DNA from: Sphingobacteriaceae bacterium
GTDB lineage: Bacteria; Bacteroidota; Bacteroidia; Sphingobacteriales; Sphingobacteriaceae
Direction of reading: 5' to 3'
DNA: 64,000 nt
Assembly (NCBI GenBank): GCA_947463785.1
Contig: CANHRG010000001.1
Coordinates: forward strand, 361,475 to 425,474
Under the pieces are notes generated by a model that was given only the letters and a program-made list of their open reading frames with translations, was not told the origin of the DNA and did not search any database. Below are positions 1-64,000 of this stretch, one piece after another; within the stretch, counting starts at the first letter, position 1, and the number at the start of each line of letters is the position of its first letter. A program made the position numbers and the translations under genes.

Positions 1-1288
1 CAAAATTGCGAACGATTTCAGAGTAAGTGCCAACGATTCACTTTTCGTAAGCATCAATTCAGATACCAAATCGCCAATTGCATTTATTCGTAAAGGACAA
101 TTGGATCCGGCTTTAGATAATGCAGTATTCAGCGCAGAGCCTGGAACCTTGGTTGGTCCGGTATTTTCTAATGGTTCTTACAAACTAGCTAAAGTACTAG
201 CTGTTAAAGTAGGTCCCGATTCAGTTTCGGCAAGCCACATTTTAATTAACCCAGCTACCGAAGGTGGTGCTGATAAGGCAAAAGCAAAAGCAGATTCTAT
301 CAAGAATTTAATCCAGAAAGGCGCTAGTTTTGCAGAATTAGCTGCTAAGTTTGGTACAGATGCTTCAAAAGATAAAGGCGGAGATTTAGGAACTTTCGGT
401 CGTGGTGCCATGGTTCCAGCATTTGAAGATGCCGTGTTTAATGGCAAAACCGGCGATTTGAAAGTTATTACTACTCAATTCGGAGTACACGTAATCAAAA
501 TCAACGCTCAAAAAGGTTCTTCTAAAGTGGTTAAGGTAGCCGTAGTGGATAAAGCCCTAGCTACCGGTAGTAAAACCCAGCAATTGGCCTATACCCAAGC
601 TACTTCATTCTTAAGTGGAGCAAATGATTCAGAGTCATTCGATGAATTGACTAAAAAGTCAAATTATAAAAAACTAGTAGCCCAAGATATTTACCCAACC
701 CAAGCAGACCTTGCCGGATTAGATAATCCAAGAGAACTAATTCGTTGGGCTTATCGTGCCGATCAGGGCGATGTTTCAGATCAGGTATTTGAAATTGGAG
801 ATAAATTTGTTGTGGCAAAATTGACCGAAATTAAGGCTAAAGGCATCCTTCCCTTAGCGCAGGTTAAGAAACAAATTGAAACACAAGTTATCCGTGAAGT
901 AAAAGCCAAACGATTACTAGAAAAATTGAACCAAGCTTTAGCAGGTGCTACCAGCATCGATCAGGTTGCTCAAAAATTAGGGAAAGTAGCCGTTCCAGTT
1001 GAGAACGTGGTATTTGCTAACCCGGTTTTACCAGGCTTAGGTCAGGAAAACAAATTAGTAGGAGCTATTTTCGGGTCACAACCAGGAAAAGTTTCTAAAG
1101 CTGTTCAAGGTGAAGCCGGTGTGTATGCCTTCGTAGTGAACCAGTTCAGCAAACCTGCTCCATTGGTAAACACATTTAAACAAAAACAGCAAATCGCACA
1201 AATGCTGGGTCAAAGAGGTCCAAATGCAGCATTTACTGCTTTACGTGATTTAGCAAACATTAAAGACAATAGAGTAAGATTCTTTTAA
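1..1288 (+). CDS. Parvulin-type peptidylprolyl isomerase (SurA/PpiD-like), 5' end outside window
   Basis: The reading frame is open from base 2, so the TTG 'start' of the ORF track at 101 is not a true start and the N-terminus lies upstream of the window. A PpiC/parvulin domain begins at about ORF residue 40 (SASHILI) and ends near residue 135 (FGVHVIKI), with the typical GDLGTFGRGAMVPAFEDAVF stretch. About 250 further residues follow, a helical chaperone-like tail ending in VRFF. Family knowledge: PpiD/SurA proteins are periplasmic folding factors for outer-membrane and secreted proteins. Whether an N-terminal membrane anchor (PpiD) or signal peptide (SurA) is present cannot be seen. The gene ends in a strong terminator. 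Confidence 0.9.
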   Translation, partial: KIANDFRVSANDSLFVSINSDTKSPIAFIRKGQLDPALDNAVFSAEPGTLVGPVFSNGSYKLAKVLAVKVGPDSVSASHILINPATEGGADKAKAKADSIKNLIQKGASFAELAAKFGTDASKDKGGDLGTFGRGAMVPAFEDAVFNGKTGDLKVITTQFGVHVIKINAQKGSSKVVKVAVVDKALATGSKTQQLAYTQATSFLSGANDSESFDELTKKSNYKKLVAQDIYPTQADLAGLDNPRELIRWAYRADQGDVSDQVFEIGDKFVVAKLTEIKAKGILPLAQVKKQIETQVIREVKAKRLLEKLNQALAGATSIDQVAQKLGKVAVPVENVVFANPVLPGLGQENKLVGAIFGSQPGKVSKAVQGEAGVYAFVVNQFSKPAPLVNTFKQKQQIAQMLGQRGPNAAFTALRDLANIKDNRVRFF

Positions 1289-1310
1289 GAAGCTTATTTC
1301 TTAACTTTGT

Positions 1311-1346
1311 ATCCGGAGGTGCTTTGCGCTTCCGGATTTTTTATTT
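1311..1346 (+). terminator. Rho-independent terminator after the prolyl isomerase gene
   Basis: A 12-bp stem (ATCCGGAGGTGC / GCGCTTCCGGAT, two G-T wobbles) closes a TTT loop and is followed directly by TTTTTTA. It lies 22 bases after the stop codon and ends just before the next start codon. Confidence 0.85.
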
Positions 1347-1352
1347 ATAGCT

Positions 1353-1871
1353 ATGGATATTCAAGTCAATTTCAGAAATAAAGTGGCCGAAAGTGCGCTC
1401 ATCAGTTTTGATTTGGCTAAGCTGTATCCGTCTGGAGAACGCATAGTTTACGATATTAAGGATAACCTTTTTCAAGGATTAATTTTGAGAGAGAAGGATT
1501 TCCGTGAATTTGTGAAATCACACGATTGGTCTGCTTACACTGATAAACACGTGGCTATTACCTGCTCTGTGGATGCAATTGTGCCTACCTGGGCTTATAT
1601 GTTGGTAGCCAGCAAACTGGCGCCATTCGCTAAAACCGTAGTTTTTGGCGATTTATCCGATTTAGAAACGGTTTTGTTCGACAGAGCACTAACTGCCACA
1701 AATTGGGAAGAATTTCAGGATCAACGTGTGGTGGTAAAAGGATGCGGCGAAATCCCGGTTCCAACCTCAGCTTTTGTAAGTCTGACCCAAAAACTTACGG
1801 CGGTAGCCAAAAGCGTAATGTATGGTGAACCTTGTTCTACCGTACCTGTTTTCAAAAGAAAAGAAGTTTAA
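1353..1871 (+). CDS. DUF2480 family protein
   Basis: A 172-residue protein that I recognise as the Bacteroidota family DUF2480, whose function is unknown. It is soluble, with no signal peptide or membrane segment, and has a pattern of alternating strands and helices. The ATG lies 9 bases after the T-run of the preceding terminator, and no Shine-Dalgarno sequence is visible. A TAACTTTG box at 1302-1309, just before the terminator stem, is the nearest promoter-like element. The gene is followed after 9 bases by the DUF3108 gene and probably starts a DUF2480-DUF3108-DUF3109 operon. Confidence 0.8.
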   Translation: MDIQVNFRNKVAESALISFDLAKLYPSGERIVYDIKDNLFQGLILREKDFREFVKSHDWSAYTDKHVAITCSVDAIVPTWAYMLVASKLAPFAKTVVFGDLSDLETVLFDRALTATNWEEFQDQRVVVKGCGEIPVPTSAFVSLTQKLTAVAKSVMYGEPCSTVPVFKRKEV

Positions 1872-1880
1872 AAATCTATC

Positions 1881-2660
1881 ATGAAAAAACTACTTGTTTT
1901 TACGCTGTTTTTCGGAATAAAATTCCTGACAGCACAGGAACTGAAAAGCATTAGTCAGCCTGCCTTTCAGGTAGGCGAGGAGCTTAACTATAAGCTTAAA
2001 TACGGCATTTTTACTGCCGCCGAAGCAAAATTAAAGATCAACGATACCGATCTTAAATTCGACGATAAATCTGTATTTCATCTGGTAGCAGAGGGACGTA
2101 CGTCGGGCACCTTTGATTTCTTTCATCGGGTCAGAAACCGTTACGAATCTTACATCGATCGAAAAGAATTAACCCCCTACCTGTACACCGAAAATATTCA
2201 TGAGTCTAGCTATCGTAGAAACGATAAGGCTCGTTTTTATCAGGATCAACGAAAAATTGTATCGAATAAAGGCACCTTTAAAGGCGATAACCAAACTTTT
2301 GATGTGATCTCCGCTTATTATTTTGCCAGAAGCTTAGACGTTTCTAAAATTACCAAAGGTGATAAATTCAGCATGACGTATTTTCTGAATGACGAATTGG
2401 CCCAGCTAGAAATTGAATATGTGGGTAAGGAAGTGGTTAAAACAGCACTAGGTAAATTCAATTGCTTAAAATTTAGCCCATCTATTCAGCCAGGCCGAAT
2501 TTTTAGAAAAGATAGTCGTTTGTATTTATGGGTTACCGATGATGGCAACCGTATTCCAGTTAAAGCACATGTAGAGGTTTTAGTTGGCTCCATTACCATG
2601 GAATTGACAAATGCTAAAGGTTTGAAATTCCCGTTAACGGCAAAGAAAACTGAACCATGA
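1881..2660 (+). CDS. DUF3108 domain-containing exported protein
   Basis: A 259-residue protein with an N-terminal signal peptide (hydrophobic core LLVFTLFFGIKFLTA, probable cleavage after TA-Q). The rest matches DUF3108: an opening VGEELNYKLKYG, then a beta-rich body with GTFDFFHRVRNRYESYID and a C-terminal segment containing VTDDGNRIPVKAHVEVLVGS. Family members are predicted periplasmic or outer-membrane-associated proteins of unknown function. The last codon overlaps the next gene start by the ATGA motif, which implies translational coupling with the DUF3109 gene. Confidence 0.8.
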   Translation: MKKLLVFTLFFGIKFLTAQELKSISQPAFQVGEELNYKLKYGIFTAAEAKLKINDTDLKFDDKSVFHLVAEGRTSGTFDFFHRVRNRYESYIDRKELTPYLYTENIHESSYRRNDKARFYQDQRKIVSNKGTFKGDNQTFDVISAYYFARSLDVSKITKGDKFSMTYFLNDELAQLEIEYVGKEVVKTALGKFNCLKFSPSIQPGRIFRKDSRLYLWVTDDGNRIPVKAHVEVLVGSITMELTNAKGLKFPLTAKKTEP

Positions 2661-3223
2661 TTGAGGTAGGCCAAACCCTGGTTCATGAAGATATTGCCTC
2701 CCAACAATTCGTTTGCAATTTAAACCATTGTAAGGGAGCCTGTTGTATTGAAGGAGATTCGGGGGCTCCGCTACTGGAGAGCGAACTCAATATCCTTGAT
2801 GAAATCTATCCACAGGTGAAACCGTACATGACCGCCAAAGGTATTGAAGCGGTTGAATCCTATGGTACTTCTGTCAAAGATTTCGAAGGCGATTACACTA
2901 CACCTTGTGTTGATCAAAATAAGGAATGTGCCTATGTAACTTGGGAAAACGGAATTACCAAGTGCGCCATTGAAAAAGCCTATGAAGACGGCAAAATAAA
3001 CTGGAAAAAGCCTATTTCCTGTCATTTATACCCCATTCGCATTACCGCTTACCCCGAATTTGAGGTTTTACATTACGACCGCTGGCACATCTGCCATTCG
3101 GCTTGTTCGCTAGGACAAGAATTGAAAGTACCGGTATATCAGTTTCTCAAAGAGCCATTGATCAGAAAATATGGGCAGCAATGGTTTGACGACTTACAGG
3201 AAAAAGTAAACACATCTATCTAG
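2657..3223 (+). CDS. DUF3109 family cysteine-rich protein
   Basis: A 188-residue cytoplasmic protein of the DUF3109 family. Cysteines cluster near the N-terminus ([11 protein letters not shown], about residues 19-29) and recur at about 84, 91, 102, 121 (SCHLYPIRI) and 146-150 (CHSAC). This suggests a metal site, possibly zinc or iron, but the function is unknown and the metal is inference. It overlaps the preceding DUF3108 gene by four bases (ATGA). The next gene, rfbA, begins 32 bases later after a possible -7 box (TATTTTTA, 3231-3238). Confidence 0.8.
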
Positions 3224-3255
3224 AAATTCTTATTTTTAACATCAACCTAAGATCC

Positions 3256-4119
3256 ATGAAAGGAATCATACTTGCCGGCGGATCCGGCACCAGATTACAC
3301 CCGCTAACATTGGCAGTAAGCAAGCAGTTAATGCCTGTTTACGATAAGCCTATGATATACTATCCGCTTTCTACCCTAATGCAGGCGGGAATTAATGAAA
3401 TTCTAATCATCTCTACGCCACACGATTTACCTCATTTTGAGAAATTGCTGGGTGATGGACAGCGTTTGGGTTGTAAATTTTCGTATGCCGCACAGGAAGT
3501 GCCAAACGGATTGGCACAAGCCTTTGTAATTGGTGCCGATTTTATCGGATCGGATGATGTGGCATTGATATTAGGTGATAATATTTTTTATGGAGACGGG
3601 ATGGACCGCCTGATGCAAGAAAGTACCCGGCCTAATGGAGGGGTGGTTTTTGCGTACCCGGTAGCCGACCCTGAGCGCTATGGTGTGGTGGAGTTTGATG
3701 CGAATAATAAAGCCATCTCCATCGAAGAGAAACCCAAGCAGCCTAAATCAAATTATGCAGTTCCGGGTTTGTACTTCTACGACAATTCGGTGGTGCAAAT
3801 TGCTAAAAACATACAGCCTTCTGCCCGCGGTGAATACGAAATAACCGATGTCAACAAAACGTATTTAGAACAAGGCAAATTGAAAGTTGCGGTCTTGAGC
3901 AGAGGAACAGCCTGGTTAGATACCGGAACCTTTAACTCTTTAATGCAAGCCGGTCAGTTTGTTCAGGTAATTGAAGAGCGTCAAGGTTTGAAAATTGGTT
4001 GTGTGGAGGAGATCGCCTACCGCATGGGCTTTATTACCAAGCATCAATTGAAAGAAATTGCAGAGCCGCTAACCAAAAGTGGTTATGGACAATATTTATT
4101 GCGAATTATAAATCAATAA
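3256..4119 (+). CDS. rfbA: Glucose-1-phosphate thymidylyltransferase
   Basis: RfbA makes dTDP-glucose from dTTP and glucose 1-phosphate, the first step toward dTDP-L-rhamnose and related sugars for surface polysaccharide. The 287-residue length is normal for the short RfbA class. The N-terminal nucleotide-binding loop [18 protein letters not shown], the metal-binding [10 protein letters not shown] near residue 110 and GEYEITDVN near 195 are all present. The other rhamnose genes (rfbB, rfbC, rfbD) are not in the window. gmd follows 13 bases downstream, so the two nucleotide-sugar genes are probably co-transcribed. Confidence 0.95.
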
Positions 4120-4132
4120 GAAGAATCGATAC

Positions 4133-5269
4133 ATGAAGGTTGCATTAATTACAGGTATAACCGGTCAGGACGGGGCTTATTTAGCCGAATTTTTATTGAA
4201 GAAGGGGTATTTTGTTCATGGTATTAAAAGAAGAAGTTCGCTATTCAATACCGACCGTATTGATCACTTGTACCAAGATCCGCACGAAGACAATTTGAAT
4301 CTGAAGTTGCATTATGGAGATCTAACCGATTCTACCAACCTGATTCGCATTATACAAGAAACACAACCCGACGAAATTTACAACTTGGCTGCGATGAGCC
4401 ACGTACACGTGAGTTTCGAAACTCCGGAATATACCGCCAATGCCGATGGAATTGGCACACTCCGTATTTTAGAAGCTGTTCGCTTGTTGGGCTTGACTAA
4501 AAAGACTAAAGTTTACCAAGCTTCTACTTCTGAGCTTTACGGATTGGTGCAGGCCGTCCCACAAAGCGAAACCACACCCTTTTATCCACGCTCACCGTAT
4601 GCAGTCGCTAAATTATATGCCTATTGGATAACTGTGAACTACCGTGAAGCGTACGACATGTACGCCTGCAACGGTATTCTGTTCAACCACGAAAGTCCGG
4701 TTCGTGGTGAAACCTTTGTAACACGTAAAATTACCCGAGCAGCAGCTAAAATTGCACTTGGTTTGCAAAACACCTTGTATTTAGGTAATCTTTCTGCCCA
4801 ACGCGATTGGGGTCATGCCAAAGATTATGTAGAAGCCATGTGGCTCATTTTGCAACAACAAAAACCCGAAGATTACGTCATTGCTACGGGAGTGACCACC
4901 ACTGTGCGTGATTTTGTGAAATTGGCTTTTGAAGAATTGGGTATGGAGATCGAGTTCAGCGGAAAAGCAGAGAACGAAAAAGGAGTCATCATCAATGTGG
5001 ACGAGAAACGCTGCAAAGAATTGGGTATTGATGCAGATAAATTAAAATTAGGAACCACGGTTGTTAAAGTGGATCCTAAATACTACCGCCCAACCGAAGT
5101 AGATCTGTTATTGGGAGATCCAAGCAAAGCCAACAACCAGTTGGGCTGGAAACCGAAATACGATTTGCCGGCATTGGTACAAGATATGGTGCTTTCTGAC
5201 CTCCAATTGATGAAAAAAGACGAGTATTTAAAGAATGGGGGCTTTAATACCCATAACTACTTCGAGTAA
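4133..5269 (+). CDS. gmd: GDP-mannose 4,6-dehydratase
   Basis: Gmd converts GDP-D-mannose to GDP-4-keto-6-deoxymannose, the precursor of GDP-fucose, rhamnose or perosamine for surface glycans. It is an extended short-chain dehydrogenase of 378 residues. Visible signatures are the Rossmann loop [10 protein letters not shown] near residue 8, the STSELYG segment, the catalytic Tyr-x-x-x-Lys ([12 protein letters not shown]) and the Gmd-specific [19 protein letters not shown]. No fcl or other GDP-sugar partner lies nearby. The gene ends in a strong terminator. Confidence 0.95.
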
Positions 5270-5291
5270 TTGCGATCGTTTTTAACGAAGT

Positions 5292-5327
5292 AATCCTGCT
5301 AACTATTCCGCTAGCAGGATTTTTTAT
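5292..5327 (+). terminator. Rho-independent terminator after gmd
   Basis: A perfect 10-bp stem AATCCTGCTA / TAGCAGGATT with a 10-base loop is followed by TTTTT and TATATA. It starts 23 bases after the gmd stop. Confidence 0.85.
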
Positions 5328-5342
5328 ATATCAATTTTTATA

Positions 5343-5380
5343 AAAATAACTATAAATAACTACCTATAAATAGTTATTTT
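5343..5380. repeat. AT-rich direct and inverted repeat in the gmd/dxs gap
   Basis: AAAATAACTAT is followed directly by a near copy AAATAACTA, then the inverted copy ATAGTTATTTT, so two alternative hairpins are possible. It lies between convergent gmd and dxs and may end dxs transcripts on the minus strand. The remaining 5381-5498 holds only a short TGTTG/CAACA inverted repeat and nothing else I recognise. Confidence 0.45.
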
Positions 5381-5498
5381 AATCACAAAACTAAAAAAGT
5401 GTTTGCTAAACTGTTTTGTTGTGCATATCAACACAGGCCAAGACTGGGGAAATGGGAAAGAAAAAGATTGTTGAGCTGTATTTGGTTTTCTTAACTAG

Positions 5499-7427
5499 TT
5501 AAGAAGCCATCGTTTTGGTAGTACGTGCTACGGCAAAACTCTTAACCGCTTGTTGAATGGCAGCTGCATCGTATTGGCATTCCGCCCACAATTCAGGCTG
5601 TTCGCCGTGTTCAATAACTTGGTCAGGAATACCTAAGCGAACCAATTTGGCGGCATAACCATGATCGGCCATGAACTCGGCCACTGCCGAACCCATACCA
5701 CCTTGTAAACAGCCGTCCTCCACCGTAATGATGTTTTTAAATTTGGAGAACACTTCATGTAAAAGTGCTTCGTCAAGCGGTTTCACAAAACGCAAATCGT
5801 AATGTGCCGGATGAATGCCTTCTGCATTCAATTCCTGGCAGGCTTTAACTGCTTCGTTACCAATGTGTCCAATGGTTAGAATGGCTACATCTTCACCATC
5901 GCAAATTTTACGGCCTTTTCCTACCGGGATAGCCTTAAACGGACGTTTCCAGTCGGGCATCACTCCGTTACCTCTTGGGTAACGAATAGAGAATGGCCCC
6001 ATATTTTCCTGCTGAGCAGTAAACATGAGGTTGCGTAGTTCTTCCTCATTCATCGGTGCAGAAACCACCATATTCGGAATGCAACGCATGTAAGCCAAAT
6101 CGTACGCTCCGTGGTGCGTTGGTCCGTCGGCACCGGCAACTCCGCCTCGGTCTAAACAAAAAACCACATTTAGTTTCTGGATAGCTACGTCGTGGATCAC
6201 CTGATCGTAAGCACGCTGCATAAAGCTGGAGTAGATGTTACAAAACGGCACCAGACCTTGTGTAGCCAATCCGGCTGAAAACGTAACGGCATGCTGCTCG
6301 GCAATACCTACGTCGAAAGCCCGATTCGGCATGGCTTTCATCATGATGTTTAAAGAACATCCGGAAGGCATAGCCGGTGTTATTCCCATAATTTTAGGGT
6401 TTTGCTCGGCCAGTTCTACAATACTATGCCCGAAAACATCTTGGTATTTTGGTGGCTGTGGCTTATCTGAAACGGATTTCTTGATTTCGCCGGTTATTTT
6501 GTCGAATAAACCCGGCGCATGCCATTTGGTTTGGTCTTGTTCGGCCAAAGCATAGCCTTTACCTTTTACGGTAACGCAATGCAATAACTTCGGACCTGGA
6601 ATATTTTTGAGATCGCGAAGCACTTTAACCAGGTGTTCTACATCGTGACCATCAATTGGTCCGAAATACCTGAAATTAAGTGCTTCAAAGAAATTGCTCT
6701 TTTTAAGCAGGGTTCCTTTAATGCTTTTTTCAATCTTTTTAACCAGTTCGTGGGCATTAGGTCCAAGTGAAGACAGTTTACTCAGAACCTGAGAAACGTC
6801 ATCGCGGAAGCGGTTATAGGATTTAGAAGTTGTAATATCGGTTAGGTATTCTTTCAAGGCCCCAACATTAGGGTCGATAGACATACAGTTATCGTTCAGA
6901 ATAACCAATAGGTTAGAATTTTCAATACCGGCATGGTTCAATGCCTCAAAAGCCAAACCAGCGGTCATAGCACCATCGCCAATTACAGCCACGTGTTGTT
7001 TCTCGGTATTACCCTGATACTGCGAAGCCACGGCCATTCCCAATGCTGCAGAAATAGAGGTAGAAGAGTGGCCTACGCCAAAAGTGTCGTATTCACTTTC
7101 AGATCGTTTTGGGAAACCGCTAATGCCTTTATAAACCCGGTTTGTATGAAATTTCTCCCGTCTTCCGGTTAAAATCTTGTGTCCGTAAGCCTGATGGCCT
7201 ACATCCCAAACCAATAAATCATCGGGGGTATTGAGTACATAATGCAAGGCCACACTCAGTTCAACCACACCCAAACTTGCCCCGAAATGCCCGCCATTAA
7301 CCGAAACAATATCGATAATATATTGACGCAATTCAGCACAAATCTGCTCCAGCTCGCTCTCCTTGAATTTTTTCAAGTCGGCCGGGGTGATGATCTGTTC
7401 TAAAAGCTCTCCTGCTTTAATGTCCAT
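5499..7427 (-). CDS. dxs: 1-deoxy-D-xylulose-5-phosphate synthase
   Basis: Dxs condenses pyruvate and glyceraldehyde 3-phosphate using thiamine diphosphate, the entry step of the MEP isoprenoid pathway. The ORF is open to 7496, but I choose the internal ATG at 7427 (MDIKAGELLEQI). This gives 642 residues, close to the family norm, and the extra 23 residues look like untranslated leader. The thiamine diphosphate signature GDGAMTAGLAFEALNHAG is present, as are the transketolase pyrimidine domain (GIAEQHAVTFSAGLA, DRGGVAGADGPTHHG) and the C-terminal domain. It is divergent from scpA across about 120 bases. Confidence 0.95.
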   Translation of the reverse strand: MDIKAGELLEQIITPADLKKFKESELEQICAELRQYIIDIVSVNGGHFGASLGVVELSVALHYVLNTPDDLLVWDVGHQAYGHKILTGRREKFHTNRVYKGISGFPKRSESEYDTFGVGHSSTSISAALGMAVASQYQGNTEKQHVAVIGDGAMTAGLAFEALNHAGIENSNLLVILNDNCMSIDPNVGALKEYLTDITTSKSYNRFRDDVSQVLSKLSSLGPNAHELVKKIEKSIKGTLLKKSNFFEALNFRYFGPIDGHDVEHLVKVLRDLKNIPGPKLLHCVTVKGKGYALAEQDQTKWHAPGLFDKITGEIKKSVSDKPQPPKYQDVFGHSIVELAEQNPKIMGITPAMPSGCSLNIMMKAMPNRAFDVGIAEQHAVTFSAGLATQGLVPFCNIYSSFMQRAYDQVIHDVAIQKLNVVFCLDRGGVAGADGPTHHGAYDLAYMRCIPNMVVSAPMNEEELRNLMFTAQQENMGPFSIRYPRGNGVMPDWKRPFKAIPVGKGRKICDGEDVAILTIGHIGNEAVKACQELNAEGIHPAHYDLRFVKPLDEALLHEVFSKFKNIITVEDGCLQGGMGSAVAEFMADHGYAAKLVRLGIPDQVIEHGEQPELWAECQYDAAAIQQAVKSFAVARTTKTMAS

Positions 7428-7505
7428 AGCTGATGTTGTTCCCAAATAGATGTGAGGACACAAATTACGCAATTTTGTGCCTAATAATAACCACAATTTA
7501 TATTT

Positions 7506-7540
7506 TTTGAATGTAAAACTTCCTAAATGATTTATTTTTG
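7506..7540 (+). promoter_or_regulatory. Probable scpA promoter (Bacteroidota type)
   Basis: A TATTTTTG -7 box (7533-7540) matches TAnnTTTG. A TTTG at 7506-7509 could be the -33 element, but the 23-base spacer is a little long. The -7 box ends only 10 bases before the scpA ATG. Confidence 0.4.
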
Positions 7541-7550
7541 ATGTTTACTG

Positions 7551-8303
7551 ATGGAGAATAGCGATCATTTCGAGATAAAATTACCCAAGTTTGAAGGTCC
7601 TTTCGACTTGTTGCTGTTCTTTATTGAACGGGACGAATTGGATATTCACGATATTCCGATTGCCAAAATTACCGACGATTTCCTGAATTACATTCACCAG
7701 TTGAACGCACTCAATATGGAAGTGGCCAGTGAATTTATTTACGTTGCTGCAACCTTAATGCGTATCAAAGCCAAAATGCTCTTGCCACGTCAGGAATTGG
7801 ATGAGGAAGGAAATGAGATCGATCACCGCCGCGATCTGGTGCAAAAACTGCTCGAATACAAACGATTTAAAGAAGTTTCGGAACACTTTAAAACACTGGA
7901 AGACCAACGCTTTTTGCACGAAAAAAGGGGTCATATTGCCCTGGATCTAGAGCAAATTGTGAGCCAGTCTGCCAGCCCGGGTGAAGAACTAGCTTCTTTT
8001 GATTTGTATAAATTGATGATGACCTATGAACGGGTAATGGGTAAATACGATTTGCGAAGCCGAGAGGTAAAGCATACCGTTGTTCAATACCCCTACACTA
8101 TCGAAAAGCAAAAACAAATCATTCTTGATTTATTGGCAATTAATAAAAAGTTAGATTTTAATTACTTGCTGAAACAGTCGGAGAACAAGGTTCAATTTGT
8201 GTATAATTTTCTGGCAATGCTTGAGATGTTGCAGCAACAGATGGTCGATATTCAGTTGGGCTTGGGCTTCAACAATTTTTGGTTGGAAGCTAAAACGAAC
8301 TAA
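7551..8303 (+). CDS. scpA: Segregation and condensation protein A
   Basis: ScpA is the kleisin subunit that bridges SMC heads with ScpB in chromosome condensation. The 250-residue protein has the family opening LPKFEGPFDLLLFFIERDELDIHDIPIAKITDDFL. The central IYVAATLMRIKAKMLLPR and a C-terminal winged-helix region (FNYLLKQ... FNFLAMLEML-like) are also visible. scpB and smc are not in the window. The predicted promoter gives a very short leader and there is no Shine-Dalgarno sequence. A 73-base gap separates it from glyA. Confidence 0.93.
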   Translation: MENSDHFEIKLPKFEGPFDLLLFFIERDELDIHDIPIAKITDDFLNYIHQLNALNMEVASEFIYVAATLMRIKAKMLLPRQELDEEGNEIDHRRDLVQKLLEYKRFKEVSEHFKTLEDQRFLHEKRGHIALDLEQIVSQSASPGEELASFDLYKLMMTYERVMGKYDLRSREVKHTVVQYPYTIEKQKQIILDLLAINKKLDFNYLLKQSENKVQFVYNFLAMLEMLQQQMVDIQLGLGFNNFWLEAKTN

Positions 8304-8364
8304 GTCTCAATTTTCTGAGATTTCGCTTCGCAGATAGGATTAAATCCGTATTTTTAACCACCTA

Positions 8365-8372
8365 TATTTTTG
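8365..8372 (+). promoter_or_regulatory. Probable glyA -7 box almost touching the start codon
   Basis: TATTTTTG matches the Bacteroidota -7 consensus and ends 4 bases before the glyA ATG, which predicts an essentially leaderless mRNA. I see no good -33 TTTG at the right distance. Confidence 0.4.
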
Positions 8373-8376
8373 TTTC

Positions 8377-9651
8377 ATGAAGAGAGATAAACTCATTTTT
8401 AGCCTTATTCAGGAAGAATTAGAACGTCAGGAAAACGGAATTGAACTAATTGCTTCAGAAAACTTTGTTAGCCCTCAGGTAATGGAGGCTGCAGGTTCGG
8501 TATTGACCAATAAATATGCCGAAGGCCTACCCGGAAAACGCTATTACGGCGGATGTGAAGTGGTTGATGAAATTGAAAATATAGCCATTGACCGTGCAAA
8601 ACAATTGTTCAATGCAGCTTGGGCTAACGTGCAACCGCATTCTGGGGCTCAGGCTAATGCGGCGGTTTTTCTTGCATTGTTAAATCCGGGTGATAAAATT
8701 TTAGGGTTTGACCTCTCTCATGGCGGACATTTGACCCACGGTTCTCCAGTTAATTTCTCTGGTAAACTGTATCAGCCTTTCTTTTATGGCGTTGATAAAG
8801 AAACAGGTTTAATTGATTATGCTCAACTTGAAAAAGTAGCGCTAAAAGAAAAACCAAAACTGATTATTTGCGGTGCTTCTGCATACTCCAGAGAATGGGA
8901 TTATGCCTTTATTCGTAAGGTTGCCGATCAGATTGGCGCCTTGGTTTTGGCTGATATTTCTCACCCATCAGGCTTGATTGCTCGTGGTTTGCTAGATGAT
9001 CCGCTACCGCATTGCCATGTGGTAACTACTACCACCCACAAAACTTTACGTGGTCCACGTGGCGGGATGATCATGATGGGTAAAGATTTTGAAAATCCCT
9101 TCGGATTGAAAACACCTAAAGGCGAAATCCGGATGATGTCTTCAGTATTAGACGGAGCAGTTTTCCCTGGAACCCAAGGTGGACCTTTAGAACATATAAT
9201 TGCTGCCAAAGCGATTGCCTACGGAGAAGCCTTGAGCGAAAGCTACATGAAATACATTATTCAGGTGAAGAAAAATGCTGCTGCAATGGCAAATGCGCTA
9301 GTTGAAAGAGGTTATCAAATTATTTCTGGCGGTACAGATAACCACTTGATGTTGCTCGACCTTAGAAATAAAAACATTACCGGTAAGGCTGCTGAAGCAG
9401 CTTTGGGCGAAGCAGGGATTACCGTGAATAAAAATATGGTGCCTTACGATGATAAATCACCGTTTGTAACTTCCGGTATTCGTTTAGGAACGCCGGCAAT
9501 TACTACCCGTGGCTTGAAAGAAAAGCACATGGAAACGATAGTAGGTTTGATTGATGAAGTTATTCAGAAACCGGATAATGCTGCTCATTTGCGGAAAATT
9601 CATCAAAAAGTAGCCGAAATGATGGGTAAGCATCCCTTGTATAAGGCCTAA
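8377..9651 (+). CDS. glyA: Serine hydroxymethyltransferase
   Basis: GlyA interconverts serine and glycine with tetrahydrofolate and pyridoxal phosphate, and is the main source of one-carbon units. The 424-residue length is typical. The N-terminal [19 protein letters not shown], the [12 protein letters not shown] loop and the PLP-lysine motif [16 protein letters not shown] near residue 215-230 are all present. In this window it belongs functionally with gcvH, gcvT, metF and metH. It is transcribed alone and convergent with the comF-like gene. Confidence 0.96.
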
Positions 9652-9694
9652 AAATAGGAAAGAGCCGAGCGAATACAATCCCGACCCTTTCACT

Positions 9695-9765
9695 AATTGA
9701 AAATTAACGCAGGTCTTTATACGTAAATCGCGTATATGAGGTTACATTTATTTTCAATTTTTATT
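9695..9765. terminator. Two-tier hairpin between convergent glyA and comF-like gene
   Basis: An outer perfect 10-bp inverted repeat (AATTGAAAAT 9695-9704, ATTTTCAATT 9750-9759) encloses an inner TATACG/CGTATA hairpin (9718-9736). On the plus strand TTTATT follows, so it may end glyA transcripts. On the minus strand it sits just after the comF-like stop. Terminator activity is inference. Confidence 0.45.
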
Positions 9766-10456
9766 CTGCATAAGCTAGGCAAGCCAAGCTGATGCGTACG
9801 TTTGCCTCTTGTAAGCACAAGGCACAGGCCTCGAGTGTCGAACCCGTAGTTACTACGTCATCAACCAACAGTATGTGTTTTTGCCGGAGACAATCCCCAT
9901 CTGTCAACACAAACGCCTCTTGCATGTTTTCGAACCGAGCAAATCTAGACTTACGGGTTTGAGTTTGGGTATTCAAATTGCGACACAAGGTATTGATCGA
10001 TACGGGGATATCCAGAGCCAGGCTCAAGCCTTCAGCAATACAGGCACTTTGGTTGTAACCTCTTAATTTCAACTTTTTTGGATGTAAAGGCACTGGAATG
10101 ATCAGGTCGGGTTTGATAAAAATCGAGGATTCAGCTAATTGTTGGCCGTACAATTCCCCCATGCGCTTACCTAGTTCTTGTCGCTTTTTGTACTTGATTT
10201 CGTGGAGTAAGCGCTGCGTTCGGCCTCCCTTTTTAAAATGCAAAAAAGCTCCCGCTTGAACGAGTTCAACCCTTCCCCAAAACTGTCGGGCCAATCGGTT
10301 ATCGCGATCTTGGTGAAAATTGGTGTAAGGAAGTTTATACAAACAGGAAACGCAGATTTGATCTTCTCCTTTAATTAAGTTTCTGCTGCATGCTCCGCAA
10401 AGCTCAGGAAAAATTAATGACAGAAAATCATGCAGAAAACTAACTAGGATAGTCAT
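9761..10456 (-). CDS. ComF family protein (phosphoribosyltransferase-like)
   Basis: A 231-residue ComF/GntX-type protein. The N-terminus carries a CxxC...CxxC zinc-finger pattern (CGACSRNLIKGEDQICVSC, about residues 20-38). The C-terminal half is a type I phosphoribosyltransferase fold with the PRPP-binding loop ILLVDDVVTTGSTLEAC near residue 195-211. Related ComF proteins assist DNA uptake or transformation in several bacteria, but the substrate is not known. The next gene on this strand, rlmN, lies 36 bases upstream, so the two may share a transcript. Confidence 0.85.
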   Translation of the reverse strand: MTILVSFLHDFLSLIFPELCGACSRNLIKGEDQICVSCLYKLPYTNFHQDRDNRLARQFWGRVELVQAGAFLHFKKGGRTQRLLHEIKYKKRQELGKRMGELYGQQLAESSIFIKPDLIIPVPLHPKKLKLRGYNQSACIAEGLSLALDIPVSINTLCRNLNTQTQTRKSRFARFENMQEAFVLTDGDCLRQKHILLVDDVVTTGSTLEACALCLQEANVRISLACLAYAE

Positions 10457-10492
10457 CCCAATTAAACGAAAAAATTTTCGAAAAATTGGATT

Positions 10493-11539
10493 TTACTGTT
10501 CTTTCACTGCCAGTTGGCCACAGGCGGCATCAATATCTTTTCCGCGGCTGCGTCTGATATTGGTTACGATTCCCTGCTTTTTCAAATAATCGGCGAAAGC
10601 CTCAATCTTATCGACTTCAGCGTTTAGGAAACTCGCCATAGAAATGGGGTTGTATTCAATGATGTTGACTTTACAGGGTACATGTTTGCAGAATTTCGCC
10701 AGCTCCTGAGCATCTTCCAACCCATCGTTAAAATCGTTAAATACAATGTATTCGTAGGTAACCGGGTTTTTGGTTTTGGCGAAATAATACTTTAAGGCTT
10801 CGGCTAATGCCTTTAAACTGTTTTGTTCATTGATCGGCATAATTTCATTGCGCTTCTGATCATTAGCGGCATGTAATGAAAGTGCCAAGTTGAATTTTAC
10901 GCCATCATCACCCAATTTTTTGATCATTTTGGCAATACCGGCAGTAGACACGGTAATCCGTTTGTACGACATGTTCAGGCCATCTTCGGCAGTAATCCGC
11001 CCAATCGATTTCAATACATTTGCGTAATTGAGCAGCGGTTCGCCCATGCCCATATACACAATGTTGGTAAGCGGCAAGTTGTAATTTTCTTCTGCTTGTT
11101 TGGAAATCAGGACTACTTGATCAAAAATTTCATCGGCGTTGAGGTTGCGCTTGCGTTCCATGTAGCCGGTGGCACAAAATTTACAGGTTAGGCTGCAGCC
11201 CACTTGTGAACTCACACAGGCAGTCATTCTTTCTGGAGTAGGAATCAAGACTCCTTCAATAATGTGATTATCGTGTAAACGGAAAGTATTCTTGATCGTT
11301 TTATCGGTGCTAAACTGCGACTGATGGATGCTTACATATTTAATGACGAATTGTTCTTTGAGTTTCTCCCGCAAAGGTTTGGAGAGGTTACTCATCTCGT
11401 CAAAATTGGTGCACGCTTTTTCCCATAGCCATTCATAGACTTGTTTAGCTCGAAATACAGGCTCACCCATGGCCTGAAAATGCACTTTCAACGCATCCAG
11501 AGAGAGGTTTCGAATATCGATGAGGGTATTTTGTGACAT
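10493..11539 (-). CDS. rlmN: Dual-specificity 23S rRNA A2503 / tRNA A37 C2-methyltransferase
   Basis: RlmN is a radical-SAM enzyme that methylates C2 of A2503 in 23S rRNA and of A37 in some tRNAs. The 348-residue protein contains the radical-SAM cluster CSLTCKFC near residue 115 followed by ATGYMERKRNL. MGMGEPLLNY and the C-terminal SRGKDIDAACGQL, which holds the methyl-carrying cysteine of the family, are also present. A TAAGTTTG box lies seven bases upstream of the ATG. Length and motifs are normal. Confidence 0.95.
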   Translation of the reverse strand: MSQNTLIDIRNLSLDALKVHFQAMGEPVFRAKQVYEWLWEKACTNFDEMSNLSKPLREKLKEQFVIKYVSIHQSQFSTDKTIKNTFRLHDNHIIEGVLIPTPERMTACVSSQVGCSLTCKFCATGYMERKRNLNADEIFDQVVLISKQAEENYNLPLTNIVYMGMGEPLLNYANVLKSIGRITAEDGLNMSYKRITVSTAGIAKMIKKLGDDGVKFNLALSLHAANDQKRNEIMPINEQNSLKALAEALKYYFAKTKNPVTYEYIVFNDFNDGLEDAQELAKFCKHVPCKVNIIEYNPISMASFLNAEVDKIEAFADYLKKQGIVTNIRRSRGKDIDAACGQLAVKEQ

Positions 11540-11546
11540 GCCTTTG

Positions 11547-11554
11547 CAAACTTA
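11547..11554 (-). promoter_or_regulatory. Probable rlmN -7 box
   Basis: Minus-strand TAAGTTTG matches TAnnTTTG and ends seven bases before the rlmN ATG. No clear -33 partner is seen in the AT-rich stretch upstream. On the plus strand of the same divergent gap, a TATTTTTG at 11618-11625 may serve the amidohydrolase gene. Confidence 0.4.
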
Positions 11555-11702
11555 CCGATTTTTAAAAAATTAACTCTTTAAAATAATTTTTGTAGCTAGA
11601 ACGAAACAATTTTATTTTATTTTTGCTTGTAGTTATTCAACCACACCTCAATCACCAATTGGCTGCGACTCCATGTATGAATGATGTGATAGACTTTAGA
11701 AA

Positions 11703-12878
11703 ATGCCAAAGTATTTCACCGCAGATTATGTCTTGCCAGTTAGCAGTAAACCTATTCCCAACGGCGTTGTAGCTTTTAGCGAAGCAGGTGAAGTCATCGG
11801 AATTTATTCCAAAGATAGTGAGGAGCTATCCGGAAAAGCTATTGAGCAGCATAGAGGAATTCTTGTGCCGGGCTTTATTAATACTCATTCTCACCTTGAA
11901 TTAGCACATTTGCGAGACCAGGTTCCTCAACACGAGGGTTTGATTGAGTTCGTCAAACGCGTTATCGGTTTGCGTCAATTTGACGAGGCCGAAATAGCTG
12001 CTGCTATGAAGGCTGCTGATCAGGAAATGTATGACAATGGTATTGTTGCAGTGGGCGATATTTCCAATCGGATTGTTTCTAAAAAAGTAAAACAGCAAAG
12101 CAAGCTCTATTACCATACTTTTATCGAATTAATCGGTATTAATCCGGCTAAGGCCAAAGAAATATTTCAAAAAGGCTTAGAATTGAAAGATGAGTTTGCG
12201 CCGCTACCCAATTCCTTGAGTCCGCATGCCCCGTATTCAGTAAGTAAAGAATTGATGAGGGAGATTGATGCCTATTGTAAAAAGCATGAGAATTTAATCA
12301 GCATTCATAACCAAGAAACGGAGGAAGAGAACAAGTTTTATCGTTATCGAACTGGAAAATTTTTGGATTTATACGAATTTTTAAAGCAAGATATCAGCTT
12401 TTTTAAGCCCCAAGCACGAAATTCTTTACAAACGTTTACACCTACATTCCCAGAAAACCAGCGAATCTTGTTGGTGCACAATACCTACACGAGCATTAAG
12501 GATATTTATTTTGTGAAGCGCTTTAATCGAGATGTGTACTGGTGTTTTTGTCCAAAGGCAAATTTGTACATTGAAAATCGCTTACCGAAAGTAGATCTCT
12601 TTCTGCAGCAGGAGCTCACCATAACCTTGGGCACAGATAGCTATGCATCAAACGATAAACTCTGCATACTTTCTGAGTTAAAGAATTTACACCAACAATT
12701 TCCACACCTGCAATTAACCGAAACCATCCGCTGGGCTACGCTAAACGGGGCACGCTTTTTAGGAATCGACAAAACTTTTGGTTCTCTGGAAAAAGGTAAG
12801 AAACCGGGTCTAAACTTAATTACCTATACCGATCAACTTAACCTGAGTACAGAATCTGGTTTGAAGCGGATAATTTAA
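11703..12878 (+). CDS. Amidohydrolase superfamily protein (deaminase-like)
   Basis: A 391-residue metal-dependent hydrolase of the TRZ/ATZ type. The first metal ligands are NTHSHLE near residue 60, a second histidine is in SLSPHAPYSVS near 178, and a third lies in ISIHNQETEEE near 199. LGTDSYASND near 310 supplies the conserved aspartate. Relatives deaminate guanine, chlorotriazines, adenosine analogues or aminodeoxyfutalosine (MqnX, menaquinone pathway), and the sequence alone does not decide between them. It heads a tight plus-strand run with a nitronate monooxygenase-like gene, acylphosphatase and flippase. Confidence 0.8.
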   Translation: MPKYFTADYVLPVSSKPIPNGVVAFSEAGEVIGIYSKDSEELSGKAIEQHRGILVPGFINTHSHLELAHLRDQVPQHEGLIEFVKRVIGLRQFDEAEIAAAMKAADQEMYDNGIVAVGDISNRIVSKKVKQQSKLYYHTFIELIGINPAKAKEIFQKGLELKDEFAPLPNSLSPHAPYSVSKELMREIDAYCKKHENLISIHNQETEEENKFYRYRTGKFLDLYEFLKQDISFFKPQARNSLQTFTPTFPENQRILLVHNTYTSIKDIYFVKRFNRDVYWCFCPKANLYIENRLPKVDLFLQQELTITLGTDSYASNDKLCILSELKNLHQQFPHLQLTETIRWATLNGARFLGIDKTFGSLEKGKKPGLNLITYTDQLNLSTESGLKRII

Positions 12879-12925
12879 TTGTCCAAATGTTTGTGCTTTT
12901 GCAGCCAAAGCTTCAATTTAGCCAG

Positions 12926-13870
12926 ATGAATCCGATTCAACAGCTTTTTAAAATACAATACCCCATAATTCAGGCCGGCATGGTTTGGTGTAGTGGCTGG
13001 GAATTGGCCTCTGCTGTGTCTAATGCGGGTGGTTTAGGTATTATTGGTGCTGGATCCATGTATCCCGATGTTTTGCGTGAACAAATTCGCAAGTGCAAGC
13101 AGGCTACACAACTTCCGTTTGGGGTGAATATTCCCTTGTTGTATCCAGACATACAGGATTTAATGAACATTGTGGTTGAAGAGGGGGTTAAAATCGTTTT
13201 TACTTCCGCGGGCAATCCGGCTACCTGGACACCCTTTTTGAAAGAAAAAGGCATCACGGTAGTGCATGTGATTGCCAATACCAAATTTGCACTTAAGGCT
13301 GTAGAGAGTGGAGTAGATGCCATTGTGGCTGAAGGTTTTGAAGCAGGTGGGCACAATGGACGTGAAGAAACTACGACGCTATGTCTGATTCCGATGATTC
13401 GAGAAGCCGTTGAAGTGCCCTTGATTGCCGCCGGAGGCATTGCCTCGGGTAAGGCGATGCTTGCTGCGTTTGCTTTAGGAGCAGATGGCGTTCAAATTGG
13501 TTCTCGTTTCGCTGTAGCTGAAGAATCTTCGGCACACGAAAACTTTAAAAACGCCATAATTCAGGCACACGAAGGAGATACCAAGCTGAGTTTGAAATCG
13601 CTTACACCGGTACGTTTGTTAAAAAATGAATTTGCTTTAAAAGTGGCTGAAGCTGAGCAAAAAGGAGCTAGCAAAGAAGCGCTAGCCGAATTGCTGGGCC
13701 GATCAAGAGCCAAAAAAGGCATGTTTGAGGGCGATCTTGTTGAAGGCGAATTGGAAATCGGTCAGGTTTCGGCCATGTTAGATAGCGTACAACCTGCTGC
13801 CGAAATTCTGCAGGAAATTTGGACTGAATTTCTTGCTGAAAAACAACGTATTGCGGGTTTAAGCTTCTAA
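12926..13870 (+). CDS. Nitronate monooxygenase / FabK-like FMN oxidoreductase
   Basis: An FMN TIM-barrel protein of the nitronate monooxygenase/2-nitropropane dioxygenase family, about 314 residues from the preferred ATG at 12926 (MNPIQQLFKIQYPIIQAGM). The ORF is open 13 codons further but that extension is unlike the family. Signatures are the N-terminal YPIIQAGMVWCSG, AEGFEAGGHNGREE with the catalytic-type histidine, VPLIAAGGIASG, and the FMN phosphate loop ALGADGVQIGSRF. The family includes detoxifying nitronate oxidases and the enoyl-ACP reductase FabK, and I cannot assign the substrate. It lies 47 bases after the amidohydrolase gene. Confidence 0.85.
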   Translation: MNPIQQLFKIQYPIIQAGMVWCSGWELASAVSNAGGLGIIGAGSMYPDVLREQIRKCKQATQLPFGVNIPLLYPDIQDLMNIVVEEGVKIVFTSAGNPATWTPFLKEKGITVVHVIANTKFALKAVESGVDAIVAEGFEAGGHNGREETTTLCLIPMIREAVEVPLIAAGGIASGKAMLAAFALGADGVQIGSRFAVAEESSAHENFKNAIIQAHEGDTKLSLKSLTPVRLLKNEFALKVAEAEQKGASKEALAELLGRSRAKKGMFEGDLVEGELEIGQVSAMLDSVQPAAEILQEIWTEFLAEKQRIAGLSF

Positions 13871-13875
13871 TTGGG

Positions 13876-14160
13876 ATGAAACACTTACAAATTACGATTA
13901 GCGGTAAAGTGCAAGGTGTTTTCTTTAGGGCAAGTACCAAAGCTGTAGCCGATGCACTTGGGGTGAAAGGGGTGGTTATGAATCAGCAGGATGGCACGGT
14001 TTACATACAGGCCGAAGGCGATGAATTTTCTCTCGAAGAGTTTTTGGATTTTTGCCGCGTAGGGCCAGAGAAGGCGGTAGTAGAAAAAGTTGTGGTTCAG
14101 GATGGCGAACTCAAAAACTATCGTAATTTTGAAATAATTAAAAAGATTACCCGAACCTAG
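13876..14160 (+). CDS. acyP: Acylphosphatase
   Basis: A 94-residue enzyme that hydrolyses carboxyl-phosphate bonds. The active-site loop GKVQGVFFRAS carries the phosphate-binding arginine, and MNQQDGTV carries the catalytic asparagine. The motif has VFFR where most relatives have VGFR or VWFR, a conservative change. It starts 5 bases after the preceding stop and ends 5 bases before the flippase start, so it is part of the same operon. Its physiological role is poorly defined. Confidence 0.92.
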   Translation: MKHLQITISGKVQGVFFRASTKAVADALGVKGVVMNQQDGTVYIQAEGDEFSLEEFLDFCRVGPEKAVVEKVVVQDGELKNYRNFEIIKKITRT

Positions 14161-14165
14161 ACACC

Positions 14166-15668
14166 TTGTCGACAGCTAAGAAATTCGCCGGCCAAACGGC
14201 CATTTACGGAATAAGCACCGTGGTTTCCCGGGTGCTCAATTTCTTTCTTACCCCAGTTTACGTCAGGGTTTATCCGGCGAAAGCCTACGGAATTTTTACC
14301 ACTATGTACAGTTGGGCGTCTATGCTCAATGCCATACTCTCGTTTGGGATGGAGACTACCTTTTTTCGGTATCTTCAGAAATACGAAAAAAATAAAGATC
14401 AGGTTTACCAAAATACGTTCTTCAGCATTGCCACACTTGCCGGAATTTTTGGTCTGTTTGCCTTGCTGTTTGTAGACGATATTTCTGCCTGGATGCAGCG
14501 AGGATCAGCACTTATCAACCCTGATTACGGCTCGTATGTTAAATATTTCATTTTCATTCTCGTAGTGGATGCTTTGGCGGTTATTCCATTTGCCAAAATA
14601 AGAGCCGATGGCCGGCCGCTGCGTTACGGATTCCTGAAGTTTATCAATGTATTGGTTTTCATTAGCCTCAACTTGTTTTTCATTTTTGGCATCCCACTAA
14701 TTCTAAAAGAGCAGCTATTGGGTGCCGATTTTTTTTCTAGTTGGTTTAGGCCGGGTTGGGTAGGATACGTATTTATCTCCAATTTGATAGCCAGTGCACT
14801 TACACTGGTATTGCTGATTCCGGAGCTCAGTCAACTCAAACTGCGCTTTGACGTTAAAATGATTCGTGAAATGTTAAGCTATAGCTGGCCAATATTGGTA
14901 GCCAACATTTCATTCATCATCAATGAAAATATAGATAAGGTGATGTTAGGAAGGCTTTTGCCTGCCGAAATTAGTCAGCAAGAAGTAGGTATTTACGGGG
15001 CAGCTTGTAAATTGGCAATTTTCCTAAGCATCTTTATTCAAGCATTCCGATTGGGGGCCGAACCTTTTTTCTTTAGTCATGCTAAACATGAACATGCCCC
15101 AAAAACGTATGCCCGTATCATGACTTTTTTTGTGATTACGGTTTGTGCCATTTGTTTGGGTTTGGTAGCCAATCTGGAGATTTTAAAATATTTTATCAGA
15201 GGTAATGCCGAGCAGCAAGAATTGTACTGGTCGGGCTTACAAATTGTGCCAGTTCTGTTGTTTGCCTATATCAGTTTAGGCATTTACATGAACTTGTCCA
15301 TCTGGTATAAACTATCTGACCAGACCCGTTATGGACTGTTTATTTCGGGAGTTGGTGCCGTGTTGACTATCGCCCTTAACATTTGGCTCATTCCACAATA
15401 CAGCTATGTTGCCTCTGCCTGGATTACCTTAATTGCTTACGTAACCATGATGTTACTTTCCTACATTTTGGGCCAAAAAAATTACCCGATACCCTATCAA
15501 TTGGGCAAAAACCTCGGTTATATTTTCTTAACAGCAGTTTTGGTATGGCTTTCGTTTAAACTTTTTAACAAAAACCTGATCGTAGGAAACGTTTTATTTC
15601 TTCTCTTTGTATGCACTGCTGCGCTAGTCGAGCGGAAAGAATTAAAAGCATTATTCAAAAAGAGCTAA
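14166..15668 (+). CDS. Polysaccharide flippase (Wzx/oligosaccharide exporter family)
   Basis: A 500-residue integral membrane protein with about 12-14 predicted hydrophobic segments, opening with [29 protein letters not shown], the start typical of the polysaccharide biosynthesis/MurJ-MATE superfamily. It probably flips lipid-linked sugar units across the inner membrane. No ATG or GTG lies between the upstream in-frame stop and the conserved N-terminus, so the TTG at 14166 is the likely start. The stop overlaps the dut start by one base (TAATG). No glycosyltransferases are adjacent, so the cargo is unknown. Confidence 0.85.
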
Positions 15669-16108
15669 TGAAGGTTAAAATTATCAATCGGAGTACGAAT
15701 AGTTTACCTGCCTATGAAACGGAAGCTTCTGCCGGTATGGATTTAAAAGCTTTTTTGGACGAACCGATGGTGTTGAAACCGATGGAGCGCCTTTTAGTAC
15801 CTACCGGGATTTTTATCGAGTTACCTAAAGGGTATGAAGGTCAAATTCGTCCGAGAAGTGGATTGGCATTAAAACATGGCGTTACCGTGTTAAATTCACC
15901 TGGAACCATCGATGCCGATTACCGAGGAGAAGTCAAAATTCTACTTATTAATTTCTCCACGACAGATTTTCCGATTCAAAATGGCGACCGCATTGCACAG
16001 ATGATTGTAGCTAAGCATGAGACCGTAAACTGGGAGCAGGTAGAGGTGCTGAACGATACGCTTAGAGGCTCTGGAGGTTATGGGCATACGGGCGTGTCGT
16101 CTAATTAA
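15668..16108 (+). CDS. dut: dUTP diphosphatase
   Basis: Dut hydrolyses dUTP to dUMP, keeping uracil out of DNA and feeding thymidylate synthesis. I choose the ATG at 15668 (146 residues), which matches the family, rather than the track start at 15611 inside the flippase gene. All five trimeric dUTPase motifs are seen: [42 protein letters not shown] and [10 protein letters not shown]. The last has GYGHTG where many relatives have GFGSTG. It is followed after 9 bases by the DUF4292 lipoprotein gene. Confidence 0.96.
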
Positions 16109-16117
16109 AAGAGCAAT

Positions 16118-16897
16118 ATGAATACACAAAAATTGGTCATATATAGTTTCTTGTTGTTTACAATAGCATTGAGTGCTTGTAAATCCAGGAAGACTATGGT
16201 TCCAAAAGTTGATATCAGTGCTTTGCAAAAAAGCAATGCCGAAAAACTGAATTCCATTCAGCAGGCGCAAGTTAATTTTAACAGTTTAGCTATCAAGGCT
16301 AAGGCAAATTTGAGTTTGGATGGAAACGAGAATGAGGTAACCATTAATTTTAGAATGTTGAGAGATCAGAAAATATGGATCTCGGTTACTGCAGTTGCAG
16401 GCTTGGAAGTTGCAAGGGCCGTAATTACTCCGGATAGTATTTTAATCTTAAATCGTTTGGAAAGCATTTACCTCAAAAAGTCATTCAATTATATTCATAG
16501 TTTCACCAATCCGCAGATCAATTTCAAAACCGTACAGGCCATTTTGGTAGGCAATGTAATTGAAGAGGCCTATGCGCAAGCCTATCAATTCGACCTTACC
16601 GATGGCTCCTTATTTTTAGATGGCACCAATGGAACTTTAGCTTATAATTTGGCTTTCAACACACTTTTTAAGTTGACTGATTTATCCATTACCGACACGA
16701 ATGCTTCCCAATCACTTAAGGTTAATTATGCTGATTTTTCTATGGAATCGGATCTAATGCTTGCACATCATCTGAATTTCAAGTCAGTTGCTGGAGCCAA
16801 ATCGATTAGTGCCGATATCAAGTATACCAAGATTGAAAAAGACTTGGCGCTCGATTTTCCGTTTAGCGTTCCTAAAAGATTTTCAGTAAAAAATTAA
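16118..16897 (+). CDS. DUF4292 domain-containing lipoprotein
   Basis: A 259-residue protein with a lipoprotein signal peptide whose lipobox is LSAC (cysteine at about residue 20). The body matches DUF4292, a LolB/LolA-like beta-rich fold, with the segment KIWISVTAVAGLEVARAVITPDSILILNRL. It is probably attached to a membrane and facing the periplasm or surface. The function is unknown. A role in lipid or lipoprotein trafficking is inference from the fold type. The EnvC-like gene follows 19 bases later, and this pair seems to be a common neighbourhood in Bacteroidota. Confidence 0.8.
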   Translation: MNTQKLVIYSFLLFTIALSACKSRKTMVPKVDISALQKSNAEKLNSIQQAQVNFNSLAIKAKANLSLDGNENEVTINFRMLRDQKIWISVTAVAGLEVARAVITPDSILILNRLESIYLKKSFNYIHSFTNPQINFKTVQAILVGNVIEEAYAQAYQFDLTDGSLFLDGTNGTLAYNLAFNTLFKLTDLSITDTNASQSLKVNYADFSMESDLMLAHHLNFKSVAGAKSISADIKYTKIEKDLALDFPFSVPKRFSVKN

Positions 16898-16916
16898 TTT
16901 TAGATAGATTTGCGCC

Positions 16917-18164
16917 ATGAAATGGGTTAAGTATCTGTTCTTTTTATTTTTTTTAACCCTTGGCCTTAACACCTTTGGCCAAAGTAGTGCAGAGCTAAAA
17001 CGACGTAGAGAGGCCCTTACCCGCGAAATTGAAGAGCTTAACCGAACGCTGAATAAAACATCTTCAAGTAAAAAATTATCGCTCACACAAATTAAGGCAC
17101 TAAATGCCAAAATCAGATTACGTGAGCAGAAAATCAATACGATCAACTCTGAAATCCGATTATTAGACGATGCAATTACCGAAAATACCAACACGGTAAG
17201 GTCCTTGCAATCGCAACTCAACCAGTTGAAAAAGGAATATGCTGAAATGGTAAGGTTTGCACAGAGAAATCAAAACGCATACAGTAAACTCATGTTCATT
17301 TTTGCGGCCGACAATTTCAATCAAGCCTACAAACGGCTCAAATATTTACAGCAGTTTACTGAATATCGCCAGAAACAAGCCCGTTATATTCAGGGTACTC
17401 AAAGAGATTTAAATGTAAAAATTGTTCAGCTGGATCAAAATAAGAAGGAAAAAACCTACCTGTTAAAAGATCAGCAGAAGGAGAAACAAACCCTGGGCAA
17501 AGAAAAGAGCAAGCAAACACAGGTGCTAAGCGGACTGAATAAACAGGAAAAACAACTCAAACAAGAGTTGAGCAAAAAGCAACGAGAGTCTGCTCAACTG
17601 AACCGTGCCCTACAAGCGGCAATTGCCCGGGAGATTGAGGCGGAGCGTAAAAAAGCAGAAGCTGCAGCCGATAAACAGGAAGCCAAAACCGGTGTTGCCG
17701 CCAAACCTGTTGCCAAAGGATCAGGAGTTTTATCTGCTACGCCAGAATCTGCCAAATTATCTTCAGATTTCTTAGGTAACCGCGGTCGATTACCTTGGCC
17801 GGTAGCCAGTGGAAATATTGCCGAAGGCTTCGGAACCCATAACTATGGTGAGAATGTTATTGTGGAGAACAAAGGTGTTGATATTGCTACCGCACCGGGC
17901 TCTACAGTAAGAGCGGTGTTTGCCGGCGAAGTCAGAAAAGTATTTAACCAGGCTGGTAGATATGTCGTACTTATTCGTCATGGAGAATACTTTACCGCTT
18001 ATTCCAATTTGAGATCGGTAAATGTTTCTGAGGGTCAGAAAGTGAGTGTGAAGCAGGCCATCGGTACAGTAGCAACAGATCCGACAGACGATAGCACTAA
18101 AGTTCACTTTGAACTTTGGAAAGGTGCCGTTGCACAGAACCCAGCAGGCTGGCTGGCAAATTAA
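16917..18164 (+). CDS. EnvC-like murein hydrolase activator with degenerate LytM domain
   Basis: A 415-residue exported protein with a signal peptide (LFFLFFLTLGLNTFGQ). A long lysine- and glutamine-rich coiled coil covers about residues 25-250, followed by a C-terminal M23/LytM domain from about 290. The usual zinc ligands are altered: the HxGxD motif reads NKGVDIA and the second histidine motif reads YSNL, with only VHFELW retaining its histidine. This pattern resembles EnvC of Escherichia coli, a non-catalytic activator of amidases in cell division. An activator role is therefore more likely than endopeptidase activity. Confidence 0.85.
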   Translation: MKWVKYLFFLFFLTLGLNTFGQSSAELKRRREALTREIEELNRTLNKTSSSKKLSLTQIKALNAKIRLREQKINTINSEIRLLDDAITENTNTVRSLQSQLNQLKKEYAEMVRFAQRNQNAYSKLMFIFAADNFNQAYKRLKYLQQFTEYRQKQARYIQGTQRDLNVKIVQLDQNKKEKTYLLKDQQKEKQTLGKEKSKQTQVLSGLNKQEKQLKQELSKKQRESAQLNRALQAAIAREIEAERKKAEAAADKQEAKTGVAAKPVAKGSGVLSATPESAKLSSDFLGNRGRLPWPVASGNIAEGFGTHNYGENVIVENKGVDIATAPGSTVRAVFAGEVRKVFNQAGRYVVLIRHGEYFTAYSNLRSVNVSEGQKVSVKQAIGTVATDPTDDSTKVHFELWKGAVAQNPAGWLAN

Positions 18165-18198
18165 TTTGAACCTTTCCCTGTAAATTCTCGTATATTTG
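18165..18198 (+). promoter_or_regulatory. Probable promoter of the tandem tatA genes
   Basis: TTTG (18165-18168) and TATATTTG (18191-18198) are separated by 22 bases, close to the Bacteroidota -33/-7 arrangement. The first tatA ATG lies 18 bases after the -7 box. Confidence 0.45.
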
Positions 18199-18216
18199 TG
18201 CAGCAATTAATAGCTA

Positions 18217-18486
18217 ATGCAAATGTATCCGCTTTTGTTTTTGAACATAGGTACACCAGAATTGATGTTTATTCTGCTGATTGCATTGCTGTTGTTTGGC
18301 GGAAATAAATTGCCCGAATTGGCTCGTGGTTTGGGTAAAGGTATTCGTGAATTTAAGGATGCCTCTGAAAATGTTAAACGAGAAATACATCGTAATATCA
18401 ATGAAGTGCAGCAAGGTGTGGAAGAATCTGTAAAAAGTCCGGTAGAAGATGCATCTATTGATAAACAAGATCATAAATCAAACTAG
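18217..18486 (+). CDS. tatA: Twin-arginine translocase TatA/TatE family subunit (first copy)
   Basis: An 89-residue TatA-type protein that forms the pore-like part of the folded-protein export system. It has a short N-terminal membrane helix (TPELMFILLIALLLFGGNKLPELARGLGKG) running into an amphipathic helix, then a charged tail. A second ATG at codon 3 could also serve as start. The next gene is a shorter tatA starting 6 bases after this stop. TatC is encoded far away at 39.7 kb on the other strand, and no tatB is apparent. Confidence 0.93.
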   Translation: MQMYPLLFLNIGTPELMFILLIALLLFGGNKLPELARGLGKGIREFKDASENVKREIHRNINEVQQGVEESVKSPVEDASIDKQDHKSN

Positions 18487-18492
18487 AAAGCT

Positions 18493-18672
18493 ATGTTAAA
18501 TACTGTAGTATTAGCCGCAATCGGTACTCCTGAATTAATCGGGATTTTATTAGTCGTTTTACTATTATTTGGTGGCAAAAAAATCCCTGAACTAATGAGA
18601 GGTTTAGGAAAAGGCGTTAAAGAATTCAAAGACGCAAAAGACGGCAAAGCTGGCGAAGAACAAACTAAATAA
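18493..18672 (+). CDS. tatA: Twin-arginine translocase TatA/TatE family subunit (second, short copy)
   Basis: A 59-residue ORF just below the track cutoff, found by reading the sequence. It starts [20 protein letters not shown] and continues [20 protein letters not shown], the same membrane-helix/hinge/amphipathic-helix plan as its neighbour but with a minimal tail ending EEQTK. It starts 6 bases after the first tatA stop, so the pair is co-transcribed. One copy may play the TatB-like role, but nothing in the sequence proves this. Confidence 0.9.
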
Positions 18673-18716
18673 TCGTTCTTCAATTAATTAAACGAATTTT
18701 ATCGTAACACTAGTGT

Positions 18717-19850
18717 ATGATGAAAAAACTCATCGTGCTGTTGTTTTTTTACACTTTCTCTCTGGAGTCAATGGCTGCTGCATTGCCCGATTCTTCGAGG
18801 TTTGTACATGAACAGTACTTGAATTCTTCATCAGCTAACAGCCCATCAAAATTTCGAACAGACACCATTAAGCAGTCAATTCCGACCATTTTTAATCAGT
18901 CGGTACAAAGCAATATTGATGCGATTGGAAAACGTAAAGAACAGGTGGGCAAAATGCTAGGCTTATCCAATTATTACTTCCCGGTTTACGAAAAAGTACT
19001 CAAAGAGTATGGCTTACCCGAAGAACTTAAATTTCTTTCTGTGATCGAATCGGCATTAAATCCGCATGCTGTATCGCGGGTTGGTGCCACAGGTCCCTGG
19101 CAGTTCATGGCTCCTACAGCCAAGTCTTACGGACTAAAAATTAACCAAGAGATTGACGAACGTAAAGATCCGGTTCAGGCTAGCAAGGCGGCGGCTGCTT
19201 ACCTAAAAGATGCATTTAATCAGTTTGGCGATTGGCTTTTGGCTATAGCATCCTACAATTGTGGCATGGGGGCGGTTTCAAGAGCAATTATCAAAGCTGG
19301 CGGGAAAGCAGATTTCTGGGAAATTAGTAGATACCTACCGGCTGAAACTCGTAATTACGTGCCTAAATTCTTGGCTACAGCTTATATCATGAGTAATTAC
19401 CGGGAGTTTGGAATTAATCCTTTGGCCCCGGCTTTCAATACCATGACCGACGTGGTTGATGTGATCAAACCGGTATCTCTGACCGCTGTGGCAAAAGCTA
19501 CAGGAATAGATTTGCAGCAGCTCATTCTGTTAAATCCAGCCTATAAAAAATTAATTATCAACGGTTCTAAAGATGCACCAAAGCCATTGGTTATTCCTAC
19601 CAACAATAATCCAGATTACTTTGCACTCTATCAGGTGCTAAACGGTGGTCCTGTTAATCAGAACAAAATCGAACCCAAAACACAAGCCGCTGCAACAAAT
19701 ACACTTTACCATACGGTAAAAAAAGGCGAAAATTTAAGCACAATTGCCAAAAAATTTCCTGGTGTTACTGTAAATCAGCTGAAAGTTTGGAACGGATTGA
19801 AAAGCAGCAGCCTGAGCGTAGGCATGCGCTTAAAAATCCGCAAATCCTGA
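18717..19850 (+). CDS. Lytic transglycosylase with LysM domain (MltD-like)
   Basis: A 377-residue exported protein with a signal peptide (IVLLFFYTFSLESMAAA). The SLT domain spans about residues 95-215, with the catalytic glutamate in LSVIESALNPHAVSRVGATGPWQF and the NYVPKFLATAYI segment. A single peptidoglycan-binding LysM motif lies at the C-terminus (YHTVKKGENLSTIAKKF). It cleaves the glycan strand of peptidoglycan to give anhydromuramic ends. Two adjacent ATGs (18717, 18720) are both possible starts. It lies 44 bases after the second tatA. Confidence 0.9.
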   Translation: MMKKLIVLLFFYTFSLESMAAALPDSSRFVHEQYLNSSSANSPSKFRTDTIKQSIPTIFNQSVQSNIDAIGKRKEQVGKMLGLSNYYFPVYEKVLKEYGLPEELKFLSVIESALNPHAVSRVGATGPWQFMAPTAKSYGLKINQEIDERKDPVQASKAAAAYLKDAFNQFGDWLLAIASYNCGMGAVSRAIIKAGGKADFWEISRYLPAETRNYVPKFLATAYIMSNYREFGINPLAPAFNTMTDVVDVIKPVSLTAVAKATGIDLQQLILLNPAYKKLIINGSKDAPKPLVIPTNNNPDYFALYQVLNGGPVNQNKIEPKTQAAATNTLYHTVKKGENLSTIAKKFPGVTVNQLKVWNGLKSSSLSVGMRLKIRKS

Positions 19851-19894
19851 TTTAGAATGCAACAAACTAAATCGGTTTCCGTAAAAAGAATAGT

Positions 19895-19902
19895 ATTTTT
19901 GA
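19895..19902 (+). promoter_or_regulatory. Probable maeB -7 box
   Basis: TATTTTTG matches TAnnTTTG and ends 24 bases before the maeB ATG. A clear -33 TTTG is not seen. Confidence 0.4.
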
Positions 19903-19926
19903 ATCCATTCTCCAATTATATCCTAC

Positions 19927-22254
19927 ATGAGTAAAACTAACCGAAAACAAGACGCATTGGATTACCACGCATTAGGTCGTCCTGGTAAGATTGAAGTTGT
20001 TTCTACAAAGCCAACCAATTCACAGCGTGACCTCACTTTGGCCTATTCGCCTGGTGTTGCGGAGCCCTGTCTGAAAATTGCAGAAAATAAAGAAGATGTA
20101 TACAAATATACCGCCAAAGGAAACTTGGTTGCGGTAATTAGTAATGGAACGGCAGTTTTAGGTTTAGGCGATATTGGTCCGGAAGCCGGTAAGCCAGTTA
20201 TGGAAGGAAAAGGAATTTTATTCAAGATTTTTGCCGATATCGATGTGTTCGATTTGGAGTTGGACACCAAAAATGTTGACGATTTCGTAAAAATTGTGAA
20301 AGCACTCGAGCCTACATTCGGCGGGGTGAATTTAGAAGATATTAAAGCTCCAGAATGTTTCGAAATAGAGCGTCGCTTGAAAGAGGAATTGCAAATCCCA
20401 ATCATGCACGACGACCAACACGGGACTGCAATTATTTCATCTGCAGCTTTGCTCAATGCCTGCGAAATACAGAAGAAAAAGATTGATAAAGTGAAGATTG
20501 TGGTAAACGGAGCTGGTGCCGCTGCTATTTCTTGTTCTCGTTTATACATGAGTGTTGGGGCGAAGAAAGAAAATATTGTGATGATCGACAGAACCGGCGT
20601 AATTAATCAGAGCAGAGAAAATCTGGATCCGACTAAAGCCGAGTTTGCCACAAGTCGCAAAATAAATACACTTGAAGAAGCCATTAAAGATGCAGATGTG
20701 TTTATTGGTTTGTCTTCAGCAGATGTACTATCACCAGCTATGCTGAAGACGATGGCCAAGAACCCCATCGTGTTTGCCATGGCCAACCCCGATCCAGAAA
20801 TTGATTACAACCTGGCTATCAAAACGCGTAAAGATGTATTGATGGCAACGGGCCGTTCAGACTTCCCGAACCAGGTGAATAACGTATTGGGGTTCCCTTA
20901 CATTTTCAGAGGGGCTTTAGACGTGCGTGCAACAACCATTAACGAAGCCATGAAAATTGCTGCAGTTAAGGCTATTGCCGAATTAGCTAAAAAGCCGGTT
21001 CCTGAAGCAGTTAACCTGGCTTACAATACCAAAAACCTAAAATTTGGTAAAGATTACATCATTCCGAAGCCATTGGATTTTCGATTAATTACTGCGGTTT
21101 CTCCTGCGGTTGCCAAAGCGGCTATGGACTCCGGTGTTGCACGTTATCCAATTACCGACTGGGATGCCTACAAGGAAGAATTGAAATTGCGTTTAGGTAT
21201 GGATGACGCATTGATGCGTGCCATTACCAACAAAGCAAAACTGGATCCGAAGAAAGTGGTATTTGCCGAAGCAGATAACTATAAAATTCTGAAAGCTGCT
21301 CAAATTGTAAAAGATGACGGTATTGCAACGCCAATACTATTGGGTAACCGCGAACGTATTCAGGAAATTATAGCTGAGAATGAATTGGATCTTGGAGAAG
21401 TAACCATCTTAGATCCGTTAGAAGAAAAAGAAAAAACGAATCAATACGCAGAATACCTTTTCCAAAAACGTCAACGTAGAGGTGTTACCTTGTACGAGGC
21501 CAAAAAACTCATGCGTGACCGTAATTATTTCGGAGCTTGCATGGTGCAGTTTGGCGAAGCCGATGCCTTGATATCTGGTTTAACCAAAAATTACGTACAA
21601 ACCATTCGTCCTGCATTGCAACTTATCGGTACAGAACCCGGAGTAAACAAAGTGGCCGGTATGTACATGATGTTAACCAGCAAGGGCCCTGTTTTCTTTG
21701 GAGACACTACTGTAAATGTGAATCCAAGCGTGGAAGAGTTAGTAGATATTACCGTATTAATAGACCGATCTGTTAAGAAATTCAATATTCAGCCACGTAT
21801 CGCCATGCTTTCTTACTCAAATTTTGGTTCAAACGAAGGGCCAATACCAGAGAAGACCCGTCAGGCGGTTCAAATTTTGCACGAAAAATATCCAGATATC
21901 GTTGTAGATGGAGAGATGCAAGCTAATTTTGCCATGAATCCGGCATTATTGAAAGACAATTTCTCATTTAGCACTTTAAATGGTCAGCCTGCCAATACAC
22001 TTGTTTTCCCTACGTTAGAATCGGGTAATATCGCCTACAAGCTCATACAGGAATTAGGTGATGCAGAAGCTATTGGTCCGATTTTATTGGGATTAAATAA
22101 GCCGGTGCACATTTTGCAGTTGGGTAGCTCGGTAAGAGAGATTGTGAACATGATTACCATTGCGGTTGTAGATGCTCAGTCTAAGGCAGAAGGTAGTGTT
22201 GTAAAAAAACTGAGAAATAGTATCTTTAGTAGAGTTCGTAAATCTGCTAAATAA
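19927..22254 (+). CDS. maeB: NADP-dependent malic enzyme, phosphotransacetylase-fused
   Basis: A 775-residue two-part protein. The N-terminal malic-enzyme domain (about 1-410) oxidatively decarboxylates malate to pyruvate. It shows the SPGVAEPC loop, MEGKGILFKIFADID, HDDQHGTAIISSAALLNA and the nucleotide-binding VVNGAGAAAI. The C-terminal half (about 430-775) is a phosphate acetyltransferase-like domain (MYMMLTSKGPVFFGDTTVN). In studied MaeB enzymes that domain is not an active transacetylase but binds regulators such as acetyl-CoA. It is followed after two bases by ruvA. Confidence 0.95.
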   Translation: MSKTNRKQDALDYHALGRPGKIEVVSTKPTNSQRDLTLAYSPGVAEPCLKIAENKEDVYKYTAKGNLVAVISNGTAVLGLGDIGPEAGKPVMEGKGILFKIFADIDVFDLELDTKNVDDFVKIVKALEPTFGGVNLEDIKAPECFEIERRLKEELQIPIMHDDQHGTAIISSAALLNACEIQKKKIDKVKIVVNGAGAAAISCSRLYMSVGAKKENIVMIDRTGVINQSRENLDPTKAEFATSRKINTLEEAIKDADVFIGLSSADVLSPAMLKTMAKNPIVFAMANPDPEIDYNLAIKTRKDVLMATGRSDFPNQVNNVLGFPYIFRGALDVRATTINEAMKIAAVKAIAELAKKPVPEAVNLAYNTKNLKFGKDYIIPKPLDFRLITAVSPAVAKAAMDSGVARYPITDWDAYKEELKLRLGMDDALMRAITNKAKLDPKKVVFAEADNYKILKAAQIVKDDGIATPILLGNRERIQEIIAENELDLGEVTILDPLEEKEKTNQYAEYLFQKRQRRGVTLYEAKKLMRDRNYFGACMVQFGEADALISGLTKNYVQTIRPALQLIGTEPGVNKVAGMYMMLTSKGPVFFGDTTVNVNPSVEELVDITVLIDRSVKKFNIQPRIAMLSYSNFGSNEGPIPEKTRQAVQILHEKYPDIVVDGEMQANFAMNPALLKDNFSFSTLNGQPANTLVFPTLESGNIAYKLIQELGDAEAIGPILLGLNKPVHILQLGSSVREIVNMITIAVVDAQSKAEGSVVKKLRNSIFSRVRKSAK

Positions 22255-22256
22255 TT

Positions 22257-22841
22257 ATGTACGCATACATTGATGGTAAACTAGCTTTCAAGTGCCCAAC
22301 TTATGTAGTTCTTGAAGCCGGCGGTATAGGTTACCAAATACACATTTCTTTACATACCTACGCTCAGTTGCCTAATCAAGAGCGATGCAAACTGTATACC
22401 TGGCTTCACGTAAAAGAAGATGCACATACGTTGTACGGTTTTGCCGAGGAAGGTGAGCGCCGCTTGTTCTTACATCTGATCTCAGTTTCCGGTATCGGGC
22501 CAAATACCGGGCGAATGATTTTGTCGTCCATTACTCCCCAGGAGATTCAGACAGCCATCATTAAAGGTGACGTTCCATTAATTCAACGCATAAAGGGCAT
22601 TGGCCCTAAATCTGCTCAACGCTTGATTTTAGAATTGCAAGATAAACTGAAGAAAGAAGGTCCAGATTCATTAATTACTGTTCCTGAGATGCACACAGTA
22701 CGTGATGAAGCTCTGGCAGCGTTAACTATGCTCGGCTTTGCGAAAAATGCTGCAGAAAAGGCCCTTGATAACGCAATAAATGCCGAAAATGGCAGTTTAA
22801 GTGTAGAGGCTTTAATTAAAATTGCTTTAAAAAGCTTATAA
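22257..22841 (+). CDS. ruvA: Holliday junction branch migration protein RuvA
   Basis: RuvA tetramers bind Holliday junctions and recruit the RuvB motor. The 194-residue protein has the N-terminal OB fold (MYAYIDGKLAFKCPTYVVLEAGGIGYQI), the two helix-hairpin-helix motifs (LISVSGIGPNTGR, IQRIKGIGPKSAQRLI) and the C-terminal domain that contacts RuvB (DEALAALTMLGFAKNAAEKAL). It lies two bases after maeB and 25 bases before sprA, so it is co-transcribed with genes of unrelated function. ruvC is at 49.2 kb on the other strand, and ruvB is not in the window. Confidence 0.96.
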   Translation: MYAYIDGKLAFKCPTYVVLEAGGIGYQIHISLHTYAQLPNQERCKLYTWLHVKEDAHTLYGFAEEGERRLFLHLISVSGIGPNTGRMILSSITPQEIQTAIIKGDVPLIQRIKGIGPKSAQRLILELQDKLKKEGPDSLITVPEMHTVRDEALAALTMLGFAKNAAEKALDNAINAENGSLSVEALIKIALKSL

Positions 22842-22866
22842 TTACTTAATCTATCCCTTAGTAATC

Positions 22867-25800
22867 TTGTTGAAAAAGTTATCTGGCGCTTTCTTTTTTT
22901 ACCTCATTTTTTTCTTTGCATTGGGCATTCAGTCGGTGTTTGCGCAACAAAATGCAGAAAAAAAGGATAGTTTAAAGCTCATTTACCCGCTTGTAGATTC
23001 TAAAGTCTTAAGTTTGAGGAAACTAAGTGGCGTTTCCTTACCCAATCCGGCCAATTTGAAACGTACGGTGGAGTTTGATCCGCTCAATCGGAAATACATC
23101 ATTCAAGATAAAATAGGTAACCAGCTCTATCGTAGTCCGCAATACCTGTCAATATCTGAATACCAGCGTTTAGAGAGCCAACAAATTAAAAAATCCTACT
23201 GGCGTGAATTATCCAATGCTCCGCTAGAGGAAGCCCGTCAGCCCGGCTTTATCCCTGCAGTAAAGATCAACAGTAAATCGTTTGATCGTTTGTTTGGAGG
23301 CTCAACCATCGAAATTCGTCCGCAAGGATCTGCCGAATTAACCTTTGCCGGACGTATCAATCGCAACGAAAATCCATTGTTCAACGAGCGTCAACGGGTG
23401 CAGGGTAATTTCGACTTCAATCAGCGTATTCAAATGAACTTGGTCGGGCAGGTGGGGTCTAAATTGAAAATCAGTACCAATTACAATACCGAAGCACAAT
23501 TCGACTTTGAAAACCAGGTTAAATTAGATTATACCGGTAAAGACGATGAGATTATTAAAAAAATTGAAGCCGGTAACGTATCGCTACCGCTCAGCTCTTC
23601 GCTAATTACCGGCAGTCAGGCTTTGTTCGGTCTAAAAACTCAATTGCAGTTTGGGAAACTGAACGTAACCAGTGTTTTTTCGCAGCAAAAATCGCAATCT
23701 AAAGAAATCACCATTACTAACGGTTCACAGCAAAACGAATTCAGAATTTCTGCCGATAGTTACGAAACCAATAAGCACTTTTTCTTAGCGCAGTATTTCC
23801 GCAACAACTATAACCTTGCACTATCCAGCATCCCAATCCTCAAAACGAATGTCAATATCACGAAGATTGAGGTTTGGATAACCAATCGCTCTAATAATAC
23901 GACCGACTCCAGAGATGTGCTAGGTTTTCTGGATATGGGAGAGAACACGCCATACAATCCCATGTTTCAAGGAGGGATGAGTGCTTTTCCAGCTGCATTC
24001 AACGGTCCAGGATTCCCACAGAAGTCGAATAATCTCTTGGATATACTTCCTGCCGGTGCCCGATTAACCAATTCTAACGACATCAATCAGTTTTTTTCGG
24101 CCAACGGAGCATCAGATAATTTTGTAAAACTCACTTATGCCCGCAAACTCACCGAAAAAGAATTTACGCTGCACCCGCAATTGGGTTACATTTCCTTGAA
24201 TAGTGCGTTAAATGCCGATGAAGTTCTGGCTGTTGCCTATCGGTATACGGTTAACGGAGTGGAGTATCAGGTAGGGGAATTTTCAACAGACCGCCCGGTA
24301 AATAATCAAACTCCCGAAATGTTGTTTGTGAAATTGTTAAAAAACGAAACTCTTAAAACCAATCTGCCAATTTGGGATTTGATGATGAAAAACATCTACT
24401 CGATTGGTGCTTATCAAGTGGGTAGAAATGATTTCAGATTGAATGTATTTCGGGTAGATGAAGCTACGGGTGTTGAGAAACCCCAAATGACCGAAGGGCA
24501 GAATACCAACGGTAAACTCTGGTTGCAGATAACTAAGATCGATCAATTAAATCAGCAGAATGACCGTAAACCAGATGGCTTTTTCGACTTTTTGGAGGGT
24601 CTAACCATTGATCCCTTGAACGGTAGAATCACCTTCACGGTTATTGAACCTTTTGGTAAAGATTTAGAAGCACAATTTAATACCCAATCCGAGCAGGCGC
24701 TGATTAAAAAGTACGTTTTTAATCCTTTATACAGAACCACCAAACCCGAAGCACAGCAATTGTATCCGGAATTGAATCGGTATTTCATCAAAGGAACCTA
24801 CCAGTCACAAGTCAGTTCAGAGTTTCAGCTTAACGCCATCAATATTCCTGAAGGCTCTGTACAGGTAATCGCCGGCACCCAGCCTTTGCAAGAAGGTGCA
24901 GATTTTACCATCGACTACAATATTGGTCGGGTACGCATCCTCAATCAGGCGCTGCTGAACTCTGGTCAACCCATTCGGATCAAACTGGAGAACAACGAAT
25001 TGTTTGGTATCCAACAACGTTCCTTATTAGGAACGCGTTTCGATTATCGGGCAAATCCAAATTTGAATTTAGGAGCAACACTCTTAAACCTTACCGAACG
25101 TCCGCTTACGCAGAAGGTAAATATTGGCGAAGAACCAATTTCGAACACCATTTGGGGCTTAGATCTGAATTACAATTCAGATTCTCGTTGGTTAACCCGA
25201 ATGGTAGATAAATTGCCTTTAATTAATACCAAAGAAAAATCCAGTATTACGTTTAGTGGCGAGTTTGCCAATTTTGTCCCTGGCCATCCTCGGGCCCTCA
25301 ATTTTGCCGGCAGTAAAAACGGCTCCAGTTACCTTGATGATTTTGAAGCCAGCCGCTCGGTAATCGATTTAAAGAGTGCCATTACCTGGCAAATTTCGGG
25401 TACCCCAAGACTTTTTGCCAGCGATTATACTAGCCCTGGGCTGGATTATGGCTATAACAGAGCCCGTTTAGCCTGGTACAATATTGATCCGATTTTTTAC
25501 AATCGTTTTGCCGGAGCCACACCTTCTGATGTAAAATTGAGTACGGATGAATTGTCGAACCATTACTCCAGAGAAATATTGGAGCGAGAGGTTTTCCCTT
25601 TCAAAGATTCACCAACTGGCCAGCCTTTGTTTTTGAATACGCTCAATATGGCTTATTACCCATCCATACGCGGGCCCTACAATTTCACAACTACCGATAT
25701 TGATAACGAAGGCAATTTGTTGAAACCGAAGGAGAGATGGGGAGGGATGTTCCGAAAAATTGAGAGTAACGACTTTGAATCTCTAAATATTGAATTCATT

Positions 25801-28800
25801 GAATTATGGGTCATGGATCCATTCATTTATAAGCCCAATTCTCAGGATAAGGGATTCTTGTACTTTGATTTTGGAAACCTTTCAGAAGATATACTGAAAG
25901 ATGGTAAGAAATCATTAGAGAATGGCTTGCCTACGGATGGTAATCCAGACAAAGTGGATACCAATACCCCATGGGGAAAGGTCCCTAAATTGCAGCCCGT
26001 AATTCAGGCTTTTGATAATAACCCAGATGCCAGAAAACTACAAGATGTGGGCTTAGACGGATTAAATGATACCGAAGAGCAACAGAAATACAATTCCTTT
26101 TTAAGCAATATAGCACCCAAAGTAAGTCCGCAAGTGCTTACCACGCTCACCAAAGACCCTTCATCAGATAATTTTCAGTATTTCCGGGGCAATCAGTACA
26201 GCATTAATGACGGTATCTTGAAGCGTTATCAGTGGTATAACGGTACCGAGGGCAACTCGAAAACGCCGGCACAATCTTTGGCAGAAACGGGATTAGAAAA
26301 TACCGCTTCAACCGCTCTGCCCGACGGTGAAGACGTGAACCGTGATAACAATACTTCGCAATCGGATGATTATTACGAATACAAAGTTCCAATCAGTGTC
26401 ACCGACCTGAGTTTGGGTGGGAAATACGTGACTGATGAAGTTAAATCGACGGTGAAATTGGCAAATGGCAATCAAGAAACGGTACGCTGGATTCAATTGC
26501 GTATTCCGCTGTCGGACCCAGATAGAACAGCCTTTGGAAACATTCAAGATCTACGCTCGGTACGTTTTATCCGTGCTTTTATGACCGGTTTCGCCGAACC
26601 AGTTGTACTTCGTTTAGCCAAATTCCAATTGGTGCGTGGCGAATGGCGCAGGTTTAACCCAGGCAATGAAGCGGGTAAAGTTATAGCAGAACCTCAGGGT
26701 AATCAGATGCCTGATCAATCTATACTCGAAGTGAATACGGTAAACATTGAGGAGAACGGTAAACGTAGTCCTATCCCGTATGTTACGCCACCAGGAATTG
26801 CCAGGGAGTTAGATTTCAGCGGATTTAATGCCAATACCCGTCAGAATGAACAGTCACTTTCTGTTAAAGTGAAGAACCTGAAAGATGGATACGGACGTGC
26901 TGCATTTAAAACTACCTTCAACGATTTCCGCTCTTACCGCCGTTTGGAAATGTTTATTCATGCCGAGAATAACGGCACACTCAATCCGTTAAACGATAAA
27001 GATATCGCTGCATTTATTCGTATTGGAAGCGACAATCAGGAGAATTATTACGAATACGAAATTCCTCTGAAAATTACTTCACCCAATACTTCCGATCCGG
27101 CCTTGATCTGGCCTGATCAAAATAAGCTGGATGTAAGCATTAGCCAATTGCAACAGGTAAAAGTAATGCGGGGTTTAAATTGGCAACCGAACCTTCCGTA
27201 TACGTATACCGTTCCGGGCACTCAAAATAAAATTACGGTTGTGGGTAACCCCGACCTAAGTAAAGTTAGGGTATTGATGCTGGGAGTTAGAAACCCGCTT
27301 AAAAACCAAAATGCACTTGATGATGGTTTAGACAAATCTGCAGAAGTGTGGTTTAACGAGTTGCGGTTAACTGATTTTGATCAACGTGGTGGCTGGGCTG
27401 CTACAGCAAGAATGAATGCAAAACTGGCTGATTTTGCCGATGTAAATGTATCGGGAAGCAGGAGCACAAACGGCTTTGGTTCGCTTGACCGCCGGGTAAG
27501 TGAGCGGAACAGGGCTGAAAATACCCTGTTCGATATTTCTTCCAGTATTGAAGCAGGCAAGTTGTTGCCTGAGCGCTCAGGGGTTAAAATCCCGATGTTT
27601 GTGAGCGTTTCTCAGCAAATTAGTACACCCATGTTTGACCCGCGTTCGCCGGATGTGGAGTTGAAAACCGCTTTAGACGTTTCTTCAAAAGAAGAACAAA
27701 AAAATATTTTAAATGTAGTACAAGACTACACCACCCGGAAAAGTATCAATTTCACCAATGTTCGTAAAGAAAGAACAGATCCGGAGAGCAAGAGTCATTT
27801 GTGGGATCTGGAAAACTGGAGTGCCACGTATGCGTATACCGAATACAATCATCGCGATTTTATCAATCAAAGTGCGATCCAGAAAACGTACAAAGCAGCT
27901 TTAGCTTATAATTTTTCTAAACCGGCTAAAAACTACACCCCATTTGCAAAAATCATTAAGAAAAATACGCTGGCGGTACTGAAAGACTTTAATTTCAGTT
28001 TGCTGCCTTCGGTATTGAATTTCCGTATTGATGTAGATCGCCTATATTCTGAAAACACCCTTCGCAATAACGACCCCTTGAATGCCATCCCGGTAGGAAC
28101 TACTTTCAATAAAAATTTCCAAATGACCCGTATATACGGAATCAGCTGGAACCTGAGCAAATCTTTGCAATTGGATTTCAATGCAACCAATTACTCTATA
28201 GTTGACGAGCCCGATGGCCGAATTAATGGCTTAAAACGCGATACTTTGTGGCAAAATCTGATGCGTTTGGGTAGAACAACAGATTACGGTCATACCCTAA
28301 ATTTGACTTACAATGTGCCACTTAATAAACTACCCGGACTCGACTGGATTAATTTAAGCACCCGCTACGGAACAACCTTTAACTGGAAAACAGAGCCCTT
28401 AGCTACCTTGAACGATCCTACCATTAATTTGGGTAATAGTATCCAAAATACCCGGGTGGTTCAGCTTAATCCAACGCTAAACCTGAGTGCATTGTACAAT
28501 AAATTTGGGTTTATTCGGAGATCAACCACTACTTCGGGTGGTTCAGGTTGGAAATCTGTTTTGATTAATGTTTTAACCAGTGTAAAGAACTTAAGCGGTG
28601 CCTATACCCGAACGGAAGGTATCTTTTTGCCTGGTTATTTGCCTAAAACCAATGCTTTTGGTCAGGATTTTTCTGCTGATGCACCGGGCTGGGATTTCCT
28701 TTTCGGTAGTCAACGGGATATTCGTCCAAGAGCGCTAGCCAATAATTGGATTAGTAATGATCCTTTGCTCAATCAACAATACGTAACCGGTTTTAAGGAA

Positions 28801-29892
28801 GATTTGAATTTGAGAGGATCGGTAGAGCTTATTAAAGATATGCGTATCGAGCTTACCGCTCTGCGGAGTAGAAATTTCAACTACGCTACCTTATTCAAAT
28901 TTGATGCTGGAACTTTTGATAATTTGAACCCCATTACCACAGGAGACTACAGTGTATCGTTCTTCAGTTTCCGTACCGCATTCAAAAATAATCAGACTGA
29001 CTTGTTCAACCAGTTCCTGGCAAACAGACAAGTTGTTTCGCAGCGATTGGGTAATCAAAATCCGAACTCTGATCCTGCTGTACAGAACGCTGGATTTGCG
29101 GATGGTTATGGTAAAAATTCGCAGGATGTGGTGGTTGCAGCTTTCTTAGCCACTTACGGCGGTAAAGATCCCGGAAAGATAAGTCTTGGTGATTTTCCAT
29201 CTATTCCGGTACCGAACTGGCGACTCAATTACAACGGACTTAGCAAGATTCCATTCCTAAGTGAGATTTTCAGCTCTATAGACATTAACCATGGCTATCG
29301 CTCAACCTACAATGTAAACGGTTTCGGCTCTTTGGTACGCTACGAAGAGGCAAATGGTTCGGTTTTCTCACGCGATGTTCAGAATAATTTCTTGCCACGT
29401 TATCAGTTTAGTCAGGTTACCATATTCGAACAGTTTGTACCGCTATTAGGAATTGATATGCGCTTGAAAAACAACATGACTACCAATTTTGAATACCGCA
29501 AATCGAGAACCCTGAGCTTGAGTTTAGCGAACAGCCAATTGGCTTTGCAAACGGATGAGGCCATTGTATTTGGACTGGGATACCGCACTACCAATTTCCG
29601 TTTCCCATTTGGCTTGTTTAGAGCGGTTAAAATGAATAACGACTTAAACTTCAAACTGGATTTTGCAATTAACGATCGTAAAACGCTCATTAACCGTGCT
29701 GATGTGGCAGACCCCGAAGTATCATCAGGAGCTAAAAACATCACTTACCGACCTTCTGTAGATTATGTATTGAATCAGCGCTTAAATATTCGAATATTCT
29801 ACGACGGCAACATCACCAAACCGTACACATCACAAAGCTTTAATACAGCCTTCAGTAATTTTGGAGCTACCTTGCGCTTTACCATTCAATAA
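22867..29892 (+). CDS. sprA: Cell-surface protein SprA (type IX secretion outer-membrane translocon)
   Basis: At 2341 residues this is one of the largest genes in Bacteroidota and the length fits SprA. SprA forms a very large single-chain outer-membrane beta-barrel through which type IX secretion and gliding-motility cargo passes. A signal peptide (FFFYLIFFFALGIQSVFA-QQ) leads into repeated barrel-like strand segments and long plug-like regions, including DFEASRSVIDLKS and LDYGYNRARLAWYNIDPIFY. The start is TTG-TTG at 22867/22870, and no ATG is available in frame. Other type IX genes are not in this window, so whether the cell glides cannot be inferred. Confidence 0.95.
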   Translation: MLKKLSGAFFFYLIFFFALGIQSVFAQQNAEKKDSLKLIYPLVDSKVLSLRKLSGVSLPNPANLKRTVEFDPLNRKYIIQDKIGNQLYRSPQYLSISEYQRLESQQIKKSYWRELSNAPLEEARQPGFIPAVKINSKSFDRLFGGSTIEIRPQGSAELTFAGRINRNENPLFNERQRVQGNFDFNQRIQMNLVGQVGSKLKISTNYNTEAQFDFENQVKLDYTGKDDEIIKKIEAGNVSLPLSSSLITGSQALFGLKTQLQFGKLNVTSVFSQQKSQSKEITITNGSQQNEFRISADSYETNKHFFLAQYFRNNYNLALSSIPILKTNVNITKIEVWITNRSNNTTDSRDVLGFLDMGENTPYNPMFQGGMSAFPAAFNGPGFPQKSNNLLDILPAGARLTNSNDINQFFSANGASDNFVKLTYARKLTEKEFTLHPQLGYISLNSALNADEVLAVAYRYTVNGVEYQVGEFSTDRPVNNQTPEMLFVKLLKNETLKTNLPIWDLMMKNIYSIGAYQVGRNDFRLNVFRVDEATGVEKPQMTEGQNTNGKLWLQITKIDQLNQQNDRKPDGFFDFLEGLTIDPLNGRITFTVIEPFGKDLEAQFNTQSEQALIKKYVFNPLYRTTKPEAQQLYPELNRYFIKGTYQSQVSSEFQLNAINIPEGSVQVIAGTQPLQEGADFTIDYNIGRVRILNQALLNSGQPIRIKLENNELFGIQQRSLLGTRFDYRANPNLNLGATLLNLTERPLTQKVNIGEEPISNTIWGLDLNYNSDSRWLTRMVDKLPLINTKEKSSITFSGEFANFVPGHPRALNFAGSKNGSSYLDDFEASRSVIDLKSAITWQISGTPRLFASDYTSPGLDYGYNRARLAWYNIDPIFYNRFAGATPSDVKLSTDELSNHYSREILEREVFPFKDSPTGQPLFLNTLNMAYYPSIRGPYNFTTTDIDNEGNLLKPKERWGGMFRKIESNDFESLNIEFIELWVMDPFIYKPNSQDKGFLYFDFGNLSEDILKDGKKSLENGLPTDGNPDKVDTNTPWGKVPKLQPVIQAFDNNPDARKLQDVGLDGLNDTEEQQKYNSFLSNIAPKVSPQVLTTLTKDPSSDNFQYFRGNQYSINDGILKRYQWYNGTEGNSKTPAQSLAETGLENTASTALPDGEDVNRDNNTSQSDDYYEYKVPISVTDLSLGGKYVTDEVKSTVKLANGNQETVRWIQLRIPLSDPDRTAFGNIQDLRSVRFIRAFMTGFAEPVVLRLAKFQLVRGEWRRFNPGNEAGKVIAEPQGNQMPDQSILEVNTVNIEENGKRSPIPYVTPPGIARELDFSGFNANTRQNEQSLSVKVKNLKDGYGRAAFKTTFNDFRSYRRLEMFIHAENNGTLNPLNDKDIAAFIRIGSDNQENYYEYEIPLKITSPNTSDPALIWPDQNKLDVSISQLQQVKVMRGLNWQPNLPYTYTVPGTQNKITVVGNPDLSKVRVLMLGVRNPLKNQNALDDGLDKSAEVWFNELRLTDFDQRGGWAATARMNAKLADFADVNVSGSRSTNGFGSLDRRVSERNRAENTLFDISSSIEAGKLLPERSGVKIPMFVSVSQQISTPMFDPRSPDVELKTALDVSSKEEQKNILNVVQDYTTRKSINFTNVRKERTDPESKSHLWDLENWSATYAYTEYNHRDFINQSAIQKTYKAALAYNFSKPAKNYTPFAKIIKKNTLAVLKDFNFSLLPSVLNFRIDVDRLYSENTLRNNDPLNAIPVGTTFNKNFQMTRIYGISWNLSKSLQLDFNATNYSIVDEPDGRINGLKRDTLWQNLMRLGRTTDYGHTLNLTYNVPLNKLPGLDWINLSTRYGTTFNWKTEPLATLNDPTINLGNSIQNTRVVQLNPTLNLSALYNKFGFIRRSTTTSGGSGWKSVLINVLTSVKNLSGAYTRTEGIFLPGYLPKTNAFGQDFSADAPGWDFLFGSQRDIRPRALANNWISNDPLLNQQYVTGFKEDLNLRGSVELIKDMRIELTALRSRNFNYATLFKFDAGTFDNLNPITTGDYSVSFFSFRTAFKNNQTDLFNQFLANRQVVSQRLGNQNPNSDPAVQNAGFADGYGKNSQDVVVAAFLATYGGKDPGKISLGDFPSIPVPNWRLNYNGLSKIPFLSEIFSSIDINHGYRSTYNVNGFGSLVRYEEANGSVFSRDVQNNFLPRYQFSQVTIFEQFVPLLGIDMRLKNNMTTNFEYRKSRTLSLSLANSQLALQTDEAIVFGLGYRTTNFRFPFGLFRAVKMNNDLNFKLDFAINDRKTLINRADVADPEVSSGAKNITYRPSVDYVLNQRLNIRIFYDGNITKPYTSQSFNTAFSNFGATLRFTIQ

Positions 29893-29907
29893 AGCCGAGT
29901 TTTCGCC

Positions 29908-29938
29908 TTGTGAATTAGGCTTGATTAAGCTATTTTTG
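29908..29938 (+). promoter_or_regulatory. Probable gcvH promoter
   Basis: TTG (29908-29910), a 20-base spacer and TATTTTTG (29931-29938) fit the Bacteroidota promoter. The gcvH ATG lies 17 bases after the -7 box behind an A-rich leader. Confidence 0.5.
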
Positions 29939-29955
29939 AACAAACAAAAAAAGAT

Positions 29956-30336
29956 ATGAACTTCCCATCTGAACTTAAGTATACCAGCGATCACGAGTGG
30001 ATTCGCGTAGAAGGCAATCAGGCGTATGTAGGCATTACTGATTTTGCACAAAGAGAGTTAGGCGATATTGTATATATCGACATCAATTCGGTTGGCAAAT
30101 CGGTAACTAAAGAAGAGGTTTTCGGTACCGTTGAGGCTGTGAAAACCGTGTCTGACCTGTTTATGCCGGTTAGCGGTACTGTTGTGGAGTTCAATAAAAA
30201 ATTAGATACCAATCCAGAACTGGTAAACCAAGATCCTTACGGTGATGGTTGGATGGTTAAAATCGAATTGGCAGATGCTGCTCAGGTAGCGCAATTGATG
30301 TCTGCTGATGAATACGCATCACAAGTAGGCGCTTAA
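29956..30336 (+). CDS. gcvH: Glycine cleavage system H protein
   Basis: GcvH is the lipoyl shuttle of the glycine cleavage complex, carrying the aminomethyl arm between GcvP, GcvT and the Lpd subunit. The 126-residue length is normal. The lipoylated lysine lies in [19 protein letters not shown] (about residue 64), preceded by [19 protein letters not shown]. gcvT is at 51.8 kb in this window and gcvP is not present. The last base of the stop codon is the first base of the next ATG (TAATG), so it is coupled to the VanZ-like gene. Confidence 0.97.
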
Positions 30337-30731
30337 TGCTTAAAACTATACGATATCAATTACCGGCCATACTGTGGTCGGTAATTATATTGGTCCTGTG
30401 TAACTTGCCCGCCAACGACCTTCCAGACAGCCGACTGTTTTTTGAAGGTTTTGATAAACTTGCCCATACCGGGTTTTTCTTTGTACTTTCTGTTTTGCTT
30501 TTTTTCGGCAAGATTCGCCAGCAGGGCAGTTATGAATACCGCATACTCACTATCGTAAAGATCTTGGCCATCAGCGTAGCCTTAGGCGCTTTCATTGAAT
30601 ATTTGCAGTTCTACTGGTTTACCTACCGTGCCGCAGAATGGTGGGATTTTACCTGTGATTTGATTGGCGTAGGTATGGGTATTTTCAGTTATATTTTACT
30701 TCATCGAATTGGCGTTTATGAGAAAAAGTAG
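30336..30731 (+). CDS. VanZ family membrane protein
   Basis: A 131-residue protein with about four hydrophobic segments: PAILWSVIILVLCNLP, LAHTGFFFVLSVLLFF, ILAISVALGAFIEYLQFY and LIGVGMGIFSYILL. The FDKLAHTGFFF motif and the later glutamate-rich EYLQ are typical of VanZ-like proteins. VanZ itself is linked to teicoplanin resistance, but the family's molecular function is unknown and resistance should not be assumed. It is coupled to gcvH by TAATG and overlaps the next small lipoprotein gene by 14 bases. Confidence 0.8.
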   Translation: MLKTIRYQLPAILWSVIILVLCNLPANDLPDSRLFFEGFDKLAHTGFFFVLSVLLFFGKIRQQGSYEYRILTIVKILAISVALGAFIEYLQFYWFTYRAAEWWDFTCDLIGVGMGIFSYILLHRIGVYEKK

Positions 30732-30843
30732 TTTTTACATTTTCGTGTTATTCGCTCTTTTTGCGCTGGCTGGCTGCAACATCTTTAAAAAAGGCTGTAA
30801 ATGCCCTAAAGTTCGCTACCAAACCGTGCAAAAGGGTGTCTGA
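30718..30843 (+). CDS. Small predicted lipoprotein, 41 residues
   Basis: This ORF is too short for the track and overlaps the 3' end of the VanZ-like gene by 14 bases. It opens MRKSSFYIFVLFALFALAGC, a compact lipoprotein signal peptide with lipobox LAGC. Only about 21 residues follow the lipidated cysteine, including a Cys-x-Cys pair (KKGCKCPK) and a basic tail. The basic start, hydrophobic core and lipobox together make chance unlikely. I do not recognise a family, and the function is unknown. Confidence 0.65.
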   Translation: MRKSSFYIFVLFALFALAGCNIFKKGCKCPKVRYQTVQKGV

Positions 30844-30856
30844 ACGCACATCCTTA

Positions 30857-30888
30857 TTTGGATTTAATTTAAATAAGCTCTATTTTTG
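30857..30888 (+). promoter_or_regulatory. feoAB promoter (consensus Bacteroidota type)
   Basis: TTTG (30857-30860), exactly 20 bases, then TATTTTTG (30881-30888) is the best consensus promoter in the window. The -7 box ends seven bases before the TTG that may start feoA. No convincing Fur-type operator is seen. Confidence 0.6.
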
Positions 30889-30895
30889 AAAACAA

Positions 30896-31126
30896 TTGAA
30901 GAACGTGAAAACCAAACTATCACAATTAGCGCCGGGTGAATCTGGAATCATCAAGGAATTTACCGATTTAGAAATGTCGGTTAAACTGATGGAGATGGGT
31001 TGTTTGCCAGGCGAGTCTATTCAGGTTGAGCGTATTGCCCCATTGGGCGATCCCATTGCGGTTACCGTATCGGGCTATCAATTGAGTTTGCGTAAGCAAG
31101 AAGCATCTACCATTATTTTACAGTAA
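30896..31126 (+). CDS. feoA: Ferrous iron transport protein A
   Basis: A 76-residue FeoA protein with an SH3-like fold (LAPGESGIIKEF, KLMEMGCLPGESIQVERIAPLGDP). FeoA is a small cytosolic partner needed for FeoB-dependent Fe(II) uptake. No ATG is available. The start is TTG at 30896 or GTG at 30905 (MKTKLSQL), and the second gives a more usual N-terminus while the first gives a nearly leaderless mRNA. feoB follows after six bases. No feoC is seen. Confidence 0.92.
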   Translation: MKNVKTKLSQLAPGESGIIKEFTDLEMSVKLMEMGCLPGESIQVERIAPLGDPIAVTVSGYQLSLRKQEASTIILQ

Positions 31127-31132
31127 TATTCC

Positions 31133-33250
31133 GTGAAAAAGCACCTGAAAGTGGCACTTGTTGGTAATCCCAACACAGGAAAGTCAACACTTTTCAATGC
31201 ATTAACAGGTCTAAATCAAAAAGTAGGTAATTTTCCGGGAGTAACGGTTGATAAAAAAACCGGAGCATGTACCCTCAATTCTGAACAGCAGGCTACCATC
31301 ATCGACTTGCCCGGAACCTATAGCCTCTATCCAAAAAGTAAAGATGAGGGCATCGTATTGGATGTTCTCGCCAATCCAGCAAATGAATGGCACCCGGATG
31401 TAGTGGTTTTTATTGCGGATGCCACCAATCTGAAACGCAATCTACTTTTGTACACACAAGTAGCCGATTTGAAAATTCCGGTTATTGTTGCACTAAATAT
31501 TATGGATTTGGCCAAAAGGTCGCACATCAAAATTAAAGTGGATGAGCTGGCAGCTAAACTGGGCGTTCGGGTGGTACCCATTTCGGCTCGTAAAGATGAG
31601 GGGATAGCCGAATTGAAGCAAGCCATTGCAGAATCGGGCGAGTTCGCTCTGCAGGTAGATACCCTAGATTTTGATGAACTGGGTATTCAAAATACGCTCA
31701 CAGCCATTCAGCAAAAGCTCGCTATTGCTCAGCCTTATGTGGCCTTGCAGGTAGCTCATAATTACCGTCAATTAAATTTTCTAAAGCCCGAACAACAGGA
31801 ATACATTCAGCAATTACTTGCTGAAACAGCTTTTGAATCGAAGGGTTTACAGGCTCAGGAAACACTTGCCCGCTATAGTTTTATCAATGAGGTTTTATTT
31901 GATACGCTGATTATCCCTTTACAAATTGATCAGGAAACGTATAGCAATCGTATTGATCATATCTTAACGCATCGGGTTTGGGGATTCGTGATTTTTATGG
32001 GGGTCTTGTTCACCATATTCCAATCTATTTTTGCCTGGTCCGAATATCCGATGAGTCTCATTGAATCGCTATTTATTTGGATGGGCGATACCGCACACCA
32101 ATTCTTACCTGCCGGGGCATTGACCAATTTACTGGTTGATGGGGTATTGGCCGGATTGAGTGGCGTACTGGTTTTCATCCCTCAAATAGCTATTCTCTTT
32201 GCATTTATTGCGGTTTTGGAAGATACCGGTTATATGGCCAGGGTTACGTTTATGATGGACCGCATTATGCGCAAGGTGGGCTTGAACGGTAAATCGGTGG
32301 TGCCGATGATTGGTGGTTTGGCCTGTGCCGTTCCTTCCATTATGAGTACCCGAAACATTGAGAACTGGAAAGACCGCATCATTACCATCATGGTTACGCC
32401 TTTGGTAAGCTGCTCTGCCCGTTTGCCTATTTATACTTTATTAATCGCTCTAGTAGTTCCCGACTACCGGGTTTGGGGTTTGTTTAATTTGCAGGGTTTG
32501 GCACTCATGTCGATGTACCTGTTGAGCATGCTTTCTGCCGTATTGGTTGCCTGGGTAATGAAATACCTGATCAAAGCTCGCGAACGCGGCTATTTTATCA
32601 TGGAACTCCCCGTTTACCGCATGCCTCGTTGGGATAATGTGGCACTAACCATGTACGAGAAAGTAAAGGCCTTTGTACTAGAAGCTGGAAAGGTGATCAT
32701 TGCCATTTCGGTTATTTTGTGGGTACTGGCTTCGTATGGTCCGCCTGCCAAATTCAAAGCCATTGATGAAAAATTTGATTCTGCAGCGTATACTACACAG
32801 TATAGTCCGGAGAAGATAGATCAGCTTAAAGCCTCGGAAAAACTCGAAAACTCTTTTGCCGGTATGTTGGGTAAAAGCATTGAGCCCGCCATTAAACCGC
32901 TGGGTTTCGATTGGAAAATTGGTATTGCGCTAATTACTTCTTTTGCTGCCCGCGAAGTTTTTGTGGGTACCATGGCTACGCTGTACAGTGTTGATGGCGA
33001 TGCCTCGCGGATGGAATCGGTGAAAGAACGCATGGCCGAAGTACGTAATCCGGAAACGGGTAATTTAGTTTTTACACTCCCTGTGGCTTTTTCTTTGATG
33101 ATTTTTTATGCGTATGCCATGCAATGCATGAGTACGCTGGCGGTGGTGTATCGCGAAACAAAAAGCTGGAAATGGCCTATTACGCAGTTTGTGTACATGA
33201 CGGCCATGGCCTATGTGGCTAGTTTAGTAGTGTATCAAATTCTGAAATAA
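31133..33250 (+). CDS. feoB: Ferrous iron transport protein B
   Basis: FeoB is the inner-membrane Fe(II) transporter. The 705-residue protein has an N-terminal G domain with G1 GNPNTGKST, G3 DLPGTYSLYP and G4 ALNIMD, a helical regulatory spacer, and then about ten hydrophobic segments. Two conserved Gate-type repeats are visible (MIGGLACAVPSIMSTRNIE with VTPLVSCSARLPIYTLLIA, and LITSFAAREVFVGTM). The start is GTG at 31133, six bases after feoA. The length is normal. Confidence 0.97.
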   Translation: MKKHLKVALVGNPNTGKSTLFNALTGLNQKVGNFPGVTVDKKTGACTLNSEQQATIIDLPGTYSLYPKSKDEGIVLDVLANPANEWHPDVVVFIADATNLKRNLLLYTQVADLKIPVIVALNIMDLAKRSHIKIKVDELAAKLGVRVVPISARKDEGIAELKQAIAESGEFALQVDTLDFDELGIQNTLTAIQQKLAIAQPYVALQVAHNYRQLNFLKPEQQEYIQQLLAETAFESKGLQAQETLARYSFINEVLFDTLIIPLQIDQETYSNRIDHILTHRVWGFVIFMGVLFTIFQSIFAWSEYPMSLIESLFIWMGDTAHQFLPAGALTNLLVDGVLAGLSGVLVFIPQIAILFAFIAVLEDTGYMARVTFMMDRIMRKVGLNGKSVVPMIGGLACAVPSIMSTRNIENWKDRIITIMVTPLVSCSARLPIYTLLIALVVPDYRVWGLFNLQGLALMSMYLLSMLSAVLVAWVMKYLIKARERGYFIMELPVYRMPRWDNVALTMYEKVKAFVLEAGKVIIAISVILWVLASYGPPAKFKAIDEKFDSAAYTTQYSPEKIDQLKASEKLENSFAGMLGKSIEPAIKPLGFDWKIGIALITSFAAREVFVGTMATLYSVDGDASRMESVKERMAEVRNPETGNLVFTLPVAFSLMIFYAYAMQCMSTLAVVYRETKSWKWPITQFVYMTAMAYVASLVVYQILK

Positions 33251-33265
33251 TCCCGATATTCAGTC

Positions 33266-33880
33266 GTGGATAAAATCAAAGTACTCGCCAATTATCTTCC
33301 GCCAGATTCGGCACCTACTATTGCCCGCTGGATCGATCATTTTCAATGCGATTTCAAGATTTCACGTGCCCGGAATACGAAATATGGCGATTACCGCCCA
33401 CCGTATGCCGGCCAAGGCCACCGTATATCCATCAATTACGATTTAAATCCTTATGCTTTTTTGGTAACCACTGTGCATGAGTTTGCCCATTTGCTCACCT
33501 GGAATGAGCATCAGCGAAAAGCCAAGCCTCATGGAGCGGAGTGGAAGGCCAATTTTAAGCGAATGATGCGTCCGTTTTTTGAGCAGGAAATCTTTCCGGC
33601 AGATATCCGTCAGGCTATTGTGCGTTATCTGGAAAATCCTGCGGCTTCCAGTTGTACGGATCATCAGCTGTTTAAAGCCCTAAAAAAGTACGATCAAACC
33701 CCCGAGCACTTGGTATTACTTGAATCGCTGCCTCTGGGATCGGTGTTTAAGCTCAAAGATGGCCGGGTGTTTCGTAAAGATGCCAAAATCAGGAAGCGGT
33801 TTCGCTGCACAGAGCTGGCCAGCGGAAGGTTATACTTGTTTAATCCGCTGGCTGAGGTAGAGTTATCTGCTGCTGTCTAG
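33266..33880 (+). CDS. SprT-like zinc metalloprotein
   Basis: A 204-residue protein with the SprT/Spartan-type zinc motif HEFAH near residue 71 (TTVHEFAHLLTWNEH), followed by KPHGAEWKANFKRMM, which supplies a further histidine. It lacks an obvious C-terminal zinc ribbon. Eukaryotic relatives degrade DNA-protein crosslinks, but the bacterial role is unclear. GTG start, 15 bases after feoB, so probably read through from feoAB. It is the last plus-strand gene before the 21-bp tandem array. Confidence 0.82.
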   Translation: MDKIKVLANYLPPDSAPTIARWIDHFQCDFKISRARNTKYGDYRPPYAGQGHRISINYDLNPYAFLVTTVHEFAHLLTWNEHQRKAKPHGAEWKANFKRMMRPFFEQEIFPADIRQAIVRYLENPAASSCTDHQLFKALKKYDQTPEHLVLLESLPLGSVFKLKDGRVFRKDAKIRKRFRCTELASGRLYLFNPLAEVELSAAV

Positions 33881-33929
33881 CTTTCTTTTTCTAAAGCATT
33901 TGGATTTTTAACGTTGATATAGGGCTGAT

Positions 33930-34163
33930 GGCCTAGGTAAAGTCCTACTTTGTGATGGAGAAGTGCTACTGGGAGACGGATAAGTCTTACTTGGCGATGG
34001 AAAAGTCAAACTGTATCGTGGGATAAGAGCTACTTTGCCTTGGCTAAGTCTTATTTGGCCTTGGATACAAGCTACTGTGTCGTGGTGAAGTCTAACTGTG
34101 TGCGGGATAAGTCTTACTTGGCCCTAGATGCTGGCTACTGTGGCCTGCATACAAGCTACTGGG
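33930..34163. repeat. Eleven-unit degenerate 21-bp tandem array between convergent genes
   Basis: Eleven copies of a motif close to AAGTCTTACTTGG recur at 33940, 33961, 33982, 34003, 34025, 34046, 34067, 34088, 34109, 34130 and 34151. Every step is 21 bp except one of 22. Many units contain a small dyad AAGT-N3-ACTT, and the others read AAGCTACTG. The bases between the motifs vary but often read GGAT or TTGG. The array fills the gap between the SprT-like gene and the fused E1 gene, ending at the E1 stop codon. In-frame stops argue against coding. 33881-33929 shows nothing recognisable. Confidence 0.9.
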
Positions 34164-34164
34164 C

Positions 34165-36141
34165 TTAATACCGCAGTAGCTTATTTATAGTTTCTTCTAG
34201 TCTGGCTTTAGCCAAAAACTGATCTTCGAGGGCTTTGCTCATCGGTATAGCCGTATCTAAGCTGGCGCAACGCATTACGGGCGCATCCAAACTTTCGAAG
34301 GCGTGTTCGGCAATGTAGGCGCTCAGTTCTGCACCAAAACCGTTGGTGAGTGTATCTTCATGTAAAATAAGTACTCGACCAGTTTTGCGGACGGTTTCTA
34401 ACACGGCTTCGGTATCCCAAGGTTGTAGGCTGCGTAGGTCGAGCAGATCTGCTTCTAGTTCCGGATGCTTATCCAGATACTCCAATGCCCAATGTACACC
34501 TAAACCATAGGTGATGATGCTCAATTGTTCGCCACTCCTAATACGACATGCTTTGCCGATTTCGGTGGTGTAATAATCGTCGAAAATGGGCTCTGCAATA
34601 CCGCGGTATAAATACTTGTGCTCAAAATACAAAACCGGATTTGGGTCTTCGATGGCGGAAAGTAAGAGCCCTTTGGCGTCTGAAGGGAATGCCGGATAGA
34701 CCACTTTCAGTCCGGGGGTTTTGGTAAACCAGGCTTCGTTGCTTTGCGAATGGAACGGACCTGCACCGGTGCCTGCTCCGGTAGGCATGCGAACTACCAC
34801 ATCGGCTTTTTCGCCCCAACGGTAATGGGTTTTGGCCAAATTGTTGATGATCTGATTAAATCCGCAAGTTACAAAGTCGGCAAATTGCATTTCCATTACG
34901 GCTTTGTAGCCATTGATGGATAAACCCAGTGCGGCACCTACGATGGCCGATTCGCAAATGGGGGTATTGCGCACCCGGTCTTTGCCAAATTCTTCTACAA
35001 AACCCTGGGTAATTTTGAAAGCACCGCCGTATTCGGCAATGTCTTGCCCCATGATTACCAAATTGGAGAACTTCTGCATGCCTGAACGAAGGCCATCACT
35101 TATGGCATCGATGTAGCGTTTTTCAGTTTGGGCTCCGCTTGCCTGAATGAGCGGTACGTAGCCTGGCGCATACATGTCTTGCAGTTCTTGCTGAGCATCG
35201 GGTTCCATATCCGGCATGGCAAATACGGCTTCTACGTCTTGTTCAATTTCGTGTTTAAACTGCACTTTAATGGCTTCGATTTGAGCCTCATCCAAAATGC
35301 ATTCTTCCAATAGAAAATCTTCAAAATTTTGAATCGGATCTTTTTCTTGCCAGGTATCAAATAATTCTTGCGGCACATACTTCGTGCCGGATGCTTCTTC
35401 GTGTCCACGCATGCGGAAGGTTTTGCACTCTACCAATACGGGTCGAGGATTGTTGCGCAGGTCTGTTGCCAGTTCGTGGATGGTATGGTAAACTTCCAGG
35501 ATGTTGTTGCCGTCAATCAGTCGCCCTTCCATGCCGTAGCCTTTTGCCCGGTCTACCAGGTTTTCGCAGCGGTATTGTTCATTGGTTGGGGTAGAAAGGC
35601 CGTAGCCGTTATTTTCAATAATGAAAATGACGGGCAAATCCCATACGGCAGCTACATTGAGCGCCTCGTGAAAATCGCCCTCGCTGGTGGCTCCTTCGCC
35701 GGTGTAAGCCAGGGTTACTTTCTGTTCTTTTCTGAGTTTATGCGCCAGTGCAATGCCATCTGCCAGGGCCATTTGGGGCCCTAGGTGAGAAATCATCCCA
35801 ATAATGCGGTAATCCTGTGTGCCGAAATGGAAAGAACGGTCGCGGCCTTTGGTAAAACCTGCCGCCTTGCCCTGCCATTGGGCCATTAAACGGGTTAATG
35901 GAATATCCCGGGAGGTAAATACACCTAAATTTCGGTGCATGGGCAAAATGTATTCGTCGGTTTGCATAGCCATTGTGCTGCCTACGGCTATGGCTTCTTG
36001 CCCTATGCCTGAAAACCATTTGCCAATTCTGCCCTGACGCAGCAGAATCAACATTTTCTCTTCGATCATTCTCGGTTTGAGTAAACGCTGGTAAAATTGT
36101 ATTAGCGTGTTATCATCTAGGTTTCGACGATCGAAATGCAT
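34165..36141 (-). CDS. 2-oxoacid dehydrogenase E1, fused alpha and beta subunits
   Basis: A 658-residue fusion. The alpha part (about 1-320) has the thiamine diphosphate region GEGATSEGDFHEALN...IIENNGYGLS. The beta part (about 335-658) has QDIAEYGGAFKIT, TPICESAIVGAALGL and the transketolase C-domain (LHEDTLTNGFGAEL). Such fusions in Bacteroidota are annotated as branched-chain 2-oxoisovalerate or general alpha-ketoacid dehydrogenase E1. The substrate is not certain from sequence. The thiamine motif starts GEG where GDG is usual. E2 and E3 genes are absent here. It lies 22 bases downstream of lutB on the same strand. Confidence 0.9.
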   Translation of the reverse strand: MHFDRRNLDDNTLIQFYQRLLKPRMIEEKMLILLRQGRIGKWFSGIGQEAIAVGSTMAMQTDEYILPMHRNLGVFTSRDIPLTRLMAQWQGKAAGFTKGRDRSFHFGTQDYRIIGMISHLGPQMALADGIALAHKLRKEQKVTLAYTGEGATSEGDFHEALNVAAVWDLPVIFIIENNGYGLSTPTNEQYRCENLVDRAKGYGMEGRLIDGNNILEVYHTIHELATDLRNNPRPVLVECKTFRMRGHEEASGTKYVPQELFDTWQEKDPIQNFEDFLLEECILDEAQIEAIKVQFKHEIEQDVEAVFAMPDMEPDAQQELQDMYAPGYVPLIQASGAQTEKRYIDAISDGLRSGMQKFSNLVIMGQDIAEYGGAFKITQGFVEEFGKDRVRNTPICESAIVGAALGLSINGYKAVMEMQFADFVTCGFNQIINNLAKTHYRWGEKADVVVRMPTGAGTGAGPFHSQSNEAWFTKTPGLKVVYPAFPSDAKGLLLSAIEDPNPVLYFEHKYLYRGIAEPIFDDYYTTEIGKACRIRSGEQLSIITYGLGVHWALEYLDKHPELEADLLDLRSLQPWDTEAVLETVRKTGRVLILHEDTLTNGFGAELSAYIAEHAFESLDAPVMRCASLDTAIPMSKALEDQFLAKARLEETINKLLRY

Positions 36142-36163
36142 GGTATCGGATTTCTTGTTACAA

Positions 36164-37552
36164 TTAGGATTTCTCTTCGGTATGTTCAGCTATCCACTGC
36201 TTACTGAAGGATTGAGGGGCCACTTCAGGCAATTCGCGGTGTTTCCCCCACGATTTGCTAAAGAACCGTTTCATCAGGTTATTTTTCCATTTGCTGCTCA
36301 AGAATTCCATGAATTTGCGTTTCTCCATTCCTTTTTTCCAAGCAAACCATCCCCATGACTCGATCTTATTACTTAGACCTTCTTTAACGGCATCTCTGCG
36401 GTTAAGGAGCAGCATTTTGTGGATATCAATTTTAACGGGACACACTTCGGTACATTTTCCGCACAAGCTGGAGGCGTAGCTCAGGTGTTTGAAGGTTTGC
36501 ATACCTTCCATGTGTGGCGTGATAACCGAACCGATGGGTCCGCTATAGGTGGTTTCATACGTATGGCCGCCAATGTTTTTGTAAATGGGGCAGGCATTGA
36601 GGCAAGCCCCGCAACGAATGCAGTACAAGCCCTGACGTTGATCTTTGTGCGCCAATAAATCGGTACGGCCATTATCGAGCAATACCACATACATTTCTTC
36701 GGGTCCGTCTGACTCGTTGGCTTGTTTGGGTCCACCCAAAATGGTATTGTAAACGGTTAAGTTTTGGCCTGTTCCATGACTGGAAAGCAGGGGCCAGAAT
36801 AAATCCAGGTCGCTGATGGATGGAATCAGTTTTTCGATACCTACAATAGCGATGTGAATTTTTGGGAAGGTGGTGGTTAAGCGGGCATTGCCCTCATTTT
36901 CGGTGATGGCAATACTTCCAGAATCGGCAATTAAAAAGTTGGCTCCGGTAATGCCCACATCGGCAGTGGTGTATTTTTCACGTAAGAGTTCGCGGGCTTT
37001 TTGTGTCAGTTCTTCCGGGCTAGATTCTAGCGGGGTGCCAAACTTTTCGTGGAATAGTTGGGCAATATCTTCCTTGCTGAGGTGCATGGCGGGCGTAACA
37101 ATGTGGTAGGGCTTCTGGCCGAGCAATTGTACAATGTACTCGCCCAAATCGCTCTCTAAAGTTTCTACGCCATTTTTTTCAAGAAATTCGTTGAGGTGAA
37201 TTTCTTCGGTAGCCATTGATTTGGATTTAATGACGGATTTGGATCCGGATTTTTGGATGATCTGCAGAATTTCTTTTCTGGCTTCTTCGGCGTTATTGGC
37301 CCAGATCACCTTACCACCCTTGCGCTGAAAATTGGCTTCGAACTCGGGCAATAATTTGTCGAGGTTCTCCATCACTTTCCATTTAATGGCGTGTGCTTTC
37401 TTCTTGGAGTTCTCGAGGTTATTGAGTTTAGACAAACCTCGGGTTACGGCCGCATCGTATTTCCCGATGTTGTAATTGATGATTTTGCGGTGTGCTAAAT
37501 CGAAGGCTTTTTCGCCACTTTTTTCAACAAATGTTCCGGCCAAATTTGTCAT
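36164..37552 (-). CDS. lutB: LutB/LldF-family L-lactate oxidation iron-sulfur protein
   Basis: A 462-residue protein with an N-terminal LUD domain and two C-terminal [4Fe-4S] motifs (CIRCGACLNACP near residue 310 and CGKCTEVCP near 365). LutB is the iron-sulfur subunit of the LutABC complex that oxidises L-lactate. KSMATEEIHLNEFLE and the ITGANFLIADSGSIAITENEGN stretch are typical. lutA and lutC are not adjacent. Upstream is a terminator and downstream is the fused E1 gene. Both act on small 2-oxo or 2-hydroxy acids, but a functional link is inference. Confidence 0.92.
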   Translation of the reverse strand: MTNLAGTFVEKSGEKAFDLAHRKIINYNIGKYDAAVTRGLSKLNNLENSKKKAHAIKWKVMENLDKLLPEFEANFQRKGGKVIWANNAEEARKEILQIIQKSGSKSVIKSKSMATEEIHLNEFLEKNGVETLESDLGEYIVQLLGQKPYHIVTPAMHLSKEDIAQLFHEKFGTPLESSPEELTQKARELLREKYTTADVGITGANFLIADSGSIAITENEGNARLTTTFPKIHIAIVGIEKLIPSISDLDLFWPLLSSHGTGQNLTVYNTILGGPKQANESDGPEEMYVVLLDNGRTDLLAHKDQRQGLYCIRCGACLNACPIYKNIGGHTYETTYSGPIGSVITPHMEGMQTFKHLSYASSLCGKCTEVCPVKIDIHKMLLLNRRDAVKEGLSNKIESWGWFAWKKGMEKRKFMEFLSSKWKNNLMKRFFSKSWGKHRELPEVAPQSFSKQWIAEHTEEKS

Positions 37553-37589
37553 TGAGCGAATTTAGGAAAAAGCCTTGGCAATAAGTTAT

Positions 37590-37627
37590 AAAAAAAGCCC
37601 CTCGATTTTGACCGAAGGGCTTTTTTG
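37590..37627 (-). terminator. Rho-independent terminator after the M28 peptidase gene
   Basis: On the minus strand a stem AAGCCCTTCG / CGAGGGGCTT with an 8-base loop is followed by TTTTTT. The same hairpin has a T-run on the plus strand too, so it could act in both directions. It separates the M28 peptidase from lutB. Confidence 0.8.
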
Positions 37628-37639
37628 AAATTTTGATGA

Positions 37640-39220
37640 TTAACGATCGGCAGGGAAGTCGTTTTTCACGTCTACTACCGGTGCTTTATCGCGGTTGGCT
37701 ACATCCCATGCGGTAAAGAATACCAGTCGGGCACGTTTAGCCAATACATCGAAATTGATTTTGCCAATCTCGTCGCTTGGTTTGTGGTAATCTTCGTGTA
37801 CACCATTGAAATAGAATACAATTGGAATACCGTGTTTCGCAAAATTGTAGTGATCTGAACGGTAATAAATACGCTCTGGATCGTTCGGATCATTGTATTT
37901 GTAATCGAATGTTAAACGAGAGTAGGTGGCGTTTACGTATTCGCTGATCTTGTGTAAATCGGTACTTAGTTTGTCAGATCCGATTACATAAACGTAATCT
38001 GGATTGTCTTTGTGAGCAGGATCTACACGACCAATCATGTCGATGTTGAGGTTGGTTACGGTTTTGTTTAATGGGAAAATAGGGCTTTCTGAGTACCAAT
38101 CTGAACCTAAAAGACCTTTTTCTTCACCTACCACCGTTAAGAACAAGATACTGCGACGTGGTCCGTGACCTTCTGCTTTGGCTTTGGTAAAGGCTTCGGC
38201 AATTTCCAATACACCAGTAGTTCCTGATCCGTCATCGTCGGCACCGTTGTTTACTTTATCGGTACCTTCTTTAGTCAAACCAATATGATCGTAATGACCG
38301 CTAATTACCACAACTTCGTCTTTAAGGTCTGTTCCTTCCATAAATCCCAATACATTTTCTGCACGTACCGGATTTGCTGTAGAAACCAGATTAGCCTGCA
38401 TGCTGGTTTTAACGGTTTTAGAGTCTGGCTTGGTAGCGCCGGCAATTTTAGCGGTTAAGTCGGTAATGCTCGCTTTGGTTTTTGCCAGGATGGCATTTGC
38501 CACTGCTGCCGAAACGGTAATTACCGGTGCCTGTGTAGGCTGATTAGGTTTGTCTAAAATTAAACGTGGGTTTTTAAGGTTGTTGCCCATACGTTTTAAG
38601 GCGGCTTCGATATCTGGGTTGAACACAATAATCAAGGCCGGATTTTTGCTCTGCAGGTTGCGTAAACGTTTGTTAGCGTTCCAGCTAGAAACTTTATCGG
38701 TTCCGGTAATGATAGATTTGCCATTCACGAACGGTTCTTTCTCTGTAGAGTAGATAACCACCTTGCCTTTCAGGTCTAAGCCAGCTAGTTCGTTGAATTT
38801 TTCATCTTCGATGCCGTAGCCCACAAATACTACTTCTTTAATGGCTTGACTGAAATTGTTTTTTGAGGCTGCGGTATAGAAATCTTTGAAAGCCTCGAAG
38901 TTTTGTTTGCCTACTTTAAGGCTTGAATTTCCGGGAGCAATTTCAAACAAAGGAACTTTTTGGAAATAGCTGCCGTTTACAGGGGCTTTTAATCCCAGAC
39001 TTTTGAAATGTGCAGCAATGTAGTCTGCAGCTTTCCATGCACCCGGTTTTCCGGTTTCGCGACCTTCGTATTCATCAGAAGCCAATACCGACAAGTGTTT
39101 GTAGGCATCTTCTTTGGTAATGCTACTGCCAAATTTGACAGCGTTTTTATCCTGAGCCCAGCTTGCACTGCTAAAAAGTAGCGCAGCCGAGAGGAGTAAA
39201 ATTGAACGATTTTGTTTCAT
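37640..39220 (-). CDS. Exported M28 family metallopeptidase
   Basis: About 526 residues from the ATG at 39220, which begins a signal peptide (MKQNRSILLLSAALLFSSASWA-Q). The longer track ORF would run back into rpiB and is rejected. A protease-associated-type insert sits at about 130-270. The zinc aminopeptidase core follows, with SGHYDHIG, NNGADDDGSGTTG, VVGEEKGLLGS, LNIDMIGR and the final YHKPSDE. These give the ligands of a two-zinc centre. It probably trims amino acids from peptides in the periplasm or outside the cell. It begins 25 bases after rpiB. Confidence 0.9.
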   Translation of the reverse strand: MKQNRSILLLSAALLFSSASWAQDKNAVKFGSSITKEDAYKHLSVLASDEYEGRETGKPGAWKAADYIAAHFKSLGLKAPVNGSYFQKVPLFEIAPGNSSLKVGKQNFEAFKDFYTAASKNNFSQAIKEVVFVGYGIEDEKFNELAGLDLKGKVVIYSTEKEPFVNGKSIITGTDKVSSWNANKRLRNLQSKNPALIIVFNPDIEAALKRMGNNLKNPRLILDKPNQPTQAPVITVSAAVANAILAKTKASITDLTAKIAGATKPDSKTVKTSMQANLVSTANPVRAENVLGFMEGTDLKDEVVVISGHYDHIGLTKEGTDKVNNGADDDGSGTTGVLEIAEAFTKAKAEGHGPRRSILFLTVVGEEKGLLGSDWYSESPIFPLNKTVTNLNIDMIGRVDPAHKDNPDYVYVIGSDKLSTDLHKISEYVNATYSRLTFDYKYNDPNDPERIYYRSDHYNFAKHGIPIVFYFNGVHEDYHKPSDEIGKINFDVLAKRARLVFFTAWDVANRDKAPVVDVKNDFPADR

Positions 39221-39245
39221 GTGATTTATTAAGATTGATAATTGA

Positions 39246-39683
39246 TTAGCACGATATTTTGTTGACACGCTTGGCGTGGCGTCCACCTTCAAAGCTGGTA
39301 GACAAAAATTTGTCGGTAATTTGGATGGCAAGTTCAGGAGTAATAAACCGGGCCGGGATACAAAGCACGTTGGCATCGTTGTGTGAACGAGCTAAACTGG
39401 CCAGTTCTTCGGTCCAGCAGATAGCAGCTCGTATGCCCTGATGTTTGTTGGCAGCCATGGCCACACCATTGGCACTGCCGCAAATTAAAATTCCCAAATC
39501 GAATTCTCCGTTCTCAACAGCTGTTGCTACCGGATGGGAAAAATCAGGGTAATCTACGGAGTCGGTGCTGTAGGTGCCAAAGTCTTTTACCTCAAAATGA
39601 TGCAGGTGTTTAATCAGCAGCTCTTTGTAATCAAAGCCTGCATGATCTGCGCCAATCGCAATTTTTTGTTTCCAGTTCGACAT
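39246..39683 (-). CDS. rpiB: Ribose-5-phosphate isomerase B
   Basis: RpiB interconverts ribose 5-phosphate and ribulose 5-phosphate in the pentose phosphate pathway. The 145-residue length is normal. AIGADHAGFDYKELLIKHL near the start and CGSANGVAMAANKHQGIRAAICW, with the catalytic cysteine near residue 68, identify it. NDANVLCIPARFI is also typical. It lies between tatC and the M28 peptidase on the minus strand, 59 bases after tatC and with no terminator visible. Confidence 0.95.
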   Translation of the reverse strand: MSNWKQKIAIGADHAGFDYKELLIKHLHHFEVKDFGTYSTDSVDYPDFSHPVATAVENGEFDLGILICGSANGVAMAANKHQGIRAAICWTEELASLARSHNDANVLCIPARFITPELAIQITDKFLSTSFEGGRHAKRVNKISC

Positions 39684-39742
39684 ACATCAAATGTAGGATT
39701 TTCGTGGAAACATCATCGTAAAATTTTGATGATAAAAAGCTA

Positions 39743-40612
39743 TTAATCGCGGTAAAACTCAAGTTCTTTTTCCTTGCGCCTCTTCTCCACCTTACTTGAA
39801 ACAATAATGCTGATTTCGTACAGGAGGAAAAGAGGTACACTCACCGTGAACATGGTGAACAAATCGGGAGTAGGTGTTACTACTGCCGCAATAATCAGGA
39901 TAAAGACGGTTGCGTATCTTCTGCTGTTACGCATGAACTTAGGCGTCATGATGCCGAGTTTGGATAAGATGTAGATCACGATGGGGAGCTCGAACACAAT
40001 TCCGGTGCCCAAAGTGAGGGTGGCTACCGTGGATAGGTAAGAATCAATGGTAATGGTATTGACAATGTATTCACTAACGGTGTAGTTTGCTAAAAAGTTG
40101 ACTGATAGCGGAGAAATGATGTAGTAGCCGAATAAAATTCCGAGCACGAATAAAAAGGTGGCATACAGTACAAAGCCACTTGCAGATTTGCGTTCATTTT
40201 CGTGCAAGGCTGGTTTTACGAATCGCCACAATTCCCAAAGCAAATACGGAAAGCCTAACACGATACCGATAATAAGTGAAGAGTTCATTTGCAGGGTAAA
40301 TTGCCCTGCCATTTCGGTGTTGATGATTTGAAATGGTATCTCTTTGATACAGAAATCTGGACCCAGATTAAACTTTTCACCCAAGATGCACATCATTCTG
40401 TAAGTCCAGAAAGATGGATTCTTTGGCCCCATTACTATGCTATTGAAGATGAGGTCGTAATAGGCAAAAGCCAAAGCTGTAACGGATACAATGACCAAAG
40501 CTGAGCGCACCAAGTGCATTCTGAGGGTAGCCAAGTGTCCAAAAAAGGACATTTCCTCTTCGAGGTTTGCCCTGCCTTTTTTGCGCTTTTGGTTTTCCCG
40601 CTCTTCGCTCAT
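39743..40612 (-). CDS. tatC: Sec-independent protein translocase TatC
   Basis: TatC is the receptor for twin-arginine signal peptides. The 289-residue protein begins with a charged, lysine-rich stretch and has the family opening MSFFGHLATLRMHLVRSA. Six membrane helices follow, with FRYFVKPAL-like WELWRFVKPALHENERK near the middle and GIVFELPIVIYILSKLGI, then RRYATVFILIIAAVVTPTPD. It is the last gene of the DUF177-rpmF-plsX-fabH-accB-accC run, 6 bases after accC. The two tatA genes at 18.2-18.7 kb are its likely partners. Confidence 0.95.
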   Translation of the reverse strand: MSEERENQKRKKGRANLEEEMSFFGHLATLRMHLVRSALVIVSVTALAFAYYDLIFNSIVMGPKNPSFWTYRMMCILGEKFNLGPDFCIKEIPFQIINTEMAGQFTLQMNSSLIIGIVLGFPYLLWELWRFVKPALHENERKSASGFVLYATFLFVLGILFGYYIISPLSVNFLANYTVSEYIVNTITIDSYLSTVATLTLGTGIVFELPIVIYILSKLGIMTPKFMRNSRRYATVFILIIAAVVTPTPDLFTMFTVSVPLFLLYEISIIVSSKVEKRRKEKELEFYRD

Positions 40613-40618
40613 GCTTCC

Positions 40619-41959
40619 TTATTCCTTGATCTCAAACGTATCCATAAACTTGGTGGTAAATTCACCTTTACGGAAATTCGGATCCTTCATTAAACGTTGG
40701 TGGAAAGGAATGGTTGTTTTGATGCCTTCAATAACGAATTCGCTCAACGCTCTTTCCATTTTATTTATTGCTTCTTCGCGGGTTTGAGCCACGCAAATCA
40801 GTTTGGCAATCATGGAGTCGTAATTGGGCGGAATTTGGTAGCCGGCATAAACGTGGGTATCTACACGTACACCATGGCCACCAGGTGAATGGAAATTTTT
40901 AATTATTCCTGGAGCTGGTCTGAACCCGTTGAAAGGATCTTCGGCATTGATACGGCACTCAATGGCAAACATTTCTGGCTCGTAGTTTTTACCGCTGATG
41001 GGCTCGCCGGCTGCAACTTTGATCTGTTCTTTAATTAAATCGTAATTGATTACTTCTTCGGTAACCGGATGCTCCACCTGAATACGGGTGTTCATTTCCA
41101 TAAAGTAGAAGTTACGGTGTTTATCCACTAAAAATTCAATGGTTCCGGCACCTTCATAATTCACAGCCTGAGCACCTTTTATGGCCGCTTCACCCATTTT
41201 TTTGCGCAATTCTGGGGTCATGAAGGGCGATGGTGATTCTTCAACCAGTTTTTGGTGACGACGCTGTATGGAGCAATCTCTTTCTGAAAGGTGACAAGCT
41301 TTACCAAACTGGTCGCCCACGATTTGAATTTCAATGTGACGTGGGTCTTCTACAAATTTCTCCAGGTAAATACCGTCATTGCCAAACGCTGCTCCAGCTT
41401 CCTGACGGGCAGAATCCCAAGCTGGTTCAAATTCTTCATCCTTCCATACAATACGCATACCTCGTCCACCACCACCGGCAGTTGCTTTCAGAATAATTGG
41501 GTAGCCTATTTCATTGGCGATTTTGATACCTTCTTTTACATCGGCAACCAAGCCATCTGAACCTGGAATGGTTGGAACTCCGGCTTTTTTCATGGTATCC
41601 TTGGCTGAAGCTTTATCGCCCATGGCATTGATTTGCTCAGGAGTAGCACCAATGAATTTAATACCGTAATCGCGGCAAATGGCTGAAAATTTAGCGTTTT
41701 CAGACAAGAAGCCGTATCCTGGATGTATCGCATCGGCATTGGTTAACTCTGCAGCAGCAATAATATTCGGAATACTTAAATACGAATCCTTGCTGGGTGG
41801 GGGGCCAATACAAACGGCTTCATCTGCAAAACGAACGTGTAAGCTTTCACGATCGGCAGTTGAATACACTGCTACGGTTTTGATGCCCATCTCTTTACAG
41901 GTACGGATAATACGTAAAGCAATCTCTCCGCGGTTGGCAATTAATATTTTCTTGAACAT
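40619..41959 (-). CDS. accC: Acetyl-CoA carboxylase, biotin carboxylase subunit
   Basis: AccC uses ATP and bicarbonate to carboxylate the biotin on AccB, the first half of malonyl-CoA synthesis. The 446-residue length is standard. [16 protein letters not shown] at the start, the ATP-grasp loop [33 protein letters not shown] and [14 protein letters not shown] are all intact. It lies about 100 bases after accB across a repeat-rich spacer and just before tatC. accA and accD are not in the window. Confidence 0.97.
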
Positions 41960-41964
41960 GATAT

Positions 41965-42058
41965 TCGATTAATCGATTTGTCGATTAGTCAATTTGTCGA
42001 TTTGATAATTTGCCAGGTAAATGGACAAATCAAAAAATGGACAAACAGACAAATAAAA
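41965..42058. repeat. ATTTGTC-type direct and inverted repeats between accB and accC
   Basis: The 99-base spacer is made of short near-copies: CGATTTGTCGATTAGTC, AATTTGTCGATTTG and AATTTGCC, followed by opposite-strand copies TGGACAAATC and TGGACAAACAGACAAAT. The two halves can pair into a long imperfect hairpin. No T-run or promoter is evident. It may be a mobile intergenic repeat or an mRNA processing or stability element within the operon. Confidence 0.6.
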
Positions 42059-42526
42059 TTAGGCTGGTTCTACCAAGAATAAAGGCTGATCGTACTCAAT
42101 CGGGCTAGCATTGTCTATCAATACCTTCACAATACGACCTGAAACTTCAGCTTCAATTTCATTGAATAGCTTCATCGCTTCAACAATACAAAGCACCTGA
42201 CCCGGTTTGATTTCGTCGCCTACGTTTACAAATACGGGTTTATCCGGACTTGAAGAACGGTAAAACGTACCAATCATGGGTGATTTAATGGTAATCAGTT
42301 TGCTATCGTCGGCTGCTGGTGCTGCCGGAGTAGCTGCCGGAGCTGAAACTTGTGGAGCTGGTGCTGCCACGGGTGCTGCTGCAGGAATGGTAGCATTAAC
42401 CACAGTTGGCGCCTGATTGGTTTTTATCGTGATTTTGAAATCTTTCTCTTCAATAGAAACCTCATTTACACCTGATTTGTGTACAAATTTGATGAGTTCC
42501 TGAATTTGTTTAATGTCCATTTTCAA
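42059..42526 (-). CDS. accB: Biotin carboxyl carrier protein of acetyl-CoA carboxylase
   Basis: A 155-residue AccB. An N-terminal helical segment ([25 protein letters not shown]) is followed by an alanine/proline-rich flexible linker at about 50-75. The biotinyl domain ends the protein, with the target lysine in [18 protein letters not shown] near residue 121. ATG at 42526 or at 42520 (codon 3) could be the start. It lies 60 bases after fabH on the minus strand and is followed by accC. Confidence 0.97.
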
Positions 42527-42586
42527 AGATTTTGATCAGTGATCTTACTAATTGAGTTCAAATTTAGAATAAATATTTTACTAATC

Positions 42587-43576
42587 TTAGTAGGCCCATT
42601 TAAGGTATACAGAACCCCAGGTGAAACCACCGCCAAATGCCGCTAAAATCAGAGTATCGCCTTTTTTCAATTGGCTTTCCCACTCGGCTAAACACAAAGG
42701 AATAGTTCCATTGGTAGTGTTGCCGTATTTCTCAATATTAACCATCACCTTTTCAGGCCCAACGCCCATACGGTTGGCGGTTGCATCGATAATGCGTTTA
42801 TTGGCTTGATGCGGTACTAGCCAGGCAACGTCATTGGCGGTAAGCTGATTGCGTTCCATAATTTCTGCAGCAACATCGGCCATATTGGTTACAGCAAATT
42901 TAAAAACGGCTTGTCCTTCCTGATAGGCATAATGCTCTCTGGCATCTACGGTTGCATGACTTGCTGGTTTAGCAGATCCACCCGCTTTTTGGTGCAAGTA
43001 CACCCTGCCTGAACCGTCGCTTTTCAAGATGGAATCCATAACGCCCAAGTCCTCTGTAGTAGGTTCAAGCAACACAGCACCACAACCATCACCAAAAATG
43101 ATGCAGGTTTGGCGGTCTTCGTAATCGATGATAGATGACATTTTATCGCCACCTATTACCAATACTTTTTGATGTTTACCCGACTCGATAAATTGAGATC
43201 CGGTAGATAATCCGTAAATAAAACCGGAACAAGCGGCATTAAGATCGAATCCCCAAGCATTTTTCGCTCCAATTTTATCGGCTAAAATATTCGCGGTAGC
43301 CGGAAAAGGCATATCGGGGGTAGTTGTACAAAAAATAATCAGATCAATTTCTTCAGCAGAAATACCTCGTTTCTTTAACAGTCCTTCAACCGCCGGAACG
43401 GCCATGTCTGAGGTGCCTAATCCTTCGCCTTTTAAAATGTGACGTTCTTTAATGCCGGTACGACTGGTAATCCATTCGTCGTTGGTATCAACCATGGTTT
43501 CTAATTCCTGATTGGTAAGAATATATTCAGGAACATAGGAGTTTACTGCAGTTATAGCAGCACGTATTTTTTGCAT
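42587..43576 (-). CDS. fabH: Beta-ketoacyl-ACP synthase III
   Basis: FabH condenses an acyl-CoA primer with malonyl-ACP to start fatty-acid synthesis. The 329-residue protein contains the catalytic triad: cysteine in [13 protein letters not shown] near residue 113, histidine in [12 protein letters not shown] near 255 and asparagine in [12 protein letters not shown] near 285. In Bacteroidota this enzyme often prefers branched primers, but that cannot be read from sequence. It lies 12 bases after plsX in the classic plsX-fabH arrangement. Confidence 0.96.
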
Positions 43577-43588
43577 GATCAGGTTCGG

Positions 43589-44530
43589 TTATGAATTTAA
43601 AGCGGTTTTGATCTTGTCAACCAGCTTAGATTCAATCATGGTTCTGGAAAGCAGTACCATATTTTTTATTGCTTCGGGGCTTGAAATGCCGTGTCCGATA
43701 ATTACCGGGGCATTCACGCCCAAAATTGGGCTTCCACCGTATTGTTCGTAGTTAAAACGATCAAAAAATTCGTCTTTAAAGCCCTTTTTAAGAGTTAAAA
43801 CGTAAAAAGTTTCGGCTAATTTCAGCATCACGTTCCCGGTAAAGCCATCGCAAACAATCACATCGGCTTTCTCGTTGAACAGGTCGCGGCCTTCTACGTT
43901 ACCTACGAAATTAAAATGCTGTTGTTCTTTCATTAGCGCATAAGCGCCCAAACTTGCGATATTGCCTTTCTCTTCTTCTTCGCCAATATTCATCAAGGCA
44001 ACTTTCGGATGATTAATTCCGTAAACGCTTTCGGCGAAAATGCTTCCTAAAACGCCAAATTGAGCCAGCATTTCTGGTTTGCAATCGGCATTAGCACCCA
44101 CATCCAGTAGAATGCCGAAGCCACTTTTCAGTTTGGGTACATTGGTAGCAATTGCCGGGCGAAGTACACCTTCAATAGGTCGAACACTAAACATGGAACC
44201 CACCAACATGGCACCAGTATTTCCGGCAGAAGCAAAAGAATCTATCTTTCCTTCTTTCAGGTACTGAAAACCAACACTGATACTGGAATCTGGTTTTTGG
44301 GTTATGGCTTTGGTTGGATGTTCGCCCATACCGATAACTTCGGTACAGTGTACAAATTCAAAGCATGAAGGGTCAATTTGCTGTTCGGCCAAGAAAGGCA
44401 ATGCCTGATCCTTGTCGCCGAACAACACAATTTTTTGATCAGGGGATAAGACTTGCTGGGCTGCAATAGCTCCCAAAACAGCTGCTTTGGGAGCGTAATC
44501 TCCGCCCATAAAATCTAAGCCAATTTTCAT
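43589..44530 (-). CDS. plsX: Phosphate acyltransferase PlsX
   Basis: PlsX makes acyl-phosphate from acyl-ACP, the donor for PlsY in phospholipid synthesis. The 313-residue protein starts MKIGLDFMGGDYAPKAAVLGA. It also shows ASAGNTGAMLVGSMF, LLDVGANADCKPEMLAQF, NIGEEEEKGN and VCDGFTGNVMLKL, all family hallmarks. It lies between rpmF (15 bases upstream) and fabH, linking ribosome-protein and lipid gene expression in one operon. Confidence 0.97.
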   Translation of the reverse strand: MKIGLDFMGGDYAPKAAVLGAIAAQQVLSPDQKIVLFGDKDQALPFLAEQQIDPSCFEFVHCTEVIGMGEHPTKAITQKPDSSISVGFQYLKEGKIDSFASAGNTGAMLVGSMFSVRPIEGVLRPAIATNVPKLKSGFGILLDVGANADCKPEMLAQFGVLGSIFAESVYGINHPKVALMNIGEEEEKGNIASLGAYALMKEQQHFNFVGNVEGRDLFNEKADVIVCDGFTGNVMLKLAETFYVLTLKKGFKDEFFDRFNYEQYGGSPILGVNAPVIIGHGISSPEAIKNMVLLSRTMIESKLVDKIKTALNS

Positions 44531-44545
44531 TGTAGAAAATTAAAC

Positions 44546-44737
44546 TTAAGCGATGCTGGTATTTTCAATAACCAATTTACCTCTGTAGTACAAGTTGCCA
44601 TCAACGTTGTATGCACGGTGAGGTAAGTGGATTGCACCTGTAGTTTTGCAGGTGAATAAAGTTGGAGCCTCAGCTTTGTAGTGAGTTCTTCTTTTATCTC
44701 TTCTCGATTTAGAGATCTTCCGTTTTGGATGTGCCAT
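44546..44737 (-). CDS. rpmF: 50S ribosomal protein L32
   Basis: A 63-residue basic protein that opens [20 protein letters not shown], the L32 signature, followed by a short [14 protein letters not shown] segment. The typical four-cysteine zinc ribbon is absent, with only one cysteine left, so it is a zinc-independent (C-minus) type. It lies between the DUF177 gene and plsX, the widely conserved yceD-rpmF-plsX order. Confidence 0.96.
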
Positions 44738-44750
44738 AGCTTCCTATTTG

Positions 44751-45287
44751 TTAATTCTTGTTTTTAATATTCTTTAAGGCTTCCCACCGCGGGTCGGCCA
44801 CATTTTCTTCTTCAGCAGGAGCCGATAAACTTTTCAGCTTTTCGATCATCTCCTGGTCGCACCATTGGGTATTACCCTCATCTTCGCATCGCTTAAACAA
44901 TGGAACTGCCAGCATGATGTATTCGTAAATTAAGCCCGATACATCCAGCTCGTGTTCATTGCGGTTCAAGAGGATAATCTCCTCCGTGTTGTCTTCCAGC
45001 AACTCATCGTTACTGAATTTCACAATCTCGTGTTCTTCGAGTTCCACTTTCGTGGGATAATCGGCCAAACACCAATCGCACGACTGAAAAATTTCACCAT
45101 TGATTCGGAAATTCAGGAGCAACATGGTCTCCTGTTTATCCAGCTCTAGTGAAACTCTCAGTTTTCCATTTTGAACCAGCGAGTACTCAAATTCCTTGAA
45201 AAACGATTCGTCAATGTCGAAATCGAATTGATGTTTACCAAGTTTTAGCCCGGTAAAAGGAATTCGGTAGTGTTGCAAAGATTTCAA
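44751..45287 (-). CDS. DUF177 (YceD-like) protein
   Basis: A 178-residue protein of the DUF177/YceD family, recognised by its position directly before rpmF and by sequence. A CDWCLADYPTKVELEE segment with a Cys-x-x-Cys lies near residue 75, and DVSGLIYEYIMLAVPLFKRCED near 118. In plants and bacteria YceD homologues have been linked to 23S rRNA maturation, but its exact function here is unknown. A TACATTTG -7 box lies 19 bases before the ATG, making it the likely first gene of the operon. Confidence 0.85.
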   Translation of the reverse strand: MKSLQHYRIPFTGLKLGKHQFDFDIDESFFKEFEYSLVQNGKLRVSLELDKQETMLLLNFRINGEIFQSCDWCLADYPTKVELEEHEIVKFSNDELLEDNTEEIILLNRNEHELDVSGLIYEYIMLAVPLFKRCEDEGNTQWCDQEMIEKLKSLSAPAEEENVADPRWEALKNIKNKN

Positions 45288-45306
45288 AGCACGACAATTA
45301 AGCCTG

Positions 45307-45314
45307 CAAATGTA
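45307..45314 (-). promoter_or_regulatory. Probable -7 box of the DUF177-rpmF-plsX-fabH-acc operon
   Basis: Minus-strand TACATTTG matches TAnnTTTG, 19 bases before the DUF177 ATG. No clear -33 TTTG is found at the expected distance. Confidence 0.38.
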
Positions 45315-45357
45315 GGGAAAAATTTATTTAAGCGGGAAGTTTTTTTGAAATTGCTGT

Positions 45358-46413
45358 TTAATCCCGGTCTCTAGACAGTTTGCTAAATTTCAGAGGATTG
45401 GCCGTTAATTCTGCTGTTTCGCGACGGCGTTTTACAATATTCACTGCTGCGAATACCGCTTCGCGGAAAGATCCGGCATCTGCCTCGTTTTTACCCGCAA
45501 TGTCGTAAGCCGTTCCATGATCAGGTGAAGTACGCACTACCGACAATCCGGCAGTATAATTTACACCATTATGAAAGGCAAGCTGTTTAAATGGAATCAA
45601 GCCTTGGTCGTGGTACATGGCTAAAACAGCGTCAAATTGTTGCCAGCTGTGCTTTGCAAAGAAACCATCGGCCGGATAGGGCCCGAAAGCCAAAATGCCT
45701 AGTTTATTGGCTTCTTCAACTGCAGGGCTAATGATTTTTTGTTCTTCTTCACCAATCAAGCCCTCGTCGCCCGCATGCGGATTTAAGCCCAATACGGCAA
45801 TTTTAGGTTTTTCAACCCAAAAATCAGTTTTGAGTGACTGGTTAATGAGCTCCAGTTTTTTGATGATTTTTTCTTTGGTAACTTTTTTACTCACTTCCGC
45901 CACCGGAATGTGTCCAGTTACCAAACCAACTCGTAAGTCTTCACCCATGAGCAACATCAAGGATTCATCTGCTCCGGCTTTGGCCTGAATGTATTCGGTA
46001 TGTCCGGCAAATTGAAATTTTTCGTTTTGGATATTTTGCTTATTGATAGGAGCGGTCACTAAGGCATCAATTTCTCCACTTATCAAATCTTGAGTAGCTC
46101 TTTCGAGCGATAGGAAAGCGTATTTACCACCAATTTCGGTCGATTGCCCCAATTCAATCTTCACATCTTCCTCCCAACAATTGATCATATTGGGCCGTTT
46201 AGGGTGCGCCTCAGCAGCTTTAGCAATTACATTGAAACTAAAATCATCAATGGCTAAGGTTTTACGGTGAAAAGAGGCCACTTTGGTTTGGCCATACACA
46301 ATTGGCGTGCAATAGTCCAGAATGCGCTTATCCAATAAGGTTTTGATAATCACCTCGAGCCCAATGCCATTTACATCGCCAATAGAAATCCCAATTTTGA
46401 CTTTTTCACTCAT
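45358..46413 (-). CDS. pdxA: 4-hydroxythreonine-4-phosphate dehydrogenase
   Basis: PdxA oxidises 4-phosphohydroxy-L-threonine in the DXP-dependent pyridoxal phosphate pathway, which also needs Dxs product (dxs is at 5.5 kb). I choose the ATG at 46413 (MSEKVKIGISIGDVNGIGLEVI), giving 351 residues. Metal-binding histidines are seen in FAGHTEYIQ and LNPHAGDEGLIG, and the end has AMYHDQGLIPFK and RTSPDHGTAYDIAGK. It is divergent from rsmA and transcribed alone. Confidence 0.95.
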   Translation of the reverse strand: MSEKVKIGISIGDVNGIGLEVIIKTLLDKRILDYCTPIVYGQTKVASFHRKTLAIDDFSFNVIAKAAEAHPKRPNMINCWEEDVKIELGQSTEIGGKYAFLSLERATQDLISGEIDALVTAPINKQNIQNEKFQFAGHTEYIQAKAGADESLMLLMGEDLRVGLVTGHIPVAEVSKKVTKEKIIKKLELINQSLKTDFWVEKPKIAVLGLNPHAGDEGLIGEEEQKIISPAVEEANKLGILAFGPYPADGFFAKHSWQQFDAVLAMYHDQGLIPFKQLAFHNGVNYTAGLSVVRTSPDHGTAYDIAGKNEADAGSFREAVFAAVNIVKRRRETAELTANPLKFSKLSRDRD

Positions 46414-46500
46414 AATTCGTTGCAAAATAAGCAAAAGCGACGGCAATGCGCCAAATACTGCTTAAACTTTCCTTAATTTGCCATGAAATTCTCGATTAAG

Positions 46501-47286
46501 ATGAGTTTGGTTAGAGCAAAAAAACATTTAGGTCAACACTTTTTAACCGACAAGAATATTGCCGGCAAAATTGTGTCTAGTCTTCAGCGCCAAGCTGAAT
46601 ACCAGCAGGTGCTCGAAGTTGGTCCGGGAATGGGCATTCTATCTGATTTTTTGCTGCAAAGAAGTGAGTTTGAAACCTGGCTAATCGATATTGATACCGA
46701 ATCGTTTGATTTCTTGGGTAAGAAATACCCGCAACTGCAAAATCGGCTCATCCACGGTGATTTTTTGGAACTTGATTTTAGCAAGCATTTCCAAGGCCCA
46801 ATGGCCGTCATCGGGAACTTTCCGTACAACATCTCCTCTCAAATTTTATTTAAACTATTAGATAACAGACAGCAGGTGCTTGAGGTAGTGGGTATGTTTC
46901 AGAAAGAAGTTGCCGAACGCTGTACGGCCAAACCTGGCAGTAAAGTGTATGGCATTTTAAGTGTTTTTCTGCAGGCCTATTACCAGGTAGAGTATTTGTT
47001 TACTGTGAAAGCAGGGGTGTTTAACCCACCTCCTAAAGTACTTTCGGCAGTTATTCGTTTAACCCGGAATGAAGTGGAGGCATTGCCGTGTGATGAGAAA
47101 TTATTCTGGCAGGTGGTCAAAGCGGCCTTTAATCAACGAAGAAAAACGTTAAGAAACGCCCTTTCGGGGATTTTATCCAAAGATAAATTAAGCGGCGAAG
47201 CCATGCTCGAACTACGAGCAGAGCGTTTAAGTGTGGCAGATTTTGTAAAATTGACTCAACTCATTCAACAAGCCAATGGCCAATAA
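46501..47286 (+). CDS. rsmA: 16S rRNA (A1518/A1519-N6)-dimethyltransferase
   Basis: RsmA (KsgA) dimethylates two adenines at the 3' end of 16S rRNA, a late small-subunit checkpoint. The track starts at 46483, but the ATG at 46501 gives MSLVRAKKHLGQHFL, the usual family start, and 261 residues. SAM-binding VLEVGPGMGILSDFL and the catalytic NFPYNISSQILFKLL are intact. Its 3' end overlaps the following dehydrogenase gene by 11 bases. Confidence 0.94.
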   Translation: MSLVRAKKHLGQHFLTDKNIAGKIVSSLQRQAEYQQVLEVGPGMGILSDFLLQRSEFETWLIDIDTESFDFLGKKYPQLQNRLIHGDFLELDFSKHFQGPMAVIGNFPYNISSQILFKLLDNRQQVLEVVGMFQKEVAERCTAKPGSKVYGILSVFLQAYYQVEYLFTVKAGVFNPPPKVLSAVIRLTRNEVEALPCDEKLFWQVVKAAFNQRRKTLRNALSGILSKDKLSGEAMLELRAERLSVADFVKLTQLIQQANGQ

Positions 47287-48208
47287 ATCAATTTTAATTG
47301 TTGACGATTTGCATCCAGCCTTTAAACAGGAAGCCGAAGCTTTGGGTTATGTGGTAAGCGATGAGCCGCTTTTTACTCGTGAGCAAACGCTGGCTGCAAT
47401 TAAAGATTACGAGGGCTTGGCTGTTCGTACTAAATTTCAGGTAGACCGCGAAATGATTGATGCTGCACCGAAATTGAAATTTATAGCCCGTGCCGGTGCC
47501 GGCATGGACAATGTGGATGAAGCTTATGCCCAGTCAAAAGGCATCGCTTGCATCAATGCGCCAGAAGGTAATGCCGATGCGGTGGCTGAACATGCTATGG
47601 GTATGTTGTTATCGCTGATGAACAAGTTACGCCAAGCCGATCAGCAAGTACGTACTGGTATTTGGGATCGTGAAGAGAACCGTGGTTGGGAATTAAAAGG
47701 TAAAACGGTCGGAATTATTGGATATGGATACATGGGCCAGTCTTTTGCGCAAAAACTACAAGGCTTTGGCGTGGACGTAATCGCCTATGATAAATACAAG
47801 ACCGGATTTAGCGATGCATATGCCCGAGAGGTGAGTATGGAAGAAATTGTGAAATTCAGCGATGTGCTGAGTTTACATCTACCGCTCACTCGAGAAACCC
47901 GAAATTTGGTTGATACAGAATATTTGTTCCATTTCCGCAAACCTATTTTCTTTTTAAATACTTCTAGAGGCGAAATAGTAAATACAAGTGCCGTATTAAA
48001 TGCCATAGCTAATGGTAAAATTTTAGGTGCCGGACTGGATGTGTTGGAGGTGGAGAAATTTCCGGCTTTGGCCGAGCAAAATTGGTATGCCGAATTGGCC
48101 AAAAACGATAAGGTAGTATTGAGTCCGCACGTAGCTGGCTGGACGTTTGAGTCTTACCGAAAAATTTCGGAGGTTTTGGCCGAGAAATTGAAAAATTTGG
48201 AAATCTAA
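47276..48208 (+). CDS. D-2-hydroxyacid dehydrogenase (SerA-like)
   Basis: A 310-residue NAD-dependent D-isomer-specific 2-hydroxyacid dehydrogenase. The nucleotide loop GKTVGIIGYGYMGQSFA is near residue 140. The catalytic residues lie in LNTSRGEIVNT (Arg), AGLDVLEVEKFP (Glu) and LSPHVAGWTFES (His). It is most like phosphoglycerate dehydrogenases without the C-terminal ACT domain, but glycerate, hydroxypyruvate or other substrates are possible. It overlaps rsmA by 11 bases and so is coupled to it. Confidence 0.85.
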   Translation: MANKSILIVDDLHPAFKQEAEALGYVVSDEPLFTREQTLAAIKDYEGLAVRTKFQVDREMIDAAPKLKFIARAGAGMDNVDEAYAQSKGIACINAPEGNADAVAEHAMGMLLSLMNKLRQADQQVRTGIWDREENRGWELKGKTVGIIGYGYMGQSFAQKLQGFGVDVIAYDKYKTGFSDAYAREVSMEEIVKFSDVLSLHLPLTRETRNLVDTEYLFHFRKPIFFLNTSRGEIVNTSAVLNAIANGKILGAGLDVLEVEKFPALAEQNWYAELAKNDKVVLSPHVAGWTFESYRKISEVLAEKLKNLEI

Positions 48209-48227
48209 AAGGGTACTTTTATCTTCG
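48196..48227 (+). promoter_or_regulatory. Possible greA promoter upstream of a terminator hairpin
   Basis: TTTG (48196-48199), 20 bases, then TATCTTCG (48220-48227), one base off TAnnTTTG. The -33 element lies inside the end of the dehydrogenase gene. Its start site would fall just before the terminator-like hairpin of 48236-48283. No other promoter-like box lies between that hairpin and greA. Confidence 0.4.
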
Positions 48228-48235
48228 TACTACAC

Positions 48236-48283
48236 CAAGCAAGACTATTTCGGCCTCGTCGACATAGTCTTGTTTGTTTTTTA
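48236..48283 (+). terminator. Terminator hairpin in the greA leader
   Basis: A 13-bp stem CAAGCAAGACTAT / ATAGTCTTGTTTG (one G-T wobble) with a 15-base loop is followed by TTTTTTA. It ends 24 bases before the greA ATG. It can end the rsmA-dehydrogenase transcript, or act as an attenuator if greA is transcribed from upstream of it. Confidence 0.8.
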
Positions 48284-48307
48284 TGCAGTACCAATAAACA
48301 GAGAATT

Positions 48308-48781
48308 ATGGCAGATGTAACCTATTATACCAAAGAAGGATTAGAGAAACTGAAACAAGAATTACAGCACTTGCGTACCGAGGGTCGTGCTCAAATTGCC
48401 AAGGCCATTGCAGAAGCAAGAGACAAAGGAGACCTATCTGAAAATGCCGAGTACGATGCCGCAAAAGAAGCACAAGGTCATCACGAAGCTAAGATTGCCA
48501 AACTGGAAGAAGTATTGGCCAATGCTCGTTTAATTGATGAATCGAAATTGGATACCTCTAAAGTGTTGGCCTTATCTAAAGTAAAAATCAAAAACACTAA
48601 AAACGGAGCAGAGATGACCTACCAATTGGTTTCAGAAAGTGAAGCCGATTTAAAATCAGGTAAGATTTCTGTAAAATCGCCAATTGCACAGGGTTTATTG
48701 GGCAAATCGGTGGGAGATAAAGTAGAGATTACTGTTCCGGCAGGTAAAATCGAATTCGAAATCGTAGAAATTAGTCGCTAA
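48308..48781 (+). CDS. greA: Transcription elongation factor GreA
   Basis: GreA enters the RNA polymerase secondary channel and rescues backtracked complexes by stimulating transcript cleavage. The 157-residue protein has the N-terminal coiled coil with the acidic tip (LSENAEYDAAKEAQG, about residues 40-55) and the C-terminal FKBP-like domain (SPIAQGLLGKSVGDKVEITVPAG). It is followed after one base by the HIT gene. The leader carries a terminator-like hairpin. Confidence 0.97.
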   Translation: MADVTYYTKEGLEKLKQELQHLRTEGRAQIAKAIAEARDKGDLSENAEYDAAKEAQGHHEAKIAKLEEVLANARLIDESKLDTSKVLALSKVKIKNTKNGAEMTYQLVSESEADLKSGKISVKSPIAQGLLGKSVGDKVEITVPAGKIEFEIVEISR

Positions 48782-48782
48782 C

Positions 48783-49175
48783 ATGAGCATCTTTGCCAAA
48801 ATTATTTCCGGAGAACTACCGGCACATAAAGTTGCCGAAACCAACGATTATCTGGCGTTTTTAGACATCAGCCCATTAACCGAAGGTCATGTTTTGGTTA
48901 TTCCTAAAAAAGAAGTGGATTATATTTTCGATATCGATGACGAGGCTTATGCCGGTTTAATGCTTTTCGCCAAAATTGTTGCCGAAGGTGTTAAAAAAGC
49001 CATTACGTGTAAAAAGGTTGGTGTATCGGTTATTGGTTTAGAAGTGCCACATGCGCATGTGCATTTGATCCCGATGAATTCGGTGAGCGATATGAATTTC
49101 GCGAAAGAAAAACTAAAACCGAGTCAGGAAGAATTGGCGGCAACCGCCCAGAAAATTCGGGAAGCACTTATTTAA
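48783..49175 (+). CDS. HIT family protein
   Basis: A 130-residue histidine-triad nucleotide hydrolase or transferase of the Hint type. It opens [17 protein letters not shown] and has [17 protein letters not shown], ending with the triad [13 protein letters not shown] near residue 98. The natural substrate is probably an adenosine 5'-phosphoramidate-like compound, by analogy. It begins within 2 bases of the greA stop, so it is co-transcribed. Its 3' end overlaps the convergent ruvC by 8 bases. Confidence 0.92.
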
Positions 49176-49734
49176 TGCGCTTCTGATTATCTTTTACAAA
49201 AGCTGCCCAACCGGAGTAGCTTTTTTTGTTTCCACCCGTACCGATACGCTGAAACGAATGACACACTGCAACGGCTAAACCGTCGGTTGCGTCTAAAAAT
49301 TCAGGTGTTTCCTTAAAAGAGAGTAAGTTTTGCAACATAGCGGCAACCTGTTCTTTGCCTGCATTCCCGTTTCCTGTAATGGCTTGTTTGATTTTACGTG
49401 GCGAATACTCTGTAATGGGTAAGTTCCGTGCTAATCCGGCAGCCATGGCAACACCTTGTGCCCGGCCAAGTTTAAGCATTACCTGAATATTTTTGCCGTA
49501 AAAAGGTGCTTCTAAAGCCATGCAATCGGGATGGTGCTCATCAATGAGTGCCGTGGTTTTTTCGAAAATGCGTTGCAGTTTAAGCGGATGGTCATCCAAA
49601 TGGTCCAGTTTGATTACCCCCAAACTGATCAACTCCATTTTAGAGCCCTGCTCTTTGATCAAGCCATAACCCATAATGGCAGTACCGGGATCGATACCCA
49701 AGATAATCCGCTCCTTTTTTTGTTCGCTTTCCAT
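49168..49734 (-). CDS. ruvC: Crossover junction endodeoxyribonuclease RuvC
   Basis: RuvC resolves Holliday junctions after RuvAB branch migration. I choose the ATG at 49734 ([17 protein letters not shown]), giving 188 residues. The acidic active-site residues are seen in [14 protein letters not shown] (Asp), [22 protein letters not shown] (Glu) and [14 protein letters not shown] (Asp pair). It overlaps the 3' end of the convergent HIT gene by 8 bases. It is divergent from the PP2C gene across about 160 AT-rich bases in which I see no clear promoter pair. Confidence 0.95.
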
Positions 49735-49894
49735 CGCTATACAATTATACACCTTTTCGCTTTCAGAGTCAACGATTTAAAAACCGGTGAATGCAATTGT
49801 AAGTTACAACATTTGCTTTATAATTATAAATAATTCATAATTAGTAAAAAATAAACACATTTATCAGTATTTTTAGCCTCACACAGTTTTTATT

Positions 49895-51136
49895 GTGAGA
49901 AAAAATATACGTCTAGCAGATCAAGAAGGTGAGCTCATTGCATTGCTATTCAAAAGGCAAGCAGAATTGAATTCCTTACTGGAGCTCAGTAGATTAATTC
50001 ATTCGAATGCTCCTTTAGAAGATTTGCTGGAAATGCTTCGTGTAATTTTAGAAGTACACTTGCAAATACCAGCGTTTGAGTTCTTCTATAAAAAGGGGAA
50101 ATCTTTTGCTCGGCTTTATGGTTTTGGCATTCATCAACATTCGGAAATTGCAATTGAACACGATTTGCAATTTGCCCATCTGATTTGCAAAGTTTCCGAA
50201 CTGGAATTAACCGAATCAGCTCGTTTTCAGGAATATGATTATTATGTTCCGATTATTCAAAACAATTATTTACAGGCATTTGCCGTGCTGAATCATGGTG
50301 GAGTAAAACCGGCGGTTATTCAACATGATTTGAATTTTCTGCATACCCTGCTCAGTCAAATTGTTGGTGTTTTAGCACACCAGCAATTACAGCAGCACAA
50401 AGTAGAAAGGGAGCGCTTGGAGCACGAAATTCAATTGGGTCGCGAAGTGCAGCAAATGCTTATTCCACAATTAGCCATGCACGATGAGCACTTGAGCATT
50501 GCTGCATCGTACCAACCCCACGATCAGCTTGGGGGCGATTATTTTGATTTTTTAAAACTCAATCAGGATGAATTGATGTGGTGTATAGCAGATGTGTCGG
50601 GTAAGGGCATACCTGCCGCTTTGCTGATGGCCAATTTGCAAGCCAGTTTGAGGGCCTGCTTTTCAATGACCCAAAATCCGAAACAAGTAATTCGGCAATT
50701 GAATGAATTGATCTGGATGAATACACGAGGAGAACGTTACGTTACCTTATTTTTAGGCGTTTACCATACCAAAAGAAAGCGTTTGTATTATGTAAATGCC
50801 GGACATCAGCCTGCTTTGTTGTTCCGAAAAAATGAGCATCAAATTTTAAAACGTGGCACTGTGATGTTGGGTGCTTTTGATGAACTTCCCTTTATTGAAA
50901 TGGGAGAAGAAGAATTAGCATCGGATGACTTGATTTTTAGTTATACCGACGGTTTAACAGAACGGAATTCTCCGGATGAGTTGTTGAATGAACATCAATT
51001 GGCGGATTTATTGCGACCACAACTTCACCTACCTCTTCAGGAACTGCACCAAGGTCTATTAAACCAGATTTCTGGGAATGACCAACAAAAACATCTTTCA
51101 GATGACCTCACTCTGCTTTCCGTCAGGATCAAATGA
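49895..51136 (+). CDS. PP2C-type (RsbU/SpoIIE) serine/threonine phosphatase with N-terminal sensor
   Basis: A 413-residue protein. Residues of about 15-165 look like a GAF-type sensory domain, followed by a short coiled coil (HKVERERLEHEIQLGREVQQML). The C-terminal SpoIIE/PP2C catalytic domain has metal-binding aspartates in PHDQLGGDYFDF, CIADVSGKGIPAALLMANLQ and SYTDGLTERN. RsbU-type enzymes dephosphorylate anti-sigma antagonists, but no partner kinase or STAS protein is nearby. GTG start, with no ATG close by. Confidence 0.88.
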   Translation: MRKNIRLADQEGELIALLFKRQAELNSLLELSRLIHSNAPLEDLLEMLRVILEVHLQIPAFEFFYKKGKSFARLYGFGIHQHSEIAIEHDLQFAHLICKVSELELTESARFQEYDYYVPIIQNNYLQAFAVLNHGGVKPAVIQHDLNFLHTLLSQIVGVLAHQQLQQHKVERERLEHEIQLGREVQQMLIPQLAMHDEHLSIAASYQPHDQLGGDYFDFLKLNQDELMWCIADVSGKGIPAALLMANLQASLRACFSMTQNPKQVIRQLNELIWMNTRGERYVTLFLGVYHTKRKRLYYVNAGHQPALLFRKNEHQILKRGTVMLGAFDELPFIEMGEEELASDDLIFSYTDGLTERNSPDELLNEHQLADLLRPQLHLPLQELHQGLLNQISGNDQQKHLSDDLTLLSVRIK

Positions 51137-51170
51137 AACCAGTTCCCAATTATTTTCTATCTTCATTGCA

Positions 51171-51770
51171 ATGCTTTTACCCTTTTTTCAAGATCAATTA
51201 ATTGAAGCCGGATGTGATGAAGCCGGTCGTGGATGTTTAGCCGGTCCGGTGTTTGCAGCTGCGGTTATTTTGCCTAAAAATTTTAAGCACGATTTGCTCA
51301 ACGATTCGAAGCAGCTAAATGAAGTACAACGTAAAAGTTTACGAATAGAAATTGAAGCGCAAGCTTTGGCTTTTGCTGTTGCACAGGTAGATCACGATGA
51401 AATTGATCGGATCAATATTTTGCAAGCTTCTTTCCTGGCTATGCACCTTGCACTGGATCAATTAAGCTTAAGGCCCGAACTCGTTTTGGTAGATGGGAAC
51501 CGGTTTAAAAAATACCAAAAATTGCCTCATCAATGTGTGGTTAAAGGTGACGGAAAATACTTTTCCATCGCGGCAGCCTCCATCTTAGCTAAAACCTACC
51601 GGGATGATTTTATGGAAAAAATTGCAAGCGAATTTCCGCAATACGATTGGGCTAGCAATAAGGGATATCCAACGCTAAAACATCGCGAAGCGGTACTTCA
51701 ACACGGCTTTTCACCCTACCACCGTCGTTCGTTTAAAGTAAGCGATCCACAGTTGACATTATTTCAATAA
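51171..51770 (+). CDS. rnhB: Ribonuclease HII
   Basis: RNase HII cuts RNA in RNA-DNA hybrids and at single ribonucleotides in DNA. I choose the ATG at 51171 (MLLPFFQDQLIEAGCDEAGRG), giving 199 residues, rather than the track start inside the phosphatase gene. The active site is visible in GCDEAGRGCLAGPV (Asp-Glu), LVDGNRF (Asp) and later acidic residues, with the KGDGKYFSIAAASILAKTYRD stretch. It lies 34 bases after the phosphatase gene. Confidence 0.95.
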   Translation: MLLPFFQDQLIEAGCDEAGRGCLAGPVFAAAVILPKNFKHDLLNDSKQLNEVQRKSLRIEIEAQALAFAVAQVDHDEIDRINILQASFLAMHLALDQLSLRPELVLVDGNRFKKYQKLPHQCVVKGDGKYFSIAAASILAKTYRDDFMEKIASEFPQYDWASNKGYPTLKHREAVLQHGFSPYHRRSFKVSDPQLTLFQ

Positions 51771-51814
51771 ATCGCTAAGTGCTTTTTTCTTAATTTCGCC
51801 TCAAATAAAGCAAG

Positions 51815-52897
51815 ATGAAAAACACCGCCTTAACCCAAACTCATATCGCTTTAGGTGCCAAAATGGTTCCTTTTGCCGGATACAACATGCCTGTACAATA
51901 CGCCGGCATCAATGTTGAACACGAAACCGTACGCAAATCGGTTGGCGTATTTGATGTGAGCCACATGGGTGAGTTTATTTTAAAGGGAGAGGGAGCATTA
52001 GGCCTGATACAAAAAGTAACATCTAATGATGCTTCAAAGTTATACGATGGAAAGGTGCAATACTCTTGCCTACCTAATGAGCAGGGTGGAATTGTAGACG
52101 ATTTATTGGTCTACCGCATCGACGAAAAGACCTACATGTTGGTGGTAAACGCTTCAAACATTCAAAAAGATTGGGACTGGATTTCTAAATACAACACCTA
52201 CGGTGTAGATATGAAAGATATTTCTGATCGAACGTCTCTATTAGCCGTTCAAGGTCCTAAAGCTGCACAGGCATTACAAAGCTTAACCGAAGTCGATTTA
52301 TCGGCTATGGAATATTACACCTTTGTAAAAGGCAAATTTGCCGGAATTGATAATGTATTGATTTCAGCTACCGGTTATACCGGAGCTGGCGGTTTTGAGA
52401 TTTATTTTGATAACGAACACGCCGATGCTATTTGGAAAGCCATTTTTGAAGCAGGTGCACCTTTTGGTATTCAGCCAATTGGACTGGGTGCTCGTGATAC
52501 TTTGCGCTTAGAAATGGGATTCTGCTTATACGGAAACGATATCGACGATACTACCTCGCCCCTAGAAGCTGGTTTAGGTTGGATTACCAAATTCACTAAA
52601 GATTTTGTGAACTCGGCTAATTTAGCTGCTCAAAAGCAAGAAGGGGTAAAGCGCAAGTTGGTTGGTTTTGAAATGATTGATCGTGGTATTCCACGTCACG
52701 ATTATGAAATTTGCGATGCTGTTGGAAATACCATTGGTAAAGTTACTTCAGGTACCCAATCGCCATCTTTGCAAAAGGCCATTGGTCTGGGTTATGTACA
52801 CACCGATTTTGCCAAAGAAACTACCGAGATTTTTATCAAAATTCGTGAGCAATTGGTAAAAGCTCAAATTGTTAAATTCCCTTTCTATAAAGGCTAG
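51815..52897 (+). CDS. gcvT: Aminomethyltransferase (glycine cleavage T protein)
   Basis: GcvT moves the methylene group from the H-protein aminomethyl arm to tetrahydrofolate, releasing ammonia. The 360-residue length is typical. [60 protein letters not shown] and [20 protein letters not shown] are all family motifs. The partner gcvH is at 29.9 kb. A TAATTTCG box at 51791-51798 is a weak promoter candidate. Confidence 0.97.
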
Positions 52898-52904
52898 TTC
52901 AAGC

Positions 52905-53618
52905 ATGCAACAAAAAAACCTGGAGGTTTGCCTCAGTCCTGCTCTACTACACCTCTACGATATTAAGGATAGTATTGTGGTGGTAATCGATATTTTTCGA
53001 GCCACCTCATCCATGTGCTATGGCATAGCCAATGGGGCAGAAGCAATTATCCCGGTAGCCAGTGTAGAGGCTTGTCACTCCTATCGGGATACCGATTATT
53101 TATTGGCTGCTGAGCGTAATGGAGAAGTTGTGGAGGGTTTTGATTTTGGGAATTCCCCGTTCTCCTATACCGCCGAAAAAGTTTCGGGTAGAACCATAGT
53201 ACTTACAACCACCAACGGAACACATGCTATAAACGAGAGTCGTGAGGCCCAAAAAGTTCTAATAGGTTCTTTTTTGAACCTAAGCGCCTTGAGCACTTGG
53301 TTGAAAAACCAACCGAATGATGTGTTGCTTTTATGTGCCGGTTGGAAAAATAAGGTTAATCTGGAGGATAGTCTGTTCGCCGGGGCACTAGCCTATCAAT
53401 TGCAAAATGAAGGCTATAAATTCGACGATTCGGCTATTTTAGCTGCCGACTTGTACCACACGGCTCAATATGATTTAGATGGCTTTCTTAAAAAGACTTC
53501 CCATAGCGAACGCCTGAAGGAGTTGAAAATTGAAGCCGACATTGCCTTCTGCCTGCAAGTAGATTTGATTGATGCCATTCCGGTATTGGATGGAGATCGA
53601 TTGGTGAAACTAGCGTAA
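52905..53618 (+). CDS. 2-phosphosulfolactate phosphatase (ComB) family protein
   Basis: About 237 residues from the ATG at 52905 (MQQKNLEVCLSPALLHLYD), preferred over the track start inside gcvT. The ComB signatures are VVVIDIFRATSSMCYGIANGAE, LAAERNGEVVEGFDFGNSP and RTIVLTTTNGTHAI. ComB of methanogens removes phosphate from 2-phosphosulfolactate in coenzyme M synthesis. In Bacteroidota the substrate is not established, and sulfonate metabolism is a possibility only. Its 3' end overlaps the convergent MazG-like gene by 9 bases. Confidence 0.85.
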   Translation: MQQKNLEVCLSPALLHLYDIKDSIVVVIDIFRATSSMCYGIANGAEAIIPVASVEACHSYRDTDYLLAAERNGEVVEGFDFGNSPFSYTAEKVSGRTIVLTTTNGTHAINESREAQKVLIGSFLNLSALSTWLKNQPNDVLLLCAGWKNKVNLEDSLFAGALAYQLQNEGYKFDDSAILAADLYHTAQYDLDGFLKKTSHSERLKELKIEADIAFCLQVDLIDAIPVLDGDRLVKLA

Positions 53619-53936
53619 CTTTTCGTTGTTTTGATGTCGTTCCGCATCGCGTATGTTTTTCTTCTCGAGATTTTGCTGCAAAGCTTGAGTTAAATCAATG
53701 CCGGTTTGGTTGGCCAGACAGATCAATACAAACAGCACGTCTGCCATTTCATCGGCCAGGTTGACTTGCTCATCCGATTTTTTGAATGATTGCTCGCCGT
53801 ACTTTCGGGCCATTATCCGGGCAACTTCACCAACCTCTTCCATAAGTATGGCTGTATTGGTAAGCTCATTGAAATAGCGGATGCCGGTGGTTTTGATCCA
53901 CTCGTCTACGGTTTTTTGTGCTTCGGCAATGGTCAT
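53610..53936 (-). CDS. MazG-like nucleotide pyrophosphohydrolase
   Basis: A 108-residue single-domain MazG-type protein. The metal-binding pattern is visible in ILMEEVGEVARIMARKYGE (ExxE) and LADEMADVLFVLICLAN (ExxxD). Such enzymes hydrolyse nucleoside triphosphates, often non-canonical ones, to monophosphates. It lies one base after the dtd stop on the minus strand, so it forms the end of the rsgA-dtd-mazG run. It overlaps the convergent ComB-like gene by 9 bases. Confidence 0.88.
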   Translation of the reverse strand: MTIAEAQKTVDEWIKTTGIRYFNELTNTAILMEEVGEVARIMARKYGEQSFKKSDEQVNLADEMADVLFVLICLANQTGIDLTQALQQNLEKKNIRDAERHQNNEKLR

Positions 53937-53937
53937 T

Positions 53938-54390
53938 TTATTCCTTGTTTTGGGTATCTATTAGTATGGTCACCGGTCCATCATTCAACAAATCAATCTT
54001 CATATCGGCACCAAAAATTCCAGTTTCTACTTTAGTCTCAGTCAGTTTTTCCAGTTCTACCTGCATAAACTCATACAGTGGAATGGCTTTTTCCGGCTTG
54101 GCAGCCCTGATAAAACCCGGGCGGTTGCCTTTTTTGGTTTGGGCAAATAAGGTAAACTGCGAAATCAGTAAAATTCGGCCCTTTACATCGGCCAAAGCCT
54201 TGTTCATTTGTCCGGCTTCATCAGAAAATATGCGCATGTTTGCTATTTTCTGAGCCAGCCAAACGGCGTCTTCGGTAGTATCATTTTCTTCTACGCCAAG
54301 CAGTACTAAAAATCCGGTTTCTATCTCACCGGTTATTTTCCCTTCTACTGTACACGAAGCACGACTTACACGTTGTATAACTGCTCTCAT
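53938..54390 (-). CDS. dtd: D-aminoacyl-tRNA deacylase
   Basis: Dtd removes D-amino acids (and glycine mischarged on tRNA-Ala) from tRNAs. The 150-residue length is normal. MRAVIQRVSRASCTVEGK at the start, LLISQFTLFAQTKKGNRPGF (with the SQFTL catalytic loop) and TGIFGADMKIDLLNDGPVTI (GADM plus NxGPVT motif) are all intact. It lies 3 bases after rsgA and 1 base before the MazG-like gene. Confidence 0.96.
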   Translation of the reverse strand: MRAVIQRVSRASCTVEGKITGEIETGFLVLLGVEENDTTEDAVWLAQKIANMRIFSDEAGQMNKALADVKGRILLISQFTLFAQTKKGNRPGFIRAAKPEKAIPLYEFMQVELEKLTETKVETGIFGADMKIDLLNDGPVTILIDTQNKE

Positions 54391-54393
54391 TGT

Positions 54394-55314
54394 TTAAGAT
54401 CGGGTATCATTACCATGATAAATACTCAGGTAGCTGTCGTAGCGGCTGGGTTCAATTTCTCCGTTTTCTACTGCTTCTAAAACTGCACAGCCTGGTTCAT
54501 TGATGTGCCGGCAATTGTGAAAACGGCAATAGTTCATTCGGTTACGAATTTCAGGAAAAAAGTGCCCGAGTTCTTGTTGCTCAATGTCAATGATACCGAG
54601 TTCGCGAATGCCCGGCGTATCGATCAAATATCCGCCGAAAGGCAAAGTATACATTTCGGCAAACGTAGTGGTATGCTGGCCTTTATCGCTCCAGTCGGAA
54701 ACGGCACCGGTTCTCACCTTTGCCTCCGGAAGGATAGCATTGATGAGCGTAGATTTACCTACACCCGAATGTCCGCTGATAAGGGTAACCTTATTTTGGA
54801 GTAATGCCTGAATTTGCTCAATATGGGTTCCTTCTTTTGCAGAAACGTGGTAGCAGGGATAACCCAGATCGGTATAAATTTTTTCGTACGATGCCAAAAT
54901 TTCTAGACCCTCTTCACTAAATAAATCCAATTTATTGAAAATGATACTAGCCGGAATATCGTAGGCTTCGGCGGTAACTAAAAAGCGATCGATGAATCCT
55001 AAAGACGTTCTTGGCGAAGCCAAAGTCACGATTAAAAATGCTTGATCCAGGTTGGCAGCAATGATTTGGGCTTGTTTGCTCAGGTTAACCGATTTACGAA
55101 TGATGTAGTTTTTTCGATCTTCGAGATGAGTAATTACTCCGGTTTCCAATTCGGGCTCTAGTTCAAATTCAACACGGTCGCCAACAGCAATAGGATTGGT
55201 CGTTTTGATGTCTTTCATCCGGAATTTCCCCTGGATTCGACAATCCACCTGCTTTCCGGTATCACTTAATATCTGATACCAGCTTCCAGTTGATTTGATG
55301 ACAAGCCCTTTCAT
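54394..55314 (-). CDS. rsgA: Ribosome small-subunit-dependent GTPase A
   Basis: RsgA is a circularly permuted GTPase that tests 30S maturation. About 306 residues from the ATG at 55314 (MKGLVIKSTGSWYQI). An N-terminal OB fold is followed by the permuted order of G motifs: G4 FNKLDL, then G1 GHSGVGKSTLIN, then G3 DTPGIRELG. A C-terminal zinc finger has CRFHNCRHINEPGC. It lies 35 bases after metF on the minus strand. Confidence 0.96.
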   Translation of the reverse strand: MKGLVIKSTGSWYQILSDTGKQVDCRIQGKFRMKDIKTTNPIAVGDRVEFELEPELETGVITHLEDRKNYIIRKSVNLSKQAQIIAANLDQAFLIVTLASPRTSLGFIDRFLVTAEAYDIPASIIFNKLDLFSEEGLEILASYEKIYTDLGYPCYHVSAKEGTHIEQIQALLQNKVTLISGHSGVGKSTLINAILPEAKVRTGAVSDWSDKGQHTTTFAEMYTLPFGGYLIDTPGIRELGIIDIEQQELGHFFPEIRNRMNYCRFHNCRHINEPGCAVLEAVENGEIEPSRYDSYLSIYHGNDTRS

Positions 55315-55349
55315 GCGAGCTCTAAAATACAAAAACTAATACCAAAGGC

Positions 55350-56306
55350 TTAAAAAATAGCTTCCGCGATCCGTTTGGTTGGTCCGGGGTTACTCATGGT
55401 GTAAAAATGGAGTACCGGAGCGCCAATACTGATGAGTTCCTTACATTGGGCAACCATCCATTCAATACCAACCTCTTTAACTTCTGCTTCGCTCTTGCAT
55501 TTGCTTACCGCTTCGCTTAAAGCTTCTGGAATATCGATGTGGAACATCTTTGGTAAACTTACCAACTGCTTTGAAGAAGTGATTGGTTTTAGTCCAGGAA
55601 TGATAGGTACGTTAATATCGTTTGCTCGACACATCGCCACAAAATCTTTGTATTTCTGTACATCGTAAAACATTTGGGTAACGATGAATCCGGCACCCAA
55701 TTCTACTTTCTTTTTCAGGTACTTGAAATCGGTTTTCAGGTTAGGCGATTCAAAATGCTTTTCTGGATATCCGGCTACGCCGATACAAAAATCGGTTTTG
55801 TAGGTATCGTCGTGGTCTTCATGCAAGTATTTACCCCGATTCATATCCATCACTTGCTTTAATAATCCAGTAGCATGCGTATGTCCGCCGGGTGTAGGTA
55901 CAAAAGTGGCATCTGCCTTGCGGGCATCGCCTCTCAAAGCCAGGATGTTATCTATACCTAAAAATTGCAAATCGATTAAGGCATTTTCAGTTTCTTCTTT
56001 TGTAAAGCCACCACAAATGAGGTGAGGCACCGCGTCGACCTTGTAGCGGTTCATGATGGCGGCACAAATGGCAACCGTCCCCGGACGCTTCCGGTACGAC
56101 ACTTTTTCCAGTAAACCATCTTCACGCTCTTTGTATATGTAGTCTTCGCGATGGTAAGTAACATCGATAAAAGGTGGATTGAATTCCATTAGCGGGTCAA
56201 TAGCATCGTAAATCCCATTAATGCTATGCCCTTTTACTGGCGGCAGTAATTCAAAGGAGAACAGAGTTTTGCCTTTGGCGTTCTGGATATGTTCGGTGAT
56301 CTTCAT
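55350..56306 (-). CDS. metF: Methylenetetrahydrofolate reductase
   Basis: MetF reduces 5,10-methylene-THF to 5-methyl-THF, the methyl donor for MetH. 318 residues from the ATG at 56306 (MKITEHIQNAKGKTLFSFELLPP), which lies one base after the metH stop. Motifs include PFIDVTYHRED, NILALRGDARK, HADGLL-like GGHTHATGLL and FIVTQMFYD. The metH-metF order and tight spacing show joint control by the SAM riboswitch upstream of metH. Confidence 0.96.
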   Translation of the reverse strand: MKITEHIQNAKGKTLFSFELLPPVKGHSINGIYDAIDPLMEFNPPFIDVTYHREDYIYKEREDGLLEKVSYRKRPGTVAICAAIMNRYKVDAVPHLICGGFTKEETENALIDLQFLGIDNILALRGDARKADATFVPTPGGHTHATGLLKQVMDMNRGKYLHEDHDDTYKTDFCIGVAGYPEKHFESPNLKTDFKYLKKKVELGAGFIVTQMFYDVQKYKDFVAMCRANDINVPIIPGLKPITSSKQLVSLPKMFHIDIPEALSEAVSKCKSEAEVKEVGIEWMVAQCKELISIGAPVLHFYTMSNPGPTKRIAEAIF

Positions 56307-56307
56307 A

Positions 56308-59300
56308 TTAATAAGCAAGGTTCGGACTGAGCCACTTTTCGGCTTCTTCCAGCGTTATATTCTTTCGTTTTGCGTAATCTGCTACTTGATCTCGGGTTAT
56401 TTTACCTAAACCAAAATAACGAGCTTCTGGATGTGCAAAGTAATAACCGCTAACGGCTGCCGCAGGATGCATAGCAAAGTTCTCTGTTAATGAAAGTCCA
56501 ATGGCTTTTTCTGCATCCAATAAATCAAATAGAGTTCTCTTCTCGGTATGGTCGGGGCAAGCCGGGTAACCAGGTGCAGGACGAATTCCCTGGTATTTCT
56601 CTTTAATCAGTTCCTCATTATCCAAATTTTCGGCAGCGGCATATCCCCAATATTCTTTGCGCACTAGTTCATGCATTTTTTCGGCAAAGGCTTCTGCCAA
56701 GCGATCGGCGAGGGCTTTTATTAGGATGCTATTGTAATCGTCGTTTTGCGCTTCAAATTCGGCAACCAGTTCATCGCAGCCAATACCGGTAGTTACGGCA
56801 AACGCACCGATGTAATCTGATTTTCCAGTACTTTTTGGAGCTACAAAATCTGCCAAATTGTAGTAGTGTTCTCCGGCTGATTTTTCGGCTTGCTGACGGA
56901 GGAAATGGAGAGTCTTAAGTCCAGCGTCTTCAGTCATCAGTTCTAAGTCATCATTTACCGCGTTCGCTGGCCAGAAACCAATTACACCTTTAGCTTTTAA
57001 TAGTTTTTCGCCGATGATTGGCTTTAGCAATACTTGAGCATCTTCAAAAAGTTTAGTAGCCTCTTGACCTACCACTTCATCTTTCAAAATTTTTGGATAG
57101 CTGCCCCGTAATTCCCAGGTATGGAAAAATGGGGTCCAGTCGATGTAGGGTACCAATTCTTCCAGCGGAAAATCTTCAAAAACCTTGGTGCCCAAAAATT
57201 GAGGTTGCTGAGCTTCATAATTCGACCACTCAATCGCCATGCGCTGAGCACGGGCCTCATCTAAACTCAGGTAAGGCTTTTGACTTTGTTTTTGCAAATG
57301 AGATTCTCTGCTGGTGCGGTATTCTTCCCGAATTTCTTTGATATAGCTGTTGCGATTTTTTTCATTTAGTAAATTGCTACAAACGGTCACACTTCGCGAT
57401 GCATCCAATACGTGAACGGTTGGACCTGAATATTGCGGGGCGATTTTAACTGCCGCATGAATTCGGGATGTGGTTGCGCCGCCGATAATTAGCGGGATTT
57501 CGAAATCTTCGCGTTCCAGCTCTTTGGCCAGATGTACCATCTCATCTAAAGAGGGAGTGATGAGTCCGCTCAAACCGATGATATCTACGTTTTCTTCTTT
57601 TGCCCGGCGGATAATTTCTTGTGCCGGAACCATAACGCCCAAATCCACAATTTCGAAATTATTGCAGGCCAGCACCACCCCGACAATGTTTTTGCCAATA
57701 TCGTGCACATCTCCCTTAACGGTGGCCAATAAAATTTTGCCTGCAGTTTGCTGCTGTCCGTTTTTCTCTGCTTCGATAAATGGTTGCAGGTAGGCCACCG
57801 CCTTTTTCATTACACGGGCCGACTTTACGACTTGGGGCAGGAACATTTTTCCTTCTCCAAACAAATCCCCCACGATATTCATGCCGGCCATCAAAGGGCC
57901 TTCAATCACATCGAGTGGTTTGGGGTATTTTTGTCGGGCCTCTTCTACATCTTCATCTAAATAATCGATAATTCCTTTGATCAAGGCATGAGATAAACGC
58001 TCTTCTACCGGAGCGTTTCGCCAAGCTTCGTCTTTTACCAATACCTTGCCACTGGATTTTATGGTTTCGGCAAATTCGACCAATCTTTCGGTAGCATCGG
58101 GTCTGCGGTTGAGCAAGACATCTTCAACTAACTCCAGAAGATCTTTAGGTATCTCTTCGTACACTTCCAGCATACCGGCGTTTACAATTCCCATATCCAA
58201 GCCTGCTTTAATGGCATGGTATAAGAAGGCGGAGTGCATGGCTTCGCGAACCACATTATTTCCGCGGAAGGAGAATGAAATATTTGAAACTCCGCCGCTT
58301 ACTTTAGCTAATGGCAGGTTTTGTTTAATCCATCGGGTAGCTTCGATAAAGTCTACCGCATAGTTATTGTGTTCTTCTAATCCGGTGGCAACGGTTAAAA
58401 TATTCGGATCGAAAATGATATCCTGAGCCGGGAAGCCAACTTCATTGACCAGAATATCGTATGATCTTTTACAAATCTCAATTCGACGATCTAAAGAATC
58501 TGCTTGACCAGCTTCATCAAAAGCCATGACCACGACGGCTGCCCCGTAACTTAAAATTTTACGAGCATGTTGCTTAAATTTTTCTTCTCCTTCTTTCAGC
58601 GAAATCGAATTGACTACTCCCTTACCTTGCAGACATTTCAAACCGGCTTCAATCACGCTCCACTTCGAGGAGTCAATCATGATTGGCAGTTTGGCAATAT
58701 CGGGTTCTGAGGCCAATAGGTTTAGAAACTTGGTCATGGCTGCTTCAGAATCCAGCATGCCCTCGTCCATGTTTACGTCAATGATTTGCGCACCACCATC
58801 TACTTGTTGTCGGGCTACCGTGAGGGCGCCTTCGTAATCGCCACCTAAAATCAGTTTGGCAAATTTTGGGGAGCCGGTAATATTGGTCCGCTCACCAATG
58901 TTCACAAAATTGGTTTCGGGAGTAAGTGTCAGCGACTCGAGTCCGCTGAGGCGTAATTGCTTTGCCGGTTCTGCCGGTTTTCTGGCTGGATACTTGCTTG
59001 CCTTTTCGGCGATGCAGCGAATGTGATCTGGCGTGGTTCCACAACAGCCCCCCACAATATTCACCAATCCGGCTTTCATGAAATCTTCTACCAAATGGGC
59101 GGTTTCATGCGCTTGCTCATCGTAAGCGCCAAACTCATTGGGTAAGCCGGCATTAGGGTAGGCAGATATGAAACACGAAGCTTTTTCAGAAAGTTCTGCA
59201 ATGTGTGGACGCATTTCTTTGGCGCCCAAAGCACAGTTTAAACCGATGCTCAATAAATCGGCATGATTTAAGGAATTTAAAAAGGCTTCTACGGTTTGCC

Positions 59301-59979
59301 CGGATAAGGTACGGCCGCTGGCATCGGTAATGGTGCCCGAAATCATGATTTCCAGGCGCTTTCCTTTTAAATTTCCAGCCTTTTTTAATTCATCTTCGTA
59401 TTTCTTAATGGCAAAAATGGCCGCTTTGGCATTTAGAGTATCGAAAATAGTTTCGATCAATAAGGCATCCACACCACCATCTACCAAGCCTTTCACCTGT
59501 TCGTAATAGGCATCTACTAAATCATCGAAGCTAACGGCACGGTAACCGGGATCGTTTACATCAGGCGAAATGGAGGCCGTACGGTTGGTGGGGCCTATTG
59601 CACCCGCCACGAAACGCGGTTTGCTCGTATCTTGTTTGGTAAACTCATCGGCAACTTCTCGAGCCAGGCGGGCGCCTTCTAAACTCAATTCGTAAGCCAG
59701 AGGCTCCATTTGGTAATCGGCTAGCGAAATGCGTTGTGTGCTGAAGGTATTGGTTTCTATAATGTCCGCTCCAGCTTTCAAATATTCGGCATGAATGGCT
59801 TTCACCACGTCAGGACGGGTTAGGTTTAATAAGTCGTTATTCCCTTTTACGTCGCAGGGGTGGTCTTTGAAACGTTCGCCACGGAAATCGGCTTCCGTTA
59901 ACTGGTAGCGCTGAATCATGGTACCCATGGCACCATCAATTACTAAAATTCGGTATTGTAATTCTTCTCGTAAACTCAT
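56308..59979 (-). CDS. metH: Cobalamin-dependent methionine synthase
   Basis: MetH transfers the methyl group from methyl-THF to homocysteine through cobalamin. From the ATG at 59979 (the track's TTG is one codon upstream) it has 1223 residues with all four modules. The homocysteine domain has ETNTFSTQ and the zinc cysteines [11 protein letters not shown]. The pterin domain starts near 355 ([11 protein letters not shown]). The B12 domain has DVHDIGKN near 755. The reactivation domain ends with [12 protein letters not shown]. The organism therefore makes or imports cobalamin. A SAM-I riboswitch lies upstream. Confidence 0.97.
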
Positions 59980-60006
59980 CAATATGGGTGCTTATGTTAC
60001 GAGAAG
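59964..60006 (-). promoter_or_regulatory. Start-codon hairpin of metH (possible riboswitch expression platform)
   Basis: A perfect 10-bp inverted repeat, CTTCTCGTAA (leader, 60006-59997) and TTACGAGAAG (metH codons 4-6 region, 59973-59964), closes a 23-base loop that contains the metH ATG. The loop also holds ATAAGCACC (59995-59987), complementary over 9 bases to the 5' arm of the aptamer P1 stem. This fits translational control, but activity is inference. Confidence 0.6.
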
Positions 60007-60024
60007 CCGGTGAAACGGACTGTC

Positions 60025-60121
60025 GCTTATCTTTTCCCTTTTGGGATAGAATGTAGCACCTTGTTGGCACAGGTTGCTAAGACTTCGCAGGGTCTATTCC
60101 CTCCGTCTTTCTCTATAAGCA
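60025..60121 (-). promoter_or_regulatory. SAM-I (S-box) riboswitch upstream of metH-metF
   Basis: On the minus strand the leader reads like a SAM-I aptamer. P1 is GCTTAT/ATAAGC. The kink-turn side has GACGGAGGGAATAGACCC, followed by the pseudoknot partner, TAGCAACC, AAGGTGCTACATTC, a P4 hairpin TCCC-AAAA-GGGA and the closing AAAAGATAAGC. It is about 97 bases long and ends 45 bases before the metH ATG. Known family role: it senses S-adenosylmethionine and switches methionine genes off when SAM is high. The 60133-60183 stretch before it holds the promoter. Confidence 0.92.
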
Positions 60122-60124
60122 CCA

Positions 60125-60155
60125 CAAAAATGCCATTTTTATTGCTGTTTTGCAA
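60125..60155 (-). promoter_or_regulatory. Probable promoter of the metH riboswitch transcript
   Basis: Minus-strand TTG (60155-60153), 20 bases, CATTTTTG (60132-60125), one base off TAnnTTTG. The predicted start is within a few bases of the aptamer's P1 stem, so the transcript would begin with the riboswitch itself. Confidence 0.45.
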
Positions 60156-60183
60156 GAGCTAAATGCTAAAGCTTGGGAAATAC

Positions 60184-60750
60184 TTAATTAAGACGCTTGG
60201 TTAATTGCTCCTCTACTTTTTTGAAAAGTTGGATAGGCTTTAAATTACGCCAGGTTAGTTCGTCGAGCTGACCCCCGAAATTGATGTAGTAATCGATGTT
60301 GTTGCGTTTAAATTCTTCGATGACGTGCTCACGGAAATTGATACCTGCAATCCAGCCATCTTCTACATCTTGAAACCACTCTTCGTAATACAAATCGTCT
60401 GAGGAGTGGAAATTGAGTACATTTTCACCAATCAACAAGAATTTATTAATTCCTTCATCCATCATCAGTTCTAAGATTTCCCGCTTGAGTGTCATGATGT
60501 CGTTATGAATGGCATCGTTCCATTCGCCAATAAACTCGATAATTGCGTAGCCGCGATCGTAATCGGCAAATAAGACTTTAAGGTATAAGGTTTGCGAACC
60601 AAAATCATCCCATTGGGGATGTATGAGGTAGTTGTAGATTTGTTTGTCGAATACAAATTCGCTGTATTCGGTTTGGTAGAAGGGTGAGCGCTCATCTTCG
60701 GCAGCTATGTAATCATCCCGCCAACGGTAAAAAGGTTCGATGGTGTGCAT
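60184..60750 (-). CDS. Conserved-looking protein of unknown function in the era-der-murQ run
   Basis: A 188-residue acidic protein with many aromatic residues. I do not recognise the family. It has no signal peptide, membrane segment or cysteine motif. Sequence such as YRWRDDYIAAEDERSPFY, FIGEWNDAIHNDIMTLKRE and FLLIGENVLNFHSSDDLYYE suggests a compact alpha/beta fold. It starts 2 bases after the murQ stop, so it is co-transcribed with murQ. Codon use resembles the neighbours. A link with cell-wall recycling is only a guess from position. Confidence 0.7.
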   Translation of the reverse strand: MHTIEPFYRWRDDYIAAEDERSPFYQTEYSEFVFDKQIYNYLIHPQWDDFGSQTLYLKVLFADYDRGYAIIEFIGEWNDAIHNDIMTLKREILELMMDEGINKFLLIGENVLNFHSSDDLYYEEWFQDVEDGWIAGINFREHVIEEFKRNNIDYYINFGGQLDELTWRNLKPIQLFKKVEEQLTKRLN

Positions 60751-60752
60751 GT

Positions 60753-61565
60753 TTAACCCTCCTTTCGGTATGCTTCAATGGCTTTGCGTACATTGCCGTA
60801 CTGCTCAATGTATTTTTCGGCCTCGGCTTGGTTGAGGCCAGTTTCTTGCATTAGCATATTAATTGCCCTATTCACCAATTTGTGATTACTCAACTGCATG
60901 TCGACCATTTTATTGCCCTTAACGCGGCCCAATTTGATCATAACGGAGGTACTGATCATGTTGAGGACTAATTTTTGAGCTGTTCCAGATTTCATGCGGG
61001 TAGAACCCGTTACGAACTCCGGTCCAACCACAACTTCAATGGGGTAATCTGCAGCTGCAGCTACCGGACTACCTTCGTTGCACACGATACAACCGGTTAC
61101 AAGTCCGGCTAATTTGGCTTGTTTTAAGCCACCAATTACATACGGTGTACGGCCCGATGCGGCAATTCCGACTAACACATCATTCTGATTAATCTGATAG
61201 GCTTGTAAATCTTTCCATGCCTGATTTTCGTCGTCTTCGGCAAACTCTACAGCCTTGCGAATGGCACTATCGCCTCCGGCAATGATGCCGATTACCCAAT
61301 CGAAGGGAACGCCGTAGGTGGGCGGACATTCGGAGGCATCTACAATACCCAAGCGTCCGCTAGTACCCGCTCCAATGTAGAACAATCGGCCACCGATTTT
61401 CATTTTAGACACAATTTGCTCTACCAAAACCTCAATCTGAGGAATGGCTTGCTCTACGGCATAAGCTACGGTCTTGTCTTCTTGATTAATGCCATGAAGA
61501 ATTTCCGACACGCTCATTTGGTCGAGGTGCTGAAAATTAGAATCCTGCTCGGTGGTGTTTTTCAT
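60753..61565 (-). CDS. murQ: N-acetylmuramic acid 6-phosphate etherase
   Basis: MurQ cleaves the lactyl ether of MurNAc 6-phosphate, giving GlcNAc 6-phosphate and lactate in peptidoglycan recycling. The 270-residue protein is a single SIS-fold enzyme with FYIGAGTSGRLGIVDASECPPTYG near residue 65, GIAASGRTPYV near 135 and the family VVGPEFVTGSTRMKSGTAQK near 185. It lies 17 bases downstream of der and 2 bases upstream of the unknown protein. No muramic-acid transporter or kinase is nearby. Confidence 0.95.
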   Translation of the reverse strand: MKNTTEQDSNFQHLDQMSVSEILHGINQEDKTVAYAVEQAIPQIEVLVEQIVSKMKIGGRLFYIGAGTSGRLGIVDASECPPTYGVPFDWVIGIIAGGDSAIRKAVEFAEDDENQAWKDLQAYQINQNDVLVGIAASGRTPYVIGGLKQAKLAGLVTGCIVCNEGSPVAAAADYPIEVVVGPEFVTGSTRMKSGTAQKLVLNMISTSVMIKLGRVKGNKMVDMQLSNHKLVNRAINMLMQETGLNQAEAEKYIEQYGNVRKAIEAYRKEG

Positions 61566-61582
61566 CCCCGAAATTTACACAT

Positions 61583-62884
61583 TTATTTCTGGCGGAAATA
61601 GATTTGCACGGGTACTCCGCTGAAATCAAAGTTTTCCCTCAGTTTATTTTCTACAAAGCGTTTGTAGGGATCTTTAATGTATTGCGGCAGATTACAGAAA
61701 AAGGCAAACATGGGAGAGCTGCCGTTAATCTGAGTAGCATACTTGATTTTGATGTATTTGCCTTTGGTAGCCGGCGGCGGATAATTCTCGATGATCGGCA
61801 ACATCACGTCGTTTAATTTAGATGTTGGGATCTTCTTGAATTTATTTTCATAGACTTTTGAAGCAGCTTCAATGGCTCTGAAAATTCGTTGTTTTTCGAC
61901 TACTGAGGTGAAAATAATAGGCACATCCGTAAACGGTGCTATTTTTTGTCGGATTTGTTCCTCAAAAACTTTAGTGGTCTTATGATCTTTTTCGATCAAA
62001 TCCCATTTATTTACGAGGATGACCACACCTTTTTTATTCTTCTCAGCCAGGTGGAAGATATTGATGTCTTGCGATTCGATTCCTTCAACGGCATCGATCA
62101 TCAAGATAATCACATCGGCTTCTTCTAAAGCCTTGATGGTACGCATCACCGAATAGAATTCGATGTTTTCTTTCACCTTCGCTTTTTTACGAAGTCCGGC
62201 AGTATCTATCAGCATGAATTCGTGACCGAACTGGTTGTAGTGGATGTGGATAGAATCGCGGGTGGTACCGGCAATTGGGGTTACAATGTTTCGTTCTTTA
62301 CCAATTAATGCGTTGATGAGGGATGACTTTCCTACATTCGGGCGACCTACAATGGCGTACTTTGGTAGTGTATTTTCGGTTTCTACTTCTTCGCTGAAGT
62401 GGGTTACCACCTCATCCAATAGTTCACCAGTTCCGGAGCCGGTCATGGAAGAGATGAGGTGAATCTCGCCTAAGCCGAAGCTGTAGAAAACGGCTGCATC
62501 GTTACGTAAATTATTATTGTCGACTTTATTGGCTACTACAAAAACAGGTTTTTTACTCCGGCGGAGAATGTTGGCAATTTCATCGTCCAGATCGGTAATG
62601 CCCGTGGTTACATCTACCATAAAAAGAATTACAGTGGCTTCTTCAATGGCAATACTTACTTGTTCGCGAATGGCAGTTTCAAACACATCTTCCGAGTGGG
62701 CCACGTAACCGCCGGTATCCACCACGGTAAAAGGCTTGCCCACCCATTCAGCCATTCCGTAATGGCGGTCTCGGGTAACGCCGCTCATATCGTCAACAAT
62801 GGCCTTACGACTTTCTGTTAAACGATTGTAGAGGGTTGATTTACCCACATTCGGGCGTCCTACGATGGCTACTAAATTGCTCAT
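61583..62884 (-). CDS. der: Ribosome biogenesis GTPase Der
   Basis: Der (EngA) is a tandem GTPase needed for 50S assembly. The 433-residue protein has two G domains, each with GRPNVGKS(T/S)L (about residues 8 and 181), DTGG or DTAG, and NKVD or NKWD. A C-terminal KH-like domain follows ([19 protein letters not shown]). It follows era after 66 bases that contain a nested hairpin, and precedes murQ by 17 bases. Confidence 0.97.
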
Positions 62885-62903
62885 GGTGTTTTATTTCTTA
62901 TTT

Positions 62904-62943
62904 CGGGTTATTTATTACGAGTTAATAGTCAACTCTTTACCCG
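62904..62943 (-). repeat. Nested hairpin in the era-der spacer
   Basis: An outer CGGGT/ACCCG pair (62904-62908, 62939-62943) encloses an inner GAGTT/AACTC pair (62919-62923, 62931-62935). The spacer is built from similar TTACG/GAGTTAA-type words. There is no T-run, so it is not a standard terminator. It could be a processing site or a structured der leader. Confidence 0.4.
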
Positions 62944-62950
62944 TAATTTA

Positions 62951-63829
62951 CTATTGTTCGTATCCAAAGGTTTTCAGGTAATTTTTCCGGTTTCGCCAAT
63001 CGGCAATTACCTTCACAAATAACTCTAGAAATACTTTTTTCTGTAAAAATTCTTCAATATCCTGACGGGCATACGTGCCTACCTTTTTAATCATTTCTCC
63101 ACCTTTGCCTATCAGGATGTTTTTTTGCGAATCGCGTTCAACGATAATTTCTGCTGCAATCCGAATCAATTTTCCTTCTTCCTTGAAGGAGGTCACAATC
63201 ACTTCTGTGCTGTACGGAATTTCTTTATCGTAGAGTTTGAATATTTTTTCCCTCACCATTTCCGATACAAAAAAACGCTCATTGCGGTCGGTTAGGGTAT
63301 CTTTTTCGTAATAAGCCGGATGTTCGGGGAGGCGGTCTAAAATGAATTGCATTACGGCTGCCACATTGTGTTCGTGTAGAGCCGAAACCGCAAAAATAGC
63401 CTCCGGATTTAACGTTTCCTGCCAATAATGGATTTTCTCTTTTACCTTATCCTCGTCAGATTTATCGATTTTATTGATAATTACGGCTACCGGCGATTGT
63501 GTTTTTTGCAGACGTTCCAACACGTCATTTTCGTCGTACCGTTCATTAATGTCGGTTACAAACAGAATCAGATCGGCATCAACCAGTGAGCCGTTCACAA
63601 AACTCATCATCGATTCCTGCAGTCCGTAATGCGGTTTAATGACCCCCGGAGTGTCTGAGAAAATGATTTGGTATTCCGGCTCGTTCACAATTCCTAAAAT
63701 ACGGTGACGTGTGGTTTGAGCCTTGGAAGTAACGATAGACATTTTTTCGCCTACCAAAGCGTTCATGAGGGTAGATTTACCCGCATTCGGTTTCCCGATA
63801 AGACTCACAAAACCGGCTTTATGCGACAT
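62951..63829 (-). CDS. era: GTPase Era
   Basis: Era binds the 3' end of 16S rRNA and helps 30S assembly. I choose the ATG at 63829 (MSHKAGFVSLIGKPNAGKSTLMN), giving 292 residues; the track start would run back through the palindrome at 63851-63889. G1 GKPNAGKS, G3 DTPGV and G4 INKID are present, and the C-terminal KH domain has ILIGKGGEMIKKVGTYARQDIEEFL. It is the first gene of the era-der-murQ run and is divergent from the tRNA gene. Confidence 0.97.
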   Translation of the reverse strand: MSHKAGFVSLIGKPNAGKSTLMNALVGEKMSIVTSKAQTTRHRILGIVNEPEYQIIFSDTPGVIKPHYGLQESMMSFVNGSLVDADLILFVTDINERYDENDVLERLQKTQSPVAVIINKIDKSDEDKVKEKIHYWQETLNPEAIFAVSALHEHNVAAVMQFILDRLPEHPAYYEKDTLTDRNERFFVSEMVREKIFKLYDKEIPYSTEVIVTSFKEEGKLIRIAAEIIVERDSQKNILIGKGGEMIKKVGTYARQDIEEFLQKKVFLELFVKVIADWRNRKNYLKTFGYEQ

Positions 63830-63849
63830 GGAATTTTTTTTGAAAAAGA

Positions 63850-63881
63850 TTTGGACTGCAAAGAAACGAAATATATCTTTG
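63850..63881 (+). promoter_or_regulatory. Promoter of the initiator tRNA gene
   Basis: TTTG (63850-63853), exactly 20 bases, then TATCTTTG (63874-63881) fits the Bacteroidota consensus. The tRNA begins 54 bases after the -7 box. The whole promoter lies on a perfect inverted repeat. Confidence 0.6.
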
Positions 63882-63889
63882 CAGTCCAA
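63851..63889. repeat. Perfect 14-bp inverted repeat over the tRNA promoter
   Basis: TTGGACTGCAAAGA (63851-63864) and TCTTTGCAGTCCAA (63876-63889) are exact reverse complements with an 11-base centre. The repeat includes the -33 and -7 elements of the tRNA promoter and sits in the gap between era (-) and the tRNA (+). On the minus strand ATCTTTTT follows it. Confidence 0.85.
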
Positions 63890-63935
63890 TTTAAAAGCAA
63901 GCCACGTGTGGCCAAAGCCCATAAATTGTAGAGAG

Positions 63936-64000
<65 letters not shown>

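Follow-up and report, generated by a model that had tools for sequence, protein, structure and literature searches.

Bacterial tandem repeats are usually read as products of slippage. Plasmid iterons, which are helically phased direct repeats of 17–22 bp, are among the described systems that are closest to the array reported here. The latter is located in the window (the whole 64-kb stretch of DNA that was analysed), which belongs to a small-genome Bacteroidota bacterium designated G000. Like iterons, the array is composed of degenerate direct repeats, arranged head to tail at near two helical turns. In contrast to iterons, arrays of this family are chromosomal, occupy several unrelated loci, comprise 6 to 19 units, and have no recognised replication initiator gene beside them. 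CRISPR arrays also have a regular period, but the present arrays do not contain identical repeats and unique spacers, the whole unit being variable. Minisatellites (VNTRs) resemble the arrays in being formed of intergenic, head-to-tail tandem units whose number differs between relatives. However, nearly identical units are expected for minisatellites, whereas the array units are 42–77% identical to their neighbours (mean adjacent-unit identity within arrays of 0.42–0.77 in the eighteen that were measured) and yet keep an exact register. In addition, the arrays share their period at unrelated loci despite different unit sequences. The REP/BIME elements of enterobacteria are likewise intergenic and present in several copies per genome, and arrays of the sister clade are associated with another module on a fixed side, but the array units are non-palindromic and have one orientation per array, and no other module was found in the window's clade. 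The array does not display all the tested defining features of any described family. A search of the literature revealed no description of such arrays; a report on lake bacteria mentions intergenic tandem repeats in general terms only, for Planctomycetota (PMC9426551).

The window array consists of eleven degenerate 21-bp units (33938..34163, plus strand; approximate consensus CTGGATAAGTCYTACTTGGCC). The first six units are anchored at positions 33941, 33962, 33983, 34004, 34026, and 34047, and the last five at positions 34068, 34089, 34110, 34131, and 34152. The ten steps are therefore nine of 21 bp and one of 22 bp, the latter between the fourth and fifth units (34004 to 34026). The lag-21 self-match, measured over 200 bp, was 0.57 at position 33940, about 8 standard deviations above the mean of the window (0.27, standard deviation of 0.036), the runner-up site reaching 0.375. 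The anchors and the self-match confirm the copy number and the single irregular step that had been proposed by a sequence-only reading of this DNA. Tandem Repeats Finder did not go beyond the first 3.3 units, as the remaining units are too diverged. The two unit subtypes proposed by the same reading are real, and similar pairs also occur elsewhere in the genus. In contrast, the dyad AAGT-N3-ACTT, which had been attributed to many units, is exact in only three of the eleven (33940, 33982, and 34109) and lacks conservation in the rest of the family's arrays. The flanking genes are convergent, as had been stated. The left gene encodes a SprT-like protein (PF10263; 33266..33880, plus strand) and its stop codon is separated from the array by a spacer devoid of repeats (33881..33937). 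The right gene encodes a fused dehydrogenase E1 (alpha plus beta), as identified from its sequence (34165..36141, minus strand), and its stop codon directly adjoins the array.

Location of the array at the 3' ends of two genes is compatible with a role at the RNA level, as a terminator, a 3'-end stabiliser, or a structured transcript. An mRNA 3'-end structure had indeed been considered as an alternative. However, the RNA fold energies obtained in four tests were within 1.2 standard deviations of those of shuffled sequences, no terminator was found in the gap between the SprT-like and E1 genes, and no Rfam family matched the array. An RNA-level element is therefore very improbable. Since 21 bp correspond to seven codons (a heptad), the repeats could also derive from a coding heptad repeat or from its relic, and some arrays do have one or more frames open from end to end. 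Several other arrays contain stop codons in every frame, no shared open frame in a common register was found across arrays, and the 22-bp step introduces a frameshift in the window array. A coding origin is effectively refuted for the latter array and, for the family as a whole, we give it the lowest probability of all the explanations considered. Finally, DNA curvature, estimated with a wedge model, showed no consistent excess in comparison to column-permuted arrays, and signals at lags of 10 and 11 were inconsistent between arrays.

Additional arrays were sought by 21-bp periodicity rather than by unit sequence, 824 kb (ca. 45%) of the G000 genome being scanned in this manner. About 20 arrays of 21-bp period were identified, and the six genus genomes that were examined all contained such arrays. 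Within its 824 kb, G000 harbored three such arrays: the window array (A1), A2 (contig C1, ca. 98.1 kb), which is flanked by convergent genes, and A3 (contig C1, ca. 36.5–36.9 kb), which is flanked by tandem genes and located just upstream from a gamma-glutamyltransferase gene. Six arrays were present in 570 kb of G001 (JAPLFD01, a Sphingobacteriales MAG from Lac Pavin) and three in 620 kb of G002, in addition to two, including a short one, next to the hairpin element described below. At least one array of 21-bp period was present in G003. The period was 21 bp for all 18 measured arrays, and no array passed the identical scan at periods of 19, 20, 22, 23, 25, or 26 bp, none of these six control periods being a multiple of 3. 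Matches of period 21 at L055, L078, L178, L189, and L132 were discarded as they appear to be located within coding repeats, and L110 was rejected for its many periods and low-complexity look. Thus, the array is neither restricted to the window nor related to arrays with other spacings, two outcomes that would have made a phased binding role unlikely. The arrays of G001, G002, and the other genus genomes also support the alternative of an intergenic repeat family of the lineage. Since both ideas find support, they are not exclusive.

The family is not readily detected by sequence similarity. A DNA-similarity search of G000 found the window array apparently confined to its own site, because the units diverge fast, and a strict two-unit pattern matched nothing but the window array. 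A degenerate pattern of two G001-type units, searched in 84,980 species genomes, matched only G001 and one alphaproteobacterial sequence, although the resulting lineage limit applies to the G001 unit type only, because arrays differ in unit sequence. The alphaproteobacterial match (L046; JAJPHG010000020.1, an Alphaproteobacteria MAG) is isolated, and chance alone would produce approximately one such match. In 400 kb from four other genera of the family, nothing comparable was recognised, and the plasmid, phage, and viral collections contained no match to the array.

The genes adjacent to the arrays encode SprT-like, E1, amidase, peptidase, GGT, and other proteins, and their orientation is convergent at some loci, tandem at several, and divergent at one. 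A preference for convergent genes, which had been envisaged, was therefore not observed. These data also bear on the possibility that each array binds one factor of a known type, in the manner of iterons, centromere-like sites, or upstream activating sites, and fulfills a local function at its own site. The resemblance of direct repeats of about two turns to plasmid iterons and the fact that A3 ends at a putative gamma-glutamyltransferase promoter in G000 and G004 are in favor of this explanation. It is nonetheless improbable, as there are several arrays per genome with no gene function or orientation in common, and as the arrays that were examined have no recognised replication or partition gene alongside.

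Comparison of orthologous loci revealed gain or loss of arrays and changes in unit number. From stop codon to stop codon, the SprT-like and E1 genes are 284 bp apart in G000 and 328 bp in G004, the distance being –15 bp in G005 and –11, –4, 2, 12, 44, 189, and 756 bp in other species. Since these genes are overlapping or almost contiguous in most outgroups, the array is the gap itself: it does lie in a convergent gap, as the sequence-only reading had it, but it did not fill a pre-existing one. A related array is present in the A1 gap of G004 and also in G001, where it adjoins the SprT-like gene. No array is present in the A1 gap of G005 and G002, indicating that the array is dispensable in these species. 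The simplest reading is a gain of the A1 array in the G000/G004 line, the alternative being a clean loss in G005. For A2 and A3, 21-bp arrays occupy both gaps in three species (G000, G004, and G005), whereas no array was found next to the corresponding genes in G001 and G002, nor in the examined part of the A3 locus of G003. The A2 units of G004 and G005 are colinear (0.63 versus 0.44), and their alignment includes one gap of exactly one 21-bp unit. At one orthologous site with flanks ca. 95% identical, comparison between species revealed 14 units in G001 (L181) and 6 in G002 (L162). Length differences between relatives corresponded to whole units (21 or 42 bp). A 42-bp period due to alternating subtypes is frequent in genus arrays outside the window, near-identical alternating dimers are found in arrays of G001 and G005, and one G002 array contains two unit types mixed in phase. 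At the A3 locus (L149, L153, and L049), the array ends, in G000 and G004, where a conserved stretch resembling a promoter (approximately GCTGATATTnTTTATCTTAGG) precedes the gamma-glutamyltransferase gene; in G005, ca. 90 bp of other sequence are present in between.

The difference in unit number at the orthologous site of G001 and G002, the near-identical dimers, the presence of arrays between genes with no appreciable gap in most outgroups, and the restriction to a lineage, as far as tested, all fit the main rival explanation. According to the latter, the arrays are neutral or selfish minisatellites generated by slippage or unequal recombination, mostly of 42-bp dimers, with a period that stems from the copying itself and nothing bound to the DNA. 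We regard this as a serious possibility, although clearly below an even chance, for the following reasons. None of the 18 arrays is near-perfect and the identity of adjacent units averages 0.77 at most, whereas young satellites should be cleaner. A2 and A3 are old arrays with little trace of recent copying, yet they keep one motif in three species. The register outlasts a divergence that is expected to bring many small indels.

The latter point was assessed with the rigid lag identity (21 × d), which was nearly flat up to d = 8–9 for most arrays. Neutral decay, simulated with a star-like history, led to loss of the register (Fisher p = 2e-12 and 3e-13 for substitution to indel ratios of 10:1 and 20:1, respectively) and was still a poor fit at a ratio of 100:1 (p = 3e-5). 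Arrays that no longer have a register would escape the period scan, but gene orthology, not period, led to four of the arrays (A2 and A3 in both G004 and G005). Since these arrays behave alike, the concern about ascertainment is reduced. As had been claimed, spacing is therefore preserved far better than sequence in the genus arrays. Such a register beyond neutral expectation is the feature shared with helically phased protein-binding arrays, although the excess falls short of significance when the window array is taken by itself, owing to its 22-bp step. Step counts from unit alignments were not retained as evidence because the procedure is biased towards 21, shuffled controls likewise giving 140 of 145 steps of 21; the rigid-lag test was used instead. 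In G000, the A3 units are as similar to the A3 units of other species (0.40–0.41) as they are to each other (0.41), in comparison to 0.26–0.27 in the wrong register, and identity hardly drops across seven units. The A1 units are barely more similar to those of A2 or A3 than background. Judging from these identities, the A3 motif is a maintained loose motif rather than the outcome of recent copying. Column conservation peaks at unit positions 2–4 and 12–16, approximately one turn (ten bases) apart.

In the sister clade, the arrays are accompanied by a hairpin element rich in GC (GGCCCGGCAGAACGGCGGGCCAGCGTAAAGGCC...GCAGAAGCATCGTTCTGCC, then a TTTTTATCAAGAAAAA-type palindrome), which was found in this clade only, among the genomes searched. 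The element was located at L066, L072, L081, L082, L176, and L181 in G001 and at L162 and L194–L198 in G002; it was not found in G000. The 570 kb of G001 contain 11 copies, and the six arrays of this genome are all less than 600 bp from a copy, always on its 5' side. Two of the four G002 sites looked up by the hairpin element alone contained a 21-bp array, also on the 5' side. The regular association with the hairpin element indicates that the arrays also act as one module within a family of repeats. This family is composed of arrays alone in the window's clade, and in the sister clade it also includes the GC-rich hairpin as a module.

The explanation that we favor, tentatively and at slightly less than an even chance, is that the array belongs to a genus-specific, BIME-like repeat whose two-turn phase is constrained, most likely for protein binding on one face of the DNA. 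Such an element would be copied and expanded by units, its helical phase remaining under constraint. Each unit would provide a loose putative recognition site, the two better-conserved blocks, ca. ten bases apart, being exposed on the same face of the helix. A candidate DNA-binding protein, of the nucleoid type or encoded by the element itself, might occupy neighbouring units cooperatively, and the bound array might shield a gene from its neighbour, organise DNA, or help the element to persist. We infer protein binding along the array; since units vary between arrays of the same genome, either more than one protein would take part or one protein would need to accept widely varying sites. The more specific proposal that selection keeps the phase rather than the exact sequence throughout the genus, the arrays acting as scaffolds for a cooperative DNA-binding protein that would read loose motifs at two-turn intervals on one face and form a filament over intergenic DNA, is rather unlikely. 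Overall, the array would be closest to a phased binding array in its action, and it grows as a satellite does. About 20 arrays, most of them at sites unrelated to each other and with units that differ, have exactly the same period of two turns of the helix and retain it as sequence similarity is lost. If a protein is behind this period, the arrays would represent phased DNA scaffolds of an unfamiliar kind in Bacteroidota. Otherwise, they would provide a clean natural system for analysing how satellites keep their period.

Two additional observations were made. Members of a family of proteins of 243–260 residues (SETGHAKNVATFN...SFCQGY) are encoded next to arrays at three sites (L040:117-899, L036:1727-2494, and L072:17841-18572), and a Pfam scan of one member gave no match. 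In G011, which belongs to another genus of the family, L135:2530-2860 contains a degenerate heptamer array of the TTCAAGG / AGTTTTT type with a 7-bp register over ca. 330 bp, possibly a comparable case with a different period.
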